Positions 1-64,000 of a DNA stretch of 64,000 nucleotides are shown piece after piece. The stretch is from assembly GCF_030296015.1 (NCBI RefSeq), contig NZ_AP027368.1, positions 4,140,839 through 4,204,838 on the forward strand, given 5' to 3'. This DNA is from Ferrimonas sp. YFM. GTDB lineage: Bacteria > Pseudomonadota > Gammaproteobacteria > Enterobacterales > Shewanellaceae. A model generated the notes under the pieces. It had not been told where the DNA came from, did not search any database, and saw only the letters and a program-made list of their open reading frames with translations. A program made the position numbers and the translations under genes. Position 1 is the first letter of the stretch. Every line of letters starts with the position of its first letter.

Positions 1-1091
1 GTCCGCCCGACCAGGTCCACCTCATCCACACCCTGGTCGTGGGAGACAAACAACTGCTCAGGTGTGCCACTGAAGCCCCACACCAGATCGGCGCCGATGG
101 CGGGAGAGGTGTGGGTGGACAGACGGTCCAGCACATAGTCTTCCGGCTGGGACAGGGCGGCGATGCCGGCACTGATGGTGGCCACCCAGAGGTTGTCGCT
201 GTCGTCCAGCTCCAGCTTGTGCATGCTGGCTGCGACATCGAACAGCTCTTCACTGCGGCCCATGGCGGTGACTTTCAGGTCCTTGCCATCAATGCGGAAC
301 AAGCCCAGGGTGGTCACCACCCACAGATTGCCCTTGCTGTCCTGCTGGATGTCGCGCACCGAACGTCCCACGGGGTCGATGCGGATGAAATTCTGCCCCT
401 GACGCAGATACAGTCCCCGGGTGGAGGTCAGCCACAAGCGGCCCTGACGGTCGGAAAACAGGGTGGTGAGGTTGCCCCGCTCCTTGGGCCAGGGGGCGGA
501 CTCCAGAACCTCCCCCTCCATGGAGAAGGTAATTAACTGGTTGCGGGTGCCGGTGACCAGGGTATCGCCGTGGTGCACCAGACCTTGAAAGAAGTGCTTC
601 TGGGCGCCAATCACCGACAACAGGGTGGCCTGCTCCTCGGCCAAATCGAACCGGTAGAGCTGGCCCATCTCGTTCAGTACCCAGAACAGCTGGCCCTCGG
701 CGTCGGTCAGGGCGGTAGAGCCTCCTCCCTGGTAATCCGTGTAGCTGTCACGGCCGAGCATGGAAACCTGGTTGTGGGCCTCATCCAGCAGGAACAGATC
801 ATGCTCACTGGAGATCAGGATCTGATTGTCTGGCAGGGTTCGTACCCGGGTCAGAGTGAAATCAGGCAGGAGGACGGTATCGGAGAAACGATCGAGGCGG
901 CGAACCTTGTGGCTGGCGATGCGGTAAAGCCCATCGTGGGTGGTCACCCACAGTTGTCCCCGATCGCTGAAGGCCATATCCGTCACTGAATTGGAGACGA
1001 AACCGGAATGGTGATCGAAGACACGGCTCTGGAAGCCGTAAACCGGAAGAACTTGTCCCAACAACAGGACCAATAGCGTGAGCCACCTCAA
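1..1091 (-). CDS. Beta-propeller sensor protein, two-component-regulator propeller type (C-terminal part lies beyond the window)
   Basis: Reading leftward from a TTG codon at 1091, 363 codons stay open to the window edge. An in-frame TGA at 1109-1107 leaves only a few codons for the start; TTG gives the signal sequence MRWLTLLVLLLGQVLPVYG and has a GAAGG motif upstream. The rest shows repeats of the Reg_prop kind, each with an 'xLWV/LxTxxGLYR' blade motif (LWVTTHDGLYR, RLWLTSTRGLYLR, NLWVVTTLGLFR, NLWVATISAGI). In known families such a periplasmic propeller precedes a Y_Y_Y domain, a membrane helix and a histidine kinase or GGDEF output. That output part is not visible, so whether this is a kinase, a cyclase or neither is unknown. 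It lies downstream of lpd on the same strand but behind a terminator, so it is probably a separate unit. Confidence 0.75.
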   Translation of the reverse strand, partial: MRWLTLLVLLLGQVLPVYGFQSRVFDHHSGFVSNSVTDMAFSDRGQLWVTTHDGLYRIASHKVRRLDRFSDTVLLPDFTLTRVRTLPDNQILISSEHDLFLLDEAHNQVSMLGRDSYTDYQGGGSTALTDAEGQLFWVLNEMGQLYRFDLAEEQATLLSVIGAQKHFFQGLVHHGDTLVTGTRNQLITFSMEGEVLESAPWPKERGNLTTLFSDRQGRLWLTSTRGLYLRQGQNFIRIDPVGRSVRDIQQDSKGNLWVVTTLGLFRIDGKDLKVTAMGRSEELFDVAASMHKLELDDSDNLWVATISAGIAALSQPEDYVLDRLSTHTSPAIGADLVWGFSGTPEQLFVSHDQGVDEVDLVGR

Positions 1092-1173
1092 CAGAATGAG
1101 CCACCTTCAGGGTTATAGTTATCGAAACGCTACTTTAAAAGTTGTTCTACCAAACTTCCATCGCTCTGTGCAT

Positions 1174-1196
1174 AAAAAAAGCGGCCGAAGCCGCTT
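1174..1196 (-). terminator. Rho-independent terminator after lpd
   Basis: On the minus strand AAGCGGC-TTCG-GCCGCTT is followed by a T run, 20 nt after the lpd stop. It has a UUCG-type tetraloop and a perfect 7-bp stem. It separates lpd from the propeller gene. Confidence 0.9.
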
Positions 1197-1215
1197 AATT
1201 CGCATTTGAAGGGTG

Positions 1216-2640
1216 TTAACGCTTCTTCGCCTTGGGGTTGGGCAGGTCAGTGATGCTGCCCTCATACACCTCGGCGGCCAGGCCCACAGACTCGTGCAGA
1301 GTGGGGTGGGCATGGATGGTCAGCGCCAGATCTTCGGCATCACAACCCATCTCGATGGCCAGGCCAATCTCACCCAGCAGTTCGCCGCCGTTGCTGCCGA
1401 CGATGGCCCCGCCGATCACCCGGTGGGTCTCCTTGTCGAAGATCAGCTTGGTCATGCCGTCAGCGGCATCCTGGGCAATGGCTCGGCCACTGGCAGCCCA
1501 GGGGAAGACCGCAGTTTCGTAAGCGATGTTCTGCGCCTTGGCTTCCTTCTCGGTCAGGCCCACCCAGGCCACCTCAGGATCGGTGTAGGCGATGGAGGGG
1601 ATCACCTTGGGATCGAAGTAGTGCTTCTTACCGGAGATCACCTCGGCGGCCACATGGCCTTCATGCACACCTTTGTGCGCCAGCATCGGCTGGCCGACGA
1701 TGTCGCCGATGGCGAAGATGTGGTTGACGTTGGTGCGCATCTGCTTGTCGACGTTGATGAAGCCGCGCTCGTCAATCTTCACGCCCGCCTTGTCGGCGTC
1801 GATCAGTTTGCCGTTGGGGGTACGGCCGATGGCCACCAGGACCGCGTCATAACGCTGAGGCTCTGCCGGGGCCTTCTTGCCCTCCATGCTGACGTAGATG
1901 CCGTCTTCCTTGGCTTCCACCTGGGTGACCTTGGTCTCCAGCATGAAGTCGAACTTGTTCTTCATCCGTTTGGTAAAGACGCGAACCACATCCTTATCGG
2001 CTGCGGGGATCACCTGATCCAGCATCTCCACCACGTCCACCTTGGAACCCAGGGTATGGTATACGGTACCCATCTCCAGGCCGATGATGCCGCCGCCCAT
2101 AACCAGCAGGCGCTCGGGGATCTCTTTCAGCTCCAGGGCGTCGGTGGAGTCCCAGATGCGGGGATCTTCGTGGGGGATGAACGGCAACTCGATGGGGCGC
2201 GAACCGGCGGCGATGATGGCGTGGTCAAAGTTCACCACTGTGGTGCCGTCGGCACCCTCTACGGCGATGGAGTTGGGGCCGGTAAACTTACCAAAGCCGT
2301 TTACTACCTTCACCTTACGCATCTTGGCCATACCGGACAGACCACCGGTCAGTTGGCCAATCACCTTCTCCTTGTGGGCGCGTACCTTGTCCAGATCGAT
2401 CTGGGGCTCACCGAAGCTGATGCCGTGATCCGCCATCGCCTTGGCTTCGTCGATCACCTTGGCAACGTGCAGCAGCGCTTTGGAGGGGATACAACCGACG
2501 TTCAGGCACACACCACCCAGGGTGGAGTAACGCTCAACGATAACGGTTTCCAGGCCGAGGTCGGCGGCACGAAAAGCGGCGGAGTAACCGGCAGGTCCGG
2601 CACCGAGAACCACGACTTGGGTTTTGATCTCGTTGCTCAT
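1216..2640 (-). CDS. lpd: Dihydrolipoyl dehydrogenase (E3)
   Basis: This flavoprotein (474 aa, the usual size) reoxidises dihydrolipoamide of the 2-oxoacid dehydrogenase complexes with NAD+. The N-terminus has the FAD-binding motif GAGPAGYSAA (residues 13-22). The redox-active disulfide is GGVCLNVGCIPSK with Cys45 and Cys50. A second GGGIIGLE dinucleotide fold for NAD sits near residue 180, and the C-terminal HAHPTLHE holds the catalytic His-Glu pair. It follows aceF by 127 nt containing a terminator hairpin, so lpd is probably partly read through and partly transcribed separately, as is usual because E3 also serves 2-oxoglutarate dehydrogenase. Confidence 0.97.
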   Translation of the reverse strand: MSNEIKTQVVVLGAGPAGYSAAFRAADLGLETVIVERYSTLGGVCLNVGCIPSKALLHVAKVIDEAKAMADHGISFGEPQIDLDKVRAHKEKVIGQLTGGLSGMAKMRKVKVVNGFGKFTGPNSIAVEGADGTTVVNFDHAIIAAGSRPIELPFIPHEDPRIWDSTDALELKEIPERLLVMGGGIIGLEMGTVYHTLGSKVDVVEMLDQVIPAADKDVVRVFTKRMKNKFDFMLETKVTQVEAKEDGIYVSMEGKKAPAEPQRYDAVLVAIGRTPNGKLIDADKAGVKIDERGFINVDKQMRTNVNHIFAIGDIVGQPMLAHKGVHEGHVAAEVISGKKHYFDPKVIPSIAYTDPEVAWVGLTEKEAKAQNIAYETAVFPWAASGRAIAQDAADGMTKLIFDKETHRVIGGAIVGSNGGELLGEIGLAIEMGCDAEDLALTIHAHPTLHESVGLAAEVYEGSITDLPNPKAKKR

Positions 2641-2728
2641 AATGTCCTCTATTTTTTATTCATTCCGTTGGGGCAGTCACCACCTGACGGCGGGGATGCT
2701 GGCATTGTACTGCCCCGATTCCTTAAAC

Positions 2729-2757
2729 AAAAGGCCAACCAGAATGGTCGGCCTTTT
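2729..2757 (-). terminator. Terminator or attenuating hairpin after aceF
   Basis: Minus strand AAAAGGCCGACCA-TTCT-GGTTGGCCTTTT lies 11 nt after the aceF stop. It is a long stem with one G-U pair ending in a T tract. It lies between aceF and lpd and could set the E2:E3 ratio. Confidence 0.85.
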
Positions 2758-2767
2758 ATATGCCGAT

Positions 2768-4429
2768 TTACAGAATCAATCGACGGATGTCACCCAGTGT
2801 CTGACTCAGGGTGGTGATGAAGCGGGCCGCGTCGGCACCGTCGATCACCCTGTGGTCATAGGACATCGCCAGGGGCAGCATCAGCCGGGGCTGGAACGCC
2901 TGGCCATCCCACTTGGGCTTCATCTCGGAGCGGGACACGCCGAGGATGGCCACGTCCGGGGCGTTGACGATGGGGGTAAACTGAGTACCGCCAATGCCGC
3001 CCAGGCTGGAGATGGTGAAGCAGCTTCCCTGCATGTCGGTAGCTGTCAACTTACCTTGACGGGCCTTGGTGGAGAGCTCCGCCAGATCCTGAGACAGTTC
3101 GATGATCCCTTTCTTGTTCACATCACGAACCACGGGCACCACAAGACCGTTGGGGGTATCCACCGCCACACCGATGTGGATGTACTTCTTCATCACCAGG
3201 CTCTCACCGTCTGCAGACAGGGAGCTGTTGAACTTGGGGTGGGTCTCCAGGGCTCGGGCCGCCGCCTTGAGGATGAACACCAGAGGGGTGATCTTCACGC
3301 CGCTGTCGCTCTTGGCCGCCAGCTGGTTCTGCTCCTTACGGAACGCCTCCTGCTCGGTGATGTCCGCCTCGTCAAACTGGGTCACATGGGGGATGGTCAC
3401 CCAGTTGCGATGCAGGTTGGGACCGGAGATCTTCTGGATCCGGGTCAGCGGCACCTCTTCCACTTCACCGAACTTGGCGAAGTCCACCTTAGGCCCTTCA
3501 ATCACCTGCAAACCGTTACCGGCACCTGTGCTGGTGGCGGCGCTGGCCTTGGGACGGGACAGCTCATACTTGACGTAGGCCTGCACGTCCTCTTTGAGGA
3601 TGCGGTTCTTACGGCCTGTGCCCTTCACCTTGGTCAGGTCCACACCAAACTCGCTGGCCAGGCGGCGAACCGCCGGAGAAGCGTAGATGGCGCCGGTGGC
3701 CTTGGGGGCCGCCGCAGAGGGGTGATGAGGCACAGGTGGCGCGGAGTTCTTGGCCGGAGCCGGCGCAGGGTCCGCCTTAGGCGCTTCGGCAGCAGGCGCC
3801 GGAGCAGGTTCAGCCGCCACTGGGGCCGCATCCTGAGTTTCAATCAGGGCCACCAGTCCGCCTTCGCCAATCTTGTCGCCCACGTTGACCTTCAGCTCCT
3901 TCACCACACCGGCGAAGGGGGCAGGCACCTCCATGGTGGCCTTGTCGGTCTCCAGGGTGATCAGGCCCTGTTCCGCCTCGACGCTGTCACCCACGGCAAC
4001 CAGCACCTCGATGATGTCCACTTCACCGGACTCACCGATGTCGGGCACGGTCACCTCTTTCACCACAGGCCCGGAAACGGCCACCGGCGCCTCGGCGGCG
4101 GCAGGGGCTTCAGGGGCAGGGGCAGGCTCGGCAGGAGCCGGGGTTTCCGCTGGGGTCGCTTCGGCCGCCGGGGCCTCGGCGGCCGCTTCACCGGCCACCT
4201 CCACCAGGGCGATCAGGTCCCCTTCGGAGACCTTGTCACCTACCTGGACTTTCAGCTCAACCACGGTACCCGCGTCTTCGCTGGGCACATCCATGGTGGC
4301 CTTGTCGGTTTCCACGGTGATCAGCGAACCTTCCGCTTCAACGGCGTCGCCAGCGGCCACGCACAGCTCGATGATCTCTACCGCATCGCCGCCCACGTCG
4401 GGCAGACGGATCTCTTTGATTTGTGACAT
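2768..4429 (-). CDS. aceF: Pyruvate dehydrogenase E2, dihydrolipoamide acetyltransferase
   Basis: Core of the pyruvate dehydrogenase complex; it transfers acetyl groups from lipoamide to CoA. Domains in the 553-aa product: lipoyl domain 1 (about 1-77, [10 protein letters not shown], lipoyl Lys43), Ala/Pro/Glu linker, lipoyl domain 2 (about 122-198, [10 protein letters not shown], Lys163), a second Ala/Pro linker, the peripheral-subunit-binding domain beginning [16 protein letters not shown], and the catalytic domain with [14 protein letters not shown] (catalytic His, Asp) near the C-terminus. There are two lipoyl domains, against three in E. coli AceF (about 630 aa). It lies 14 nt after aceE, clearly in one operon. 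Confidence 0.97.
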
Positions 4430-4443
4430 TTATCTAATCCCTA

Positions 4444-7110
4444 TCAAGCCCACAGCGGATTCGGTTTGGCGGTATCGATGCCGTACTGCTCAATGGTCTG
4501 GGTCAGCACCTCAACCGGCAGCTCGCCACGGTCCACCAGGGACTTGAGCGCGGCCAGAACCACCCAGCGAGAGTCCACTTCGAAGTGGTGACGCAGGTTG
4601 GCGCGGCTGTCGGAGCGGCCGAAGCCGTCGGTGCCCAGTACGCTGTAGTCGCCGGGAACCCAGGCACGAACCTGATCGGCGTAGGACTTCATGTAGTCGG
4701 TCGCGGCGATAACAGGGGACTCATCCAGCACAGTGCTGATGTAGGCCTGCTTAGGTTTGGCAGTGGGGTTCAGCAGGTTGTGGCGTTCAATGTCCTGACC
4801 GTCACGGGTCAGTTCGTTGAAGCTGGTGACGCTGAATACGTCCACATCGATGCCGTAGTCCTTGGCCAGGGCGTCGGCGGCCTTGCGAACTTGCTGCAGG
4901 ATGGAACCACAACCCAGCAGCTGTACCTTGCCTTTGCCGGACCCCTTGATGCTGTCCAGCTTGTAGATACCCTTGATGATCCCCTCTTCCACGCCTTCTG
5001 GCATGGCAGGTTGCTCATAGTTCTCGTTCAGGGTGGTCAGGTAGTAGAACACGTCTTCCTGGGCATCGCCGTACATCCGCTCCAGGCCGTCGTGGACGAT
5101 GACCGCCACTTCGTAGCCATAGGTTGGGTCATAGGTGATGCAGCTTGGGATGGTGTTCGCCTGAATGTGGCTGTGGCCATCCTGGTGCTGCAGACCTTCG
5201 CCGTTGAGGGTGGTGCGTCCGGAAGTACCGCCAATCATGAATCCACGGGCACGCTGGTCACCGGCCGCCCAGGCCATGTCACCGATGCGCTGGAAGCCAA
5301 ACATGGAGTAGTAGATGTAGAACGGAATGGTCGGGGCGTCGTTGGTGGAGTAACTGGTCGCCGCCGCCAGCCAGGAGCTCATGGCGCCCAGCTCGTTGAT
5401 CCCTTCCTGCAGTACCTGGCCCTTCTTGTCCTCACGGTAGTAGGCCACCTGGTCCTTGTCCTGAGGGGTGTACTTCTGGCCTTCATGGGCATAGATGCCC
5501 ACCTGACGGAACAGGCCTTCCATACCAAAGGTACGGGCTTCATCCGGGATGATGGGCACGATGCGCTTGCCGATCTGCTTGTCTTTGAGCAGGGCGGTCA
5601 GGACGCGGACGAACGCCATGGTGGTGGAGATTTCGCGGCCGTTGGAGCCCTTGAGCACGGCGTCAAACGCCTTCAGCGGCGGGGTGATCAGCTCCTCGGT
5701 GAACTTGGAGCTGCGGGCCGGCATGTAGCCTTTCAGGGCTTCACGGCGCTCGCGCAGGTATTTCACCTCTTCGGAATCTTCACCCGGGTGGTAGTAAGGG
5801 ATGTCTTCCAGCTGATCGTCGCTCAGAGGGATGTTGAAGCGGTCACGGAAGTGCTTGATCGCATCCATGTCCATCTTCTTCACGCCGTGGGCGATGTTCT
5901 TACCTTCACCGGCTTCACCCATGCCGTAACCTTTAACGGTCTTGGCCAGGATCACCGTGGGGCGACCCTTGGTTTCGGTAGCCTGCTTCAGGGCGGCGTA
6001 GACCTTCACCGGATCGTGACCACCACGGTTCAGGCGCCAGATGTCGCTGTCGGACATGTTGGCCACCATCTCGGCGGTCTCCGGGTACTTACCGAAGAAG
6101 TGCTCACGGGTGTAGGCGCCACCCTTGGCTTTGCAGTTCTGGTATTCGCCGTCGACGGTCTCTTCCATCAGTTGCAGCAGCTTGCCGGAGGTGTCCTGGG
6201 CCAACAGGGGATCCCAGTAGCGACCCCAGATCACCTTGATCACTTCCCAGCCAGCGCCGCGGAATTCACCTTCCAGCTCCTGGATGATCTTACCGTTACC
6301 CCGTACCGGGCCGTCCAGACGTTGCAGGTTGCAGTTGACGATGAAGATCAGGTTGTCCAGCTCTTCACGGGCCGCCAGGCCGATGGCGCCCAGGGCTTCC
6401 GGCTCATCCACTTCACCGTCACCGAGGAAGCAGTAGACCTTCTGTTCGGAACAGTCTTTGATGCCGCGGTCGGTCAGGTACTTGAGGTAGCGCGCCTGGT
6501 AGATGGCGGCAATGGGACCCAGACCCATGGATACGGTGGGGAACTGCCAGTAATCGGGCATCAGACGGGGGTGAGGGTAGGAGGAGAGACCCTTACCGTC
6601 CACCTCCTGGCGGAAGTTATCCAGCTGAGATTCGGTCAGGCGGCCTTCCAGGAAAGAGCGGGAGTAGATGCCGGGGGCGATGTGACCCTGGAAGTACACC
6701 AGATCACCACCATCCTTCTCGTTGGGTGCACGGAAGAAGTGGTTGAAGCACACGTCATACAGGGTGGCACTGGAGGCAAAGCTGGAGATGTGGCCCCCAA
6801 GCTCCAGGTCCTTCTTGGACGCACGCAGTACCATGGCCAGGGCGTTCCAGCGAACGATGGCACGAATACGCTCCTCCAGCTCCTGGTTACCAGGCATGTG
6901 GGGTTCGGAGCCAACAGGGATGGTATTCACATAGGCGGTGGTGGGTTTGTAGGGCAGATGGGCACCGCTGCGGCGGGCCTTGTCGATCATCTGCTCCAGC
7001 AGGTAATGAGCCCGCTCGGGACCATCCTGCTCCAATACCGCCGCAAGGGCGCCCAGCCATTCATGAGTTTCTTGCGGATCCACGTCGTGTGGCATCATTT
7101 CCGGCATCAC
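4444..7110 (-). CDS. aceE: Pyruvate dehydrogenase E1 (decarboxylating), homodimeric type
   Basis: This thiamine-diphosphate enzyme decarboxylates pyruvate and reductively acetylates the lipoyl groups of AceF. The product has 888 aa, essentially the length of E. coli AceE. The ThDP motif begins GDGEVDEPEALGA and ends about 30 residues later at NCNLQ. The start ATG has GAGGAA upstream. It is the first enzyme gene of the operon, 65 nt after pdhR, with a GC-rich hairpin in the gap. Confidence 0.98.
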   Translation of the reverse strand: MMPEMMPHDVDPQETHEWLGALAAVLEQDGPERAHYLLEQMIDKARRSGAHLPYKPTTAYVNTIPVGSEPHMPGNQELEERIRAIVRWNALAMVLRASKKDLELGGHISSFASSATLYDVCFNHFFRAPNEKDGGDLVYFQGHIAPGIYSRSFLEGRLTESQLDNFRQEVDGKGLSSYPHPRLMPDYWQFPTVSMGLGPIAAIYQARYLKYLTDRGIKDCSEQKVYCFLGDGEVDEPEALGAIGLAAREELDNLIFIVNCNLQRLDGPVRGNGKIIQELEGEFRGAGWEVIKVIWGRYWDPLLAQDTSGKLLQLMEETVDGEYQNCKAKGGAYTREHFFGKYPETAEMVANMSDSDIWRLNRGGHDPVKVYAALKQATETKGRPTVILAKTVKGYGMGEAGEGKNIAHGVKKMDMDAIKHFRDRFNIPLSDDQLEDIPYYHPGEDSEEVKYLRERREALKGYMPARSSKFTEELITPPLKAFDAVLKGSNGREISTTMAFVRVLTALLKDKQIGKRIVPIIPDEARTFGMEGLFRQVGIYAHEGQKYTPQDKDQVAYYREDKKGQVLQEGINELGAMSSWLAAATSYSTNDAPTIPFYIYYSMFGFQRIGDMAWAAGDQRARGFMIGGTSGRTTLNGEGLQHQDGHSHIQANTIPSCITYDPTYGYEVAVIVHDGLERMYGDAQEDVFYYLTTLNENYEQPAMPEGVEEGIIKGIYKLDSIKGSGKGKVQLLGCGSILQQVRKAADALAKDYGIDVDVFSVTSFNELTRDGQDIERHNLLNPTAKPKQAYISTVLDESPVIAATDYMKSYADQVRAWVPGDYSVLGTDGFGRSDSRANLRHHFEVDSRWVVLAALKSLVDRGELPVEVLTQTIEQYGIDTAKPNPLWA

Positions 7111-7139
7111 AAAATTCCTCTTCCATCGTTGCTTGTGAT

Positions 7140-7165
7140 GGGGCGGCCCGAAGGACCGCCTTTAC
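7140..7165 (-). other. GC-rich stem-loop between pdhR and aceE
   Basis: Minus strand GGCGGTCC-TTC-GGGCCGCC forms a stem with one G-U pair but is not followed by a T run. It may be a processing or stability element that separates repressor and enzyme levels. No function is shown. Confidence 0.45.
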
Positions 7166-7175
7166 TCGCATTCTG

Positions 7176-7931
7176 CTAGTAGTCGTTCCGCAGGCGGCGC
7201 AGGCTGCGCTGCTGACGACTGTCTTCCTGGCGCACCTCGATGGTCACTTCCTCGATGTAGGCCAGGTGTTCATTAGATGCCCTGCGCGCCACTTCGGGCT
7301 CGCGATTCAAGATCGCTTTTAACAGAGCTTCCCGGTGCAGGTTGGCGTAATGGGCGGAGCCCTCCCGGCGGTACAGAAGACCGAGGTTTTCCGTCACATT
7401 ACGCTCGAGCAGAGGCGACAGACTCAACACCACGTGCAACATGGCAACGTTGTGTGAGGCTTCGGCCACCGCACGGTAGAAGTCCACGATCGCCTTGGCT
7501 TCAAGCTCAAGCTGACCCTGGACCTCATGGAGTCGTTCAATTCGCTGCTTAAGAATGGCGTGATCCGAATCGGTACCACGCAATGCTGCATAATAGGCCA
7601 TCATTCCCTCGGTTGCGTGACGGAACTCCAGGAGGTCGTACTGAGTCTCCGGGTTGTCCGCCAGCAATTCGATGAGGGGATCGGCCAAGCTTTTCCACAG
7701 CTGATCCTGCACGTAGGTGCCGCCACCCTGGCGCCGATTCAACAGGCCTTTCACCTCCAGCTTCTGAATCGCCTCCCTCAGAGAGGGTCGGGATACTTCA
7801 AACTGTTGTGCCAGCTCCCGCTCCGGCGGCAGTTTCTGCCCCGGTTTCAGGCTGCCTTCGAGGATCATCTTCTCCAGTTGGTTAACGATGACGTCGGACA
7901 GCTTTGGCTGACTGATTTTTTGGTAGGCCAT
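7176..7931 (-). CDS. pdhR: Pyruvate-responsive transcriptional repressor, GntR/FadR family
   Basis: Product of 251 aa. The N-terminal winged helix-turn-helix (about 10-75) has the GntR signature SRPSLREAIQKLEVKGLL followed by the wing RRQGGGTYV; the rest is an all-helical FCD ligand domain. In E. coli PdhR represses pdhR-aceEF-lpd until pyruvate binds. Position at the head of the aceEF operon and an AATTGGT-type operator in its own promoter support the same role, including autorepression. Confidence 0.95.
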   Translation of the reverse strand: MAYQKISQPKLSDVIVNQLEKMILEGSLKPGQKLPPERELAQQFEVSRPSLREAIQKLEVKGLLNRRQGGGTYVQDQLWKSLADPLIELLADNPETQYDLLEFRHATEGMMAYYAALRGTDSDHAILKQRIERLHEVQGQLELEAKAIVDFYRAVAEASHNVAMLHVVLSLSPLLERNVTENLGLLYRREGSAHYANLHREALLKAILNREPEVARRASNEHLAYIEEVTIEVRQEDSRQQRSLRRLRNDY

Positions 7932-7966
7932 GGTCGGATAACTTCCCAGTCTGCTAATGGTTTGTC

Positions 7967-7985
7967 AATTGGTAAGACCATTATG
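7967..7985 (-). promoter_or_regulatory. PdhR operator overlapping the pdhR -10 region
   Basis: Plus strand AATTGGTAAGACCATT (7967-7982) is a near-perfect match to the E. coli PdhR palindrome (TTGGT-3-ACCA). It overlaps a candidate -10 hexamer CATAAT (minus strand, 7985-7980), so a bound repressor would block polymerase. A TGTGAT half-site reminiscent of CRP lies about 25 nt further upstream; I give it little weight. Confidence 0.8.
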
Positions 7986-8384
7986 AGTGCGGCACAAAAT
8001 GTAGCAGATCACACTCTTTAATGGCAACCACTTTGATTGAAATCACAGAATGCATTTAATAGATCGACCTGATCAATAAAACCGAACAGGCCTTGCAATC
8101 AATGGTATGACCACTTTACAACATTTTGATCTCAAAGGAATCTGTGAATGAGATTCTGGCAGGCAAAGGGGATTGCTGCCACGTTGGATCATCCCTTGTT
8201 TGAGAGATAGATCAACCGACCGGTTCGCAATTTCGACAATTGAAGTGAGTCGAATTCTGTTGGCAATTCAATCCAGCCTAAAATCGCTGATTCTTCAACC
8301 GGCTTTTCACTGGTCAGACTGACCCATGTGCGCCAGATCACTCCTTGGGTCTCGGCGGTGTGAACTGATTCGGAGTCGGAGATG
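7986..8384. other. Gene-free stretch upstream of pdhR
   Basis: No plausible coding frame. Apart from the TGGT-3-ACCA box and the ampE terminator at its left-to-right end, it is AT-richer than its surroundings and I see no further structure. Confidence 0.5.
8101..8114. promoter_or_regulatory. Second PdhR-like box
   Basis: TGGTATGACCA (8103-8113) has the same TGGT-3-ACCA core as the promoter operator, about 130 bp further from pdhR. It could be an auxiliary operator or belong to another GntR-family regulator such as LldR. Confidence 0.5.
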
Positions 8385-8409
8385 AAAAAGGGGAGCCGGA
8401 GGGCTCCCC
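8385..8409 (-). terminator. Terminator of ampDE
   Basis: Minus strand GGGGAGCC-CTCC-GGCTCCCC followed by TTTTTC; perfect 8-bp stem. It lies about 108 nt beyond the ampE stop, an unusually long 3' tail with no reading frame I can support. Confidence 0.85.
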
Positions 8410-8516
8410 TGGGTCATTGAATTGACCAGAGACACAGACGGCGGCGCTCTTGAGCTGAACCGGCCTGCATCCGCAGTGAACTGGCAGACTTTTGGATGAG
8501 TCTCGCCGCAGCAAAC

Positions 8517-9365
8517 CTAACTGAGCACGCCGAAGATGGTCAGCAGGGAGACCAGGATCAGCAGCAGGGTGACATTGCGCTTGGCCAGCTTCAGCAGGTT
8601 GAGGGTGGACTGGACGCAAACCGGCGCCGCGGTCTCCACCGGAATCTCCTCCGCCACCAGGGCAACCCGGTAGATCAGGGTGCGGGCCGACACCGTGGGC
8701 TTGAATGCCAGTGACAGCCACACCGACAGGGCGCGGCTGAAATGGCCGGAAAGGGCAAAGCCGAACGCCACCAGACGCACCGGTACCCAGTCCAGCAGGG
8801 TCATCAATCCGGAGACCAGGGGACGATTGAGCTGATGCCGTTCGAAGTGGTCGTGGTAGCCACGCACCACACAATAGAAGGTCGCCACCGCTGGGCCCAA
8901 CAACACAAAGTAGAGGGCCACCGCCGCATAGTAGCGGTAGTTCAGCCAGGCGGCCACCTGCCCCATACGCTGTCCCAGCTCGCGCTCGGTCACCGCCTCC
9001 AGGGGCACAGGGTCCACCTTGTCGGCAATGTGGAAACTGGCCTGAAGATCGGCCCGGCAGGCGGCTTCGAGGTACTCCTTGAACGCCGCCCTCAGCTCCA
9101 TGTGACTGAACAACACCACCCCCACCAACAGCCACAGGGCCAGATGCCAGACGCCATAGTGCACCCCTTCGAACTCATAGGCGAGCAACGCCACCAGGGC
9201 AGGCGCCAGAGCCAGGGAGAACAGCATCTTCCAGCCGCTGCGCAACTCACTGTCGTTAAATAACCTGCTGCGATAGGCATCAAACACCGCATTAAACTGC
9301 AGTGAAGGGCCGATCAACTTCAGCCGCTCCAGCAGCAGTACCACCAGTAGTGAAAACAGAGCCAT
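8517..9365 (-). CDS. ampE: AmpE-like inner-membrane protein
   Basis: Product of 282 aa, matching AmpE. Hydrophobic segments are visible at the N-terminus, about 48-65, 70-85, about 145-165, and at the extreme C-terminus (VTLLLILVSLLTIFGVL). AmpE is an integral membrane protein encoded with AmpD; its molecular role is not well defined, though it is annotated as a modulator of beta-lactamase signalling. The start codon follows the ampD stop directly, so the two are translationally linked. Confidence 0.9.
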   Translation of the reverse strand: MALFSLLVVLLLERLKLIGPSLQFNAVFDAYRSRLFNDSELRSGWKMLFSLALAPALVALLAYEFEGVHYGVWHLALWLLVGVVLFSHMELRAAFKEYLEAACRADLQASFHIADKVDPVPLEAVTERELGQRMGQVAAWLNYRYYAAVALYFVLLGPAVATFYCVVRGYHDHFERHQLNRPLVSGLMTLLDWVPVRLVAFGFALSGHFSRALSVWLSLAFKPTVSARTLIYRVALVAEEIPVETAAPVCVQSTLNLLKLAKRNVTLLLILVSLLTIFGVLS

Positions 9366-9938
9366 TTAGCTTGCCTTGTCTAATCCGAGCCTGTAACGGT
9401 TCCAGTCAAAATGGGGGCCGGGGTCGGTCTTCCTTCCCGGGGCGATATCACTGTGACCCACAATTCTGTCCAGGGTGATATCGGGGTAAGACGCTAATAA
9501 AGCAGAAGTTACCCCGATGAGACTATGGTATTGTGCCATGGTGAAGGGGCGATGATCACTGCCCTCCATCTCAATTCCTATGCTGAAGTCATTGCAGCGG
9601 CTCTGCCCAGCCAGTTCACTGACTCCCGCATGCCAGGCACGGCGATCGAAGGGGACATACTGAATCACCTGGCCGCTTCGCCGTATAAAGAGATGGGCTG
9701 ACACCCTCAGCCCCCGGACGTCCGCCAATACCGGGTGATCCACCTGGACGCAGCCAAGGAACAGCTGGTCGACGTAGTCGCTGCCAAACTGATCCGGCAA
9801 CAGGCTGATGTTGTGGATCACCAGGGCGCTGATGGGAAGTCCCTCCGGGCGGGCATCCTGGAAGGGACTGAATCTGTGGGTCGCGCCCCTGAGCCAGCGC
9901 CCCTGAGGATCCAGAGTATAGTGGTTGCCCTTGTCCAT
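9366..9938 (-). CDS. ampD: 1,6-anhydro-N-acetylmuramyl-L-alanine amidase
   Basis: Cytoplasmic zinc amidase of cell-wall recycling; it cleaves the peptide from anhydro-muropeptides. VIHNISLLPDQFG contains the first zinc His. The C-terminal GHSDIAPGRKTDPGPHFDW holds the second His, the catalytic Lys and the zinc-ligand Asp. I start at ATG 9938 (190 aa, family about 180-190): the open frame reaches 10004 but the extra residues overlap the divergent gene and are not AmpD-like. The SD is poor, so the exact start is uncertain. Confidence 0.93.
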   Translation of the reverse strand: MDKGNHYTLDPQGRWLRGATHRFSPFQDARPEGLPISALVIHNISLLPDQFGSDYVDQLFLGCVQVDHPVLADVRGLRVSAHLFIRRSGQVIQYVPFDRRAWHAGVSELAGQSRCNDFSIGIEMEGSDHRPFTMAQYHSLIGVTSALLASYPDITLDRIVGHSDIAPGRKTDPGPHFDWNRYRLGLDKAS

Positions 9939-9983
9939 GGAGAACACCGATAATGCTAAAACCCACACTGTAGCAGGTCCGGT

Positions 9984-10484
9984 ATGAAGAGAACACGTCC
10001 GCACTCTCCCCTGGGAAAGCCCATGCTCTTTCTGGCCTGGCTATCCATGCTGGGTCTGCTCTACCTCTATTTCGACGACAAGCTGGCACGCCAGCACAAC
10101 CCCAACCTGGACCCTGTGATTCAGGGAGAGGAGCTGGTGCTGAAGCAGAATCGTCGCGGCCATTACGTGGTGGCCGGGGACCTCAATGGCCAACCGGTCA
10201 CCCTGATGCTGGACACCGGGGCCACCACCATCTCGGTGCCCGCCCACCTCGGCCCGGCACTGGGGCTGAAGCCCGGCTTCCCCTATCCGGTCAGTACCGC
10301 CAACGGCACCATCACGGTGCACCGCACCACCATAGAGACACTCACAATCGGGCCGCTGACCCTGTATAATCTGGACGCCAGTCTCAACCCCGGCCAGGAG
10401 GACGACACCATACTGCTGGGGATGAACGCCCTGAGGCACCTGGAGCTGGTGCAACGGGGACAAACACTTACTATCAGGAAGTAA
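9984..10484 (+). CDS. Membrane-anchored retropepsin-like aspartic protease (clan AA)
   Basis: 166 aa. A short basic N-terminus is followed by one membrane helix (MLFLAWLSMLGLLYLYF), then a single retropepsin-like domain with the catalytic motif LMLDTGATTISVP around residue 75 and a second hydrophobic strand motif ILLGMNALRHLE near the end. One D-T-G copy means it would act as a homodimer, as in the TIGR02281-type family. Substrate unknown. It ends 6 nt before nadC, so the two are probably co-transcribed. Confidence 0.8.
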   Translation: MKRTRPHSPLGKPMLFLAWLSMLGLLYLYFDDKLARQHNPNLDPVIQGEELVLKQNRRGHYVVAGDLNGQPVTLMLDTGATTISVPAHLGPALGLKPGFPYPVSTANGTITVHRTTIETLTIGPLTLYNLDASLNPGQEDDTILLGMNALRHLELVQRGQTLTIRK

Positions 10485-11330
<846 letters not shown>

Positions 11331-11360
11331 TCGGGATATCGATCCGGCATCAGCATCCAA

Positions 11361-11391
11361 GACGGCACCCCTGGGTGCCGTTTTCTTTTTT
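11361..11391 (+). terminator. Terminator after nadC
   Basis: ACGGCACCC-CT-GGGTGCCGT followed by TTTCTTTTTTT, 31 nt after the nadC stop. It isolates the pil operon from nadC. Confidence 0.92.
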
Positions 11392-11522
11392 TGCCTTTCA
11401 ACCACTTCCAGCAACCTGCTGATTATCAGGAGTAAAAGGCTTGGCTCCTTGATGAACCAGAGTTTTTTGGCTCTGAACGCCTTGTGACGGCAGCACTTTG
11501 TACTAGCTTTTAGGTTGACTGA

Positions 11523-11545
11523 CCTCTTCGCAGGACGCGAAGAGG
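11523..11545 (+). other. Stable hairpin in the pilA 5' leader
   Basis: CCTCTTCGC-AGGAC-GCGAAGAGG is a perfect 9-bp stem ending 23 nt before the pilA SD (AAGGAG, 11569-11574). It has no T run, so it is not a terminator. A leader hairpin of this kind could stabilise the highly expressed pilin mRNA. Confidence 0.6.
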
Positions 11546-11581
11546 AGACAAGGATTGTCGCCAAAGCAAAGGAGTGTCCAG

Positions 11582-12004
11582 ATGCGTAACCGTGCCCGCC
11601 AGACAGGCTTTACCCTGATTGAACTGATGATCGTCGTGGCCATCGTCGGCATCCTCGCCGCCATCGCCCTGCCCGCCTACCAAACCTACACCCAACGCGC
11701 CAAGTTCAGTGAAGTGATCTCTGCCACCGGCTCCATCAAGACCCAGATAGAGGTGTGTGTGCAGACCAAGGGCACCACTGGCGACGCCGCAGCGGTACAC
11801 ACCGCCTGTAACGGCTCGGTCAGCACCGCAGGCGCCGACTCAGGCGCCTACGTGAACAGCGTGACCTTTACCACAGCGGGCATTACTGCCACCGGCACTT
11901 CAGACGTCGACAGCAAAACCTATATCCTGGTGCCCACCGCCAGCAGCGGCACCATCACCTGGAATCAGACCACGGGCAGCTGCGTCGCCGCCGGTCTCTG
12001 TTAA
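11582..12004 (+). CDS. pilA: Type IV pilin, probable major subunit
   Basis: Prepilin of 140 aa. The leader MRNRARQTG ends in Gly, then the type III signal [20 protein letters not shown] has Glu at mature position 5; PilD cleaves after Gly9. The C-terminal Cys pair in [10 protein letters not shown] could close a small D-loop, and a second Cys pair lies around residues 57-80. The ATG at 11582 is chosen over an upstream TTG because AAGGAG sits 7 nt before it. No terminator lies between pilA and pilB (9-nt gap), so the subunit shares its message with the assembly genes. Confidence 0.93.
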
Positions 12005-12013
12005 GGATCTCGG

Positions 12014-13579
12014 ATGGACGGGCATTATTATCAGCAGGCGCGCGACCTGGGCGCGCCGCTGTTTGATGTCCGCCACCTCAATACCGACACCCTGCCAGTT
12101 GAGCTGATCAGCCTGAAGCTGGTGGAGCGTCACCGCTGCCTGCCCCTCTCCTCCCGGGGCGGACAGCTGTTTGTCGCCACCTGTGACGCCGCCAACCTGA
12201 CGGTGCTGGAAGATTTCGAGTTCAACACCGGCCTGAGGGCGGTGCCGGTTCTGGTGGACCAGAGCGCCCTGGAGCAGGTGATTGAGCAGTTCCTGGAGAG
12301 CGACTTCGACGCCCTGGAGCTGACCGAGCTGGATGAACAGAACCTGGGCAGCATCGAGGTGGAGGAGCAGGGCGAGGAGCGCGACGCGCCACCGGCCGCC
12401 GACGACGCCCCCATCGTCATCTACATCAACAAGCTGCTCACCGACGCCATCAAACGAGGGGCCTCGGATCTGCATTTCGAACCCTTTGAGTCCAGCTACC
12501 GCATACGCTTTCGCATCGACGGCGTGCTGCACACCGTCTCCACGCCGCCCGCCAACCTGGCCAGCCGCATCTCTGCCCGGCTCAAGGTGATGTCCAAGCT
12601 GGACATCGCCGAGCGCAGGCTGCCTCAGGATGGCCGTATCAAGCTGCGCCTCAGCCCCAAGCGGGCCATCGATTTTCGGGTCTCCACCCTGCCCACTCTG
12701 TTTGGGGAGAAGATCGTAATGCGGATCCTCGATGGGTCTGCCGCCCTGCTCAACATCGATGTCCTCGGCTATCACCCGCACCAGAAGACCCTCTATCTGG
12801 GGGCGTTGCAACGGCCCCAGGGGATGATCCTGGTCACCGGCCCCACCGGCTCCGGCAAGACGGTGTCCCTTTATACCGGCCTGAATATCCTCAATACCGA
12901 GCAGCGCAACATCTCCACCGCCGAAGACCCAGTGGAGATAAACCTGCCCGGCATCAACCAGGTACAGATCAACAACAGGGCCGGCCTCACCTTCGCCGCC
13001 GCCCTGCGCGCCTTCCTGCGCCAGGATCCCGACGTGGTCATGGTGGGGGAGATCCGGGACCTGGAAACCGCAGAGATCGCCATCAAGGCGGCCCAGACCG
13101 GCCATCTGGTGCTCTCAACCCTGCACACCAACTCCGCCGCCGAGACCCTGACCCGGCTGCTGAACATGGGGGTGCCCGCCTACAACATCGCCGCCTCGGT
13201 GTCGCTGATCATCGCCCAGCGGCTGGCTCGAAGGTTGTGCCGCCACTGCAGGCAGCCGGAGTCTCTGAGCCCCGAGGTACTCAGGGAAGCGGGCTTCAGC
13301 GAGGCCCAGATCGCCTCAGGGCCGACCCTGTATCAGGCCAAAGGCTGTGAACACTGCACCGGAGGCTACAAGGGGCGACTGGGGGTGTATGAGCTGCTGC
13401 CCATGTCGCCGCCCCTGGCGGAGCTGATCATGGCCAATGGCAACTCTCTGGAGCTGGCCCAGGTCGCCATGGAGGGAGGCATGGTCCCCCTGCGTCAGTC
13501 CGGCCTGGCTCAGGTGGCCGCCGGAGTCACCAGTCTGGCGGAGATCAATCGCATCACCGACTGGGAGGCCCAGAGATGA
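12014..13579 (+). CDS. pilB: Type IV pilus extension ATPase
   Basis: Hexameric cytoplasmic motor that drives pilus polymerisation; 521 aa. N-terminal MshEN-type domain, then the GspE ATPase core: Walker [16 protein letters not shown], Asp box ending at a GINQVQIN block, Walker [17 protein letters not shown], His box [13 protein letters not shown] zinc site is formed by CRHC and CEHC near residues 412-455. Family members are often about 560 aa, so the N-terminus is somewhat short. Confidence 0.95.
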
Positions 13580-14808
13580 CCCATCAGGCCAAAGGGGGCG
13601 ACGCCTCCATCATCGAATTTCTGTGGCAGGGGGCCAATGCCAACGGTCGCCGCACCAAGGGTGAGATCCGCGCCATCAGTTCGGAGGAGGCCCGCGCCCA
13701 GCTGCGCAAACAGGGGATCCACGCGGTGCGGTTGAGGCGCAAGCCCAAGCCCCTGTTCGGAAGGGGCGCCAGCGTGACCCCTATGGAGATGGCCATGGTC
13801 ACCCGACAGGTGGCCACCATGCTGATGGCTGGCGTCCCCCTGGTCACCACCCTGCAGATGATAGGCCGGGGCCATGACAAGGAGGCGATGCGCACCCTGC
13901 TGGGGGAGATCCTGCTGCAGGTGGAAGCTGGACTGCCCCTCTCCAAGGCCCTGCGCCCCCACCCCAAGCAGTTCGACGACCTCTACTGCGATCTGGTGGA
14001 GGCGGGGGAACACTCCGGGGCCCTGGACCGAGTGTTTGACCGCATCGCCACCTACAGGGAGAAGGCGGAGGCGCTCAAGTCCAAGATCAAGAAGGCGATG
14101 TTCTATCCCACGGCGGTGATTGTGGTGGCGGTGATCGTCACGGTGATCCTGCTGCTGTTCGTGGTGCCCCAGTTTGAGGAGATCTTCGCCAGCTTCGATG
14201 CGCAGCTGCCGACGTTCACCCAGCTGGTGATTCAGCTGTCCCGCTTCCTTCAGCTGGCCTGGCCCTATTTTGCCGGGGGGCTGATTGCTCTGATCTGGGG
14301 GTTCATCCAGGCCCATCGCCGCTCCCAGAGGTTCAAAGACTGGATTGACGCCCTGCTGCTGAAGCTGCCCCTGGTGGGCCCGATCCTCAACAAAGGTGCC
14401 GTCGCCCGCTTCTCCCGCACCTTGGCCACCACTTTTGCCGCCGGGGTCCCGCTGATCGACGGGCTGGAGTCCGCCGCCGGTGCCGCCGGTAATGCCGTCT
14501 ACCGAGATGCGGTTCAGGCGGTGCGCCACGAGGTGATCTCCGGACTGCAGATGAACATGGCGATGCGTACCCAGGGGGTGTTTCCAGACATGCTGATTCA
14601 GATGGTGCTGATCGGCGAGGAGTCCGGGTCCCTGGATGAGATGCTCAACAAGGTGGCCAACATCTATGAGATGCAGGTGGATGATGCCGTAGATGGGCTC
14701 TCTACCCTGATTGAACCCCTGCTGATGGTGGTGATCGGCTCACTCGTGGGTGGATTAGTGGTGGCAATGTATCTTCCGATCTTCCAATTGGGTAGCGTGG
14801 TCGGCTAG
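13576..14808 (+). CDS. pilC: Type IV pilus inner-membrane platform protein
   Basis: 410 aa with two T2SSF domains, each followed by membrane helices ([20 protein letters not shown], and a C-terminal hydrophobic segment around [20 protein letters not shown]). It sits under the pilus in the inner membrane and couples PilB action to pilin insertion. Its ATG overlaps the pilB stop by 4 nt (ATGA), indicating coupled translation. Confidence 0.95.
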
Positions 14809-14843
14809 GATCTACGGGTTAACTCACTAAACCGAATCGATAA

Positions 14844-15725
14844 ATGGATTACTGGATCACCCTATTTCACACACAGCCCTGGCTGTTCATCACCCTGGTT
14901 GCCCTGCTGGGCCTGATCCTGGGCAGCTTCCTCAATGTGGTGATCCACCGTCTGCCCATCATGATGGACAGGGACTGGCGCATCGAATGCCAGGAATACT
15001 GCGAGCAGCCGGTGACCCGCTCCGACCTGCCAGAGACATTCAACCTGGCCACCCCGAGATCCCGCTGCGGTCACTGTCAGACCCCCATCCCCATGAAGCA
15101 CAACATTCCTGTGCTCAGCTATCTGCTGTTGGGGGGCAAGTGCCACAGCTGCCAAGGCAGCATAGGCCTGCGTTACCCCATGGTGGAGCTGATGACCGCG
15201 GCGGTATTGGCAATGATGGCCTGGCAGTTCGGGCCCACCCCGACCTTTGCCGCCCTGTCGCTGCTGAGCCTGGGGCTGATCGCCCTGGCCTTCATCGACG
15301 CCGACACCATGCTGCTGCCGGACCAGATCACCCTGCCCCTGCTGTGGCTGGGCCTGCTGTTCAACATCAAGGATGGCCTGGTGCCCCTGGAACAGGCGGT
15401 CGCTGGCGCGGCCTTCGGCTACCTCAGCCTGTGGAGCGTCTTCCAGCTGTTCAAGGTGGTCACCGGCAAGGAGGGGATGGGGTTTGGCGACTTCAAGCTG
15501 CTGGCACTCTTTGGTGCCTGGCTGGGGTGGAAGCCGCTGCTGCTGATCATCCTGCTCTCCTCGGTACTTGGCGCGGCCTACGGCATACTGCAGCTGGCCC
15601 TGGGCAAGCTGAAGCGGGACAACCCCATGCCCTTCGGCCCCTGGATCATCTTGGCAGGCTGGATAGCCCTGCTCTGGGGCGACCAGATTGTCCATTGGTA
15701 CCTGACCCGGGTGCTGGGCCTGTGA
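14844..15725 (+). CDS. pilD: Prepilin peptidase / N-methyltransferase
   Basis: Bifunctional membrane enzyme that removes the prepilin leader and methylates the new N-terminus. 293 aa, eight predicted helices. The cytoplasmic zinc loop shows CGHC and CHSC pairs around residues 74-103. The aspartyl protease residues lie in FIDADTMLLPD and GFGDFKL. It probably also processes other pseudopilins. Confidence 0.96.
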   Translation: MDYWITLFHTQPWLFITLVALLGLILGSFLNVVIHRLPIMMDRDWRIECQEYCEQPVTRSDLPETFNLATPRSRCGHCQTPIPMKHNIPVLSYLLLGGKCHSCQGSIGLRYPMVELMTAAVLAMMAWQFGPTPTFAALSLLSLGLIALAFIDADTMLLPDQITLPLLWLGLLFNIKDGLVPLEQAVAGAAFGYLSLWSVFQLFKVVTGKEGMGFGDFKLLALFGAWLGWKPLLLIILLSSVLGAAYGILQLALGKLKRDNPMPFGPWIILAGWIALLWGDQIVHWYLTRVLGL

Positions 15726-16327
15726 GCGCCCTGCTGATCGGCCTCACCGGCGGCATTGGCTCCGGCAAGACCACGGTGGCCAACCTGTTTGCCGACCGGG
15801 GCATCGAACTGATCGACGCAGACATCATCGCCCGCGAGGTGGTGGCGCCGGGCAGCGACGGCCTCAAGGCGATCGTTGACCATTTTGGCAAGGAGATGCT
15901 CTCCAGGGGGGAGCTGGACCGGGCGGCACTGAGGGCCAGGGTGTTCAATAACCCCCAGGAGCTGCAGTGGCTCAACAACCTGATCCACCCCTTGGTACGC
16001 ACCACCATGACCGAGCGGGGCAAGGCCGCCGCCTCCCCCTATGCCCTGCTGGTGATTCCGCTGCTGGTGGAGAACGGCCTGCAGTCCCTGGTGGAACGGG
16101 TTCTGGTGGTGGATCTGCCGGAAGAGGAGCAGCTCAGGCGCACCATGAGCCGCGACAGCAACGACCGTGCCCTGGTGGAAAAGATCATGGCCAACCAGGC
16201 CAGCCGCGAACAACGCCTGGCCGCGGCAGACGATCGCATTGACAACGGCGGCAATCTTGCCGACCTTAACACACAGGTGGAACGACTCCATCAACACTAT
16301 CTGACACTTGCCGGGAGCCATGAGTAA
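15722..16327 (+). CDS. coaE: Dephospho-CoA kinase
   Basis: Last step of CoA synthesis, phosphorylating the ribose 3'-OH of dephospho-CoA. The P-loop is GLTGGIGSGKTT at the N-terminus, followed by the LID DADIIAREVV. I start at GTG 15722, which overlaps the pilD stop (GTGA) and gives 201 aa, close to E. coli CoaE (206). The longer open frame reaching to 14987 is only the pilD shadow. Confidence 0.95.
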   Translation: MSALLIGLTGGIGSGKTTVANLFADRGIELIDADIIAREVVAPGSDGLKAIVDHFGKEMLSRGELDRAALRARVFNNPQELQWLNNLIHPLVRTTMTERGKAAASPYALLVIPLLVENGLQSLVERVLVVDLPEEEQLRRTMSRDSNDRALVEKIMANQASREQRLAAADDRIDNGGNLADLNTQVERLHQHYLTLAGSHE

Positions 16328-17075
16328 CTCGACTCTGTATGAACACCCCCTAAATGAGCGAACCCGCTTCTACCTGCGGGTGGAGCAGCTGATCCAGTCT
16401 CTGGAGGACTGCCGCAACGGCGACTGCCCCAGTGCCCACCGCAGCCTGTTTCGCACCCTGTTTGAGCTGTGTGACCTGTTGGAGCGCTCCGACATCAAGG
16501 GCGAACTGGCCAAACAGGTGGACCAGAGCCTGACGCTGGTAAACCAGTGGCAGAGTCAGCCCGGGGTGGATCAACAACAGCTGCAAGCCCTGGTGGATAC
16601 TCTCAAGGGGCAGAGCAGTGCCCTGCTGCAGATGGAGCGGCCGGGCAGCACCCTGCGCCAGGACCGCTTCCTCAGCCAAATTCGCCAGAGGGTCAACCTG
16701 GCCGGCGGCGCCTGTGGGTTTGATCTGCCCAGGCTGCAGTTCTGGCTGGGTCAACCCAGAGAACAACGGATCCGGGACATTGAGGCCTGGCAGGCCACCC
16801 TGGCCCCGCTGACCGAGGCGATCACCCTGCAACTGCAACTGATCCGCGAATGCAGCCATTGGGAGAACAAGGTGGCGATCCAGGGGCAGTTTCTCCATAA
16901 TGCCGACCATCCCCTGGCGCTGTTGCGGGTGCGACTGGACAACCACTACGGCTGCTACCCTGTAGTGAGTGGCCACAAGAACCGCTTCAGCCTGCATATG
17001 ATGAATGCCAGCACAGGCAGTGCCGAGGTTCGTAACCTGCCCTTTAGCCTGTCGCTGTCGATGGAGACCCCATGA
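16320..17075 (+). CDS. zapD: Cell division protein ZapD, FtsZ bundling factor
   Basis: 251 aa (E. coli 247). The N-terminus [20 protein letters not shown] is the family hallmark ([16 protein letters not shown]). ZapD binds the FtsZ C-terminal tail and cross-links filaments at the ring. Start 16320 is chosen over an ATG 12 nt upstream on this conserved N-terminus; it overlaps coaE by 8 nt. Confidence 0.95.
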
Positions 17076-17272
17076 CCCTGGAAGTACAATGCCCCACCTG
17101 CAAGAAGACAGTGACCTGGGACAGTGACCACCCCTTCAAGCCCTTTTGCAGTGAGCGCTGTAAGCTGATTGACCTCGGCGACTGGGCAGACGAGAAACAC
17201 GCCATCCCTGCCGAACCTGAGATCCCCGACGACCTGGGCTACGACGAAGGCGACTTCTTCAAAGAGGACTGA
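17072..17272 (+). CDS. yacG: DNA gyrase inhibitor / zinc-finger protein YacG
   Basis: 66 aa. Four zinc Cys: [10 protein letters not shown] and [14 protein letters not shown], then an acidic disordered tail. E. coli YacG binds GyrB and blocks DNA binding. It overlaps zapD by 4 nt (ATGA). This is the end of the pil-coaE-zapD-yacG transcript. Confidence 0.96.
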
Positions 17273-17290
17273 TGCCAGAAACCGGCACAA

Positions 17291-17314
17291 CAAAAAGGCT
17301 CCGATTGGAGCCTT
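17291..17314. terminator. Bidirectional terminator between yacG and mutT
   Basis: AAAAAGGCTCC-GATT-GGAGCCTTTTT works in both directions and closes the converging yacG and mutT transcripts (stops at 17272 and 17327). Confidence 0.93.
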
Positions 17315-17326
17315 TTTCGTTTGCCG

Positions 17327-17707
17327 CTACAGGGCGTCGATGACCGAGTCATTGGCCTTGGGGAAGGGCAGAGCCCGAAGCTCCTCCACACTGGCCCATT
17401 TCAGGGGCTGGCCCTCCCTCGCCTGTGCCTCTCCCAGATAGCCGGTCACCCGGAAGAAGTGCAGCTCCAGGGTGCGGTCATCAAATTCAAACACCTTACG
17501 CTCCATCAGCTCGGCCTGGGTCAATTCCAGTCCCACCTCCTCATGAAGCTCACGGGCCAGGGCCGTCAGTTCATCTTCCCCTGCCTCCGCCTTTCCGCCG
17601 GGGAACTCCCACTTGCCCGCCAGGTGCTGATCCCCCTGGCGCAAGCTGATCAGGTAGTGGTTCTGCTGGTTCTTCACCAGACCAATGACGATTTTCTGGA
17701 TGCTCAT
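17327..17707 (-). CDS. mutT: 8-oxo-dGTP diphosphatase
   Basis: Sanitises oxidised nucleotides by hydrolysing 8-oxo-(d)GTP. 126 aa, single Nudix fold; GGKAEAGEDELTALARELHE followed by EVGL is an exact Nudix box (GX5EX7REXXEEXG). Family length about 130. It is monocistronic or shares read-through from secA, as in E. coli, where mutT follows secA. Confidence 0.94.
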   Translation of the reverse strand: MSIQKIVIGLVKNQQNHYLISLRQGDQHLAGKWEFPGGKAEAGEDELTALARELHEEVGLELTQAELMERKVFEFDDRTLELHFFRVTGYLGEAQAREGQPLKWASVEELRALPFPKANDSVIDAL

Positions 17708-17730
17708 CCGTTGTTACCTTCCTAATACAA

Positions 17731-17756
17731 AAATGCCAGTCCGGAGACTGGCATTT
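17731..17756 (-). terminator. Terminator after secA
   Basis: Minus strand AAATGCCAGTC-TCCG-GACTGGCATTT followed by TTG, 21 nt past the secA stop. Perfect 11-bp stem but a short T tract, so some read-through into mutT is likely. Confidence 0.85.
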
Positions 17757-17776
17757 GCGGTTCGATTCAAGCCTTA

Positions 17777-20464
<2,688 letters not shown>

Positions 20465-20534
20465 CGTATTTTTTCACTTTCTAGAAAGGTCTTGGGCCAG
20501 ACTCCGCCGGTCCCACCAGGATTGCCACCCCCGC

Positions 20535-21440
20535 TTAACTGCGGGGCTTACGATAAACGTATTTGTTAGGGTTGACCTGACGATCGTTGCGCAACACTTC
20601 ATAGTGGACGTGTGGTCCAGTCGAGCGGCCGGTGTTGCCCAGTTCGGCAACCACGTCTCCCTTCTTCACCACCTGGCCTGCTTTGACAAGCAGGGACTTG
20701 TTATGACCGTAACGGGTCTTGAGCCCGTTACCGTGATCAATCTCGACCAGATTGCCATAGCCATACATCTCTCCGGAATAGGTCACTACTCCCGCTCCGG
20801 TGGCTACGACGTCGCCTCCTTCCGTTCCCGCAAAATCGATGCCTTTGTGCATGGCGGGACGGCCGGTAAATGGATCGTTGCGCATCCCATAGTCAGAGGA
20901 CTGCCAGCCCTTGACGATGGGACGTCCTGACAAATAACTGCTTAGGTCTATATGGTGATTGCGCTCGACAGTTTCAAGTAGCGCCAGCTGGTTGTCTGAG
21001 CTGTCCAGCCGTTTGGCCAGTTGCTCCATATCCAGCAGCAGCTGCTTGAGCTCCACATCACCCAACTCATCGGCATTGGCGCCACCCAGGCCCACTGCCG
21101 ATGAGAAATCAAACTGTTCGGTAAGTTCGGCCCGATCGGCCAGTGCGATACCCAGGGACTCCAGGCGGTTCATCTGCGCCTGCATCCGCCCGAGGCGGAC
21201 CGCCAGGGTGGCCAGCTGGGTCTGGGACAGCTGACGGATCTCATCCACCTGCTCCTGACCTTCGGCCTGACTCTCCTGGGCCTGAGCCAATTTTTGCTCG
21301 GCCTGGTGCAACTGTTCCTTATGGGCCTGGAACAGGCCGACACCCGCAGCCACCAGCATCAGCGGCAGTAAAAACCACCCCTTGCCTGGTTGCCAGTGTC
21401 GTACACCGTGCTTTCCCTTAATAAAGACTGTTACACTCAT
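20535..21440 (-). CDS. M23-family peptidoglycan endopeptidase with N-terminal anchor and coiled coil
   Basis: 301 aa. One membrane helix (GWFLLPLMLVAAGVGLF, about 21-37), a Gln/Glu-rich coiled coil about 40-100, and a LytM/M23 domain from about 175. Zinc ligands and catalytic residues: HKGIDFAG, and HVHYEV near residue 280. All needed residues are present, so it is probably an active DD-endopeptidase rather than an EnvC-type regulator. It lies upstream of secA in the place where enterics have secM. Confidence 0.9.
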   Translation of the reverse strand: MSVTVFIKGKHGVRHWQPGKGWFLLPLMLVAAGVGLFQAHKEQLHQAEQKLAQAQESQAEGQEQVDEIRQLSQTQLATLAVRLGRMQAQMNRLESLGIALADRAELTEQFDFSSAVGLGGANADELGDVELKQLLLDMEQLAKRLDSSDNQLALLETVERNHHIDLSSYLSGRPIVKGWQSSDYGMRNDPFTGRPAMHKGIDFAGTEGGDVVATGAGVVTYSGEMYGYGNLVEIDHGNGLKTRYGHNKSLLVKAGQVVKKGDVVAELGNTGRSTGPHVHYEVLRNDRQVNPNKYVYRKPRS

Positions 21441-21471
21441 GGAGTTCTTTTCTTATGTTTCGTGTCTTGGT

Positions 21472-21921
21472 ATGAAGTCAAAACCAACCGATGTTGCCGA
21501 ACTGATGGGCCAGAGGCTCCGCCAGGTTCAGGAGCGAACCGAATCGCTCAGACAGCTGCAGCAAGTAACCGCCGACATCCTGGGGAATGACCTCAAGGGG
21601 CGGTACCGGGTGGCCAACATTCGCAACGGTGTCATGATCATCGAGACCGACAGCGGCGCCTGGGCGACCCGGCTGCAGTTTATGAAACTGCAGCTGCTGC
21701 AGCAGTTGCGGCAACAAAACTTCCCAATGCTCACCACTATTGAGATCAAAGTCAACCCGGCACTGTCCAGGATTGAGCGTCCGGTAACGCAAAATCTCAA
21801 TAAGCTCAGCCCTCAGTCCGCGAGCCAGATTCAGGAACTGGCAGAATCTATAGGCGGCAGTCTGGGAGAGAAGCTAAAAAAACTGGCCGCCCATGGGGGC
21901 GGCCAGCAAGGTAACTCTTAG
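21472..21921 (+). CDS. dciA: DciA, loader of the replicative helicase (DUF721)
   Basis: 149 aa with start MKSKPTDVAELMGQRLRQV; an in-frame ATG at 21439 would add 11 non-conserved residues. The central DUF721 (KH-like) domain is about 40-105 (YRVANIRNGVMIIETDSGAW). DciA recruits DnaB at the origin in bacteria that lack the phage-derived DnaC. The gene diverges from the M23 gene and converges on lpxC, one base between the stops. Its last codons form the lpxC terminator hairpin. Confidence 0.88.
   Translation: MKSKPTDVAELMGQRLRQVQERTESLRQLQQVTADILGNDLKGRYRVANIRNGVMIIETDSGAWATRLQFMKLQLLQQLRQQNFPMLTTIEIKVNPALSRIERPVTQNLNKLSPQSASQIQELAESIGGSLGEKLKKLAAHGGGQQGNS
21872..21906 (-). terminator. lpxC terminator embedded in the dciA coding end
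   Basis: Minus strand CTGGCCGCCC-CCAT-GGGCGGCCAG is a perfect 10-bp stem (arms 21906-21897 and 21892-21883), followed by a run of seven T. It begins 17 nt after the lpxC stop and lies wholly inside dciA, where it encodes the LAAHGGGQ region. Confidence 0.92.
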
Positions 21922-21922
21922 G

Positions 21923-22834
21923 TCAGGCGGTAACCGGTGCCAGGTAGTCCATGGGCACCTCCTGAGCCTCCTCGAAGCTCACCAGCTCCCAGGCTTCCTG
22001 ATTCTCCAGAACGGCGCGAATCAGCTGATTGTTCAGGGCGTGGCCGGACTTGAAGGCGGTAAACTCGCCCAGGATGGCGTAACCACCCAGGTAGAGATCG
22101 CCCACCGCATCCAGAATCTTGTGCTTAACGAACTCATCTTCCACCCTCAGACCATCGGGGTTGAGGATGCGGAACTCGTCCAGCACCACCGCATTTTCCA
22201 TGCTGCCGCCCAGGGCCAGGTTGTTGGCCCGCAGGTACTCGATGTCGCGCATGAATCCGAAGGTCCGGGCGCGGCTCACCTGCTTGATGTACTCGGCGGA
22301 GGAGAACTCCATCACCATCTTCTGCTGGCTGCGAGCGATCTCCGGATGATCAAAGTCGATGGCAAAGTTGAGCTTAAAGCCATTATGGGGACGGAACTCC
22401 GCCCACTTGTCTCCCTCTTCGACCCGGATCGGCTTACGGATGCGCAGGTACTGTTTGGACGCAGGCTGCTCTACCAGGCCGGCGGTCTGAAGAAGGAATA
22501 CAAAGGGACTGGCACTGCCGTCCATAATGGGGATCTCGGGGGCATCCACCTCGATGATGGCATTGTCCACGCCGAGACCGGCCAGGGCAGACATCAGGTG
22601 CTCCACCGTCGCAATGCGGTGGCCCTCGTCGCTGACCAGGCCTGTACACAGGGTGGTTTCACGCACCAGCGCAGCACTGGCGGGAATTTCCGCCACCGGG
22701 GTCAGATCAGTGCGCCGGAACACGATCCCTGTGCCCACTGGGGCGGGATTGATGCTCATGGTCACCTTATCACCGGAGTGAAGGCCCACACCGGTTGCCT
22801 GAACCGGGCGCTGTAGAGTGCGTTGTTTACTCAT
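21923..22834 (-). CDS. lpxC: UDP-3-O-acyl-N-acetylglucosamine deacetylase
   Basis: Zinc enzyme that commits UDP-acyl-GlcNAc to lipid A. 303 aa (E. coli 305). Zinc ligands: HLMSAL (His about 79) and the [11 protein letters not shown] motif with His and Asp about 238-242; the catalytic general base region is [10 protein letters not shown]. The C-terminus (LAPVTA) resembles the degron end of E. coli LpxC, which FtsH reads. It has its own promoter overlapping the ftsZ terminator. Confidence 0.98.
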
Positions 22835-22873
22835 TAACCGTCCTGCTCTCTATAAACTCAATGAAGGGCGCGT

Positions 22874-22902
22874 ATTTTACCAGAAAAAACGCCCAGAACC
22901 AA
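22874..22902 (-). promoter_or_regulatory. Candidate lpxC promoter
   Basis: Minus strand TTGGTT-17-TAAAAT with a GG just upstream of the -10, 40 nt before the lpxC ATG. E. coli lpxC also has its own promoter after ftsZ. The -35 is only a partial match. Confidence 0.5.
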
Positions 22903-22909
22903 AATCTGG
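22882..22909 (-). terminator. Weak terminator after ftsZ
   Basis: Minus strand CCAGA-TTTTGGT-TCTGG-GCG-TTTTTT, starting 22 nt past the ftsZ stop. The 5-bp stem is short, so partial read-through into lpxC is expected. Confidence 0.5.
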
Positions 22910-22931
22910 TCTGATCAGCCAGTAAAGCCTT

Positions 22932-24161
22932 TTAATCCAGCTGCTTACGCAGAAACGCCGGAATATCCAGGTAGGCACCCTTCTGGGATTCCTGGGCGGG
23001 CGCGGCGTTGCCGTGGTTGCTGCTGGCCGGAGCCGGCGCAGGTGCAACGGGCTCGGCAGCCGGGACCGCAGGCTCAACACGGATAGGCTGCATGGACACC
23101 GGAGGCTGCTCCATCGGCTTGGGCTCGGGCTGAGCCACAGGCTGAGGCGCTGGCGCCGGGGTCGCGGCCTTGGGTGGCACCACGATCTGGATGTCAGGCT
23201 TCTTGTCTGCGCCGATGCCGGTGGCCACAACGGTCACGCGGATCTCGTCGCTCATCTCAGGCTCGATGACGGTACCTACCACGATGGTAGCATTCTCAGA
23301 CGCGTAGGCGCGAACGTGGTCACCGATGAGGGTGTACTCTTCGATGGACAGGTCCATGCCACAGGTGATGTTCACCAATACGCCCTTGGCGCCGGTCAGG
23401 TCGATGTCTTCCAGCAGCGGACTGGAGACGGCGGCCTCGGCAGCCTCTTCCGCACGGTTCTCGCCACGGGCCACGCCTGTGCCCATCATGGCGTTGCCCA
23501 TCTCGGACATCACCGTCTTCACGTCGGCGAAGTCGACGTTGATCAGACCGGTACGGGTGATCAGTTCGGCGATGCCCTGTACCGCACCCAGCAGCACGTT
23601 GTTGGCGGCGCTGAACGCCTCCAGCAGGCTGGTCTTGGTGCCCAGTACCTTGAGCAGCTTGTCGTTGGGCACGGTGATCAGGGAGTCCACATGCTTGGAC
23701 AGCTCCTCGATCCCCTGCTCGGCGTAGGCCGCGCGCTTCTTGCCTTCAAAGACAAATGGCTTGGTCACCACGGCCACGGTGAGGATCCCCTCCTCCTTGG
23801 CCACCTCGGCAACCACAGGCGCCGCGCCGGTACCTGTGCCCCCGCCCATACCGGCGGCGATGAATACCATGTCGGAACCGGTCAGGGCCGCACGGATGGA
23901 CTCTTTGTCCTCCATGGCCGCTTCGTAGCCAACCGCAGGGTTGGCACCGGCACCCAGGCCCTTGGTGACGTTCTTACCCAGCTGAATGGTGGTACCAGCG
24001 GTGGACTTGCGCAGTGCCTGCGAGTCCGTGTTGGCCACGATAAACTGAGCCCCTTCGATGGTCTGCTCGACCATGTGCTCGATGGCGTTACCACCACCGC
24101 CCCCTACACCGATCACCTTAATGACCGCATCTTCGGTGTGCGCGTCCACAACCTCAAACAT
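22932..24161 (-). CDS. ftsZ: Tubulin-like cell division GTPase
   Basis: Forms the Z ring. 409 aa. N-terminal GTPase domain with the tubulin signature [14 protein letters not shown] (about 106-119) and the synergy residue loop [12 protein letters not shown] Pro/Ala-rich linker of about 75 residues follows, ending in the conserved tail [13 protein letters not shown] that binds FtsA, ZipA and ZapD. The linker is longer than in E. coli FtsZ (383 aa). Confidence 0.98.
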
Positions 24162-24257
24162 ACTTTTATCTCCGTTTAGCCTGCGTCCAAATTGAATCTG
24201 TTACCTAGCGGCTGTGTCACCGGGGTCAATCCTAACCCCGTTCCACTCAGCGGGCCG

Positions 24258-25493
24258 CTAAAACTCGCCCTTAAACCAGCCTTGGATCCTGTCCAGCAGG
24301 CTGGTCACTCCGTGTTTGGTGTGGCGTTCTACTTCCCGATCGCGGATGCGCTCGGCGCCAAAGTACAGCAAGCCGACGGAGGTTGCAAAGCTTGGCTCGC
24401 TGACGTATTCCTTCAGTCCCTTGGGCTCGTGGGGCACCGCCACCCGAACCGGCATGCCGAAGCACTCTTCGGCCACCTCGACCGCCCCTTCGATGGCGGA
24501 GGTGCCTCCGGTGAGCACCACCCCTGCGGCCACCTGCTCCTCGAAACCACTGGCCCTGAGCTCCTCCTGGACCAGTTCGAAGATCTCCTGGTAACGAGGC
24601 TCCACCACCTCCGCCAGGGTATGGCGGGACATGGTGCGCGACGGCCGGCCACCGACGGAGTGCACGTCGATGCTCTCCTCCTGGCTGACCAGGGCACTGC
24701 GGGCCGAGGCGTACTGCACCTTTATCTGCTCCGCGTAGGAGAGCGGGGTGCGGAAGATCTTGGCGATGTCGCTGGTCACCTGATTGCCGGCCACCGGAAT
24801 CACCGCGCAGTGGCGCAGGGCTCCGTTGGTGTAGATGGAGATGTCAGTGGTGCCGCCACCGATGTCCACCAGGCAGGCGCCCAGATCCTTCTCATCCTGG
24901 GTCAGCACCGAATCGGCACTGGCCAGGGCGGAGAACACCAGATCCTCCACCTGGATGCCGCAGCGCTCGACGCACTTGATGATGTTCTTGGCCCAGTCGT
25001 TGGAACAGGTGACGATGTGGACATCCACCTCCATGCGCATGCCGGAGATCCCCACGGGACTGCGGATCCCCTCCTGCTCATCAATGGTAAACTCCTGGGG
25101 CAGCACGTGCAGGATGCGTCGCTCCGTGGGGATCTTCACCGAACGGGCGGTGTGAATGGCGTGGTCTACGTCATCCTGGGTCACCTCATCGTCGTCGATG
25201 GAGACCATCCCCTTCTCATTCTGGCTGTCCACGTGACGACCGGAGATGCTCAGGAACACCGAGTCCACCTGGCAGTCCGCCATCATCTCCGCCTGGCCAA
25301 TGGCGTTCTTGATGCTGCGGGAGACCGAATCCAGGTCGTTCACTCCGCCCTTGTCCATGCCACGGGAGGGCTGACTGCCCAGGCCGGCGATACTGATGGC
25401 GCCGTCAGGCAGCACCTCGCCGATGATCGCCACCACCTTGGAGGTGCCGATGTCCAAGCCCACAATTAGGTTTCGCTCCTGACTTTTGGTCAT
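24258..25493 (-). CDS. ftsA: Actin-like cell division protein FtsA
   Basis: Membrane tether of the Z ring. 411 aa from ATG 25493 (MTKSQERNLIVGLDIGTSKV), in line with about 420 in E. coli. The longer frame to 25607 runs through ftsQ and is rejected. Actin-fold phosphate motifs: GLDIGTSKV and LVDIGGGTTDIS; the C-terminal amphipathic membrane helix is DRIQGWFKGEF. It starts 7 nt after ftsQ. A 96-nt gap containing a small hairpin (CGGGGT/ACCCCG) separates it from ftsZ. Confidence 0.97.
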   Translation of the reverse strand: MTKSQERNLIVGLDIGTSKVVAIIGEVLPDGAISIAGLGSQPSRGMDKGGVNDLDSVSRSIKNAIGQAEMMADCQVDSVFLSISGRHVDSQNEKGMVSIDDDEVTQDDVDHAIHTARSVKIPTERRILHVLPQEFTIDEQEGIRSPVGISGMRMEVDVHIVTCSNDWAKNIIKCVERCGIQVEDLVFSALASADSVLTQDEKDLGACLVDIGGGTTDISIYTNGALRHCAVIPVAGNQVTSDIAKIFRTPLSYAEQIKVQYASARSALVSQEESIDVHSVGGRPSRTMSRHTLAEVVEPRYQEIFELVQEELRASGFEEQVAAGVVLTGGTSAIEGAVEVAEECFGMPVRVAVPHEPKGLKEYVSEPSFATSVGLLYFGAERIRDREVERHTKHGVTSLLDRIQGWFKGEF

Positions 25494-25500
25494 GATTTCA

Positions 25501-26250
25501 TCAATCTCTCTGTTCCAACTGCCAGCCGACAGCCAATCCCGTATCGTACCGAATATCAATGTATTGTGCTCGCCTTCCTTGCTTGGAAAGCGTGGGCCAC
25601 AGCTCAATAAATCGCTGCAACCGCTCTATCCCTTCGATGCGCCCCAGCCTGAGCTCCAACCCATCTTCCAGGGTCAGGGTCCAGGCATGGCGATGACTCA
25701 GGGTAAGACTCTGAGGCATAAAGCCATTTAACCTCAGAAGCTCGCTGAATTTCAGCCAGTTCTGCCACACTTTTTCACTGCTGCCTTCCGGCCCGGCCAG
25801 TTCAGGCAATTTGCCCACTCCGGCGCGTTCGGGTGCCTGGAAGGCTTCGGCGTCCTGATTCAGCCACTGATCACCGTTCCAGTGCGCCATGGGGCGCTGC
25901 TCCACCAGATAGAGCCGCAGCCGGTTGGGCCACTCGCGCCGCACCGTCACCCGGTTGACCCAGGGCAGCTGGGTCAGGGCGCTGCGCACCTTCTCCATGT
26001 CGGCGGTGACCAGGCTGTCCCCTTCGATGTGGGACAGGGCCAGGCGAACCTCCTCATCCTGGGTGTAGCTGCGCTGCCCCACCAGGGCGATCTCATCGAT
26101 GGGCAAGCGCTCCGCATCGGCCAGGATCTGCCCCAGCAGCCGCCCTCCCCAGGCCAGGGCGATCAGTACCGCAATCAGCAGCAGCACGCCGCACACCGAG
26201 TACCAGTTCACCCTGGGCCGGGTCCAGTTGCGCCACACCGCCAGCCCCAT
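25501..26250 (-). CDS. ftsQ: Cell division protein FtsQ
   Basis: Bitopic inner-membrane protein of the FtsQLB complex. 249 aa: short basic cytoplasmic tail, membrane helix VCGVLLLIAVLIALAWGG (about 19-36), POTRA domain starting LPIDEIALVGQRSYT, then the beta domain. It starts 6 nt after ddl. Confidence 0.95.
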   Translation of the reverse strand: MGLAVWRNWTRPRVNWYSVCGVLLLIAVLIALAWGGRLLGQILADAERLPIDEIALVGQRSYTQDEEVRLALSHIEGDSLVTADMEKVRSALTQLPWVNRVTVRREWPNRLRLYLVEQRPMAHWNGDQWLNQDAEAFQAPERAGVGKLPELAGPEGSSEKVWQNWLKFSELLRLNGFMPQSLTLSHRHAWTLTLEDGLELRLGRIEGIERLQRFIELWPTLSKQGRRAQYIDIRYDTGLAVGWQLEQRD

Positions 26251-26256
26251 CGCCGG

Positions 26257-27171
26257 TTACTCCGCCGTTTGCGCCAGGATGGCGGTCACCAGTTGCTGGA
26301 AATCCAGCCCCACCGCCTTGGCCGCCTTGGGCACCAGGCTGGTTTCGGTCATGCCAGGAACCGTGTTCACCTCCAGCAGCTGCCAGCGGCCATCTTTGGT
26401 GCGCATCACATCGACGCGACCCCAGCCACTGGCGCCCACGGCCCGAAACGCCCTTAATGCCAGGTCCCTGAGCTCCTGCTCCTCGGATTCCGGCAGGTGA
26501 CAGGGGCAGAGGTAACGGGTTTGTGTCGACTGATACTTGGCCTGATAGTCGTAAAAGGCGTTGTCGGTCTGCATCTCGATGGCAGGCAGGGCACGCTCGC
26601 CCAGGATGGAGACGGTGTACTCGGGACCGTCGATCCACTGCTCCACCAATACCTCGTCGTCATACTCGTGGGCGGCGGCAACCGCCTGGGCCAGCTGCTC
26701 GCCGGACTCGGCGATGGCCATGCCGATGGAGGAGCCCTCATTGGCGGGCTTCACCATCACCTTGCCCCCCAGTCGGGACAGCATCTGGGACGCGGTCTCA
26801 GGCTTGAACTGACCGGCCACCGCCACTTCGAAGGCGGCGGTGGGCAGCCCCTGGCCGGCCCACAGGCTCTTGGTCCGCACCTTGTCCATGGCCAGGGCGC
26901 AGCCCAGCACGCCACTGCCGGTGTAGGGCAGATTCATGTGCTCCAGCGCCCCTTGCAGGGTGCCATCTTCGCCACCACGGCCATGCAATACGATGAAAGC
27001 GCGATCAAATTCGTTCAGCTCTGCCAGGGGGCGTTCCGCCGGGTCGAAGGGGTAAGCGTCCACCCCGGCCTTCAGCAGGCCCGCCAGCACCGCATTGCCG
27101 GATTTGAGGGAGATCTCCCGCTCGGCACTGCTGCCACCAAACATCACGGCGACTTTGCCAAACTCAGTCAT
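26257..27171 (-). CDS. ddlB: D-alanine--D-alanine ligase
   Basis: ATP-grasp enzyme making D-Ala-D-Ala for MurF. 304 aa (E. coli DdlB 306). Motifs: [30 protein letters not shown], the ATP-grasp loop [11 protein letters not shown], and the C-terminal [13 protein letters not shown]. It overlaps murC by 8 nt. Confidence 0.97.
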
Positions 27172-28615
27172 GCTGTTCCCCTTTCATCTTCTCCACCGAC
27201 AGCGCCATGGCGCCCAGTTTTCTGGCCAGGGCGCCGATGTTGCCAGCCCCCTGAGTCAACACCACGTCCCCGTCCTGCAGCACCTCCGCCAGCATCGCCG
27301 GCAGGGCTTCGGGCCCGGGCACATAGATGGGGTCCACCTTGCCACGCCCACGGATGGTGCGGGCCAGGGCCCGGCTGTCGGCACCGGCGATGGCCTCCTC
27401 ACCGGCGGCGTACACCTCCAGCAACAGCAACTGATCGACCTGAGCCAGCACCTGAGCGAAATCGTCATAGAGATCCCGGGTGCGGCTGTAGCGGTGGGGC
27501 TGATAGGCCATCACCAGGCGGCGCTCAGGCCAGGCCGCACGAGCGGCCTTGATGGTGGCGGCCACCTCACTGGGGTGATGACCATAGTCATCCACCAACA
27601 GCGCCTTGCCGCGGCCGGTATCGAACTCGCCATACTGCTGGAAACGCCGGCCAATCCCCTCGAAGCTGGCCAGGGCGGCGACGATGGCATCGTCTGGGAT
27701 CCCGGCATCCGTGGCCACGGCGATGGCCGCCAGGGCGTTAAGGGCGTTGTGGCGCCCGGGCAGGGCCAGGGTCACCTTGAGATCCGCCTTGCCGGCGCGC
27801 TGAACCAGGAACTCGGAGTGAGTGCCACTCTGGCTGAAGTCGGTGCCGCGCACGTCCACCCCAGCCTCAAAGCCGTAGGTCACCAGGTGGCGGCCGATTC
27901 TGGGCAGCAGCTCCTGCACCCCGGGGTCGTCGGCACAGACCACGGCCAGTCCATAGAACGGCAGGTTGTGCAGGAACTCCACGAAGGTGTCGTGCAGCTT
28001 GCTGACGTCACCCCCATAGGTGTCCATATGATCCGGCTCCACATTGGTTACCACGGAGACCATGGGCTGCAGATGCAGGAAGCTGGCGTCGGACTCGTCC
28101 GCTTCGGCGATCAGGAATTTGCCGGAGCCCAGTCGGGCATTGGTGCCGGCGCTGTTGAGCAAGCCACCGATGACAAAGGTCGGGTCCAGCTGGGCCTGGG
28201 CAAAGATGCTGGCGATCAGGCTGGTGGTGGTGGTTTTACCGTGGGTGCCGGCGATGGCGATGCCGTGGCGAAAACGCATCAGCTCCGCCAGCATCTGCGC
28301 CCGCTGTACCACAGGGATGCGGCCGGCTCTGGCCGCCGCCACCTCGGGATTATCCTGCTTGATGGCGGTGGAGACCACCACCACGTCCTTCTCCTCCACC
28401 CACCGGGCATCGTGGCCGATGTGGATGGTGGCGCCCAGCGCCTTGAGGCGCTCGGTGACCGCGTTGTCGGCGATGTCACTGCCACTGATGGCATAGCCTT
28501 CATTGACCAGCACCTCGGCGATGCCACCCATGCCGGCACCACCGATGCCAACGAAGTGGATCCCTTTCACCCGTCTCATGGCGGGCAGGCCGTTTGCCGT
28601 CGTTCTGTTACTCAT
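27164..28615 (-). CDS. murC: UDP-N-acetylmuramate--L-alanine ligase
   Basis: Adds L-Ala to UDP-MurNAc. 483 aa. N-terminal UDP-binding Rossmann motif [17 protein letters not shown], the Mur ligase P-loop [11 protein letters not shown] (about 123), then the central and C-terminal Mur ligase domains. It overlaps murG by 8 nt. Confidence 0.97.
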
Positions 28616-29699
28616 TGTTGCCTCCGGCAGCCTGGATACACTCCTCGGCCACCAACTGGGTGGCTTGGGGTACCGCCACCTGGGTTGCCGCCCTTGCCAT
28701 GGCGGTCAACCGTTCTGAATCTTCTGCCAGCTCGGTGAGCAGGGCCGCCAGACCCTCTGGGGTCAGGCTGGATTGGGGCTGCAGCCTGGCCGCCCCAGCC
28801 GCCACCAGGGCTTCGCTGTTTTTGGTCTGGTGATCGTCCACCGCATGGGGGAAGGGCACCAGGATGGCGGGACGGCCGCAGGCCGCCAGCTCCGCCACGG
28901 TCAGGGCGCCGGCTCGGCAGATCACCAGATCCGCCCAGGTGTAGGCCGCCGCCATATCGTCAATAAACTCGGACACCTGCACGCCGACTGCCGGAGCCAG
29001 AGTTTGCCAGGCCTCCCGGGTCACCGCTTCATTGCCACGGCCCACCTGATGCCAGACGGTGAGACTGGTGCCTGGGCCCAGCAATTGAGCCGCCTGGGGC
29101 AGGGTCTCATTCAGCACCCGGGCCCCCAGGCTGCCGCCGACGATCAGCACCTTGAGCTGGTCGCCTGGCACCACAGGATGCTCCTTGCCCACCGCCAGCA
29201 GCTCCTCACGCACCGGGTTACCCACCCGCTGAGCCTCTTTCCCGGGGAACACCCCATCGAAGGCACACAGGATCCGCTTGGCGAAACGGGCCAGAATGCG
29301 GTTGGTGGCACCGGCCACGGCATTTTGTTCATGGAGCACCACAGGGGTGCCCCGAAGCCAGGCGGCGATGCCTCCGGGTCCGGCGGCATAACCGCCCATG
29401 CCCAGCACCACATCCGGCTTGCGCTGACGCTGGATGCGCCAGGACTGGTACACCGCCTTGAGGATCTGCAGGGGCGCCTTGAGCTTGCGCAGTACGCCGT
29501 TGCCACGCACGCCCTGGATGTCGATAAAATCGATCTCAAAACCATGCTGAGGCACCACCCGGGCCTCCATCCGGTCGGAGGTGCCGAGCCAGCTCACCTG
29601 CCAGCCCTGCTCCTGCAGGCGGCGAGCCACCGCCAGGGCGGGGAAGACATGGCCGCCGGTGCCACCGGCCATCACCATCAGTCGCTTAGGCGCCGTCAT
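28608..29699 (-). CDS. murG: UDP-GlcNAc:lipid I N-acetylglucosaminyltransferase
   Basis: Converts lipid I to lipid II at the inner face of the membrane. 363 aa, GT-B fold; Gly loop [14 protein letters not shown], and the C-terminal donor site from [17 protein letters not shown]. It overlaps ftsW by 14 nt. Confidence 0.97.
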
Positions 29700-30864
29700 T
29701 GCTCTCCCCCTTGGCGTCTCGCTGTGCCAGACGCCGCTCGTAGTCGATGCGCAGCAATACTACGGCTGCGCCCGTTGTTACCCATAAACTGCTTCCACCA
29801 TAACTGACCATGGGCAGCGTCAACCCCTTGGTGGGCAACAAACCCACGCTGGCGCCGACGTTTACCGCGGTCTGAAAACTGAACCAGATGCCGATGCCGT
29901 AGGCCAGGTAGCCCGAAAACGCCTGGTTGGCCTGCAGGGCCAGATTGCCGATGCGCAAGGCCCGCAATGCCAGCATCAGCACCAGCACCAGTACACAGGT
30001 GACGCCGACAAAGCCCAGCTCTTCACCCAGTACCGCAAAAATAAAGTCCGTGTGGGCCTCGGGCAGGTACTCCAGCTTCTGGATGCTGTTGCCCAGCCCC
30101 TGCCCCAGCCAGTCACCCCGACCGTAGGCCATCAACGACTGTGTCAGCTGATAACCGGCGCCGAAGGGATCCTCCCAGGGATCCCAGAAGCTGGTCACCC
30201 GCTTCATCCGATAGGGTGCCGACACGATCAGCAACACCACCATGGCCACCCCCAAGAGCATCAGGGCGAAGAAGTCTCGCAACTTGGCCCCGGCCAGGAA
30301 CAGCATCCCCATCACGGTGACAAACATCACCACTGTGGTCCCCAGGTCCGGCTGCATCAGCAGCAACACGGCGTACATCCCCAGGGCGACGAAGGGCTTG
30401 AGGAAGCCTTTGATCTCCTCCCGTACCTCCTGATGACGTCGCACCAGGTACCCGGCCAGGTAGAGGAACAGGGTGAACTTGGCCACCTCCGCCACCTGCA
30501 GGTTGAACGGCCCCAGGGGGATCCAGCGGGTGGCGCCATTGACGCTGCGGCCACCGATGAGCACCGCCACCAGCAACACCAGGCCGACGAACATCAGCGG
30601 CGTGCTGTATTTCTGCCAGAAGGCGATGGGGATCCTCACCCCAACCGCCACAATCACCCCGGCCATGGCCAGGAAGAACAGGTGGCGCTTCACAAAGTGG
30701 AAGGGATCGCCGGTGAGGTTCTCCGCCTCCGCCAGGGATGCCGAGGTCACCATCACCAAACCGACACAGGCCAGCACCATCATCAGCAACAGCAGCAGCC
30801 GGTCATACAGCAATGGCTGTGACGGCGACTCCCTGAGATCCAATGACAGTTGACCCACTCCCAT
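29686..30864 (-). CDS. ftsW: SEDS peptidoglycan polymerase FtsW
   Basis: Septal glycosyltransferase working with FtsI. 392 aa, about ten membrane helices. Recognisable SEDS blocks: [31 protein letters not shown], the catalytic loop Asp in [17 protein letters not shown], and [11 protein letters not shown] single base follows murD. Confidence 0.97.
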
Positions 30865-32166
30865 CTACAACGCCTCCACCGCGTGGCGGAACGCGTCACC
30901 GCGCACCATGTAGTTGGCGAACATATCCAGGCTGGCGCACGCTGGCGAGAGCAGCACCATGTCCCCGGGCCGGGTCTTGCCGGCCAGCAGCTGAACCGCC
31001 TCTTCGAGAGAGTCACAGCGCAGCGCGTCCGGCTTCATCGCGGCGATGACGTCGCCATCCTGCCCCAGGGTCACCAGGTAGGTCACCTGGGTGTCCAGCC
31101 AGGGCGCCAGGGGCGAGAAGTCCGCCCCCTTGCCGACACCGCCGGCGATCAGGTGCAGCCGGCCGGAGAAATCCGCCAGCCCCTGCAGCGCCGCCAGGGT
31201 GGCCCCCACGTTGGTGGCCTTGGAATCGTTGATGTAGTGGACCCCGTCTTTCACCGCCACGGTCTCGCAGCGGTGAGGCAGGCCACCGAACTGCTTCAGC
31301 GCGGTCACCATGGCCTCATAGGGCAAGGCCAGCGCCTCGGCCATGGCGATGGCCGCCAGGGCATTGGCCTGGTTGTGGCGGCCGACCAGGGCCATCTCGG
31401 TCACCGGCAGCACGGCGTGGCCTTTGGCCATCAGTTGCCCGTCATCCAGGCAATAGTCGCCTGTCTCCAGACCAAAGGTCAGCGCATCTTGCCGACCGCT
31501 GCGGGTTTCCGGGTCATCGGCATTCTCCAGCACCAGTTCGGCACCGGCGTAGATGGTGGCCTTGGTGTCCCGGTAGTGGTCGAAGTCGCGGTATCTGTCC
31601 AGATGGTCATCGCTGACGTTCAGCACGGTGGCGATGCGTGGTCTTAAACTGGTGGTGGTCTCCAGCTGGAAACTGGAGAGCTCCAGAACGTAACAGTCGT
31701 GGCCCTGTCCCAGCAGGTCCAGGGCCGGGGTGCCGATGTTGCCCCCGACCCCAATGCTGCGACCGGCGGCACTGGCCATCTCACCCACCAGGGTGGTCAC
31801 CGTGGACTTGCCGTTGGAGCCGGTAATGGCCACCACGGGCGCGTCTGCCTCCCGGGCAAAGAGTTCGATATCGCCTATCGCCTCTGTCCCGGCGGCGATG
31901 GCCTGGGCAATGGCAGGGTGTGCCAGGGGAATCCCCGGAGAGACCACCAGAGTCTTGGCCTGTCGCAGGGCCTGGGGGTCGAACTCTCCGGTATACAGGG
32001 GCACACCGGGGAACTCCCTGGCCAGGGTGTCGGCCCCGGGAGGATTCTCCCGGCTGTCCCACACCGCCAGGGTGTCACCGCGTCGATGCAGATGGCGCAC
32101 ACAGGAGAGACCGGTGATACCCAGTCCCAGAATCAGCCATTGCACCGGCGCAGTCATTTGTTTCAT
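30865..32166 (-). CDS. murD: UDP-N-acetylmuramoyl-L-alanine--D-glutamate ligase
   Basis: Adds D-Glu. 433 aa (E. coli 438). P-loop GSNGKSTVTTL about residue 116; N-terminal LILGLGITGLSCVRHL. I take ATG 32166, which shares one base with the mraY stop (TGATG); the open frame to 32208 adds non-conserved residues from within mraY. A start at 32157 (MTAPVQW) is also possible. Confidence 0.96.
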   Translation of the reverse strand: MKQMTAPVQWLILGLGITGLSCVRHLHRRGDTLAVWDSRENPPGADTLAREFPGVPLYTGEFDPQALRQAKTLVVSPGIPLAHPAIAQAIAAGTEAIGDIELFAREADAPVVAITGSNGKSTVTTLVGEMASAAGRSIGVGGNIGTPALDLLGQGHDCYVLELSSFQLETTTSLRPRIATVLNVSDDHLDRYRDFDHYRDTKATIYAGAELVLENADDPETRSGRQDALTFGLETGDYCLDDGQLMAKGHAVLPVTEMALVGRHNQANALAAIAMAEALALPYEAMVTALKQFGGLPHRCETVAVKDGVHYINDSKATNVGATLAALQGLADFSGRLHLIAGGVGKGADFSPLAPWLDTQVTYLVTLGQDGDVIAAMKPDALRCDSLEEAVQLLAGKTRPGDMVLLSPACASLDMFANYMVRGDAFRHAVEAL

Positions 32167-33248
32167 CAGCGCACCTTCAGGGTCGCCAGACCCAGCAGAA
32201 CCAGACACAGGGAGATGATCCAGAAGCGCACGATCACCCGGGGCTCGGGCCAGCCCTTAAGCTCGTAGTGATGGTGGATGGGGGCCATCTTGAAGATCCG
32301 CTTGCGACGCATCTTGAAGGAGCCCACCTGCAGGATCACCGACAAGGTCTCGATGACGAAGATGCCGCCCATGATCACCAGCAGGATCTCCTGACGGGTC
32401 AGCACCGCAATGGCGCCCAGGGCGGCGCCCAGAGCCAGGGAGCCGACATCGCCCATAAACACCTGGGCCGGATAGGTGTTGAACCACAGGAAGCCCAGTC
32501 CGGCGCCCACCATGGCGGTACAGACGATCACCAGTTCGCCCACCCCGGGCAGGTAGGGGATGTGCAGGTAGCGGGAGAATTCGGCGTGGCCGGACAGATA
32601 CGCCACCAGGGCAAAGGCCGCCGCCACCATCACGGTGGGCACAATGGCCAGGCCGTCCAGGCCATCGGTCAGGTTCACCGCGTTGGAGCTGCCCACGATG
32701 GTGAAATAGACCAGCAGCACAAAGAGTCCGCCCAGTTGGGGCATCACATCTTTGAAGAAGGGCAGCACCAGCATGGTCTCGTCCGGGCTGCGGGCACTCC
32801 ACAGCAGGTAGGCAGCCACCACCAGGGCGATGGCGGACTGCCAGAAATACTTCCAGCGGGCGATCAGGCCCTTGGGGTCCTTGCGGATCACCTTGCGGTA
32901 GTCATCGACGAAGCCGATGGCGCCGAAGGAGCCCAGGACAAACAGCATCACCAGCACGTAGCGGTTGGTCAGCTCACCCCACAGCAGCACACTGACAAAG
33001 ATGCCACCGAGGATCATGATGCCCCCCATGGTGGGCGTGCCGCGCTTGCTGAAGTGGGACTCGGGACCGTCGTCCCGGACCACCTGGCCAATCTGCATGT
33101 TTTGCAGGTAGCGAATCAGGTGTGGCCCGGCGAACAGGCAGAACACCAGGGCGGTCAACAATCCGAGAATGGAGCGGAACGTCAGATAGGAAAAGACGTT
33201 AAACCCGCTATTAAACTGGGCCAGGTATTCGGCCAGGTAAACCAGCAT
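32166..33248 (-). CDS. mraY: Phospho-MurNAc-pentapeptide transferase
   Basis: Integral membrane enzyme making lipid I from undecaprenyl phosphate. 360 aa, the same as E. coli, ten helices. Catalytic motifs: [17 protein letters not shown], and the His-rich loop [15 protein letters not shown]. It abuts murF directly. Confidence 0.98.
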
Positions 33249-34613
33249 CTACTTCTGTTCTCCATAGTGATCCGACAGCGCTTCGATCACCCGCTCCATG
33301 GCGGCGCTTCGGGATCCCTTCACCAATAGGGTTATGGGCCGGTCGCTCTCCTTCACCAGCGCCTTGACGGCAGCCACCAGGGCGGGCTGATCCGTAAAGT
33401 GGCGTCCCCTGGGATGGGACGCGGAAATCGAGCGGCTTAATGTACCCACTGTCAGCACGTGGTCAATCTCTTTTTTCACCCCATGGGCACCGACCTCGGC
33501 ATGCAGCTGCTCGGCGTTTTCACCGAGCTCTCCCATATCGCCGAAAATCAGCACTTTAAGAGAAGCCGTCTGTGCCAGCACATCGATGGCAGCCTTACCG
33601 GACGCCACACTGGCGTTGTAACTGTCGTCGATCACCGTCAGGCCGCTGGCCAGGGTCACCGGACGCATCCGCCCCTTGACCGGTTCAACGCTCTGCAGGC
33701 CCCGGACTATGGTGTCCAGCTCAAGACCGGCGGCGGTCGCCAGAGACGCCGCCGCCAGGGCGTTGTCCACCTGATGACGTCCCACCAGAGGCAGGGTCAC
33801 TGTCCGGGCACCGTCGATCCTGTGCAGGGTGAAGCGATAACAACCGTTGTCGAGCGCCTCCAGATCCTCCGCATAGAGATCGGCAAAGGTGTGGCTGGAG
33901 AAGGTCAGAATGGGTCTGGGCCCCAGGGTCGCTTTTATAAAGTCGGCTTTATGGTCGTCGAGATTAACTACGGCAACGCCATCGTCGGTCAGATGTTCGA
34001 AGATCTCGCTCTTGGCCCGGGCCACCCCCTCGATGGAACCGAAGCCTTCCAGGTGGGCGGCCTGAACATTGTTGATCATCGCCACGTTGGGTTTGACCAG
34101 GGAGGAGGTGTAACGGATCTCGCCGGGGTGATTGGCCCCCAGTTCGAAGACACCGAATTGGTGCTGAGGTTCCAGCCGGAGCAGAGTCAGGGGCACACCC
34201 AGATCGTTGTTGAAGTTGCCTTTGGTGGCCAGGGTGGCCCCCTGGCAGCCGAAGATGGCCGCCGCCATCTCCTTCACCGAGGTCTTGCCCACGGAGCCGG
34301 TGATGGCGACGCGATAAGGGTTGAGTTTGCGGCTCAGCCAGGCACCCAACTGACCCAGGGCCAGACGGGTGTCCGCCACCACCACCTGTGGCAGATTTGA
34401 CGGCTGGGGCTCGCTCACCAGGGCAGCGGCGGCGGTTTCGGCCACCTGACTCAGGTAGTGATGGCCATCGAAGTGTTCTCCCTTGAGGGCCACAAACACG
34501 CCGCCCGCCTGCGGACGGCGGCTGTCGGTAAACAGGCTGGAGACCATCCGGTCCTCGCCCACCAGCTCACCGGAGAGGATCTCCGCCATCCGACTCAGGG
34601 TCAGCTCAATCAT
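33249..34613 (-). CDS. murF: UDP-MurNAc-tripeptide--D-alanyl-D-alanine ligase
   Basis: Adds D-Ala-D-Ala. 454 aa. P-loop GSVGKTSVKEMAAAIFG about residue 108, then NNDLGVPLTLLRL, the family's substrate region. It overlaps the murE end by 8 nt. Confidence 0.97.
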   Translation of the reverse strand: MIELTLSRMAEILSGELVGEDRMVSSLFTDSRRPQAGGVFVALKGEHFDGHHYLSQVAETAAAALVSEPQPSNLPQVVVADTRLALGQLGAWLSRKLNPYRVAITGSVGKTSVKEMAAAIFGCQGATLATKGNFNNDLGVPLTLLRLEPQHQFGVFELGANHPGEIRYTSSLVKPNVAMINNVQAAHLEGFGSIEGVARAKSEIFEHLTDDGVAVVNLDDHKADFIKATLGPRPILTFSSHTFADLYAEDLEALDNGCYRFTLHRIDGARTVTLPLVGRHQVDNALAAASLATAAGLELDTIVRGLQSVEPVKGRMRPVTLASGLTVIDDSYNASVASGKAAIDVLAQTASLKVLIFGDMGELGENAEQLHAEVGAHGVKKEIDHVLTVGTLSRSISASHPRGRHFTDQPALVAAVKALVKESDRPITLLVKGSRSAAMERVIEALSDHYGEQK

Positions 34614-36075
34614 CCTTGGCCTCCATCAACTGTTGCACCCAGCGACGTTCGTCATAGTCCAGCCGCTCGGTGCCGATAATCTGGTAATCCTCATGGCCCT
34701 TGCCGGCCACCAGAATCATGTCGTTCTCGTCGGCTTCGGTCAGCGCCAGGGCCACCGCCCGGGCTCGATCGGTCTCGACGCGGCAGGGAATACGTCCGGT
34801 CAGTCCCTGACGCATCTGGCCGATGATGTGATCCACCGATTCGGTGCGGGGGTTGTCGGCGGTGAGCACCAGCTCGTCGGCCACCGCTTCCGCTTCCATG
34901 GCCATCAGCGGACGCTTGCCAGCGTCGCGGTCGCCGCCGCAACCAAAGACGCACCAGAGGCGGCCACGACAGTGACGCCTCAACGCCTTGAGCGCCTGGC
35001 CCAGGGCATCCGGTGTGTGGGCATAGTCGACCACCACCGCCACCTTACCGGTCGCGGTGAACGCTTCCATCCGGCCCAGGGCCGGCTTCAGCAGACCGGC
35101 CGCCTCAATCAGCGGCTTAAGCGGCACACCGCGCACCAACAGCGCCCCCAGTGCCGCCAGCAGGTTGGCCAGGTTAAAGGCACCGATCAGCGGCGAGTTC
35201 AGCTCGAAGCTGCCCCAACTGGAGTCCAGCTGCGCCTTTACCCCACCTGGGTGGTAGTCGGCAGACTGCACCGAGAGGAACTGTCCCCGGCAGGTGGCCC
35301 CATCCAGGCTGTAGCCCACCGAAGGCTTGTCTGCGGGCCAGCGCCGGTGCCACTGGGCCCCATACTGGTCATCCAGGTTGAACACTCCGGCGCCCAGCTG
35401 AGGCAGGTCAAACAGCCGGGCCTTGGCCTCGGCATAGCCGTTCATGTCGCCGTGATAGTCCAGGTGATCCCGGCTGAGGTTGGTGAACACCCCCACCGCA
35501 AAGGGCAGACCGTCCACCCGGTGCTGACTCAATCCATGGCTGCTCACCTCCAGGGCGATGGCCCGGGCCCCTTGCCCGGCCTGCTCCGCCAATGAGCGGG
35601 CCACGGTAATGGCGTCGGAGGTGGTGTTGGCTGAGGGCTCCAGGGCCCCCCACAGGCCGTTGCCCACGGTGCCCATCACCCCGGCCTTCTCCCCCATCAG
35701 GTGGTGGAGCTGAGCCAGCAGCTGGGTCACCGTGGTCTTGCCATTGGTGCCGGTCACCCCATAGAGCACGGGCTTTGCCGCCTGTGGATAGGCGCGCAGG
35801 GCGATGCCACTGAGCTGGCTGGCCAGCTTGGGCAGGCCGATGCGCAGCACTGGCTGGGTGGCGAGGACGCCGGCGCGCTCCGCCTCCTCCAGCACCGCCA
35901 CGGCCCCCTTGGCCACGGCGGCGTCGATGTATTTGCGGCCATCCACCAGATGGCCGGGTATGGCCACAAAGCAGTCACCGGGGACCACCTTGCGGCTGTC
36001 CAGGGTCAGACCCTGAACCTCTGTCTGTGTGTCGAGCGTCATCCAGGGCGCCAACAGATCATCAAGAGCGATCAT
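34606..36075 (-). CDS. murE: UDP-MurNAc-L-Ala-D-Glu--meso-diaminopimelate ligase
   Basis: Adds the third stem residue. 489 aa from ATG 36075, which overlaps ftsI by 14 nt; the extra 16 codons upstream are not conserved. P-loop GTNGKTTVTQLL. The DNPRTE motif (LTADNPRTESVDHII) selects meso-DAP, so the wall is of the Gram-negative A1gamma type. Confidence 0.97.
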   Translation of the reverse strand: MIALDDLLAPWMTLDTQTEVQGLTLDSRKVVPGDCFVAIPGHLVDGRKYIDAAVAKGAVAVLEEAERAGVLATQPVLRIGLPKLASQLSGIALRAYPQAAKPVLYGVTGTNGKTTVTQLLAQLHHLMGEKAGVMGTVGNGLWGALEPSANTTSDAITVARSLAEQAGQGARAIALEVSSHGLSQHRVDGLPFAVGVFTNLSRDHLDYHGDMNGYAEAKARLFDLPQLGAGVFNLDDQYGAQWHRRWPADKPSVGYSLDGATCRGQFLSVQSADYHPGGVKAQLDSSWGSFELNSPLIGAFNLANLLAALGALLVRGVPLKPLIEAAGLLKPALGRMEAFTATGKVAVVVDYAHTPDALGQALKALRRHCRGRLWCVFGCGGDRDAGKRPLMAMEAEAVADELVLTADNPRTESVDHIIGQMRQGLTGRIPCRVETDRARAVALALTEADENDMILVAGKGHEDYQIIGTERLDYDERRWVQQLMEAKDD

Positions 36076-37873
36076 TTGCGCCTCCTCGGCGGGCCACCAG
36101 ATTACCGGCCCGCTCCTTATCACTTACGGGTGCCACGTTGAGCATCTGCAGGGCACCGGACATCACCTTGGCAAACACCGGGGCCGCCACCGTCCCCCCG
36201 TAGTAATCCTCCCCCTTGGGGTCGTTGATCACCACGGAGATCGCCAGCCTGGGCCGCTCGGCAGGCGCCAATCCGGCAAAGAAGGTGACGAAGTCATCGC
36301 CATAGCCACCGGCAATGGCCTTGCGGGAGGTGCCGGTCTTACCGGCCACGGTATAGCCATCGATGTGGGCCCGCTTGGCGGTGCCTTCCGGGCCGGTAAT
36401 GCCGGAGAGCATGGACACCACCTCTTCGGCGGCCCACTCGGGAATCACCTGCTCCGCCGGCGGCATCTGGTCCGGCTTCACCTTAAGGATCGATACCGGG
36501 TTCTTGCGGCCACCATTGCCGAGGATGGCGTACATCCTGGCCACCTGCAGGGGGGTGGCACTCAGGCCATAGCCGAAGGAGAGGGTGGCCCGTTCAAAGT
36601 CGGACCAACGATGGCGGCGGGAGAGCACGCCGGTGGACTCGCCGGGCAGGTTGATCCCCGAATACTCGCCGATGCCGAATCCGGCATAGCTGTCCAACAG
36701 GGTCTCGATGTCCATCCGCAGGGCCAGGTTGGAGGTGCCCATGTTGGAGGACTTGAGCAGCACATGGGCGATGTCCAGTTTGCCGAAGTTACGGGTATCC
36801 CGCACCATGCTGCCGCCGATGCGGCGGTAGCCCGGACTGGTGTTGATCACCTCGGCGGGCTCGGTCACTCCCTCGGCCAGGGCCGTAGCCACCACCAGGG
36901 GTTTCACCGTGGAGCCGGGCTCGAAGGTGTCGGTCACCGCCCGGTTGCGCATGGCAAAACTCTGCATCCCCGCCCTCTGGTTGGGGTTGTAGCTCGGGGT
37001 GTTGACCATGGCCAACACCTCGCTGGTGGCCACATCCAGAATGACGATGGAGCCGGAGCTGGCCATATGGTATTCGGTGGCCTTCTTCAGCTCCTCATAA
37101 GCCAGAGACTGCAAGCGCATGTCGATGCTGAGCTTGAGATCATTGGGGTTCTCCCCCTCCTCAATCACCGACAGGTTCTCCACCACCTTACCGTCCCGGG
37201 ACTTGCGCACCCGGCGCTTGCTGGCCGAGCCGGTGAGCCAGTCGTCGTACTGGCGTTCCAGCCCCTCCAGGCCCTTGTCGTCGATGTTGGTGATCCCCAC
37301 CAGCTGGGCGGTGATCTCTCCCGCCGGATAGTAGCGGCGAGACTCCGGTTTGAGGCCGATGCCGGCGATCTTCAGCTCCCGCACGTAACGGGCCAGGGCC
37401 GGGGTCACCTGACGTTTGAGATAGACGAAGCGACGTTTGGGGTTGGCCTTGAGGCGGGCCGCCAGCGTGTCGGCGTCTTCCCCCACCACCTCGGCCAGGG
37501 CCTGCCAGCGGCGGCTATCGGCGAAACTGTTCTTCTGGTTGAGCACCTTGGGGTCGGCCCAGATCGCCTCGGCGGGCACACTGACCGCCAGCATCTCGCC
37601 GTTGCGGTCGGTGACCAGGCCGCGCTGGACCTCCCGGGTCTGGGTTCGCAGGGAGCGCATGTCCCCTTCGTAGATCAGCCGGTCCGGCGAGATCACCTGG
37701 ATGTAGGCGGCCCGGCCAACGATGGCCAGGAATACGGCGCACAGGGCAAACACCACGAAGCGGTAGCGGTACTGGAACAGGGTGGGATGCAGGTTCTGCT
37801 TGGCCCCGGACTTGGCCGGTGCCTTGGCACTGCGTCGCTTCAATGGGCGCTTCTTGCGCGTTGCTGGTTTCAT
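36062..37873 (-). CDS. ftsI: Septal peptidoglycan transpeptidase (PBP3)
   Basis: Class B penicillin-binding protein for division. 603 aa from ATG 37873 (overlapping the ftsL stop, ATGA). Basic cytoplasmic tail, membrane helix FVVFALCAVFLAIVGRAAYI, pedestal domain, transpeptidase domain with the three active-site motifs: STVK (EPGSTVKPLV), SSN (SSNMGTSN) and KTG (VAGKTGTSRK). Confidence 0.97.
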   Translation of the reverse strand: MKPATRKKRPLKRRSAKAPAKSGAKQNLHPTLFQYRYRFVVFALCAVFLAIVGRAAYIQVISPDRLIYEGDMRSLRTQTREVQRGLVTDRNGEMLAVSVPAEAIWADPKVLNQKNSFADSRRWQALAEVVGEDADTLAARLKANPKRRFVYLKRQVTPALARYVRELKIAGIGLKPESRRYYPAGEITAQLVGITNIDDKGLEGLERQYDDWLTGSASKRRVRKSRDGKVVENLSVIEEGENPNDLKLSIDMRLQSLAYEELKKATEYHMASSGSIVILDVATSEVLAMVNTPSYNPNQRAGMQSFAMRNRAVTDTFEPGSTVKPLVVATALAEGVTEPAEVINTSPGYRRIGGSMVRDTRNFGKLDIAHVLLKSSNMGTSNLALRMDIETLLDSYAGFGIGEYSGINLPGESTGVLSRRHRWSDFERATLSFGYGLSATPLQVARMYAILGNGGRKNPVSILKVKPDQMPPAEQVIPEWAAEEVVSMLSGITGPEGTAKRAHIDGYTVAGKTGTSRKAIAGGYGDDFVTFFAGLAPAERPRLAISVVINDPKGEDYYGGTVAAPVFAKVMSGALQMLNVAPVSDKERAGNLVARRGGANDRS

Positions 37874-38184
37874 GGCAGCCTCACCACAACCTCTTGTCCC
37901 GGAGCGGGACGTCCCATACCCAACTGCTTCTCCGCCATCCGCCCTACCCGGCTGTGCTCGGTCAGGGTCTGCTCCTCGAGGAGCAGGTGGCGCCACTCAA
38001 TATCCAGCTCATCCCTGTGTTGCAACTGCTGGTTCAATGCGTTGGTCATCGCCCGGGCTTCATAGGCGGTCCATACCACGGCCAGGGCACTGCCCAGGAC
38101 GAACACGCCCAGAAGCAGTACCGGCCACTGGCGGCGCAGATCCGCCAGGATGGCGGAACCGAGACCGGCATCGCCCAGGATCAT
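37870..38184 (-). CDS. ftsL: Cell division protein FtsL
   Basis: Small bitopic protein of FtsQLB that activates FtsWI. 104 aa: 20-residue cytoplasmic end, membrane helix WPVLLLGVFVLGSALAVVW, then a periplasmic coiled coil (about 42-90). Low sequence conservation is normal; position between rsmH and ftsI fixes the identity. Confidence 0.92.
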   Translation of the reverse strand: MILGDAGLGSAILADLRRQWPVLLLGVFVLGSALAVVWTAYEARAMTNALNQQLQHRDELDIEWRHLLLEEQTLTEHSRVGRMAEKQLGMGRPAPGQEVVVRLP

Positions 38185-38186
38185 CT

Positions 38187-39137
38187 TCAGCCCAGCCTTT
38201 CCGCCACCCGCAGAACCGAGCTGCGGGAACGGGTATTGTCATCCACTTCCAGATCGCTTGGCTTGAGTGCCTTGCCGACGGTCTTCATGGTGCGGGTCTG
38301 GTTGATCTGGTCCTCGGTCAGAGGCAGACCGGGAGGCAGGGGCTCACCCTGGCTCTGCCGGCGCATAAAGCGTTTCACCATGCGGTCTTCCAGTGAGTGG
38401 AAGCTGATCACCGACAGCCGGCCTTCGGGCGCCAGCGCCAGCAGGGAACCGGCCAGGGCCCGCTCAATCTCCTCGAGCTCGCTGTTGATGTAGATGCGAA
38501 TCGCCTGGAAGGTGCGGGTGGCCGGATGCTTGCCCTTCTCCAGCTTGTGTTTCGGAGTGATGGACTCGATCAGCCCCGCCAGGTCCCGGGTGCGGGTCAG
38601 GGGCTTGCCCTCCTCCAGATGGGCCTTGATGGCGCGGGAGATGGGACCGGCGTACTTGTCCTCACCGAAGGTGCGAATCACCCAGGCGATGTCCTTGGCA
38701 TCCGCCCGCTCCAGCCACTGAGCCGCGGTCTCGCCCTGGCTGTTGTCCATGCGCATATCCAGCGGACCGTCCCGCAGGAAGCTGAAGCCGCGCTCGGCGT
38801 CATCCAGCTGAGGAGAAGACACCCCCAGATCCAGCAGGACGCCATCCACCTTGCCTTCGAGTCCGCGCTCTTTCAGGTAGTCTGCCAGGCCGGAGAAGGG
38901 ACCGTGAATGATGCGGAACCTGGAATCGGTCCGCTCCAGCTCCTCGGCCACCGCCACCGCCTGAGGGTCGCGGTCGATGCCGTACAGGCGACCATCGGGC
39001 CCCAGGCGAGACAAGATCTCCCGGCTGTGACCACCACGGCCGAAGGTACCGTCGACATAGATGCCGTCCGGTTTGATGTTCAATCCATCCACCGCCTCTT
39101 TGAGCAGCACGGTGACATGACTAAAAGTTTCCGCCAT
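38187..39137 (-). CDS. rsmH: 16S rRNA (cytosine1402-N4)-methyltransferase
   Basis: Methylates C1402 in the ribosomal P site. 316 aa (E. coli 313). [13 protein letters not shown] start, SAM motif [23 protein letters not shown], and a C-terminal [14 protein letters not shown]. Its ATG shares one base with the mraZ stop. Confidence 0.97.
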
Positions 39138-39595
39138 CAGAGGGCAAATTCCTGTAAACGTTGATTATCGATAAAGGCTTCCGCTTCCACTGCGGCATGG
39201 GAGGCTTCAATCTGGTTCTGCCAGTTCTCTTCCGACCAGATCTCAAACTTGTTCAGTTGGCCCACCAGCATCAGCTGCTTCTCCAGAGAGGCGAATTGAC
39301 GCAGGGGAGGCGGTATCAGTACCCTTCCCATGCGGTCTATCTCCACGTCGCTGGCATAACCGAGCAGCAACCGTTTTACGGCCCGCTCACTGGGCTGGGT
39401 ATCCGACAGGCGCGCCAGTTTCTGCTCCACTTCGCTCCAGGCTTGGAGGGGGTACAGCAACAGGCAGGGGGAGTGAATGTCTACGGTAACCACCAAGGGA
39501 CCGGCGTCTTCCGCACACAACAACGGCCGGTATCGCTTTGGTATGGCGATCCGGCCTTTGGCATCAAGTGCGATGCTGCTGGCGCCTCTGAACAC
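39137..39595 (-). CDS. mraZ: Transcriptional regulator MraZ
   Basis: 152 aa, two SpoVT/AbrB-like swapped-hairpin domains: [20 protein letters not shown] (about 2-21) and the second DxxGR motif [14 protein letters not shown] about residue 86. MraZ binds phased TGGGN repeats in its own promoter and in E. coli represses the dcw cluster. The start is GTG with a GGATGGAG region upstream. Four boxes lie in front of the gene. Confidence 0.96.
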
Positions 39596-39636
39596 TGGCT
39601 ACTCCATCCCTGTTAAATTTCAGTCGGACAAGGTTT

Positions 39637-39671
39637 TCCCACAAATAACCACTTTTTCCCACAAGCTACCA
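39637..39671 (-). promoter_or_regulatory. MraZ operator: four 10-bp-phased TGGNN boxes
   Basis: On the minus strand TGGTA (39671-39667), TGGGA (39661-39657), TGGTT (39651-39647) and TGGGA (39641-39637), each separated by exactly 5 nt. It covers the start-site region of the mraZ promoter. Known MraZ sites have three or more TGGGN repeats with this spacing; two of these four are exact. Confidence 0.82.
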
Positions 39672-39701
39672 AGTTTATGGACACAAAGCGAGGATTGTCA
39701 A
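39672..39701 (-). promoter_or_regulatory. mraZ/dcw promoter
   Basis: Minus strand consensus -35 TTGACA (39701-39696), 18-nt spacer, -10 TAAACT (39677-39672). Expected start about 39665, inside the MraZ boxes, so MraZ binding would block initiation. Confidence 0.8.
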
Positions 39702-39820
39702 GGAAGCCAGATGAAGGCTAAAGCCTGTATTTTCGGGGCTTTACGCTTAGTTTTTAGAGAGTTATCCGGGAATTAATCGCAGGTGGGAATGATGGATAAA
39801 TCCCACTTGGCAGGAAAGAG

Positions 39821-39848
39821 TCACGGGGCCCGACCAGGGACCCCGTGA
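39821..39848 (-). terminator. Probable terminator of the lipoprotein gene
   Basis: TCACGGGGCCC-GACCA-GGG(A)CCCCGTGA: 11 pairs with one bulged A. On the minus strand it is followed by CTCTTTCC, a poor T tract. It lies about 115 nt past the stop at 39964. Confidence 0.55.
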
Positions 39849-39876
39849 TGTATATCGGCTTTGTGCCGGTCAGTCT

Positions 39877-39958
39877 GATGACCCCTAGCAGGCGAGCCCC
39901 CCCGAACAGCCTTGCGGTCGAGTCCAGTTCACTCATCGGAGCTGGCCTGCGGGTCATC
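39877..39958 (-). other. Large stem-loop in the 3' UTR of the lipoprotein gene
   Basis: GATGACCC (39877-39884) pairs with GGGTCATC (39951-39958), and inside it CAGGC (39889-39893) with GCCTG (39945-39949). It begins 5 nt after the stop codon. A short open frame over this area has no SD and is not credible. The rest of 39702-39820 holds only a small GTGGGA/TCCCAC hairpin (39783-39806). Confidence 0.5.
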
Positions 39959-39963
39959 CCCTG

Positions 39964-41985
<2,022 letters not shown>

Positions 41986-42065
41986 GTCTGATTTCTCCAA
42001 CTGTCGGCAGATAAGAGACGTGCGCAGGCAGGGACTTCAACCCGGGAAGGAAGACCATTGCCAGA

Positions 42066-42142
42066 CATGAGGTAGTCCCGCTGTCTTGCCACTGACGGTA
42101 AGACCGGTGACTTTGCGCCTCCCACCAGGGGAGTTGCCTTTA
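42066..42142 (-). promoter_or_regulatory. Cyclic di-GMP-I (GEMM) riboswitch
   Basis: Minus strand reading from 42142: GATAAAGGCAA, a hairpin CTCCC-CTGGT-GGGAG, then GGCGCAAAGTCACCGG, the P3 stem GTCTT...AAGAC, then ACAGCGGGACTACC. The GCAAAG-nC-ACCGG core and the ACAGC(G)GG...CC closing element are the GEMM-I consensus; the first hairpin lacks the usual GNRA loop. CAGACA (42153-42148) can pair with TGTCTG (42067-42062) outside it. It lies about 70 nt upstream of the SD of the lipoprotein gene. No terminator follows, so translational control is more likely. Confidence 0.82.
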
Positions 42143-42211
42143 TCTGCTGTCTGATTATTGAGTGTTGAACAGGCGCGGCCCCCAGGGGATGCGCCGACAT
42201 AACTGGGGAAC

Positions 42212-42240
42212 AGAATACTGATCGACCACTTTCTGGACAA
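42212..42240 (-). promoter_or_regulatory. Candidate promoter of the riboswitch-lipoprotein transcript
   Basis: Minus strand TTGTCC (42240-42235), 17-nt spacer, TATTCT (42217-42212). Predicted start about 42205, giving a leader of about 220 nt that contains the riboswitch. Confidence 0.5.
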
Positions 42241-42297
42241 ACCACTCAAAATGGCCAAGTTGACTTGAAAAGAGGCCCATTCCTGAGTGATTTATGA

Positions 42298-42335
42298 CCT
42301 TGTTTAACGACACTTTAGTATCGTGTTAACCAAGG
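42298..42335. repeat. Inverted repeat upstream of the lipoprotein promoter
   Basis: CCTTGTTTAAC (42298-42308) and GTTAACCAAGG (42325-42335) are inverted copies with one mismatch, separated by 16 nt. There is no T run. It is a possible operator. The remaining gene-free sequence 42336-42581 shows nothing I can support. Confidence 0.5.
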
Positions 42336-42581
42336 ACTTCATCAAGAAATTGCCGAAGAATCAGGGTAAGTCTCTGGGATGCGGTATCTTTCTTCCACCG
42401 ACTCTGGCGAGAACATGGAAGTCGTCGCTTGCTGGAAAACTTTAGCCCACGAAGTCCATTTTGCGATCCAGATCACACAAATGAGATCGGTTACAATTCG
42501 TCCAACTTGAAGCACGGAGTTATCCCGAAGCTTTGCTCCAGATTACCGAACAAAGTTCAGGGAACTTTCCAGAAAAAGCGC

Positions 42582-42610
42582 AAAAAAAAAACGCGGCCAT
42601 CGCCGCGTTT
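42582..42610 (-). terminator. Terminator after sspB
   Basis: Minus strand AAACGCGGC-GATG-GCCGCGTTT continuing into a run of ten T, 6 nt past the sspB stop. Confidence 0.93.
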
Positions 42611-42615
42611 CTTGT

Positions 42616-43053
42616 CTATTTGATCACCCTTAAGCTGGGGCGTCCCTTTGCCGGGGCCTCCGGCTTGGGTTCTGCCTCTGTGGGCGATGGCTCAGGCAGG
42701 GGAGCGTCATCCCCTTCGAGCACCTGCTCGTACGCCTCTTCCGGCGGGAACAGAGTCCCAGCGCCGTTCTCACGGGCATAGATCGCCTCGATGGCGTACA
42801 GGGGCACAACCAGCGCCTGTGGCTGTCCGCCAAATCGGGCGTTAAACCTGACTTCGTCGATACCCAGCTGCAGATTGCCCACAGCATGGGGCGCCACATT
42901 CAATACGATCTGACCATCATTCACATACTGACGGGGCACGACTACACCGGGAAGATCCGCATTGACCGCCAGGTGGGGGGTCAGACCGTTGTCCACCAGC
43001 CAGTCATACATCGCCCGCAACAGGTAGGGGCGTTGAGGGCTCAGCTCAGACAC
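42616..43053 (-). CDS. sspB: ClpXP adaptor / stringent starvation protein B
   Basis: Binds ssrA-tagged proteins and delivers them to ClpXP. 145 aa from GTG 43053: (M)SELSPQRPYLLRAMYDWL aligns with the E. coli start; an earlier GTG at 43068 is less likely. Folded domain about 1-110, acidic/proline linker, then the ClpX-binding tail RPSLRVIK. It overlaps sspA by 8 nt. Confidence 0.95.
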   Translation of the reverse strand: MSELSPQRPYLLRAMYDWLVDNGLTPHLAVNADLPGVVVPRQYVNDGQIVLNVAPHAVGNLQLGIDEVRFNARFGGQPQALVVPLYAIEAIYARENGAGTLFPPEEAYEQVLEGDDAPLPEPSPTEAEPKPEAPAKGRPSLRVIK

Positions 43054-43675
43054 CGATGCGCAGCTCACGCTCGGCTTCGGTCAGGGAAGCCTTGAAGGAC
43101 TCACGCTCAAACACGCGGGTCATGTAGGCTTTCACCTCGTTGCTGCCGCGACCGCTCACTTCGATACCCAGCTGAGGCAAACGCCAGAACAGGGCCGCCA
43201 GGTAACAGTCGACCAGGGTGAACTCCTCACTCATGAAGTAGGGAGTCTCGGCAAACACGGGCGCCAGACCCAGGATGCTTTCGGTCAGCTCTTTACGGGC
43301 CGCTTCCGCGCGGTCACCACGCATGATGCGCTCGGCCAGGGCATACCAATCTTTCTGGATGCGGTACATCATCAGACGGCTCTGGCCACGGGATACAGGG
43401 TATACCGGCATAAGCGGTGGATGAGGGAAACGCTCGTCCAGGTACTCCATGATGATGCGGGAGTTATACAGTACAAGCTCGCGGTCCAGCAGGGTCGGTA
43501 CGCTGTTGTAGGGGTTCAACTCCACCAGCTCATCCGGCAGATGGTTGGGGTCAACCTGAATCACCTCGACACCCACGCCCTTCTCAGCCAACACGATGCG
43601 CACTTGGTGGCTGTACAGATCACTAGCACCGGAAAACAGTGCCATTACAGAGCGCTTATTGGCAGCAACAGCCAT
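43046..43675 (-). CDS. sspA: Stringent starvation protein A, RNA polymerase-associated
   Basis: Inactive glutathione-transferase fold that binds RNA polymerase with sigma70. 209 aa from MAVAANKRSVM, identical to the E. coli N-terminus; the ATG 12 nt earlier is discounted. Signature YLDERFPHPPLMPVYPVSRG includes the surface P-H-P patch required for activity. Confidence 0.96.
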   Translation of the reverse strand: MAVAANKRSVMALFSGASDLYSHQVRIVLAEKGVGVEVIQVDPNHLPDELVELNPYNSVPTLLDRELVLYNSRIIMEYLDERFPHPPLMPVYPVSRGQSRLMMYRIQKDWYALAERIMRGDRAEAARKELTESILGLAPVFAETPYFMSEEFTLVDCYLAALFWRLPQLGIEVSGRGSNEVKAYMTRVFERESFKASLTEAERELRIGV

Positions 43676-43767
43676 CGAATCCTCCAAACTCTTTCAGAAA
43701 CGGTAAAACAGTTGGGGGCGAGACCGCCCCCAACTGCGCAAGAGGTAGATTGTAACCTTATTGGCGT

Positions 43768-44463
43768 TTAGTGTACATCTCGCCAGTATTCCTTCTTCAA
43801 CAGGTAAGCGATGATAAAGAAGATAAACAGGAAACCCAGTACCCATTTGCCGAGACGTTCACGCTCCAGCTTCACCGGCTCACCGGTGTAGGCCAGGAAG
43901 TTGGTGATGTCACGAACATACTGATCGTACTCCTCGGCAGTCAGAGAACCGCCGGTCGCCACTATGGTGCCATCTTCCTGCAGCACCGGAGTGCCTTGCA
44001 GCCCCTCCAGCACATGAGGCATGCCCACGGCAGGGAACACCAGGTTGTTGACGCCGAATGGACGGCTCTCATCCACATAGAAGGTCTTCAGATAGGAGTA
44101 GATCCAGTCCGGGCTCTTCAGACGGGCTTCCAGAGTCAGATCCGGTGGCGCCGCACCAAACCACTGGGCACCGTCATCAGTGCTCAGGGCCGTGGTGATC
44201 TGCTCACCCACCTTGGCATCGGTGTGAATCAGGGCGCTGACCTCATCTTCGGTCATCTCCAGATCGTCGGCGATGCGCTGATAGCGCTGGTACTGCAGGC
44301 TGTGACAGCCGGCGCAGTTGTCCATAAACGCCTGGGCGCCACGCTTGAGAGAGTCCTTATCGGTCAGGTCGATGTTGGCGCTGACCACGTGTTCATTGTT
44401 GCCACCGGCGGCGTATGCCAGGGCCGGCAGGCAAGCGATCAATACTGCGAATACCTTTTTCAT
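43768..44463 (-). CDS. petC: Ubiquinol-cytochrome c reductase, cytochrome c1
   Basis: Covalent-haem subunit of the bc1 complex. 231 aa: signal peptide MKKVFAVLIACLPALAYA, haem motif CAGCHS (about 54-59), axial Met probably in the PAVGMPHV region, C-terminal membrane anchor WVLGFLFIFFIIAYLL. The ATG shares one base with the petB stop; the longer frame to 44805 is a shadow. Confidence 0.96.
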   Translation of the reverse strand: MKKVFAVLIACLPALAYAAGGNNEHVVSANIDLTDKDSLKRGAQAFMDNCAGCHSLQYQRYQRIADDLEMTEDEVSALIHTDAKVGEQITTALSTDDGAQWFGAAPPDLTLEARLKSPDWIYSYLKTFYVDESRPFGVNNLVFPAVGMPHVLEGLQGTPVLQEDGTIVATGGSLTAEEYDQYVRDITNFLAYTGEPVKLERERLGKWVLGFLFIFFIIAYLLKKEYWRDVH

Positions 44464-45674
44464 TAGCCTGTCACCCTCTCTGGAACCGGTTTGCACTTTT
44501 CGTTCTTGCTGTAGACAAACAGCAATACGAAGAAGCCGAAGTAGCCCAGGGTACAGACTCGGGCCAGCAGGGTCAGGGCAGGAGTGGCCTGAACTGCGCC
44601 CAGGTAACCCAGGATGATGAAACACACCACGAATTGGGCCAGGTTCAGCTTGTGCAGACCGCTGCGGTAGCGGATGGACTTCACCTTGCAGCGATCCAGC
44701 CAGGGCAGTACGAAGAGGACGCCGATGGCCGCACCCATGCCGACCACACCCAGCAACTTGTCTGGAATGGCACGCAGGATGGCGTAGAAGGGGGTGAAGT
44801 ACCACACCGGAGCGATGTGCTCAGGGGTCTTCAGCGGGTTGGCCGCTTCGAAGTTAGGACGTTCCAGGAAGTAGCCGCCGCCTTCAGGCATGAAGAACAG
44901 CACGTAGCAGAACAGAATCAGGAAGCCCGCCACGCCCATGATGTCCTTCACGGTGTAGTAGGGGTGGAAGGGGATTGCATCCACAGGCCAGCCGTCCGGG
45001 CCCTTGTTCTTCTTCACTTCGATGCCATCAGGGTTGTTGGAACCCACTTCGTGCAGGGCGATGATGTGCAGGAACACCAGCACCACCAGCACCAGAGGCA
45101 GGGCAATCACGTGCAGGGCGAAGAAACGGTTCAGGGTGGCGCCGGACACCACGTAGTCACCACGGATCCACAGGGTCAGGTCATCGCCAATCACCGGAAT
45201 GGCACCGAACAGGGAGATGATCACCTGGGCACCCCAGTAGGACATCTGGCCCCAGGGCAGCAGGTAGCCCATAAAGGCTTCGGCCATCAGGATCAGGAAG
45301 ATCAGCATGCCGAAAATCCACAGCAGTTCACGCGGCTTCTGGTAGGAGCCGTACATCATGCCGCGGAACATATGCAGATACACCACCACGAAGAAGGCGG
45401 ACGCACCGGTGGAGTGCATGTAGCGCAGCAGCCAACCGTACTCCACATCACGCATGATGTACTCCACAGAGGCGAAGGCGCCTTCTGCGGTGGGCACGTA
45501 GTTCATGGTCAGCCACACACCGGTGAGCAGCTGGTTTACCAGTACCAGCATCGCCAGAGAGCCGAAGTAGTACCAGAAGTTGAAGTTTTTGGGAGCGGGA
45601 TACTGGCCAACATGCTTGTTGTAGGTGGCCGTCATCGGGATCCGCTCGTCGATCCAGTCAATGATCTTTTTCAT
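44463..45674 (-). CDS. petB: Ubiquinol-cytochrome c reductase, cytochrome b
   Basis: Haem-b subunit with the quinol oxidation and quinone reduction sites. 403 aa, eight helices. Haem-ligand histidines in RYMHSTGASAFFVVVYLHM and FALHVIALPLVLVVLVFLH; the Qo-site PEW-like motif appears as PVWYFTPFYAILRA region. It begins 2 nt after petA. Confidence 0.97.
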   Translation of the reverse strand: MKKIIDWIDERIPMTATYNKHVGQYPAPKNFNFWYYFGSLAMLVLVNQLLTGVWLTMNYVPTAEGAFASVEYIMRDVEYGWLLRYMHSTGASAFFVVVYLHMFRGMMYGSYQKPRELLWIFGMLIFLILMAEAFMGYLLPWGQMSYWGAQVIISLFGAIPVIGDDLTLWIRGDYVVSGATLNRFFALHVIALPLVLVVLVFLHIIALHEVGSNNPDGIEVKKNKGPDGWPVDAIPFHPYYTVKDIMGVAGFLILFCYVLFFMPEGGGYFLERPNFEAANPLKTPEHIAPVWYFTPFYAILRAIPDKLLGVVGMGAAIGVLFVLPWLDRCKVKSIRYRSGLHKLNLAQFVVCFIILGYLGAVQATPALTLLARVCTLGYFGFFVLLFVYSKNEKCKPVPERVTG

Positions 45675-45676
45675 AA

Positions 45677-46267
45677 TCAGGCCGTCCCCTTCTCAATACC
45701 GACCAGGATGGTGTTCTCATCCACATAGGTGTGAGGCGGAATCACCAGGTTCAGCGGGGCAGGTACGCCCTGGAACACCCGGCCAGCCATGTCGAACTTG
45801 GAGCCGTGACAGGGACAGAAAAATCCGGAAGCAACGCCTTCGACCTGCTGGCCAAAGGTGTCGGGTTGATAGGTTGGGGAGCACCCGAGGTGGGTACACA
45901 GGCCTACGGCCACAAAGTACTCATCTTTGATGGAACGGAAGGCGTTCTGGGCATACTCGGGCTGTTGAGGTTCAACAGACTCCGGGTCACGCAGCTGGTC
46001 AGCCAGCTTGGTCAGGCCATCCAGTACCTCCGGGGTACGACGTACGATCCATACCGGCTTGCCGCGCCACTCGACACGCAGAAGCTGGCCTGGTTCCAAT
46101 TTACTGATGTTGACTTCTACTGGAGCGCCGGCGGCTTTCGCCTTGGCACTCGGGTTCCATGATTTGATAAATGGAACCGCAACAGCAGCGGCGCCGACAC
46201 TGCCCACTACGGCTGTAGCAGCGGTCAGGAATCTGCGACGTCCATTATCGACAGGCGCATTGCTCAT
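45677..46267 (-). CDS. petA: Rieske iron-sulfur subunit of cytochrome bc1
   Basis: 196 aa. Twin-arginine-type N-terminus (NGRRRFLTAATAVVGSVGAA) that stays as membrane anchor; the 2Fe-2S ligands are CTHLGC and CPCHGS. First gene of petABC, so the complex passes electrons from ubiquinol to c-type cytochromes. Confidence 0.97.
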   Translation of the reverse strand: MSNAPVDNGRRRFLTAATAVVGSVGAAAVAVPFIKSWNPSAKAKAAGAPVEVNISKLEPGQLLRVEWRGKPVWIVRRTPEVLDGLTKLADQLRDPESVEPQQPEYAQNAFRSIKDEYFVAVGLCTHLGCSPTYQPDTFGQQVEGVASGFFCPCHGSKFDMAGRVFQGVPAPLNLVIPPHTYVDENTILVGIEKGTA

Positions 46268-46369
46268 CCACTAAATCTCCCATTAGGGTCTGCTTATTTT
46301 TTAGTCTTTCCGAGCAGGGAGTCACCCCAAAGTGGTCTTTTGGTACCGCTAAAGCTCGGTCGCGCGCCC

Positions 46370-46375
46370 ATTATA
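46370..46375 (-). promoter_or_regulatory. Candidate -10 of the pet operon
   Basis: Minus strand TATAAT about 100 nt before the petA ATG; no good -35 at 17 nt. A perfect 7-bp inverted repeat (TATTGTT/AACAATA, 46413-46432) lies about 40 nt upstream and could be an activator site. Confidence 0.45.
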
Positions 46376-46502
46376 TAGAAAAATTAGAGATAGATCATAC
46401 TTTCCGTGGGGATATTGTTCTGAATAACAATAATTTGGAAACATGAATACGAGATAACTTTACAAAACAGCAGATTGCGCCTTGTTTTGTGAGGTGCATA
46501 AA

Positions 46503-46529
46503 AAAACCCGCTGCCAGGCAGCGGGTTTT
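46503..46529 (-). terminator. Terminator after rpsI
   Basis: Minus strand AAAACCCGCTGCC-TG-GCAGCGGGTTTT followed by TTT; 22 nt past the rpsI stop. Confidence 0.94.
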
Positions 46530-46551
46530 CCAGTCCGAAGTTCCGGGCGAA

Positions 46552-46944
46552 TTAACGCTTGGAGAACTGAGGACGACGACGTGCTTTGCGCAGACCAACT
46601 TTCTTACGCTCAACCTCACGGGCGTCACGAGTAACGAAGCCAGCTTTACGCAGAACAGGACGCAGAGTCTCATCGTACTCCATCAGGGCACGGGTGATAC
46701 CGTGACGGATAGCACCGGCTTGGCCAGTGGTACCGCCGCCCTGAACGGTGACGTAGATGTCCAGCTTCTCCAGCATTTCAACCAGCTCGAGAGGCTGACG
46801 AACTACCATACGAGCAGTCTCACGACCGAAGTAGGTGTCCAGAGTACGCTTGTTAACAGTGATGTTACCACTGCCAGCTTTGATGAATACGCGAGCGGTA
46901 GAGCTCTTGCGGCGGCCAGTGCCGTAGTATTGAGTTTGTGCCAT
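46552..46944 (-). CDS. rpsI: 30S ribosomal protein S9 (uS9)
   Basis: 130 aa from [19 protein letters not shown], the same length as E. coli; the ATG two codons earlier is discounted. The C-terminal [12 protein letters not shown] tail reaches the P-site tRNA anticodon. Second gene of the rplM-rpsI operon, 16 nt after rplM. Confidence 0.98.
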
Positions 46945-46960
46945 TGCCAAAATCTCCGTA

Positions 46961-47389
46961 TTAGATGTCTAGTACTTGAGGCTGTTGAGCAGCGTGTGCG
47001 TGCTCGGCGCCGGCGTACACTTTCAGCTTACGGAACATGGCGCGGCCCAGAGGACCCTTCGGCAGCATGCCCTTAACCGCTTTCTCGATGATCATCTCAG
47101 GCTTGCGAGCCTGCAGATCAGCGAAGTTGATCTCTTTGATACCGCCAGGGTAACCAGAGTGGCTGTAGTACATCTTGTCCTGAGACTTGTTACCGGTAAC
47201 GGTAACTTTCTCAGCGTTGATGATTACGATGTAGTCACCAGTGTCAACGTGAGGGGTGTACTCAGGCTTGTGCTTGCCGCGCAGGCGACGAGCAACTTCA
47301 GTGGCCAGACGACCCAGAGTTTTGCCATCGGCATCGATGACGAACCAGTCACGCTGAACGCTTTCTGGTTTTGCAGTAAAGGTTTTCAT
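46961..47389 (-). CDS. rplM: 50S ribosomal protein L13 (uL13)
   Basis: 142 aa, E. coli length. [20 protein letters not shown] start, [12 protein letters not shown], and the [20 protein letters not shown] block. In E. coli L13 represses its own operon through the mRNA leader; here a long hairpin lies in the equivalent leader. Confidence 0.98.
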
Positions 47390-47423
47390 CTAACTAATAA
47401 CCCAAATTAGCTGTTACACATCA

Positions 47424-47449
47424 GTACAATGTCGGGGCCGACACTGTAC
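47424..47449 (-). promoter_or_regulatory. rplM leader hairpin, possible L13 autoregulation site
   Basis: Minus strand GTACAGTGTCGG-CC-CCGACATTGTAC is a 12-bp stem with one G-U pair and a 2-nt loop, ending 34 nt before the rplM ATG. It has no T run. A -10-like TATAAT (minus, 47547-47542) lies about 95 nt further upstream. Confidence 0.55.
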
Positions 47450-47627
47450 GCTATGTTGGTTTCTTCCGTGCCCCTTCGAACACGTCGCAAACCGAGTGTC
47501 TGGTTGAATAATCAACCATTCGTAACGTGGGCAGGGCGCGAATTATAGAGTAAGGCGAGCCAAAAATCACCCGTTTTTTGCAGGAAAACGGTGGTTTTGG
47601 CCCAGCTTCAGCGTCGGCGGGCCAAAA

Positions 47628-48737
47628 TCATGGTAAGTGAGGGCGGGCCAGGTAGTCGTGACTCTGCATCTCCTGCAGCCGGCTCAGGCAGCGGCGGAAC
47701 TCAAACTCCAGGCCTCCACCGGCGTAGATCCGCTCCAGAGGCACCTCGCTGGAGATGATCAGCTTGACCCCTCGTTCATAGAACTCATCCACCAGGGCCA
47801 GGAAACGGCGGGCGATGTCGTCCCCGGTCTGTTGGGCCCCCATGGCGGTGAGGCCACTCATCAATACGGTGTGATAGCAGCGGGCCAGCTCCATGTAGTC
47901 CACCTGGCTTCTGGGGCCATCACACAGGGCGAGGAAATCCGCCAGCAACACCCCATCCGCTTCCCGGCGTACGGGGATGAAGCGCCCCTCCACCTCAATG
48001 GTGCCTCCGACCCGTCCCTCCTCCGGGGCCAGTTGTTCGAAGTAACAGTGCAGATTGGTGTCCGCCTGCTCATCCAGGGGGTGGTGGAAGATCTCCGCCT
48101 GTTCCAGGGCCCTCAGGCGATAGTCGATGCCATGATCCACATTGACCACCTGACAGTGGGTCTCAATAAGATCGATGGCGGGCAGGAAACGGGCACGCTG
48201 CAAACCGTTGCGGTAGAGCTCTGCCGGGGGAATGTTGGAGGTGGCCACCAGCACCACCCCCCGCTCAAACAGGGCCCTTAGCAGCCCCGCCAACAGCATG
48301 GCATCGGTGATGTCCGACACAAAAAATTCATCGAAGCAGATCACCTCCGCTTCGGCGGCCAGGGCATCGGCCACCGCCTCCAGGGGATTGGCCTGGCCCT
48401 TAAGCCTGTCCAGCTCCCGGTGCACCCGGTGCATGAAGCGGTGAAAATGGATGCGCAGTTTGCGCTCGATGGGCAGGACCTCGTAGAAGGTGTCCACCAG
48501 ATAGGTCTTGCCCCGGCCTACTCCACCCCAGAAGTAGAGGCCCTGAACCTGGGTCGGCGCATCCCCCTTGCCAAACAGCCGGGACAGCAGCCCGGGCCTG
48601 GGGGCCTGTTGACGTTGAATCAGCTTCTCATACAGAGACTGAAGATGTTCAACCGCCTGCCTCTGGGCAGGATCTTCATGGAAATCTGGGCGTTGCAGAT
48701 CCGCCTGATAACGCTCTAGGGGGGTCGCCTGCGGCAC
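47628..48737 (-). CDS. zapE: Cell division protein ZapE (AFG1-like ATPase)
   Basis: 369 aa (E. coli 375). AAA-type ATPase: Walker A WGGVGRGKTYLVDTFYE, Walker B VICFDEFFVSDI, sensor VATSNIPPAELYRNGL. It associates with FtsZ under low-oxygen or heat stress in E. coli. It diverges from zapG, as in E. coli. Confidence 0.95.
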   Translation of the reverse strand: MPQATPLERYQADLQRPDFHEDPAQRQAVEHLQSLYEKLIQRQQAPRPGLLSRLFGKGDAPTQVQGLYFWGGVGRGKTYLVDTFYEVLPIERKLRIHFHRFMHRVHRELDRLKGQANPLEAVADALAAEAEVICFDEFFVSDITDAMLLAGLLRALFERGVVLVATSNIPPAELYRNGLQRARFLPAIDLIETHCQVVNVDHGIDYRLRALEQAEIFHHPLDEQADTNLHCYFEQLAPEEGRVGGTIEVEGRFIPVRREADGVLLADFLALCDGPRSQVDYMELARCYHTVLMSGLTAMGAQQTGDDIARRFLALVDEFYERGVKLIISSEVPLERIYAGGGLEFEFRRCLSRLQEMQSHDYLARPHLP

Positions 48738-48876
48738 GTCCTTGGCCCTCTCAACTGGTCTAAGCTTTGGGTCCGCATGGTACCACGGAGGGCGCAGCCG
48801 ATGTATAGTTGTTCTATAACAAGTACAATGCCCTCAAGTATTCAGACCCGAGCGCAGGGGTCGCCATGGAGTAGAT

Positions 48877-49266
48877 ATGAACGAAGTTTGGATTGTGTTG
48901 GCCTTTATCCTCGGAGCCGGGGTGGGCTATCTGATTCGCTGGAAGAGCGGCGGCAGTGCGGAGGAAGCCCCGCAACTGAAGCAGTCTCTGGAGCAGGCCA
49001 AGTTTGACCTGGAGCAGCAGCGTCAGGAGATGGCGGACTACTTTGAGCAGTCTCATGCCACCCTGTTGCAGCTGAGCCAGAATCTGGATAAGGCCAATAA
49101 ACTGTGGAACGACTCTGCGTCACACCTGTTTAACGAGCAACTCTCCACCGCCCAACTGCCCCTGCATGAGCCGGAGCCAGTGGTGATAGACAGTGAAGAG
49201 TTCCAGCCCAACGACTATGTTCAGGGCTCTCACGGAATCATTACACCCCGTAAAAAAGTAAGTTAA
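48877..49266 (+). CDS. zapG: ZapG/YhcB envelope-growth and division protein (DUF1043)
   Basis: 129 aa: N-terminal membrane helix VWIVLAFILGAGVGYLIRW, then a long coiled coil (about 30-85) with LEQAKFDLEQQRQEMADYF, and a disordered tail. YhcB links division and LPS/peptidoglycan synthesis in E. coli. Confidence 0.93.
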   Translation: MNEVWIVLAFILGAGVGYLIRWKSGGSAEEAPQLKQSLEQAKFDLEQQRQEMADYFEQSHATLLQLSQNLDKANKLWNDSASHLFNEQLSTAQLPLHEPEPVVIDSEEFQPNDYVQGSHGIITPRKKVS

Positions 49267-49342
49267 CAAGCGGAACTAAAACGGCGGCAGGCTGTCCGAA
49301 AGCAAGTAGACAAATTTGCTGATATACGGAGAGTTTTTATAG

Positions 49343-50704
49343 ATGAAAAAGTCTGTCGCTGTTTTGACCGCCGCTTTATTATCTGCCGGTCTTTCTCTGT
49401 TTCCGGCCACTAGCCAGGCGGCGTTGCCCATGGTGGTGGACGGGCAGCAGTTGCCCAGCCTGGCTCCGATGATTGAGCAGGTGGGCCCCGCCGTTGTGTC
49501 GGTTTCCGTATCAGGAACCCAGGTCTCCCGTCAGGAGATTCCCGAGCCCTTCCGTTACTTCTTTGGTCCCAACGCTCCCCGCGAGCGGGTTCAGGAGCGC
49601 CCCTTCCGCGGCCTGGGCTCAGGTGTGATCATCGACGCGGACGATGGCTACATCGTCACCAACCACCACGTGATTGATGGTGCAGACAAGATTCTCATCA
49701 GCCTGGCCGACGGCCGGGAGTTTGAAGCCAAGCTGATCGGCTCCGATCAGAGCAGTGACGTGGCCCTGCTTCAGGTGGAAGCCGATGATCTGACCGAAGT
49801 GAAGCTGGCCAAGTCCGACGAACTGCGCGTGGGCGATTTCGCCGTGGCCATCGGTAACCCCTTTGGTCTGGGCCAGACCGTCACCTCCGGCATCGTCAGC
49901 GCCCTGGGGCGCAGCGGCCTCAACATCGAAAGCCTGGAGAACTTCATCCAGACCGACGCCGCCATCAACAGCGGTAACTCAGGCGGCGCCCTGGTAAACC
50001 TCAATGGTGAGCTGATTGGCATCAACACCGCCATCCTGGCCCCCAGCGGCGGCAACGTCGGCATTGGCTTTGCCATCCCCTCCGACATGGTGAAGGGACT
50101 GGCTGAACAGATCATCGAATTCGGCGAAGTGCGCCGCGGCGTCCTCGGTGTTCTGGGTCGCGAACTGGACAACGAAACCGCCAAGCTGTTTGGCCTGGAA
50201 TCTCAACACGGTGCCTTCGTCAGCCAGGTTGTGCCCGATTCCGCCGCCGACAAGGCGGGCCTGAAGGCCGGCGACATCATCGTCTCCGTCAACGGTCGCA
50301 AGATCCGCACCTTCGCCGAATTGCGTGCCAAGGTGGCCACCATGGGCGCCGGCTCCAAGGTGAAGATCGGTGTCATCCGCGACGGCGATAAGGAGAACTT
50401 CAACGTCACCCTGAGCGAAGCGGAGGGGGAGAACGTCAAGGCCAGTGTGGTGCACCCTGCGCTGGAGGGCGCCAAGCTCTCCACCTACAGTCAGGATGGC
50501 ATTCAGGGTGTGGCCATTACCGAACTGGAGGAGCGCTCTCCGGCGGCCCGTCAGGGATTGCGCAAGGGTGACATCATCCTGGGCATCAACCGTGAGCGGG
50601 TGCAGAGCCTCAAGGAGCTGCGTGGCCTGCTGGAGGATTATGAAGGCGCCCTGGCCCTGAACATCCGCCGGGATGACGCCAACATGTACCTGATCATCCG
50701 CTAA
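49343..50704 (+). CDS. degQ: Periplasmic serine endoprotease DegQ/HtrA
   Basis: 453 aa: signal peptide MKKSVAVLTAALLSAGLSLF...SQA, trypsin-like domain with the triad His (TNHHVIDGADK), Asp (QSSDVALL) and Ser (NSGNSGGALV), then two PDZ domains (about 265-355 and 370-450). Degrades or refolds misfolded envelope proteins. DegQ rather than DegP is favoured by the position next to degS and a shorter protease-PDZ layout, but the two are hard to separate. Confidence 0.93.
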   Translation: MKKSVAVLTAALLSAGLSLFPATSQAALPMVVDGQQLPSLAPMIEQVGPAVVSVSVSGTQVSRQEIPEPFRYFFGPNAPRERVQERPFRGLGSGVIIDADDGYIVTNHHVIDGADKILISLADGREFEAKLIGSDQSSDVALLQVEADDLTEVKLAKSDELRVGDFAVAIGNPFGLGQTVTSGIVSALGRSGLNIESLENFIQTDAAINSGNSGGALVNLNGELIGINTAILAPSGGNVGIGFAIPSDMVKGLAEQIIEFGEVRRGVLGVLGRELDNETAKLFGLESQHGAFVSQVVPDSAADKAGLKAGDIIVSVNGRKIRTFAELRAKVATMGAGSKVKIGVIRDGDKENFNVTLSEAEGENVKASVVHPALEGAKLSTYSQDGIQGVAITELEERSPAARQGLRKGDIILGINRERVQSLKELRGLLEDYEGALALNIRRDDANMYLIIR

Positions 50705-50717
50705 GGATGGAATCAGC

Positions 50718-50748
50718 AAAACGCCGCGGCCTGTCCGCGGCGTTTTTT
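50718..50748 (+). terminator. Terminator after degQ
   Basis: AAACGCCGCGG-CCTGT-CCGCGGCGTTT continuing TTTT, 14 nt after the stop. Confidence 0.94.
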
Positions 50749-50801
50749 ATCCAGTTTCGGCGATATGATATCCTATTGTTTTTCATCGGACCCTGAGCGT
50801 T

Positions 50802-51878
50802 ATGGCACGTCTACTTCTCTACATCGCTAAACCCATACTGGCCGGTTTGGTGCTGGCGTCAGCCATCGTCCTCCTGATCCCCAACCTGCGTCAGCAGTTG
50901 CCAGAGTTCAACTGGCCCACCAGTCAGGTGAACCGCAACAGCTTCTCCCACGCGGTGAAGCGCGCCTCACCGGCGGTGGTGAACATCTATACCCGCGTGC
51001 AGAACTCACAACTGCCCAGTCAGTCCACCAGTGCAGGCCTGGGCTCCGGCATCATCATGCGCGAAGACGGCTATGTGCTGACCAACTACCATGTGGTGAG
51101 CCGTGCCGACCTCATCTACGTGGCACTGCAGGATGGCCGCTGGGGCTCGGCGGTGATGATCGGCGCCGATCCCTGGACCGACCTGGCGGTGCTCTACCTG
51201 GATACCCAGGGCCAGAGCCTGCCCACCATCCCCTATGACCTGGACCGCACCACCGAAGTGGGCGACGCCGTGCTGGCCATTGGTAACCCCTATAACCTGG
51301 GACAAACCATCACCCAGGGGATCGTCAGTGCCCGCGGCCGCACCGGCCTGAGCTCCCAGTATCAGGACTTTATCCAGACCGACGCCGCCATCAACCAGGG
51401 CAACTCAGGCGGCGCCCTGGTGGACGCCGACGGCTACCTGGTCGGGGTCAACACCGCCAACTACAACGTTCGCGGTGAGAGTGGCCTGGGGATCAACTTC
51501 GCCATCCCGCTGCAGCTGGCCAATAACATCATGCAGAAACTGATCAAGGATGGCCGGGTTATCCGGGGACACCTGGGCGTTTCCGCAGCCAATGTGGATG
51601 TTACCCGCTCTCAGCTGATGGGACTGAACGACGTGCAGGGGGTGATTCTGACTGGAATCGATCGTAATGGACCGGCCCACCAGGCCGGACTCCTGCCTGG
51701 AGACGTCATCATCGACGTGAACGGGCAGCCCCTGAAGGGGGTCAATGCCATGATGGATGACATTGCTGAAACGCCGCCGGGCACAGAAATGAACATGACC
51801 CTGATCCGCGAAGGCAAGAGATTGCAATTGCCGGTGACCATAGGTGAAAAGCCCCCCTATCAGGGGCCGGAAAGATAA
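50802..51878 (+). CDS. degS: Inner-membrane site-1 protease DegS
   Basis: Senses misfolded outer-membrane porins and cuts RseA to release sigma E. 358 aa: membrane anchor PILAGLVLASAIVLLIPNL, triad His (LTNYHVVSRAD), Asp (PWTDLAVLY) and Ser (NQGNSGGALV), and a single PDZ domain, which distinguishes it from DegQ. E. coli DegS has 355 aa. Confidence 0.96.
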   Translation: MARLLLYIAKPILAGLVLASAIVLLIPNLRQQLPEFNWPTSQVNRNSFSHAVKRASPAVVNIYTRVQNSQLPSQSTSAGLGSGIIMREDGYVLTNYHVVSRADLIYVALQDGRWGSAVMIGADPWTDLAVLYLDTQGQSLPTIPYDLDRTTEVGDAVLAIGNPYNLGQTITQGIVSARGRTGLSSQYQDFIQTDAAINQGNSGGALVDADGYLVGVNTANYNVRGESGLGINFAIPLQLANNIMQKLIKDGRVIRGHLGVSAANVDVTRSQLMGLNDVQGVILTGIDRNGPAHQAGLLPGDVIIDVNGQPLKGVNAMMDDIAETPPGTEMNMTLIREGKRLQLPVTIGEKPPYQGPER

Positions 51879-51890
51879 CGCCGAAAAGAG

Positions 51891-51916
51891 AGGGGCTCGT
51901 TCGAGCCCCTTTTTTA
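51891..51916 (+). terminator. Terminator after degS
   Basis: AGGGGCTCG-TT-CGAGCCCCT followed by TTTTTT. It reaches into the stop region of the convergent ogt gene. Confidence 0.92.
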
Positions 51917-52387
51917 TTGTCCGCGCTGTTCGTGACTGAGCAGCGCCTGCTTGATCGCCAGACCGCCGGCATAGCCGGTCAAGCTGCCACTGGCACCAAT
52001 GACCCGGTGACAGGGCACCACCAGGGCCACCGGGTTGCGGCCATTGGCGGCACCCACGGCCCTGACCGCCTTGGGGCGGCCGATCTGCCTGGCAATATCA
52101 CCATAGCTGCGAGTCTCGCCACTGGGAATGGTGGTCAGTGCCTGCCACACCTGGCGCTGAAACTCGGTCCCCACCATGTCCAGGGGCAGCTCAAACGAAT
52201 CCCGCTCCCCTGCGGCGTACTGCTGACATTGCTGTCGCACCTGCGCCAGGGCAGAGGCATCCCTTTGCCAGTGAGGTTCGGGCGTAACCGGCTGAGCCCC
52301 CTGCTGAAACGACAGCAGCGCCAGCCCCCTGTCGCTGACCGCCGCCAGGATCTCTCCCCAGGGGCTGTCCCACATATCGTATCTCAT
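51914..52387 (-). CDS. ogt: Methylated-DNA--protein-cysteine methyltransferase
   Basis: Suicide repair of O6-methylguanine. 157 aa from ATG 52387, which overlaps the preceding stop (ATGA); the longer frame to 52663 is a shadow. Active-site PCHRVIG with the acceptor Cys, and the helix-turn-helix Arg finger in RAVGAANGRNPVALVV. It is encoded immediately behind an Ada/AlkA fusion, so alkylation repair functions are grouped. Confidence 0.95.
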   Translation of the reverse strand: MRYDMWDSPWGEILAAVSDRGLALLSFQQGAQPVTPEPHWQRDASALAQVRQQCQQYAAGERDSFELPLDMVGTEFQRQVWQALTTIPSGETRSYGDIARQIGRPKAVRAVGAANGRNPVALVVPCHRVIGASGSLTGYAGGLAIKQALLSHEQRGQ

Positions 52388-53805
52388 CGTTTCTCTCCCA
52401 GTGAACTCCATAACAACATCACCCCATAGGCGCGCCAGGGACGCCAGGATTCGGCCGCGGCCAGGGTCTGCTTTGGCGTGCCCTTCTCCAACCCCAGCGC
52501 ATGGTACAGCCCCAGGTCCGAGGCCACGAACGCATCGCTCTCGCCGAACGCCCGCATGCATACGTAGTGGGCGGTCCAGTCCCCCACCCCTTTCAGGGTT
52601 TTCAGTGTGGCGACCCGGCTGGCCAGGTCGCCCTCCCCGGCACTGAACCCCTGGCTGTAGCACTGGGCGATATGGCTGATCCAGCCTGCCCGGGTCTGCG
52701 TCAGCCCCAGTCCCGACAGATCTGCGCCGGCCAGCTGAGCAGCCTGGGGGAACGTCCGCCCCAGTTGCGGCCCCGCCATCGGGCTACCAAAACGCTCACA
52801 CAACCGGGTCAGTATGGTCCGGGCCCCTTTAACGCTGATCTGCTGACCGACAATGGCCCGCACCAGGGCTTCAAACTCACTCCAGATCCCCGGCAGTCGC
52901 ACCATCTCACCACCACACTGTCCAGCCAGGACAGGGTCCTTGGACAGCTGCCGATGGAGATGCAGGGGATCCAGGTCCAGATCGAACATCTGCCTGATGC
53001 GTTGCACCACAGGGCGTATCGCCCTGGGCTGATCGCAGTGCAGGGTCAGCGCCAACGCGTTCTTGCCGACGATGGGGGACAGTTCAAACCAGCCACAGGC
53101 CTGCTGCCAGCGAAACGTGCGCCGGTACACCTCCCCCTCGATCGCCTCGACGCCGGGCAAGGCCCGCTCAGACAGGAAGCGGAGCAGCCCCGCCCAATCC
53201 AGCGGCGGCCGATAGTTCAGCGTCAGGCAGCACCCCTGGGACTGCCCCACCGCACCGCGGCGCACCTGACTTGGCGTCAGCCGGAACTGGCGAACAAAGG
53301 CATCGTTGAAGCGCCGGCGGGACTGAAAACCGCACGCCAGAGCAACGTCCATCACAGGCAACTGACTCTCCGCCAGCAGTTGCTTGGCAAACAGCAGCCT
53401 GTGGTTCAGGGCGTAATTCAATGGCGACACCCCGAGGTGACACTGAAACAGGCGACGCAGGTGACGGTCGCTGACCCCCAGTCGCTCAGAAAACGGTCCC
53501 AGGGGCCCATCGAGTTCACCGGCGTGAATCAGTCCGAGGGCACGCTCCACCGTGGTTTCGCTGCCTCGCCACGCCGGGCTCAGGGGCGCAGTTTCCGGTC
53601 GACAACGCAGACAGGGGCGATAACCCGCCGCCGCCGCGGACGCGGCGTTGTCAAAATACTCGACGTTTTCAGGCTTGGGCGGGGGCGCCGGGCACACGGG
53701 GCGGCAATAGATGCCGGTGCTCTTCACCGCAGTAAAAAAGCGGCCATCGAAGCGGCTGTCGCGGGCCAATCGGGCCTGTTCACACTGGTCATGGGTCAGT
53801 TTCAT
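52384..53805 (-). CDS. Fused Ada N-terminal domain, AraC-type regulator and AlkA 3-methyladenine glycosylase
   Basis: 473 aa from MKLTHDQCEQARLAR. Domains in order: Ada methylphosphotriester-repair zinc domain (about 5-78; Cys in GIYCRPVCPA and CLRCRPE, one of which accepts the methyl group), AraC helix-turn-helix (about 85-185; VALACGFQSRRRFNDAFVRQF), AlkA N-terminal domain (about 190-270), HhH-GPD glycosylase (about 280-470; LKTLKGVGDWTAHYV, catalytic Asp in DAFVASDLGL). The methyltransferase domain of classical Ada is missing and supplied by ogt next door. Probably senses methylated phosphates, activates the operon and excises alkylated bases. Confidence 0.92.
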   Translation of the reverse strand: MKLTHDQCEQARLARDSRFDGRFFTAVKSTGIYCRPVCPAPPPKPENVEYFDNAASAAAAGYRPCLRCRPETAPLSPAWRGSETTVERALGLIHAGELDGPLGPFSERLGVSDRHLRRLFQCHLGVSPLNYALNHRLLFAKQLLAESQLPVMDVALACGFQSRRRFNDAFVRQFRLTPSQVRRGAVGQSQGCCLTLNYRPPLDWAGLLRFLSERALPGVEAIEGEVYRRTFRWQQACGWFELSPIVGKNALALTLHCDQPRAIRPVVQRIRQMFDLDLDPLHLHRQLSKDPVLAGQCGGEMVRLPGIWSEFEALVRAIVGQQISVKGARTILTRLCERFGSPMAGPQLGRTFPQAAQLAGADLSGLGLTQTRAGWISHIAQCYSQGFSAGEGDLASRVATLKTLKGVGDWTAHYVCMRAFGESDAFVASDLGLYHALGLEKGTPKQTLAAAESWRPWRAYGVMLLWSSLGEKR

Positions 53806-53887
53806 GTCAGCCAGCTTACCACAGGCCAGGGAGGGCATAGGCCGGATCCGGACCTCAACCTCAGGGCCGGATTGTCCCCTGAAGATC

Positions 53888-53912
53888 GAAAACGGGAGCC
53901 CTGAGGCTCCCG
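53888..53912 (-). terminator. Terminator after murA
   Basis: Minus strand CGGGAGCC-TCAG-GGCTCCCG followed by TTTTCG, 25 nt past the murA stop. Confidence 0.88.
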
Positions 53913-53936
53913 CTATAATTTCGATGGCACTGGCTG

Positions 53937-55202
<1,266 letters not shown>

Positions 55203-55212
55203 TCAATCACAC

Positions 55213-55464
55213 TCAGAGGTTGAACATCTTTTCGCGTTGCCACTCCGCTGGCGTGAATGCCTTGATGGTCAAGGCGTGCAGGGTGCCGTCGGTGATCCTC
55301 TCCATCAGCGGGCCATACACGGCCTGCTGGCGCTTCACCTTGCTCATTCCGTCAAAGACCTCGCCCACGGCGATCACCTTGTAGTGGGTACCTTCTGAGG
55401 TCACGATAACCTCATCCAGCTCCATGGTGCCCTTCAACAGATCGGCCACTTCACTGTTCTGCAT
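55213..55464 (-). CDS. ibaG: BolA-family protein IbaG
   Basis: 83 aa, BolA fold; HYKVIAVGEVFDGMSKVKRQQ contains the conserved H and the FxGxxxVxRxQ motif. IbaG acts with monothiol glutaredoxins in iron-sulfur handling. Between mlaB and murA, as in enterics. Confidence 0.94.
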   Translation of the reverse strand: MQNSEVADLLKGTMELDEVIVTSEGTHYKVIAVGEVFDGMSKVKRQQAVYGPLMERITDGTLHALTIKAFTPAEWQREKMFNL

Positions 55465-55483
55465 TTCCCTCTCCCTCTCGCCC

Positions 55484-55771
55484 TCAGGCGAGTGTTAAGA
55501 ATTCGATATCGTAGAGCTCGAGGAGCGCGTTTACCTTAGCCGGTACCGACACCAGACTCAGGGTACGCCCCTGCCCCTGGGCCTCGGCCACCCACTGCAG
55601 CAGCAGGGCCACACCGGCGCTGTCGCAGTGGCTCAGGCCACTCAAATCCAGCTCGGTGACGGCGTCAGTCAGGGGGTTATGCCCCGGCTTGATAAAGTAG
55701 GGCACTGAGTCCAGATCCAGCCGGCCGTTTAGGCTCAGGCGGGCTCCCTGGACGGTGGCGGTTGCGCTCAT
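55484..55771 (-). CDS. mlaB: STAS-domain subunit of the Mla ABC transporter
   Basis: 95 aa; a single STAS domain with DLSGLSHCDSAGVALLLQW. MlaB binds MlaF in the cytoplasm and is needed for assembly and activity of MlaFEDB. It overlaps mlaC by 4 nt. Confidence 0.94.
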   Translation of the reverse strand: MSATATVQGARLSLNGRLDLDSVPYFIKPGHNPLTDAVTELDLSGLSHCDSAGVALLLQWVAEAQGQGRTLSLVSVPAKVNALLELYDIEFLTLA

Positions 55772-56406
55772 TGGCTCTGTCCTGTGGTGGCCACAATACC
55801 CTGTCGATTGCGCTCCGCCAACTGTGCCGTGACAGATTCGATGCCGTTCTGACGAATCAATCCGCCCAGTTCGGCCTGTTGAGACGCCAACAGGCTGATA
55901 CCTTCCGCCACCAGATCAAAGACTTTCCAATGACCCTTCTTGTTCTTGCGCGCCTTGAACTGAAGATCCACCGGCTCACGGCGCTCTTCGATCAATTTCA
56001 CGTTGATGGCCACGATCTTGGCATCCCCATAGGGTTGCTCAGGGGCGAACTGCAGGGTCTGGTCGTTGTACTTGTTAAAAGCGTTGGCGAACGTCGCCAG
56101 CATGTACTCTTTGAACTGTTCGGTAAACGCCAGGCGCTGCTCCTTGGTGGCACGGCGTGCCTGCTGGCCCATCACCTTGTAGGCGGCGTACTTGTAATCG
56201 ATGTAGGGCAGCAGCTCCTCATCGATGAGGGCGCGCACCTTGGCAGGGTCCTGCTCCAGTTCGCCACGCTCCTGTGCCAGACGGCTGAACGCCTTGTCCG
56301 CCACCTCTTGCATCATCACATAGGGGTTGGTGTAGCTGGTGGCCTTGGCTGGCATCACTGCCGCCACAAGCAGAACCAGGCCCAGTTGTAGAATCCGTTT
56401 GATCAT
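55768..56406 (-). CDS. mlaC: Periplasmic phospholipid carrier MlaC
   Basis: 212 aa with signal peptide MIKRILQLGLVLLVAAVMPAKA. It shuttles phospholipids between the outer-membrane MlaA complex and MlaD. Family block YIDYKYAAYKVMGQQARRAT matches. It starts 11 nt after mlaD. Confidence 0.95.
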   Translation of the reverse strand: MIKRILQLGLVLLVAAVMPAKATSYTNPYVMMQEVADKAFSRLAQERGELEQDPAKVRALIDEELLPYIDYKYAAYKVMGQQARRATKEQRLAFTEQFKEYMLATFANAFNKYNDQTLQFAPEQPYGDAKIVAINVKLIEERREPVDLQFKARKNKKGHWKVFDLVAEGISLLASQQAELGGLIRQNGIESVTAQLAERNRQGIVATTGQSQ

Positions 56407-56417
56407 CGGCTCCTCCG

Positions 56418-56885
56418 TTACTCTTTGCCGGCGCTATACAGGAATTGGCCTATCAGTTCCTCCAGAACCATGGCGCTGCGGGTGTCCTCCAGACGCCCGC
56501 CATCCTCCAGAATTTCAGATTCATCGTCGATGAACCCAGGGGTGAGGCCGATGTACTGCTCACCCAGCAGGCCGGAGGTCAGGATTGAGGCACTGCTGTT
56601 GTCTGAGAACTGATTGAATCGGGTCTCGATGGCCAGGGTCACCTCAGGGATCAACAACTCAGGATCCAGGTCAATCTTGGCCACACGGCCCACAACCACC
56701 CCCCCCACCTTCACCGGCGAACGCTCCTTCAGGCTGCCGATGTTGTCGAACTTGGCGGTCAGGTAGTACACATTGTTGTGCGCCCGGGGATCGATGTCCG
56801 CCACCTTGAATACCAGCACCAGGAAGGCGATCAATCCGGCCGCCAGGAATGCACCTACGGCCAACTCCAGTTTTCTATTCGTCAT
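56418..56885 (-). CDS. mlaD: MCE-domain lipid-binding subunit MlaD
   Basis: 155 aa from MTNRKLELAVGAFLAAGL; the upstream ATG lies inside mlaE. N-terminal membrane helix, then one MCE domain (YYLTAKFDNIGSLKERSPVK, VGRVAKIDL, LLGEQYIGLTPG). Forms a hexameric ring on MlaE. Confidence 0.96.
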   Translation of the reverse strand: MTNRKLELAVGAFLAAGLIAFLVLVFKVADIDPRAHNNVYYLTAKFDNIGSLKERSPVKVGGVVVGRVAKIDLDPELLIPEVTLAIETRFNQFSDNSSASILTSGLLGEQYIGLTPGFIDDESEILEDGGRLEDTRSAMVLEELIGQFLYSAGKE

Positions 56886-56886
56886 G

Positions 56887-57669
56887 CTAGTTTCCAAACA
56901 TCAATGCGGTCAGCAAAAAATCCAGTCCCAATACGGCCAGGGAGGCGTGCACTACGGTGTCCGTGGTGGCTCTTCCCAATCCTTCGGCCGTGGGAACGGC
57001 GTTGTAGCCCTTGTAGGTGGCGATCCAGGTCACGACCACTGCAAAGGCGACAGATTTAATCAGACAATTCACAATATCCTGGCGCCACTCCACCGAGGCT
57101 TGCAGGATAGACCAGAAGGCACCGTCGTCGATCCCTTTCCACTCCACGCCCACCAGATGGCCGCCCCAGATACCCACGGCGACAAACATCAGCGTCAGCA
57201 GAGGCATGGAGATCACCCCGGCCCAGAATCGGGGAGCAATCACCCGACGCAGCGGATCCACCGCCATCATCTCCAGGCTGGCCAGCTGCTCGGTGGCCTT
57301 CATCAGACCAATTTCGGCGGTCAGGGCAGAGCCCGCCCGGCCGGCGAACAGCAGGGCGGTCACCACCGGCCCCAGTTCACGAAGCAGGGACAGGGCCACC
57401 ATGGGGCCCAGGCTGTCCTCGGTGCCGAAGTCCACCAGGATGGTGTAGCCCTGAAGTCCCAGCACCATGCCGATGAACAAGCCGGACACCAGGATGATCA
57501 ACATGGAGAGCACCCCCACGTTGTAGATCTGGCGTGCCAGCAGCGGCCACATCTTGGCCGGCTGAGGGCGGTGCACCAGCGCCCCCCACAGCATCAAGCC
57601 TGCCCGGCCCAGGGAGCTGATCTTATCCAGCCCCGCAGCACCGAGGCGGGCAACGGATTCGAGAATCAT
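56887..57669 (-). CDS. mlaE: Permease subunit MlaE
   Basis: 260 aa integral membrane protein; [20 protein letters not shown] and [20 protein letters not shown] are strongly conserved in MlaE/YrbE permeases. Overlaps mlaF by 4 nt and precedes mlaD by 1 nt. Confidence 0.97.
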
Positions 57670-58469
57670 TTGTGCATCAGCTCCTGTTGATAATCCTGAG
57701 CCGGATAATGGAAGGCCACAGGACCGTCCGCCAGCCCCTTGAGGAACTGGTTCAACTGGGGTGCACCATTGGACAGCAGGCTCTGGCTGTCTCCGGCACC
57801 GATCACCTGGCCGTCGGCAATCACATAGGCGTAATCGGCGATGGAGAGCACCTCCTGCACATCATGGCTCACCACCACAGAGGTCAGATCCAGGGCCTGG
57901 CCCAGCTCCTTGATCAGCTTCACCAGCACCGCCATGGAGATGGGGTCCTGGCCGGCAAAAGGCTCATCGTACATCACCAGATCCGGCTCCAGGGCGATGG
58001 CCCTGGCCAGGGCGGCGCGACGCTGCATCCCCCCGGAGAGTTCGGAGGGCATCAGGCCCGCGGCCCCGCGCAGCCCCACCGCCTCCAGCTTCATCAGCAC
58101 CAGCTTGCGAATCAGTGACTCACTCAGCTGGGTATGCTCGCGCAGGGGGAAGGCGATGTTGTCGTACACCGACATGTCGGTGAACAGGGCGCCGGACTGG
58201 AACAGCATGCTCATGCGGCGGCGCATCTTAAACAGATCCTGGCGACCGGCCTGATGGAGATCCTCACCATCAAACAACACCCGCCCGGAGTCGGGCCGCA
58301 ACTGGCCGCCAATCAGTTTAAGCAGAGTAGTTTTACCAATGCCGCTGGGGCCCATGATGGCCGTGACCTTCCCCTTGGGGATCACCAGGTCCAGCCCTTT
58401 GAAGATGCGGCGGTTGCCGCGACTGAAGGTCAGCCCCTCAACCTCGATCAGGTTGTGTTGAGTATCCAC
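57666..58469 (-). CDS. mlaF: ATPase subunit MlaF
   Basis: 267 aa ABC ATPase: Walker [14 protein letters not shown], signature [15 protein letters not shown], Walker [14 protein letters not shown], switch His in VVSHDVQE. Starts with GTG. First gene of mlaFEDCB-ibaG-murA; it diverges from yrbG. Confidence 0.96.
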
Positions 58470-58764
58470 TTAGAACGTCATTCCCTAATTTCAGACACGA
58501 CTTCAGATCGTAATGGGTCAGATTACCAAGAATCGGGAAGAAATTTAACAACAAAACAGCGTCCTCCCCCCACGATTCAGTTTCAGTTCAGACAGCGCAA
58601 CGTCGCTGGAGTTTCCGCAGGGCGAAGCCGGTTTTCGCCCAGGCCGGGCACTGAACCCAGTTTATCCACCCCAAAATTTGCACTCAACAACGGGGGACGC
58701 CCTTTTCTTTTCAAAATGTTCGGGCGACAATGCGCCTCTTATACTGCCAGGCATTTTTTCAACC
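58470..58764. other. Divergent control region mlaF / yrbG
   Basis: 295 nt without a credible gene; the frame opening at 58678 upstream of the yrbG ATG has no conserved content. It must hold both promoters, but I see no clear -35/-10 pair. Confidence 0.5.
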
Positions 58765-59727
58765 ATGTTGCTCAACCTGTTACTTCTAGCCGGCGGGCTT
58801 GCCCTGCTGGTGTGGAGCGCCGACCGATTCGTTTACGGCGCCGCCGGCATTGCCCGCAACCTGGGCCTGCCCTCACTGATCATCGGCCTGACCATCGTCT
58901 CCATGGGCTCCTCCGCGCCGGAGATGATGGTGTCTGCCACCGCGGCCCTGGAGGGGCGCGGCGATACCGCCATAGGTAACGTTCTCGGTTCCAACATCGC
59001 CAACATCACCTTTATCCTCGGCGCCACCGCCCTGTTGCGCCCGCTGGTGGTCAGCAGCACCACACTCAAGCGTGAGATGCCGTTGATGATGGCCGGAACC
59101 CTGCTGGCCGGCTACCTGCTCAGCGATCTGGAGCTGAGCCGCACCGACGGCCTGATTCTGCTGGTGGCCTTCGTGGCCATTTTAGGGTTTCTCTGCGTTC
59201 AGGCCTGGCAGAACCGGGATACCGACCCCCTGGCTCAGGACAGCGACGATGAGATCCCCAAGGACCTCTCCACGCCGAGGGCCCTGTTCTGGCTGGTGCT
59301 GGGTATGGGGCTGCTGCCCCTGGCCTCGGGCTGGATGGTGGACGGCGCCGTGGGCATCGCCCAATGGTTCGGCATGTCCGATCTGGTGATCGGCCTGACC
59401 ATCATCGCCGTGGGCACCAGCCTGCCGGAGCTGGCCGCCTGCGTCGCCGGCGTCCTCAAGAATGAAGACGACCTGGCCATTGGCAACGTGGTTGGCTCCA
59501 ACCTGTTCAATATTCTTGCGGTGCTGGCGATTCCGGCACTGCTGGCCCCGGGCCAGGTGGACGCCAACGCCGCCGGCCGGGATCTCTATATGATGCTGGC
59601 CACCAGCCTGGCGCCTCTGCTGCTATTGTGGATGAAAAAGCGTCAGATTCTGGGACGCATCGAAGGGCTTATCCTTCTGGTTGTATTTATTGCCTATCAG
59701 GGCATGCTGTTTAGTCAGGCGGGTTAA
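58765..59727 (+). CDS. yrbG: Calcium/sodium antiporter, CaCA family
   Basis: 320 aa from MLLNLLLLAGGLALLVWSAD, about ten helices. Two inverted alpha repeats carry the ion-binding motifs GSSAPEMMVS with GNVLGSNIAN, and GTSLPELAA with GNVVGSNLFN. YrbG is adjacent to the mla and kds genes in E. coli as well. Confidence 0.94.
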   Translation: MLLNLLLLAGGLALLVWSADRFVYGAAGIARNLGLPSLIIGLTIVSMGSSAPEMMVSATAALEGRGDTAIGNVLGSNIANITFILGATALLRPLVVSSTTLKREMPLMMAGTLLAGYLLSDLELSRTDGLILLVAFVAILGFLCVQAWQNRDTDPLAQDSDDEIPKDLSTPRALFWLVLGMGLLPLASGWMVDGAVGIAQWFGMSDLVIGLTIIAVGTSLPELAACVAGVLKNEDDLAIGNVVGSNLFNILAVLAIPALLAPGQVDANAAGRDLYMMLATSLAPLLLLWMKKRQILGRIEGLILLVVFIAYQGMLFSQAG

Positions 59728-59744
59728 AGGAGCAAAGCGACACC

Positions 59745-60719
59745 ATGACCAACCCCTCTCAACTGCGTCAATGGGGACGCGAAGTGATCGATGTGGAGAT
59801 TGAAGCCCTGCAGGGGATGCAACAATACATCGACGACAGCTTTGTGGCCGCCTGTGAACAGCTCCTGGCCTGTCAGGGCAAGGTGATCGTCATGGGGATG
59901 GGCAAATCCGGTCACGTGGGCAACAAGATTGCCGCCACCCTGGCCAGTACCGGCACCCCCTCCTTCTTCGTCCACCCCGGCGAGGCCAGCCACGGCGACC
60001 TGGGGATGCTCACCGAGCAGGACGTGGTGGTGGCCATCTCCAACTCCGGCGAGGCCAGCGAAATCATGACCCTGATGCCGGTGATTCGCCGCCTGGGCAT
60101 CCCGGTGATCGCCATGACCGGCAAACCGGACTCCAGCCTGGCCCGACTGGCTCAGGTGCACCTGTGCATCAAGGTGGAGAAGGAAGCCTGCCCCCTGGGT
60201 CTGGCCCCCACCTCTTCCACCACCGCCACCCTGGTGATGGGGGACGCCCTGGCGGTCGCCCTGCTGCAGGCCAAAGGCTTCACCGCCGACGACTTTGCCC
60301 TGTCTCACCCCGGCGGCGCCCTGGGGCGCAAGTTGCTGCTGCGCGTCGACGACCTGACCCATCGGGGCGAGCACCTGCCCTGCGTCGAGGAGAAGGTCCC
60401 CCTGTCCGAAGCCCTGCTGGAGATCTCCGCCAAGGGACTGGGGATGACCTGTGTCACCGATGCAAACGGCATACTGACCGGCATCTTCACCGACGGCGAC
60501 CTGCGCCGGGTGCTGGATGCCCGGGTGGAGATCCACAACAGCACCATAGGTCAGGTGATGACCGCCAACCCCATTACCCTGGCGGACAACATCCTGGCGG
60601 CCGAAGCCCTCAAGTTGATGGAGGAGCGCAAGATCAATGGCCTGGTGCGCATCGACGACCAGGGTCGGCCCGTTGGCGCCCTTAACATGATGGACATGCT
60701 CAAAGCGGGAGTACTCTGA
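59745..60719 (+). CDS. kdsD: D-arabinose-5-phosphate isomerase
   Basis: Makes arabinose-5-P, the Kdo precursor, from ribulose-5-P. 324 aa: SIS domain about 40-185 (GMGKSGHVGNKIAATLASTG, SNSGEASEI), two CBS domains about 205-324. Start of the kdsD-kdsC-lptC-lptA-lptB chain. Confidence 0.96.
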   Translation: MTNPSQLRQWGREVIDVEIEALQGMQQYIDDSFVAACEQLLACQGKVIVMGMGKSGHVGNKIAATLASTGTPSFFVHPGEASHGDLGMLTEQDVVVAISNSGEASEIMTLMPVIRRLGIPVIAMTGKPDSSLARLAQVHLCIKVEKEACPLGLAPTSSTTATLVMGDALAVALLQAKGFTADDFALSHPGGALGRKLLLRVDDLTHRGEHLPCVEEKVPLSEALLEISAKGLGMTCVTDANGILTGIFTDGDLRRVLDARVEIHNSTIGQVMTANPITLADNILAAEALKLMEERKINGLVRIDDQGRPVGALNMMDMLKAGVL

Positions 60720-61273
60720 TGACCATGATCGATACCCTCTATGGCCCTGTATCCCAGGACAACCTGGACCGTGCCGCCAACATCCGACTGCTGGTGTGTG
60801 ACGTGGACGGCGTCTTCTCCGATGGCCGCATCTACCTGGGCAACCAGGGGGAAGAGCTCAAGGCGTTCCACACCAGAGACGGTTTTGGCATCAAAGCCCT
60901 GCAGGGCACCGGCGTTCAGGTGGCGGTGATCACCGGCCGCCGCTCCGAGATTGTCCAGACCCGCATGAGCGCCCTCGGCGTCGCCCACATCTACCAGGGC
61001 GTAGAGGACAAGGTCAGTGCCTATGAGGAGCTGAAAACCACTCTGGGTCTTGAGGACCATCAGTGCGCCTACATCGGCGATGATCTGGTGGACGCCCCGG
61101 TGATGGAACTCGCCGGCCTGTCCGTGGCGGTCAACGACGCCCACCCGTTGCTGCTGCGCCAGGCACACCTGGTGACCGGCACCCGCGGCGGCTTTGGCGC
61201 CGTCCGTGAGCTGTGCGATCTGATCATGGAAGCCCAGGGCACCTTCAAGGACGCCAAAGGGATGAGCGTATGA
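60719..61273 (+). CDS. kdsC: 3-deoxy-D-manno-octulosonate 8-phosphate phosphatase
   Basis: 184 aa HAD-family enzyme; nucleophile motif VCDVDGVFSDGR, ITGRRSEIV, and YIGDDLVDAPVM. Releases Kdo from Kdo-8-P. The ATG shares one base with the kdsD stop. Confidence 0.96.
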   Translation: MTMIDTLYGPVSQDNLDRAANIRLLVCDVDGVFSDGRIYLGNQGEELKAFHTRDGFGIKALQGTGVQVAVITGRRSEIVQTRMSALGVAHIYQGVEDKVSAYEELKTTLGLEDHQCAYIGDDLVDAPVMELAGLSVAVNDAHPLLLRQAHLVTGTRGGFGAVRELCDLIMEAQGTFKDAKGMSV

Positions 61274-61824
61274 AGCGCGAAGGGATAGCCATTGCCATCC
61301 TGTTTGGTGCCGCCATCCTGCTGACCTGGCGCTCCATGGTGATGAAGGACCAGGCCCAGGTGGACGTCAAACCCAGCTACCAGCCGGACTTCGTCGCCGA
61401 GAACCTGCGCAGCCGCGTCTACTCGGAGTCGGGCCGCCTCAGTGCCGAGATCAGCGCCGACCAGATGGAGCACTACCAGGCCCTGGCCCTGACCCGCCTG
61501 CAGGAACCGGACTATCTGCTCTACCCTGAAGACAGCCAGGGGCAGTGGCGGGTGCAGGCCACTCAGGGGCAACTCAGCGACGGCCGCCACGTGGTACTGG
61601 AAAATGATGTTATCATCACAGCCATCGAGCCCAATGAACCACTTAAGACCATCACCACCGACTATCTGGAACTGGACCTGGAGACGATGATCATGACCTC
61701 CAACCGCCAGATCAAAGGCAATGGCGAGGGCTTTAACATCACCGCCAAAGGGTTGTGGGCGGATCTGAATTTGAACCGGATTGAATTAAAGAGTCAGGTA
61801 AATGCCATCTATGAAACCCATTAA
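61270..61824 (+). CDS. lptC: LPS export protein LptC
   Basis: 184 aa from MKREGIAIAILFGAAILLTW (single membrane helix), followed by the periplasmic beta-jellyroll. Accepts LPS from LptBFG and passes it to LptA. It overlaps kdsC by 4 nt and lptA by 23 nt. Confidence 0.94.
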   Translation: MKREGIAIAILFGAAILLTWRSMVMKDQAQVDVKPSYQPDFVAENLRSRVYSESGRLSAEISADQMEHYQALALTRLQEPDYLLYPEDSQGQWRVQATQGQLSDGRHVVLENDVIITAIEPNEPLKTITTDYLELDLETMIMTSNRQIKGNGEGFNITAKGLWADLNLNRIELKSQVNAIYETH

Positions 61825-62353
61825 ACTGCTTCTGGCCGCCATGATGCTGCTGGGCAGCACCGGCGCCGCAGCCCTGGACAGCGACATTCACGAGAAAGTG
61901 GAGGTCAAAGCCGATAACTCCAGGGCGGATCTGCCCAACGGCATGCTGATCTACTCGGGCCGGGTTCGCATCACCCAGGGCACCCTGCTGATCAACGCCG
62001 ACGAACTGCGTGCCGAAGCCACCGACGACAAGGTGGTGACCACCCTGATCGCCTCCGGTTCTCCCGCCACCTATCAACAGATGATGGAGAACGGCAAGCT
62101 GGCCCAGGCCGAAGCCGCCGAAATTCGCTACGACATCCAGAAGCGCATCCTGACCCTGAAGGGGAAAGCGGAGATGCGCCAGTCCGGCAGCCTGGTCCAG
62201 GGCGACACCATCCAGTACGACCTGGAGAAGCAGATGCTGGTGGCCGAAGGCAACAAGGATGAGCAGATCACCACCATCTTCCAGCCTGCAGAAACCGATC
62301 TCAAATCCCTGGCCGAGCCCAAGGAAAAGAAAGAGGGTGAGAAGCAGCAATGA
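61802..62353 (+). CDS. lptA: LPS bridge protein LptA
   Basis: 183 aa with a signal peptide ([21 protein letters not shown]); OstA-type jellyroll, [19 protein letters not shown]. Oligomerises into the periplasmic bridge. Start 61802 or 61811 are both possible. A charged Lys/Glu tail ends the protein. Confidence 0.95.
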
Positions 62354-63081
62354 CCCGCTCAACCCTGACCGCAGAGAAACTGGCCAAGGCCTACAAGGGC
62401 CGGGAAGTGGTCAAGAACGTTGGCCTTGAGGTCAGCACCGGCCAGATCGTCGGCCTGCTGGGCCCCAACGGCGCCGGCAAGACCACCACCTTCTACATGG
62501 TGGTGGGCCTGGTGCAGAACGACCGGGGCCGGATCCTCATTGACGGCGAGGAGATCACCCTGCTGCCGATGCACAGCCGTGCCCGCAAGGGGATTGGCTA
62601 CCTGCCTCAGGAATCCTCCATCTTCCGCAAGCTGTCGGTGTACGACAACCTGATGGCGGTGCTGCAGACCCGCAAGGGCCTGAGCCAGTCCCAGCGGGTA
62701 GAGAAGCTGGAACAGCTTCTGGAGGAGTTCAACATCACCCACATCCGCGACAGCCTGGGAATGAGCCTGTCCGGCGGCGAGCGCCGCCGGGTAGAGATCG
62801 CCCGGGCCCTGGCTGCCGATCCCAAGTTCATCCTGCTGGACGAGCCCTTCGCCGGCGTCGACCCCATCTCGGTGATCGACATCAAGAAGATCATCCAGCA
62901 CCTGAGAGATCGCGGCCTGGGCGTACTGATCACCGACCACAATGTTCGGGAGACTCTGGACGTCTGTGAACACGCCTACATCGTCAGCCACGGCGAGCTG
63001 ATCGCCCAGGGTGAACCCGCCGCCATCCTAGAGAACAAGCTGGTGCGCTCGGTATACTTGGGCGACCAGTTCAAGCTATAG
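62350..63081 (+). CDS. lptB: LPS export ATPase LptB
   Basis: 243 aa ABC ATPase: Walker [14 protein letters not shown], signature [17 protein letters not shown], Walker [14 protein letters not shown], switch His in [10 protein letters not shown]. Powers LPS extraction with LptFG. Overlaps lptA by 4 nt. Confidence 0.97.
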
Positions 63082-63148
63082 TAATTTGAACTCCCGACCA
63101 GGAATACAACCGGAAATAACAAGAAGGAATAAGGACAGGTTGTTGTAA

Positions 63149-64000
63149 ATGAAGACTTCTCTACAGCTAAAGCTGGGACAGCAGCTCACCATGACCCCGC
63201 AGTTGCAACAGGCCATTCGCCTGCTGCAACTGTCGACGCTGGATCTCCAACAGGAGATTCAGGAGGCTCTGGATGCCAACCCCCTGCTTGAGGTCGAGGA
63301 GGATCTCAGCCCAGCCGTCCCCGACACCCCGGACACCGCCACCCGGGATGAGTTGGAGCCCGCTCCGGAAGCCGCCAGCCTGGACACCAGCGAGGCCCTG
63401 AGTCAGACCGACATGCCCGATGACCTTCAGGTCGACACCTCCTGGGACGAATACTACACCTCCTCCCCGGCCCCCATGTCCAGCCGGGAAGACGACATGC
63501 CCTTTCAGGGCAGCACCGGCGACAGCCTTCAAAGCCATCTGCTGTGGCAGATGGAACTGACCCCCATGTCCGATACCGACCGCGCCATCGCGGTGGCCAT
63601 CATTGATGCCACCGACGAACGCGGCTACCTGACCCAGACCGCCGAAGACATTCTCGAAGCCATGGGCGACGATGAGGTGGAGCTGGACGAGGTGGAAGCG
63701 GTGCTCAAGCGGGTGCAACGATTCGATCCTGTGGGCGTCTGTGCCCGGGATCTGGCCGAGTGCCTGCTGGTGCAACTGAGTCAGTTTGATGGGGGAACCC
63801 CCTGGCTGGCAGAGGCCAGGATGCTGATCCAGGAGCACATGGATCTGCTGGCCAATCGCGACTTCCGCGGCCTGATGCGCAAGACCCGCCTCAAGGAGGA
63901 GGAGCTCAAAGAGGCGATGGAGCTGATCCAGACCCTCAACCCGCGTCCCGGCAGCGCCCTGGTCAGCGATAACGACCAGTACGTGATTCCCGATGTGGCG
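63149..64000 (+). CDS. rpoN: RNA polymerase sigma-54 factor, N-terminal part (runs off the right edge)
   Basis: 284 codons visible from ATG 63149. Region I activator-interacting domain [20 protein letters not shown] with the repeated LQ pairs and NPLLE; a long acidic region II (about 55-110) rich in Asp/Glu/Pro; then the start of the core-binding domain. Its usual place after lptB. Position at the edge hides the RpoN box. Confidence 0.97.

Follow-up and report, generated by a model that had tools for sequence, protein, structure and literature searches.

A c-di-GMP class I riboswitch probably governs the translation of a surface lipoprotein in Ferrimonas sp. YFM, most likely as an OFF switch. 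The element lies on the reverse strand of the window, by which we mean the whole 64,000-nucleotide stretch of DNA analysed, and is a member of a known riboswitch class with a slightly reduced form of the aptamer. The sensor class is well known; the target protein family is uncharacterised. An aptamer, a conserved leader, two alternative helices and a predicted protein fold were computed (Table 1). New here are the expression platform, predicted in 14 of 17 leaders, and the predicted OFF direction of the switch. The Ferrimonas papers returned for riboswitch or cyclic di-GMP appear to concern other matters, and the protein family has no name by which to search.

Table 1. Coordinates of the riboswitch, its predicted expression platform and the downstream gene in the window.
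Feature	Position	Strand	Basis
c-di-GMP-I (GEMM-I) aptamer	42068..42148	(-)	RF01051, 49.9 bits, gathering score 35; E 1.6e-8 in own genome
Extended P1 closing helix, CAGACA (42153-42148) / TGTCTG (42067-42062)	42062..42153	(-)	14-leader pairing test
Aptamer 5' strand GCAGATAA, partner of 42014-42007 in the predicted alternative fold	42140..42147	(-)	complement search, leader alignment
P2 hairpin CTCCC-CTGGT-GGGAG, loop not GNRA	42119..42133	(-)	loop comparison across aptamers
GCAAAG core, A47 equivalent 42114	42111..42116	(-)	sequence and alignment, register by eye
Anti-P1 strand TTATCTGC	42007..42014	(-)	perfect 8-nt complement of 42147-42140; 1/1000 shuffles as good
Start-codon hairpin, TGCCGA (42009-42004) / TCGGCA (41980-41975)	41975..42009	(-)	alignment, opening-energy tests
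Shine-Dalgarno GGAG	41995..41998	(-)	sequence; spacer 9 to UUG
Lipoprotein gene, TTG start; lipobox Cys codon 41895-41893	39964..41985	(-)	ORF list, translation, Shine-Dalgarno spacing, relatives' leaders
Pro/Asp/Glu-rich repeat linker	41656..41868	(-)	sequence
LamG-like beta-sandwich domain	41116..41655	(-)	AlphaFold2 model and Foldseek
Alpha/alpha toroid, distantly like sugar 2-epimerases/glycosidases	39970..41073	(-)	AlphaFold2 (pLDDT 90.2) and Foldseek

A c-di-GMP-I aptamer upstream of the lipoprotein gene

Analysis of the window with cmscan placed RF01051 (c-di-GMP-I, GEMM-I) at 42068-42148 (-), with 49.9 bits and an E-value of 9.2e-7, above the Rfam gathering score of 35 bits and across the entire model (1-87). 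It was the sole match above a gathering score among 4227 families over the whole 64-kb window. The original prediction, a c-di-GMP-I riboswitch at 42066-42142 upstream of the lipoprotein gene, is thus borne out by a significant, full-length covariance-model match to the same element, displaced by a few bases. A search of the whole genome recovered the same site (E 1.6e-8) together with two further GEMM-I elements, at 71.8 and 68.7 bits, and none of 14 control genomes was positive. The GCAAAG core that had been proposed was located at 42116-42111, and the spacing of about 70 nt to the Shine-Dalgarno sequence was measured as 69 nt from the aptamer end. Both letters of the interhelical P2/P3 pair, C 42117 and G 42081, are there (register by eye).

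Leaders of orthologues were consistent with this assignment. The GCAAAG core is letter-perfect in four of the six members of the window's clade, the window included, and reads GCAAAA in the other two (G300a and G303a); P3 pairing is implied by the full-length matches in the clade. The extended P1 helix, tested at five of its six pairs in 14 leaders, was paired in 91.4% of cells, a percentage reached by 22 of 500 shuffles. Its pair at columns 5/104 is C-G in seven rows, A-U in three and unpaired in four.

A second family of the same clan, c-di-GMP-I-GGC (RF03167), was considered and rejected: its 46.4 bits fall short of the 59 required for gathering, and where the window reads GCAAAG the family consensus reads GCGAAG. 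It tops the clan ranking, at the same 46.4 bits, when the search is confined to 501 bases. Vc1 and Vc2 of V. cholerae, both of RF01051, share with the window element the GGC/GCAAAG/AGC core, the ligand-contact letters and the full covariance model, and likewise lie in the 5' leader of a secreted-protein gene. The window element differs in its P2, with a drifting 5-7 nt loop where GNRA is usual, and in its platform, the proposed pair of anti-P1 and start hairpin.

Predicted expression platform

Directly before the start codon, 14 of the 17 leaders carry a TTGTCTGC-type strand, which is a perfect complement of 7-10 nt to the aptamer 5' strand. In these leaders the complement was equalled by 0-22 of 1000 dinucleotide shuffles; in the three leaders that do not carry the element, G306b (7-nt complement), G030b and G304b, 138, 998 and 615 of 1000 shuffles, respectively, were as good. 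The alignment and energy tests cover the 14 leaders, chosen for having the element, with these three left out beforehand. Both sequence and folding energy give evidence of mutually exclusive anti-P1 and ribosome-site-sequestering helices in 14 of the 17 leaders; the element is absent in the other three. We predict a conserved platform in which 42007-42014 would pair alternatively with the aptamer 5' strand or into a hairpin whose loop holds the Shine-Dalgarno sequence and the start codon.

Across the 14-row alignment, pairing covered 99.1% of cells in the anti-P1 helix, where slid controls reached 49.1% at most, and 91.8% in the start hairpin, where they reached 41.8% at most. At one anti-P1 pair, 11 rows have C-G, and U-A stands in the three that make up the window's nearest clade; one pair of the start hairpin is found as U-A, G-C or A-U. 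The covariation scores were reached by four of 500 shuffles for anti-P1 and by one of 500 for the start hairpin, though for the latter a register slid by +3 scored 0.085, above the 0.063 of the real register. Pairs changed on both sides were no more frequent than in shuffles for either helix (reached by 286 and 295 of 500, respectively).

The in-frame Arg codon in the 3' arm of the hairpin is CGG in all 14 leaders, although CGG accounts for 60 of 368 Arg codons when 15 of the 25 family domains are counted. On this ground the RNA, and not the peptide alone, is judged likely to be conserved at the arm, and it is unlikely that the arm is kept for its peptide only. Since two-sided changes do not exceed those in shuffles, support for the platform comes chiefly from the pairing percentages, the C-G to U-A change and the CGG codon.

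Transcription termination was set aside as the mode of control, as a terminator scan of 39500-43200 was empty on the coding strand between the aptamer and the start. In the same span, no promoter of the sigma-70 type was seen ahead of the aptamer. Plasmid origin of the leader was likewise discarded, there being no blastn match in 72,556 plasmid records.

Direction of control

In the proposed mechanism, the anti-P1 strand TTATCTGC would pair in the ligand-free RNA with the aptamer 5' strand GCAGATAA, dismantling the binding core and reducing the start hairpin to a weak remnant at most, and ribosomes could enter. With c-di-GMP bound, P1 would be held and the downstream strand released, and the TGCCGA/TCGGCA hairpin would close, with Shine-Dalgarno sequence and start codon enclosed in its loop. 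The lipoprotein would then be produced mainly at low c-di-GMP.

To model the bound-like fold, P1 was held and the 5' strand blocked, and the result was compared to the free fold using energy models that ignore ligand, tertiary contacts and cotranscriptional folding. The ribosome site was costlier to open in the bound-like fold in all 14 leaders, by 1.1-7.9 kcal/mol (mean 4.1), and by 5.7 kcal/mol in the window leader; for G295b a misplaced start (UUG) was used in this series, and its AUG in the random-block test. For 11 of the 14 leaders, blocking the 5' strand had a greater effect than any of 40 random 9-nt blocks, while random blocks equalled it in 1, 1 and 6 of 40 for G302a, G299b and G303b. 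In a simpler folding model, the probability of the window hairpin rose from 0.46 to 0.98; the rise was at least 0.1 in nine of the 14 leaders, with five staying within 0.03. For G306b, G030b and G304b no switch was predicted, the Shine-Dalgarno sequence being paired in both folds (unpaired probability 0.00-0.01).

These energies, with the layout of the leader, suggest translational OFF control, a direction on which the original prediction was silent. A similar layout is described for the E. coli thiC TPP riboswitch, where a free-state anti-P1 helix excludes P1 and the stem that sequesters the ribosome-binding site, and ligand turns expression OFF (PMC5234074); there the aptamer and ligand are others, and in the window the Shine-Dalgarno sequence sits in the hairpin loop. 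The direction and the translational level of control are inferred, as is the ligand.

The same aptamer and ligand could instead form an ON switch, if the wide-loop start hairpin were active or the bound fold shielded the mRNA from decay. The Shine-Dalgarno sequence does lie in the loop, its unpaired probability is almost constant between folds (0.51 and 0.51 in the window), and Vc1, a GEMM-I element ahead of a secreted sugar-binding protein, is reported as an ON switch (PMC4744006). However, every leader tested needs more energy to open its entire ribosome site in the bound-like fold, and the effect of the 5' strand is largely specific when set against random blocks. An ON switch is therefore rather unlikely, and the OFF reading is preferred. 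The 2016 paper that reports Vc1 as ON calls its mechanism unclear and that of Vc2 unknown (PMC4744006); the predicted platform would offer a compact and testable one for the class.

Ligand

An A at position 20 is the mark of GEMM-Ib, the 3',3'-cGAMP form, and the cGAMP synthase DncV falls in the SMODS family. The window has G at the equivalent position, 42138, and A47 (42114) and C92 (42072) are likewise intact (register by eye). Because these letters, which contact the ligand (PMC4744006, also for the meaning of the interhelical pair), are kept, c-di-GMP is the expected ligand. The genome of Ferrimonas sp. YFM gave 45 GGDEF matches, 44 above cut-off, and no match to a SMODS domain. The GGDEF count covers matches of any active-site type, Hypr or other, and two domains, judging by position, are split into pairs of matches. 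The choice of ligand, left open in the original prediction, most likely falls to c-di-GMP, and 3',3'-cGAMP is unlikely.

A GEMM-Ib-like aptamer that senses 3',3'-cGAMP, or is promiscuous, would have precedents. The G20A form binds cGAMP (PMC6274999), GEMM-I aptamers of Geobacter bind it too (PMC8835794), position 20 is described as a selectivity factor and not a hard filter (PMC9262584), and selectivity could loosen if tetraloop docking were lost. With G20 and A47 retained, and GGDEF matches abundant where SMODS is missing, we regard this as improbable, and take c-di-GMP as the predicted ligand.

P2 loop and tetraloop docking

The window P2 loop reads CTGGT (42128-42124) in place of GNRA, as had been noted, and the departure extends to its two closest relatives: the window, G299a and G302a have CTGGT, TTAGT and CATACTC, respectively. 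A GNRA loop closed by a pair occurs in 12 of the 17 family aptamers, and in G304b and G044 a GAAA stands in register by eye, though scored otherwise by script. Outside the family, GNRA was found in 16 of 17 Ferrimonas GEMM-I elements examined, taken from 23 non-family matches; the exception, G305b, has AAAA. By eye, no CUAA/AUGA-type receptor could be seen on the P3 side of the window, G299a or G302a. G295a and G030a, whose loops are still GCGA and GTGA, lack this receptor as well, so that little can be read from its absence by itself.

A GNRA loop docked in a P3 receptor, a usual though not universal feature of RF01051, is thus lacking in the window. As the GNRA loop is missing and the loop letters drift freely, docking has probably been lost in this three-species clade, rather than replaced by a new contact; the earlier suggestion that tertiary docking may differ can be sharpened to this extent. 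The Cd1 mutant A24-26U, taken to be a tetraloop mutant, is reported not to bind (PMC9262584), and by analogy the affinity of the window aptamer for its ligand may be lower.

That the aptamer has decayed, loss of the tetraloop having made it insensitive in this clade and its leader a relic, is very improbable: the three aptamers have the lowest scores of the genus's 16 family aptamers (49.9, 49.7 and 47.6 bits), their loop letters drift and the Cd1 mutant does not bind (PMC9262584), but outside the loop no letter differs between the 81-nt aptamer of the window genome and that of G299, and one anti-P1 pair and one outer P1 pair of the clade are altered on both sides relative to relatives and still paired, which would hardly be expected of a relic.

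The leader of a paralogous gene in the same genome (G000:C1:1818702) has a GAAA loop. With two paralogous switches that differ in aptamer architecture, a single genome would make it possible to see directly whether the response level depends on tetraloop docking.

The lipoprotein

The open reading frame is listed as 39964-42000, the first possible start codon being at 42000. Translation most likely begins at TTG 41985-41983, nine bases downstream of GGAG, a choice made on the Shine-Dalgarno spacing and the leaders of relatives; the gene at 39964-41985 agrees in this with the original prediction, as does its description as a lipoprotein, the signal peptide ending in a lipobox, LSAC. A C-terminal part of 563 residues follows a long Pro/Asp/Glu linker of DPDPEP repeats, whose make-up varies between the species compared.

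An AlphaFold2 model from 25 aligned relatives reached a pLDDT of 90.2 and a pTM of 0.90. Foldseek gave 26 matches at E <= 0.001, with identities of 8-16% among the 50 matches listed and TM-scores normalised by query length of at most 0.41 among the matches listed. The LamG-like sandwich resembles agrin (1pz8, target TM 0.53). The toroid distantly resembles sugar 2-epimerases (3vw5, E 5.8e-5, target TM 0.48; 3wkf, target TM 0.53) and GH105 (4ce7, target TM 0.43). With these proteins and 8h1l, the window protein shares the alpha/alpha toroid at target TM 0.43-0.53, with 11-13% identity and an rmsd of 6.0-10.5 over long gapped alignments; it differs from them in the LamG-like domain ahead of the toroid and in having no Pfam match in its domains. 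A conserved ED..H.H.. motif lies in A1.

Pfam gave no match on the window's domains; with the full protein as query, the matches from Pfam and NCBIfam were of low complexity only, over the signal peptide and linker. GH88 was touched by two of the 25 family members (best E 0.0098). A PDB match, 8zvk (E 1e-17), that spans the linker and the first part of the LamG-like domain was set aside, as a profile of linker-free domains missed it.

The combination of a LamG-like domain with an alpha/alpha toroid suggests a protein that binds extracellular polysaccharide or acts on it as an enzyme, and on the fold match the toroid may have enzymatic activity. The riboswitch would thus put a surface protein without a Pfam match in its domains under c-di-GMP. 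The neighbouring genes, which we take to be a cell-division cluster (mraZ, mraW, ftsI) on one side and cytochrome bc1 genes on the other, make the context uninformative.

Distribution of the family and its switch

Protein searches found the lipoprotein family in nine of 14 Ferrimonas genomes, that of the window included, and among named relatives in F. futtsuensis (97%), F. sediminicola (88%), F. kyonanensis (70%) and F. sediminum (69%). In sets drawn evenly from larger groups, it occurs in four of 295 genomes of the order (our own, one other Ferrimonas, G044 and, as a weak 24% match, G273) and in one of 369 of the class, our own, at E 1e-10. Only G044 itself carries it among the seven genomes of its own family.

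GEMM-I lies directly upstream of 17 of 25 full-length domain copies; no match was found upstream of the other eight, with 150 candidates scored per genome, a depth at which weak elements might escape. All six members of the window's clade (window, G299a, G302a, G300a, G303a and G295a) carry it, as do 11 copies outside the clade, and its presence and absence on the protein tree require at least three changes. In the genome of Ferrimonas sp. YFM, two of three paralogues have the switch. The third, at L025:4266-7445 (+) (C1:494265-497444), encodes 1059 aa with three LamG-like units; cmscan found no GEMM-I upstream of it, and its neighbours are presumably transketolase-like and phosphoketolase-like genes.

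Copies of the family in G030 and G044 (L027 and L026) have up to five LamG-like units and adjoin what we assume to be glycosyltransferase- and acyltransferase-like genes. This suggests exopolysaccharide loci, and such neighbours fit a role in exopolysaccharide. We tentatively propose, as a rather unlikely extension, a genus-wide circuit in which c-di-GMP, through the shared anti-P1/start-hairpin platform, would shut off a family of LamG-toroid surface enzymes that cut or edit the cell's own exopolysaccharide. Falling c-di-GMP would then release matrix, and the switch of the window's clade, lacking tetraloop docking, would respond at a c-di-GMP level different from that of its sister switch in the same cell.

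Other GEMM-I elements in Ferrimonas

The 68.7-bit GEMM-I element of the same genome, L029:1088-1167 (+), stands before a different lipoprotein (MQFKRHLIALSLTAALTQLTACGGG), and elements before proteins like it were seen in four other Ferrimonas genomes (L091, L093, L098 and L099). At L087 and L088, the downstream gene, which we take to be GbpA-like from its HGWVDFP start, would repeat the pairing of Vc1 with gbpA in Vibrio; a TGCCTTT downstream is a 7-nt complement of the aptamer. Four elements (L074, L076, L082 and L097) precede an ATPase gene, presumably ParA/BcsQ-like from its GGEKGGSGKS; downstream of each lies a stretch of 7-8 nt complementary to the aptamer core. Genome G301 holds a divergent set, in which three of six matches were viewed (L086, L095 and L100). 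In these, GACGGAAAG replaces GACGCAAAG, as if a G-C pair at the base of P2 had been swapped, and the downstream genes are secreted-protein-like.
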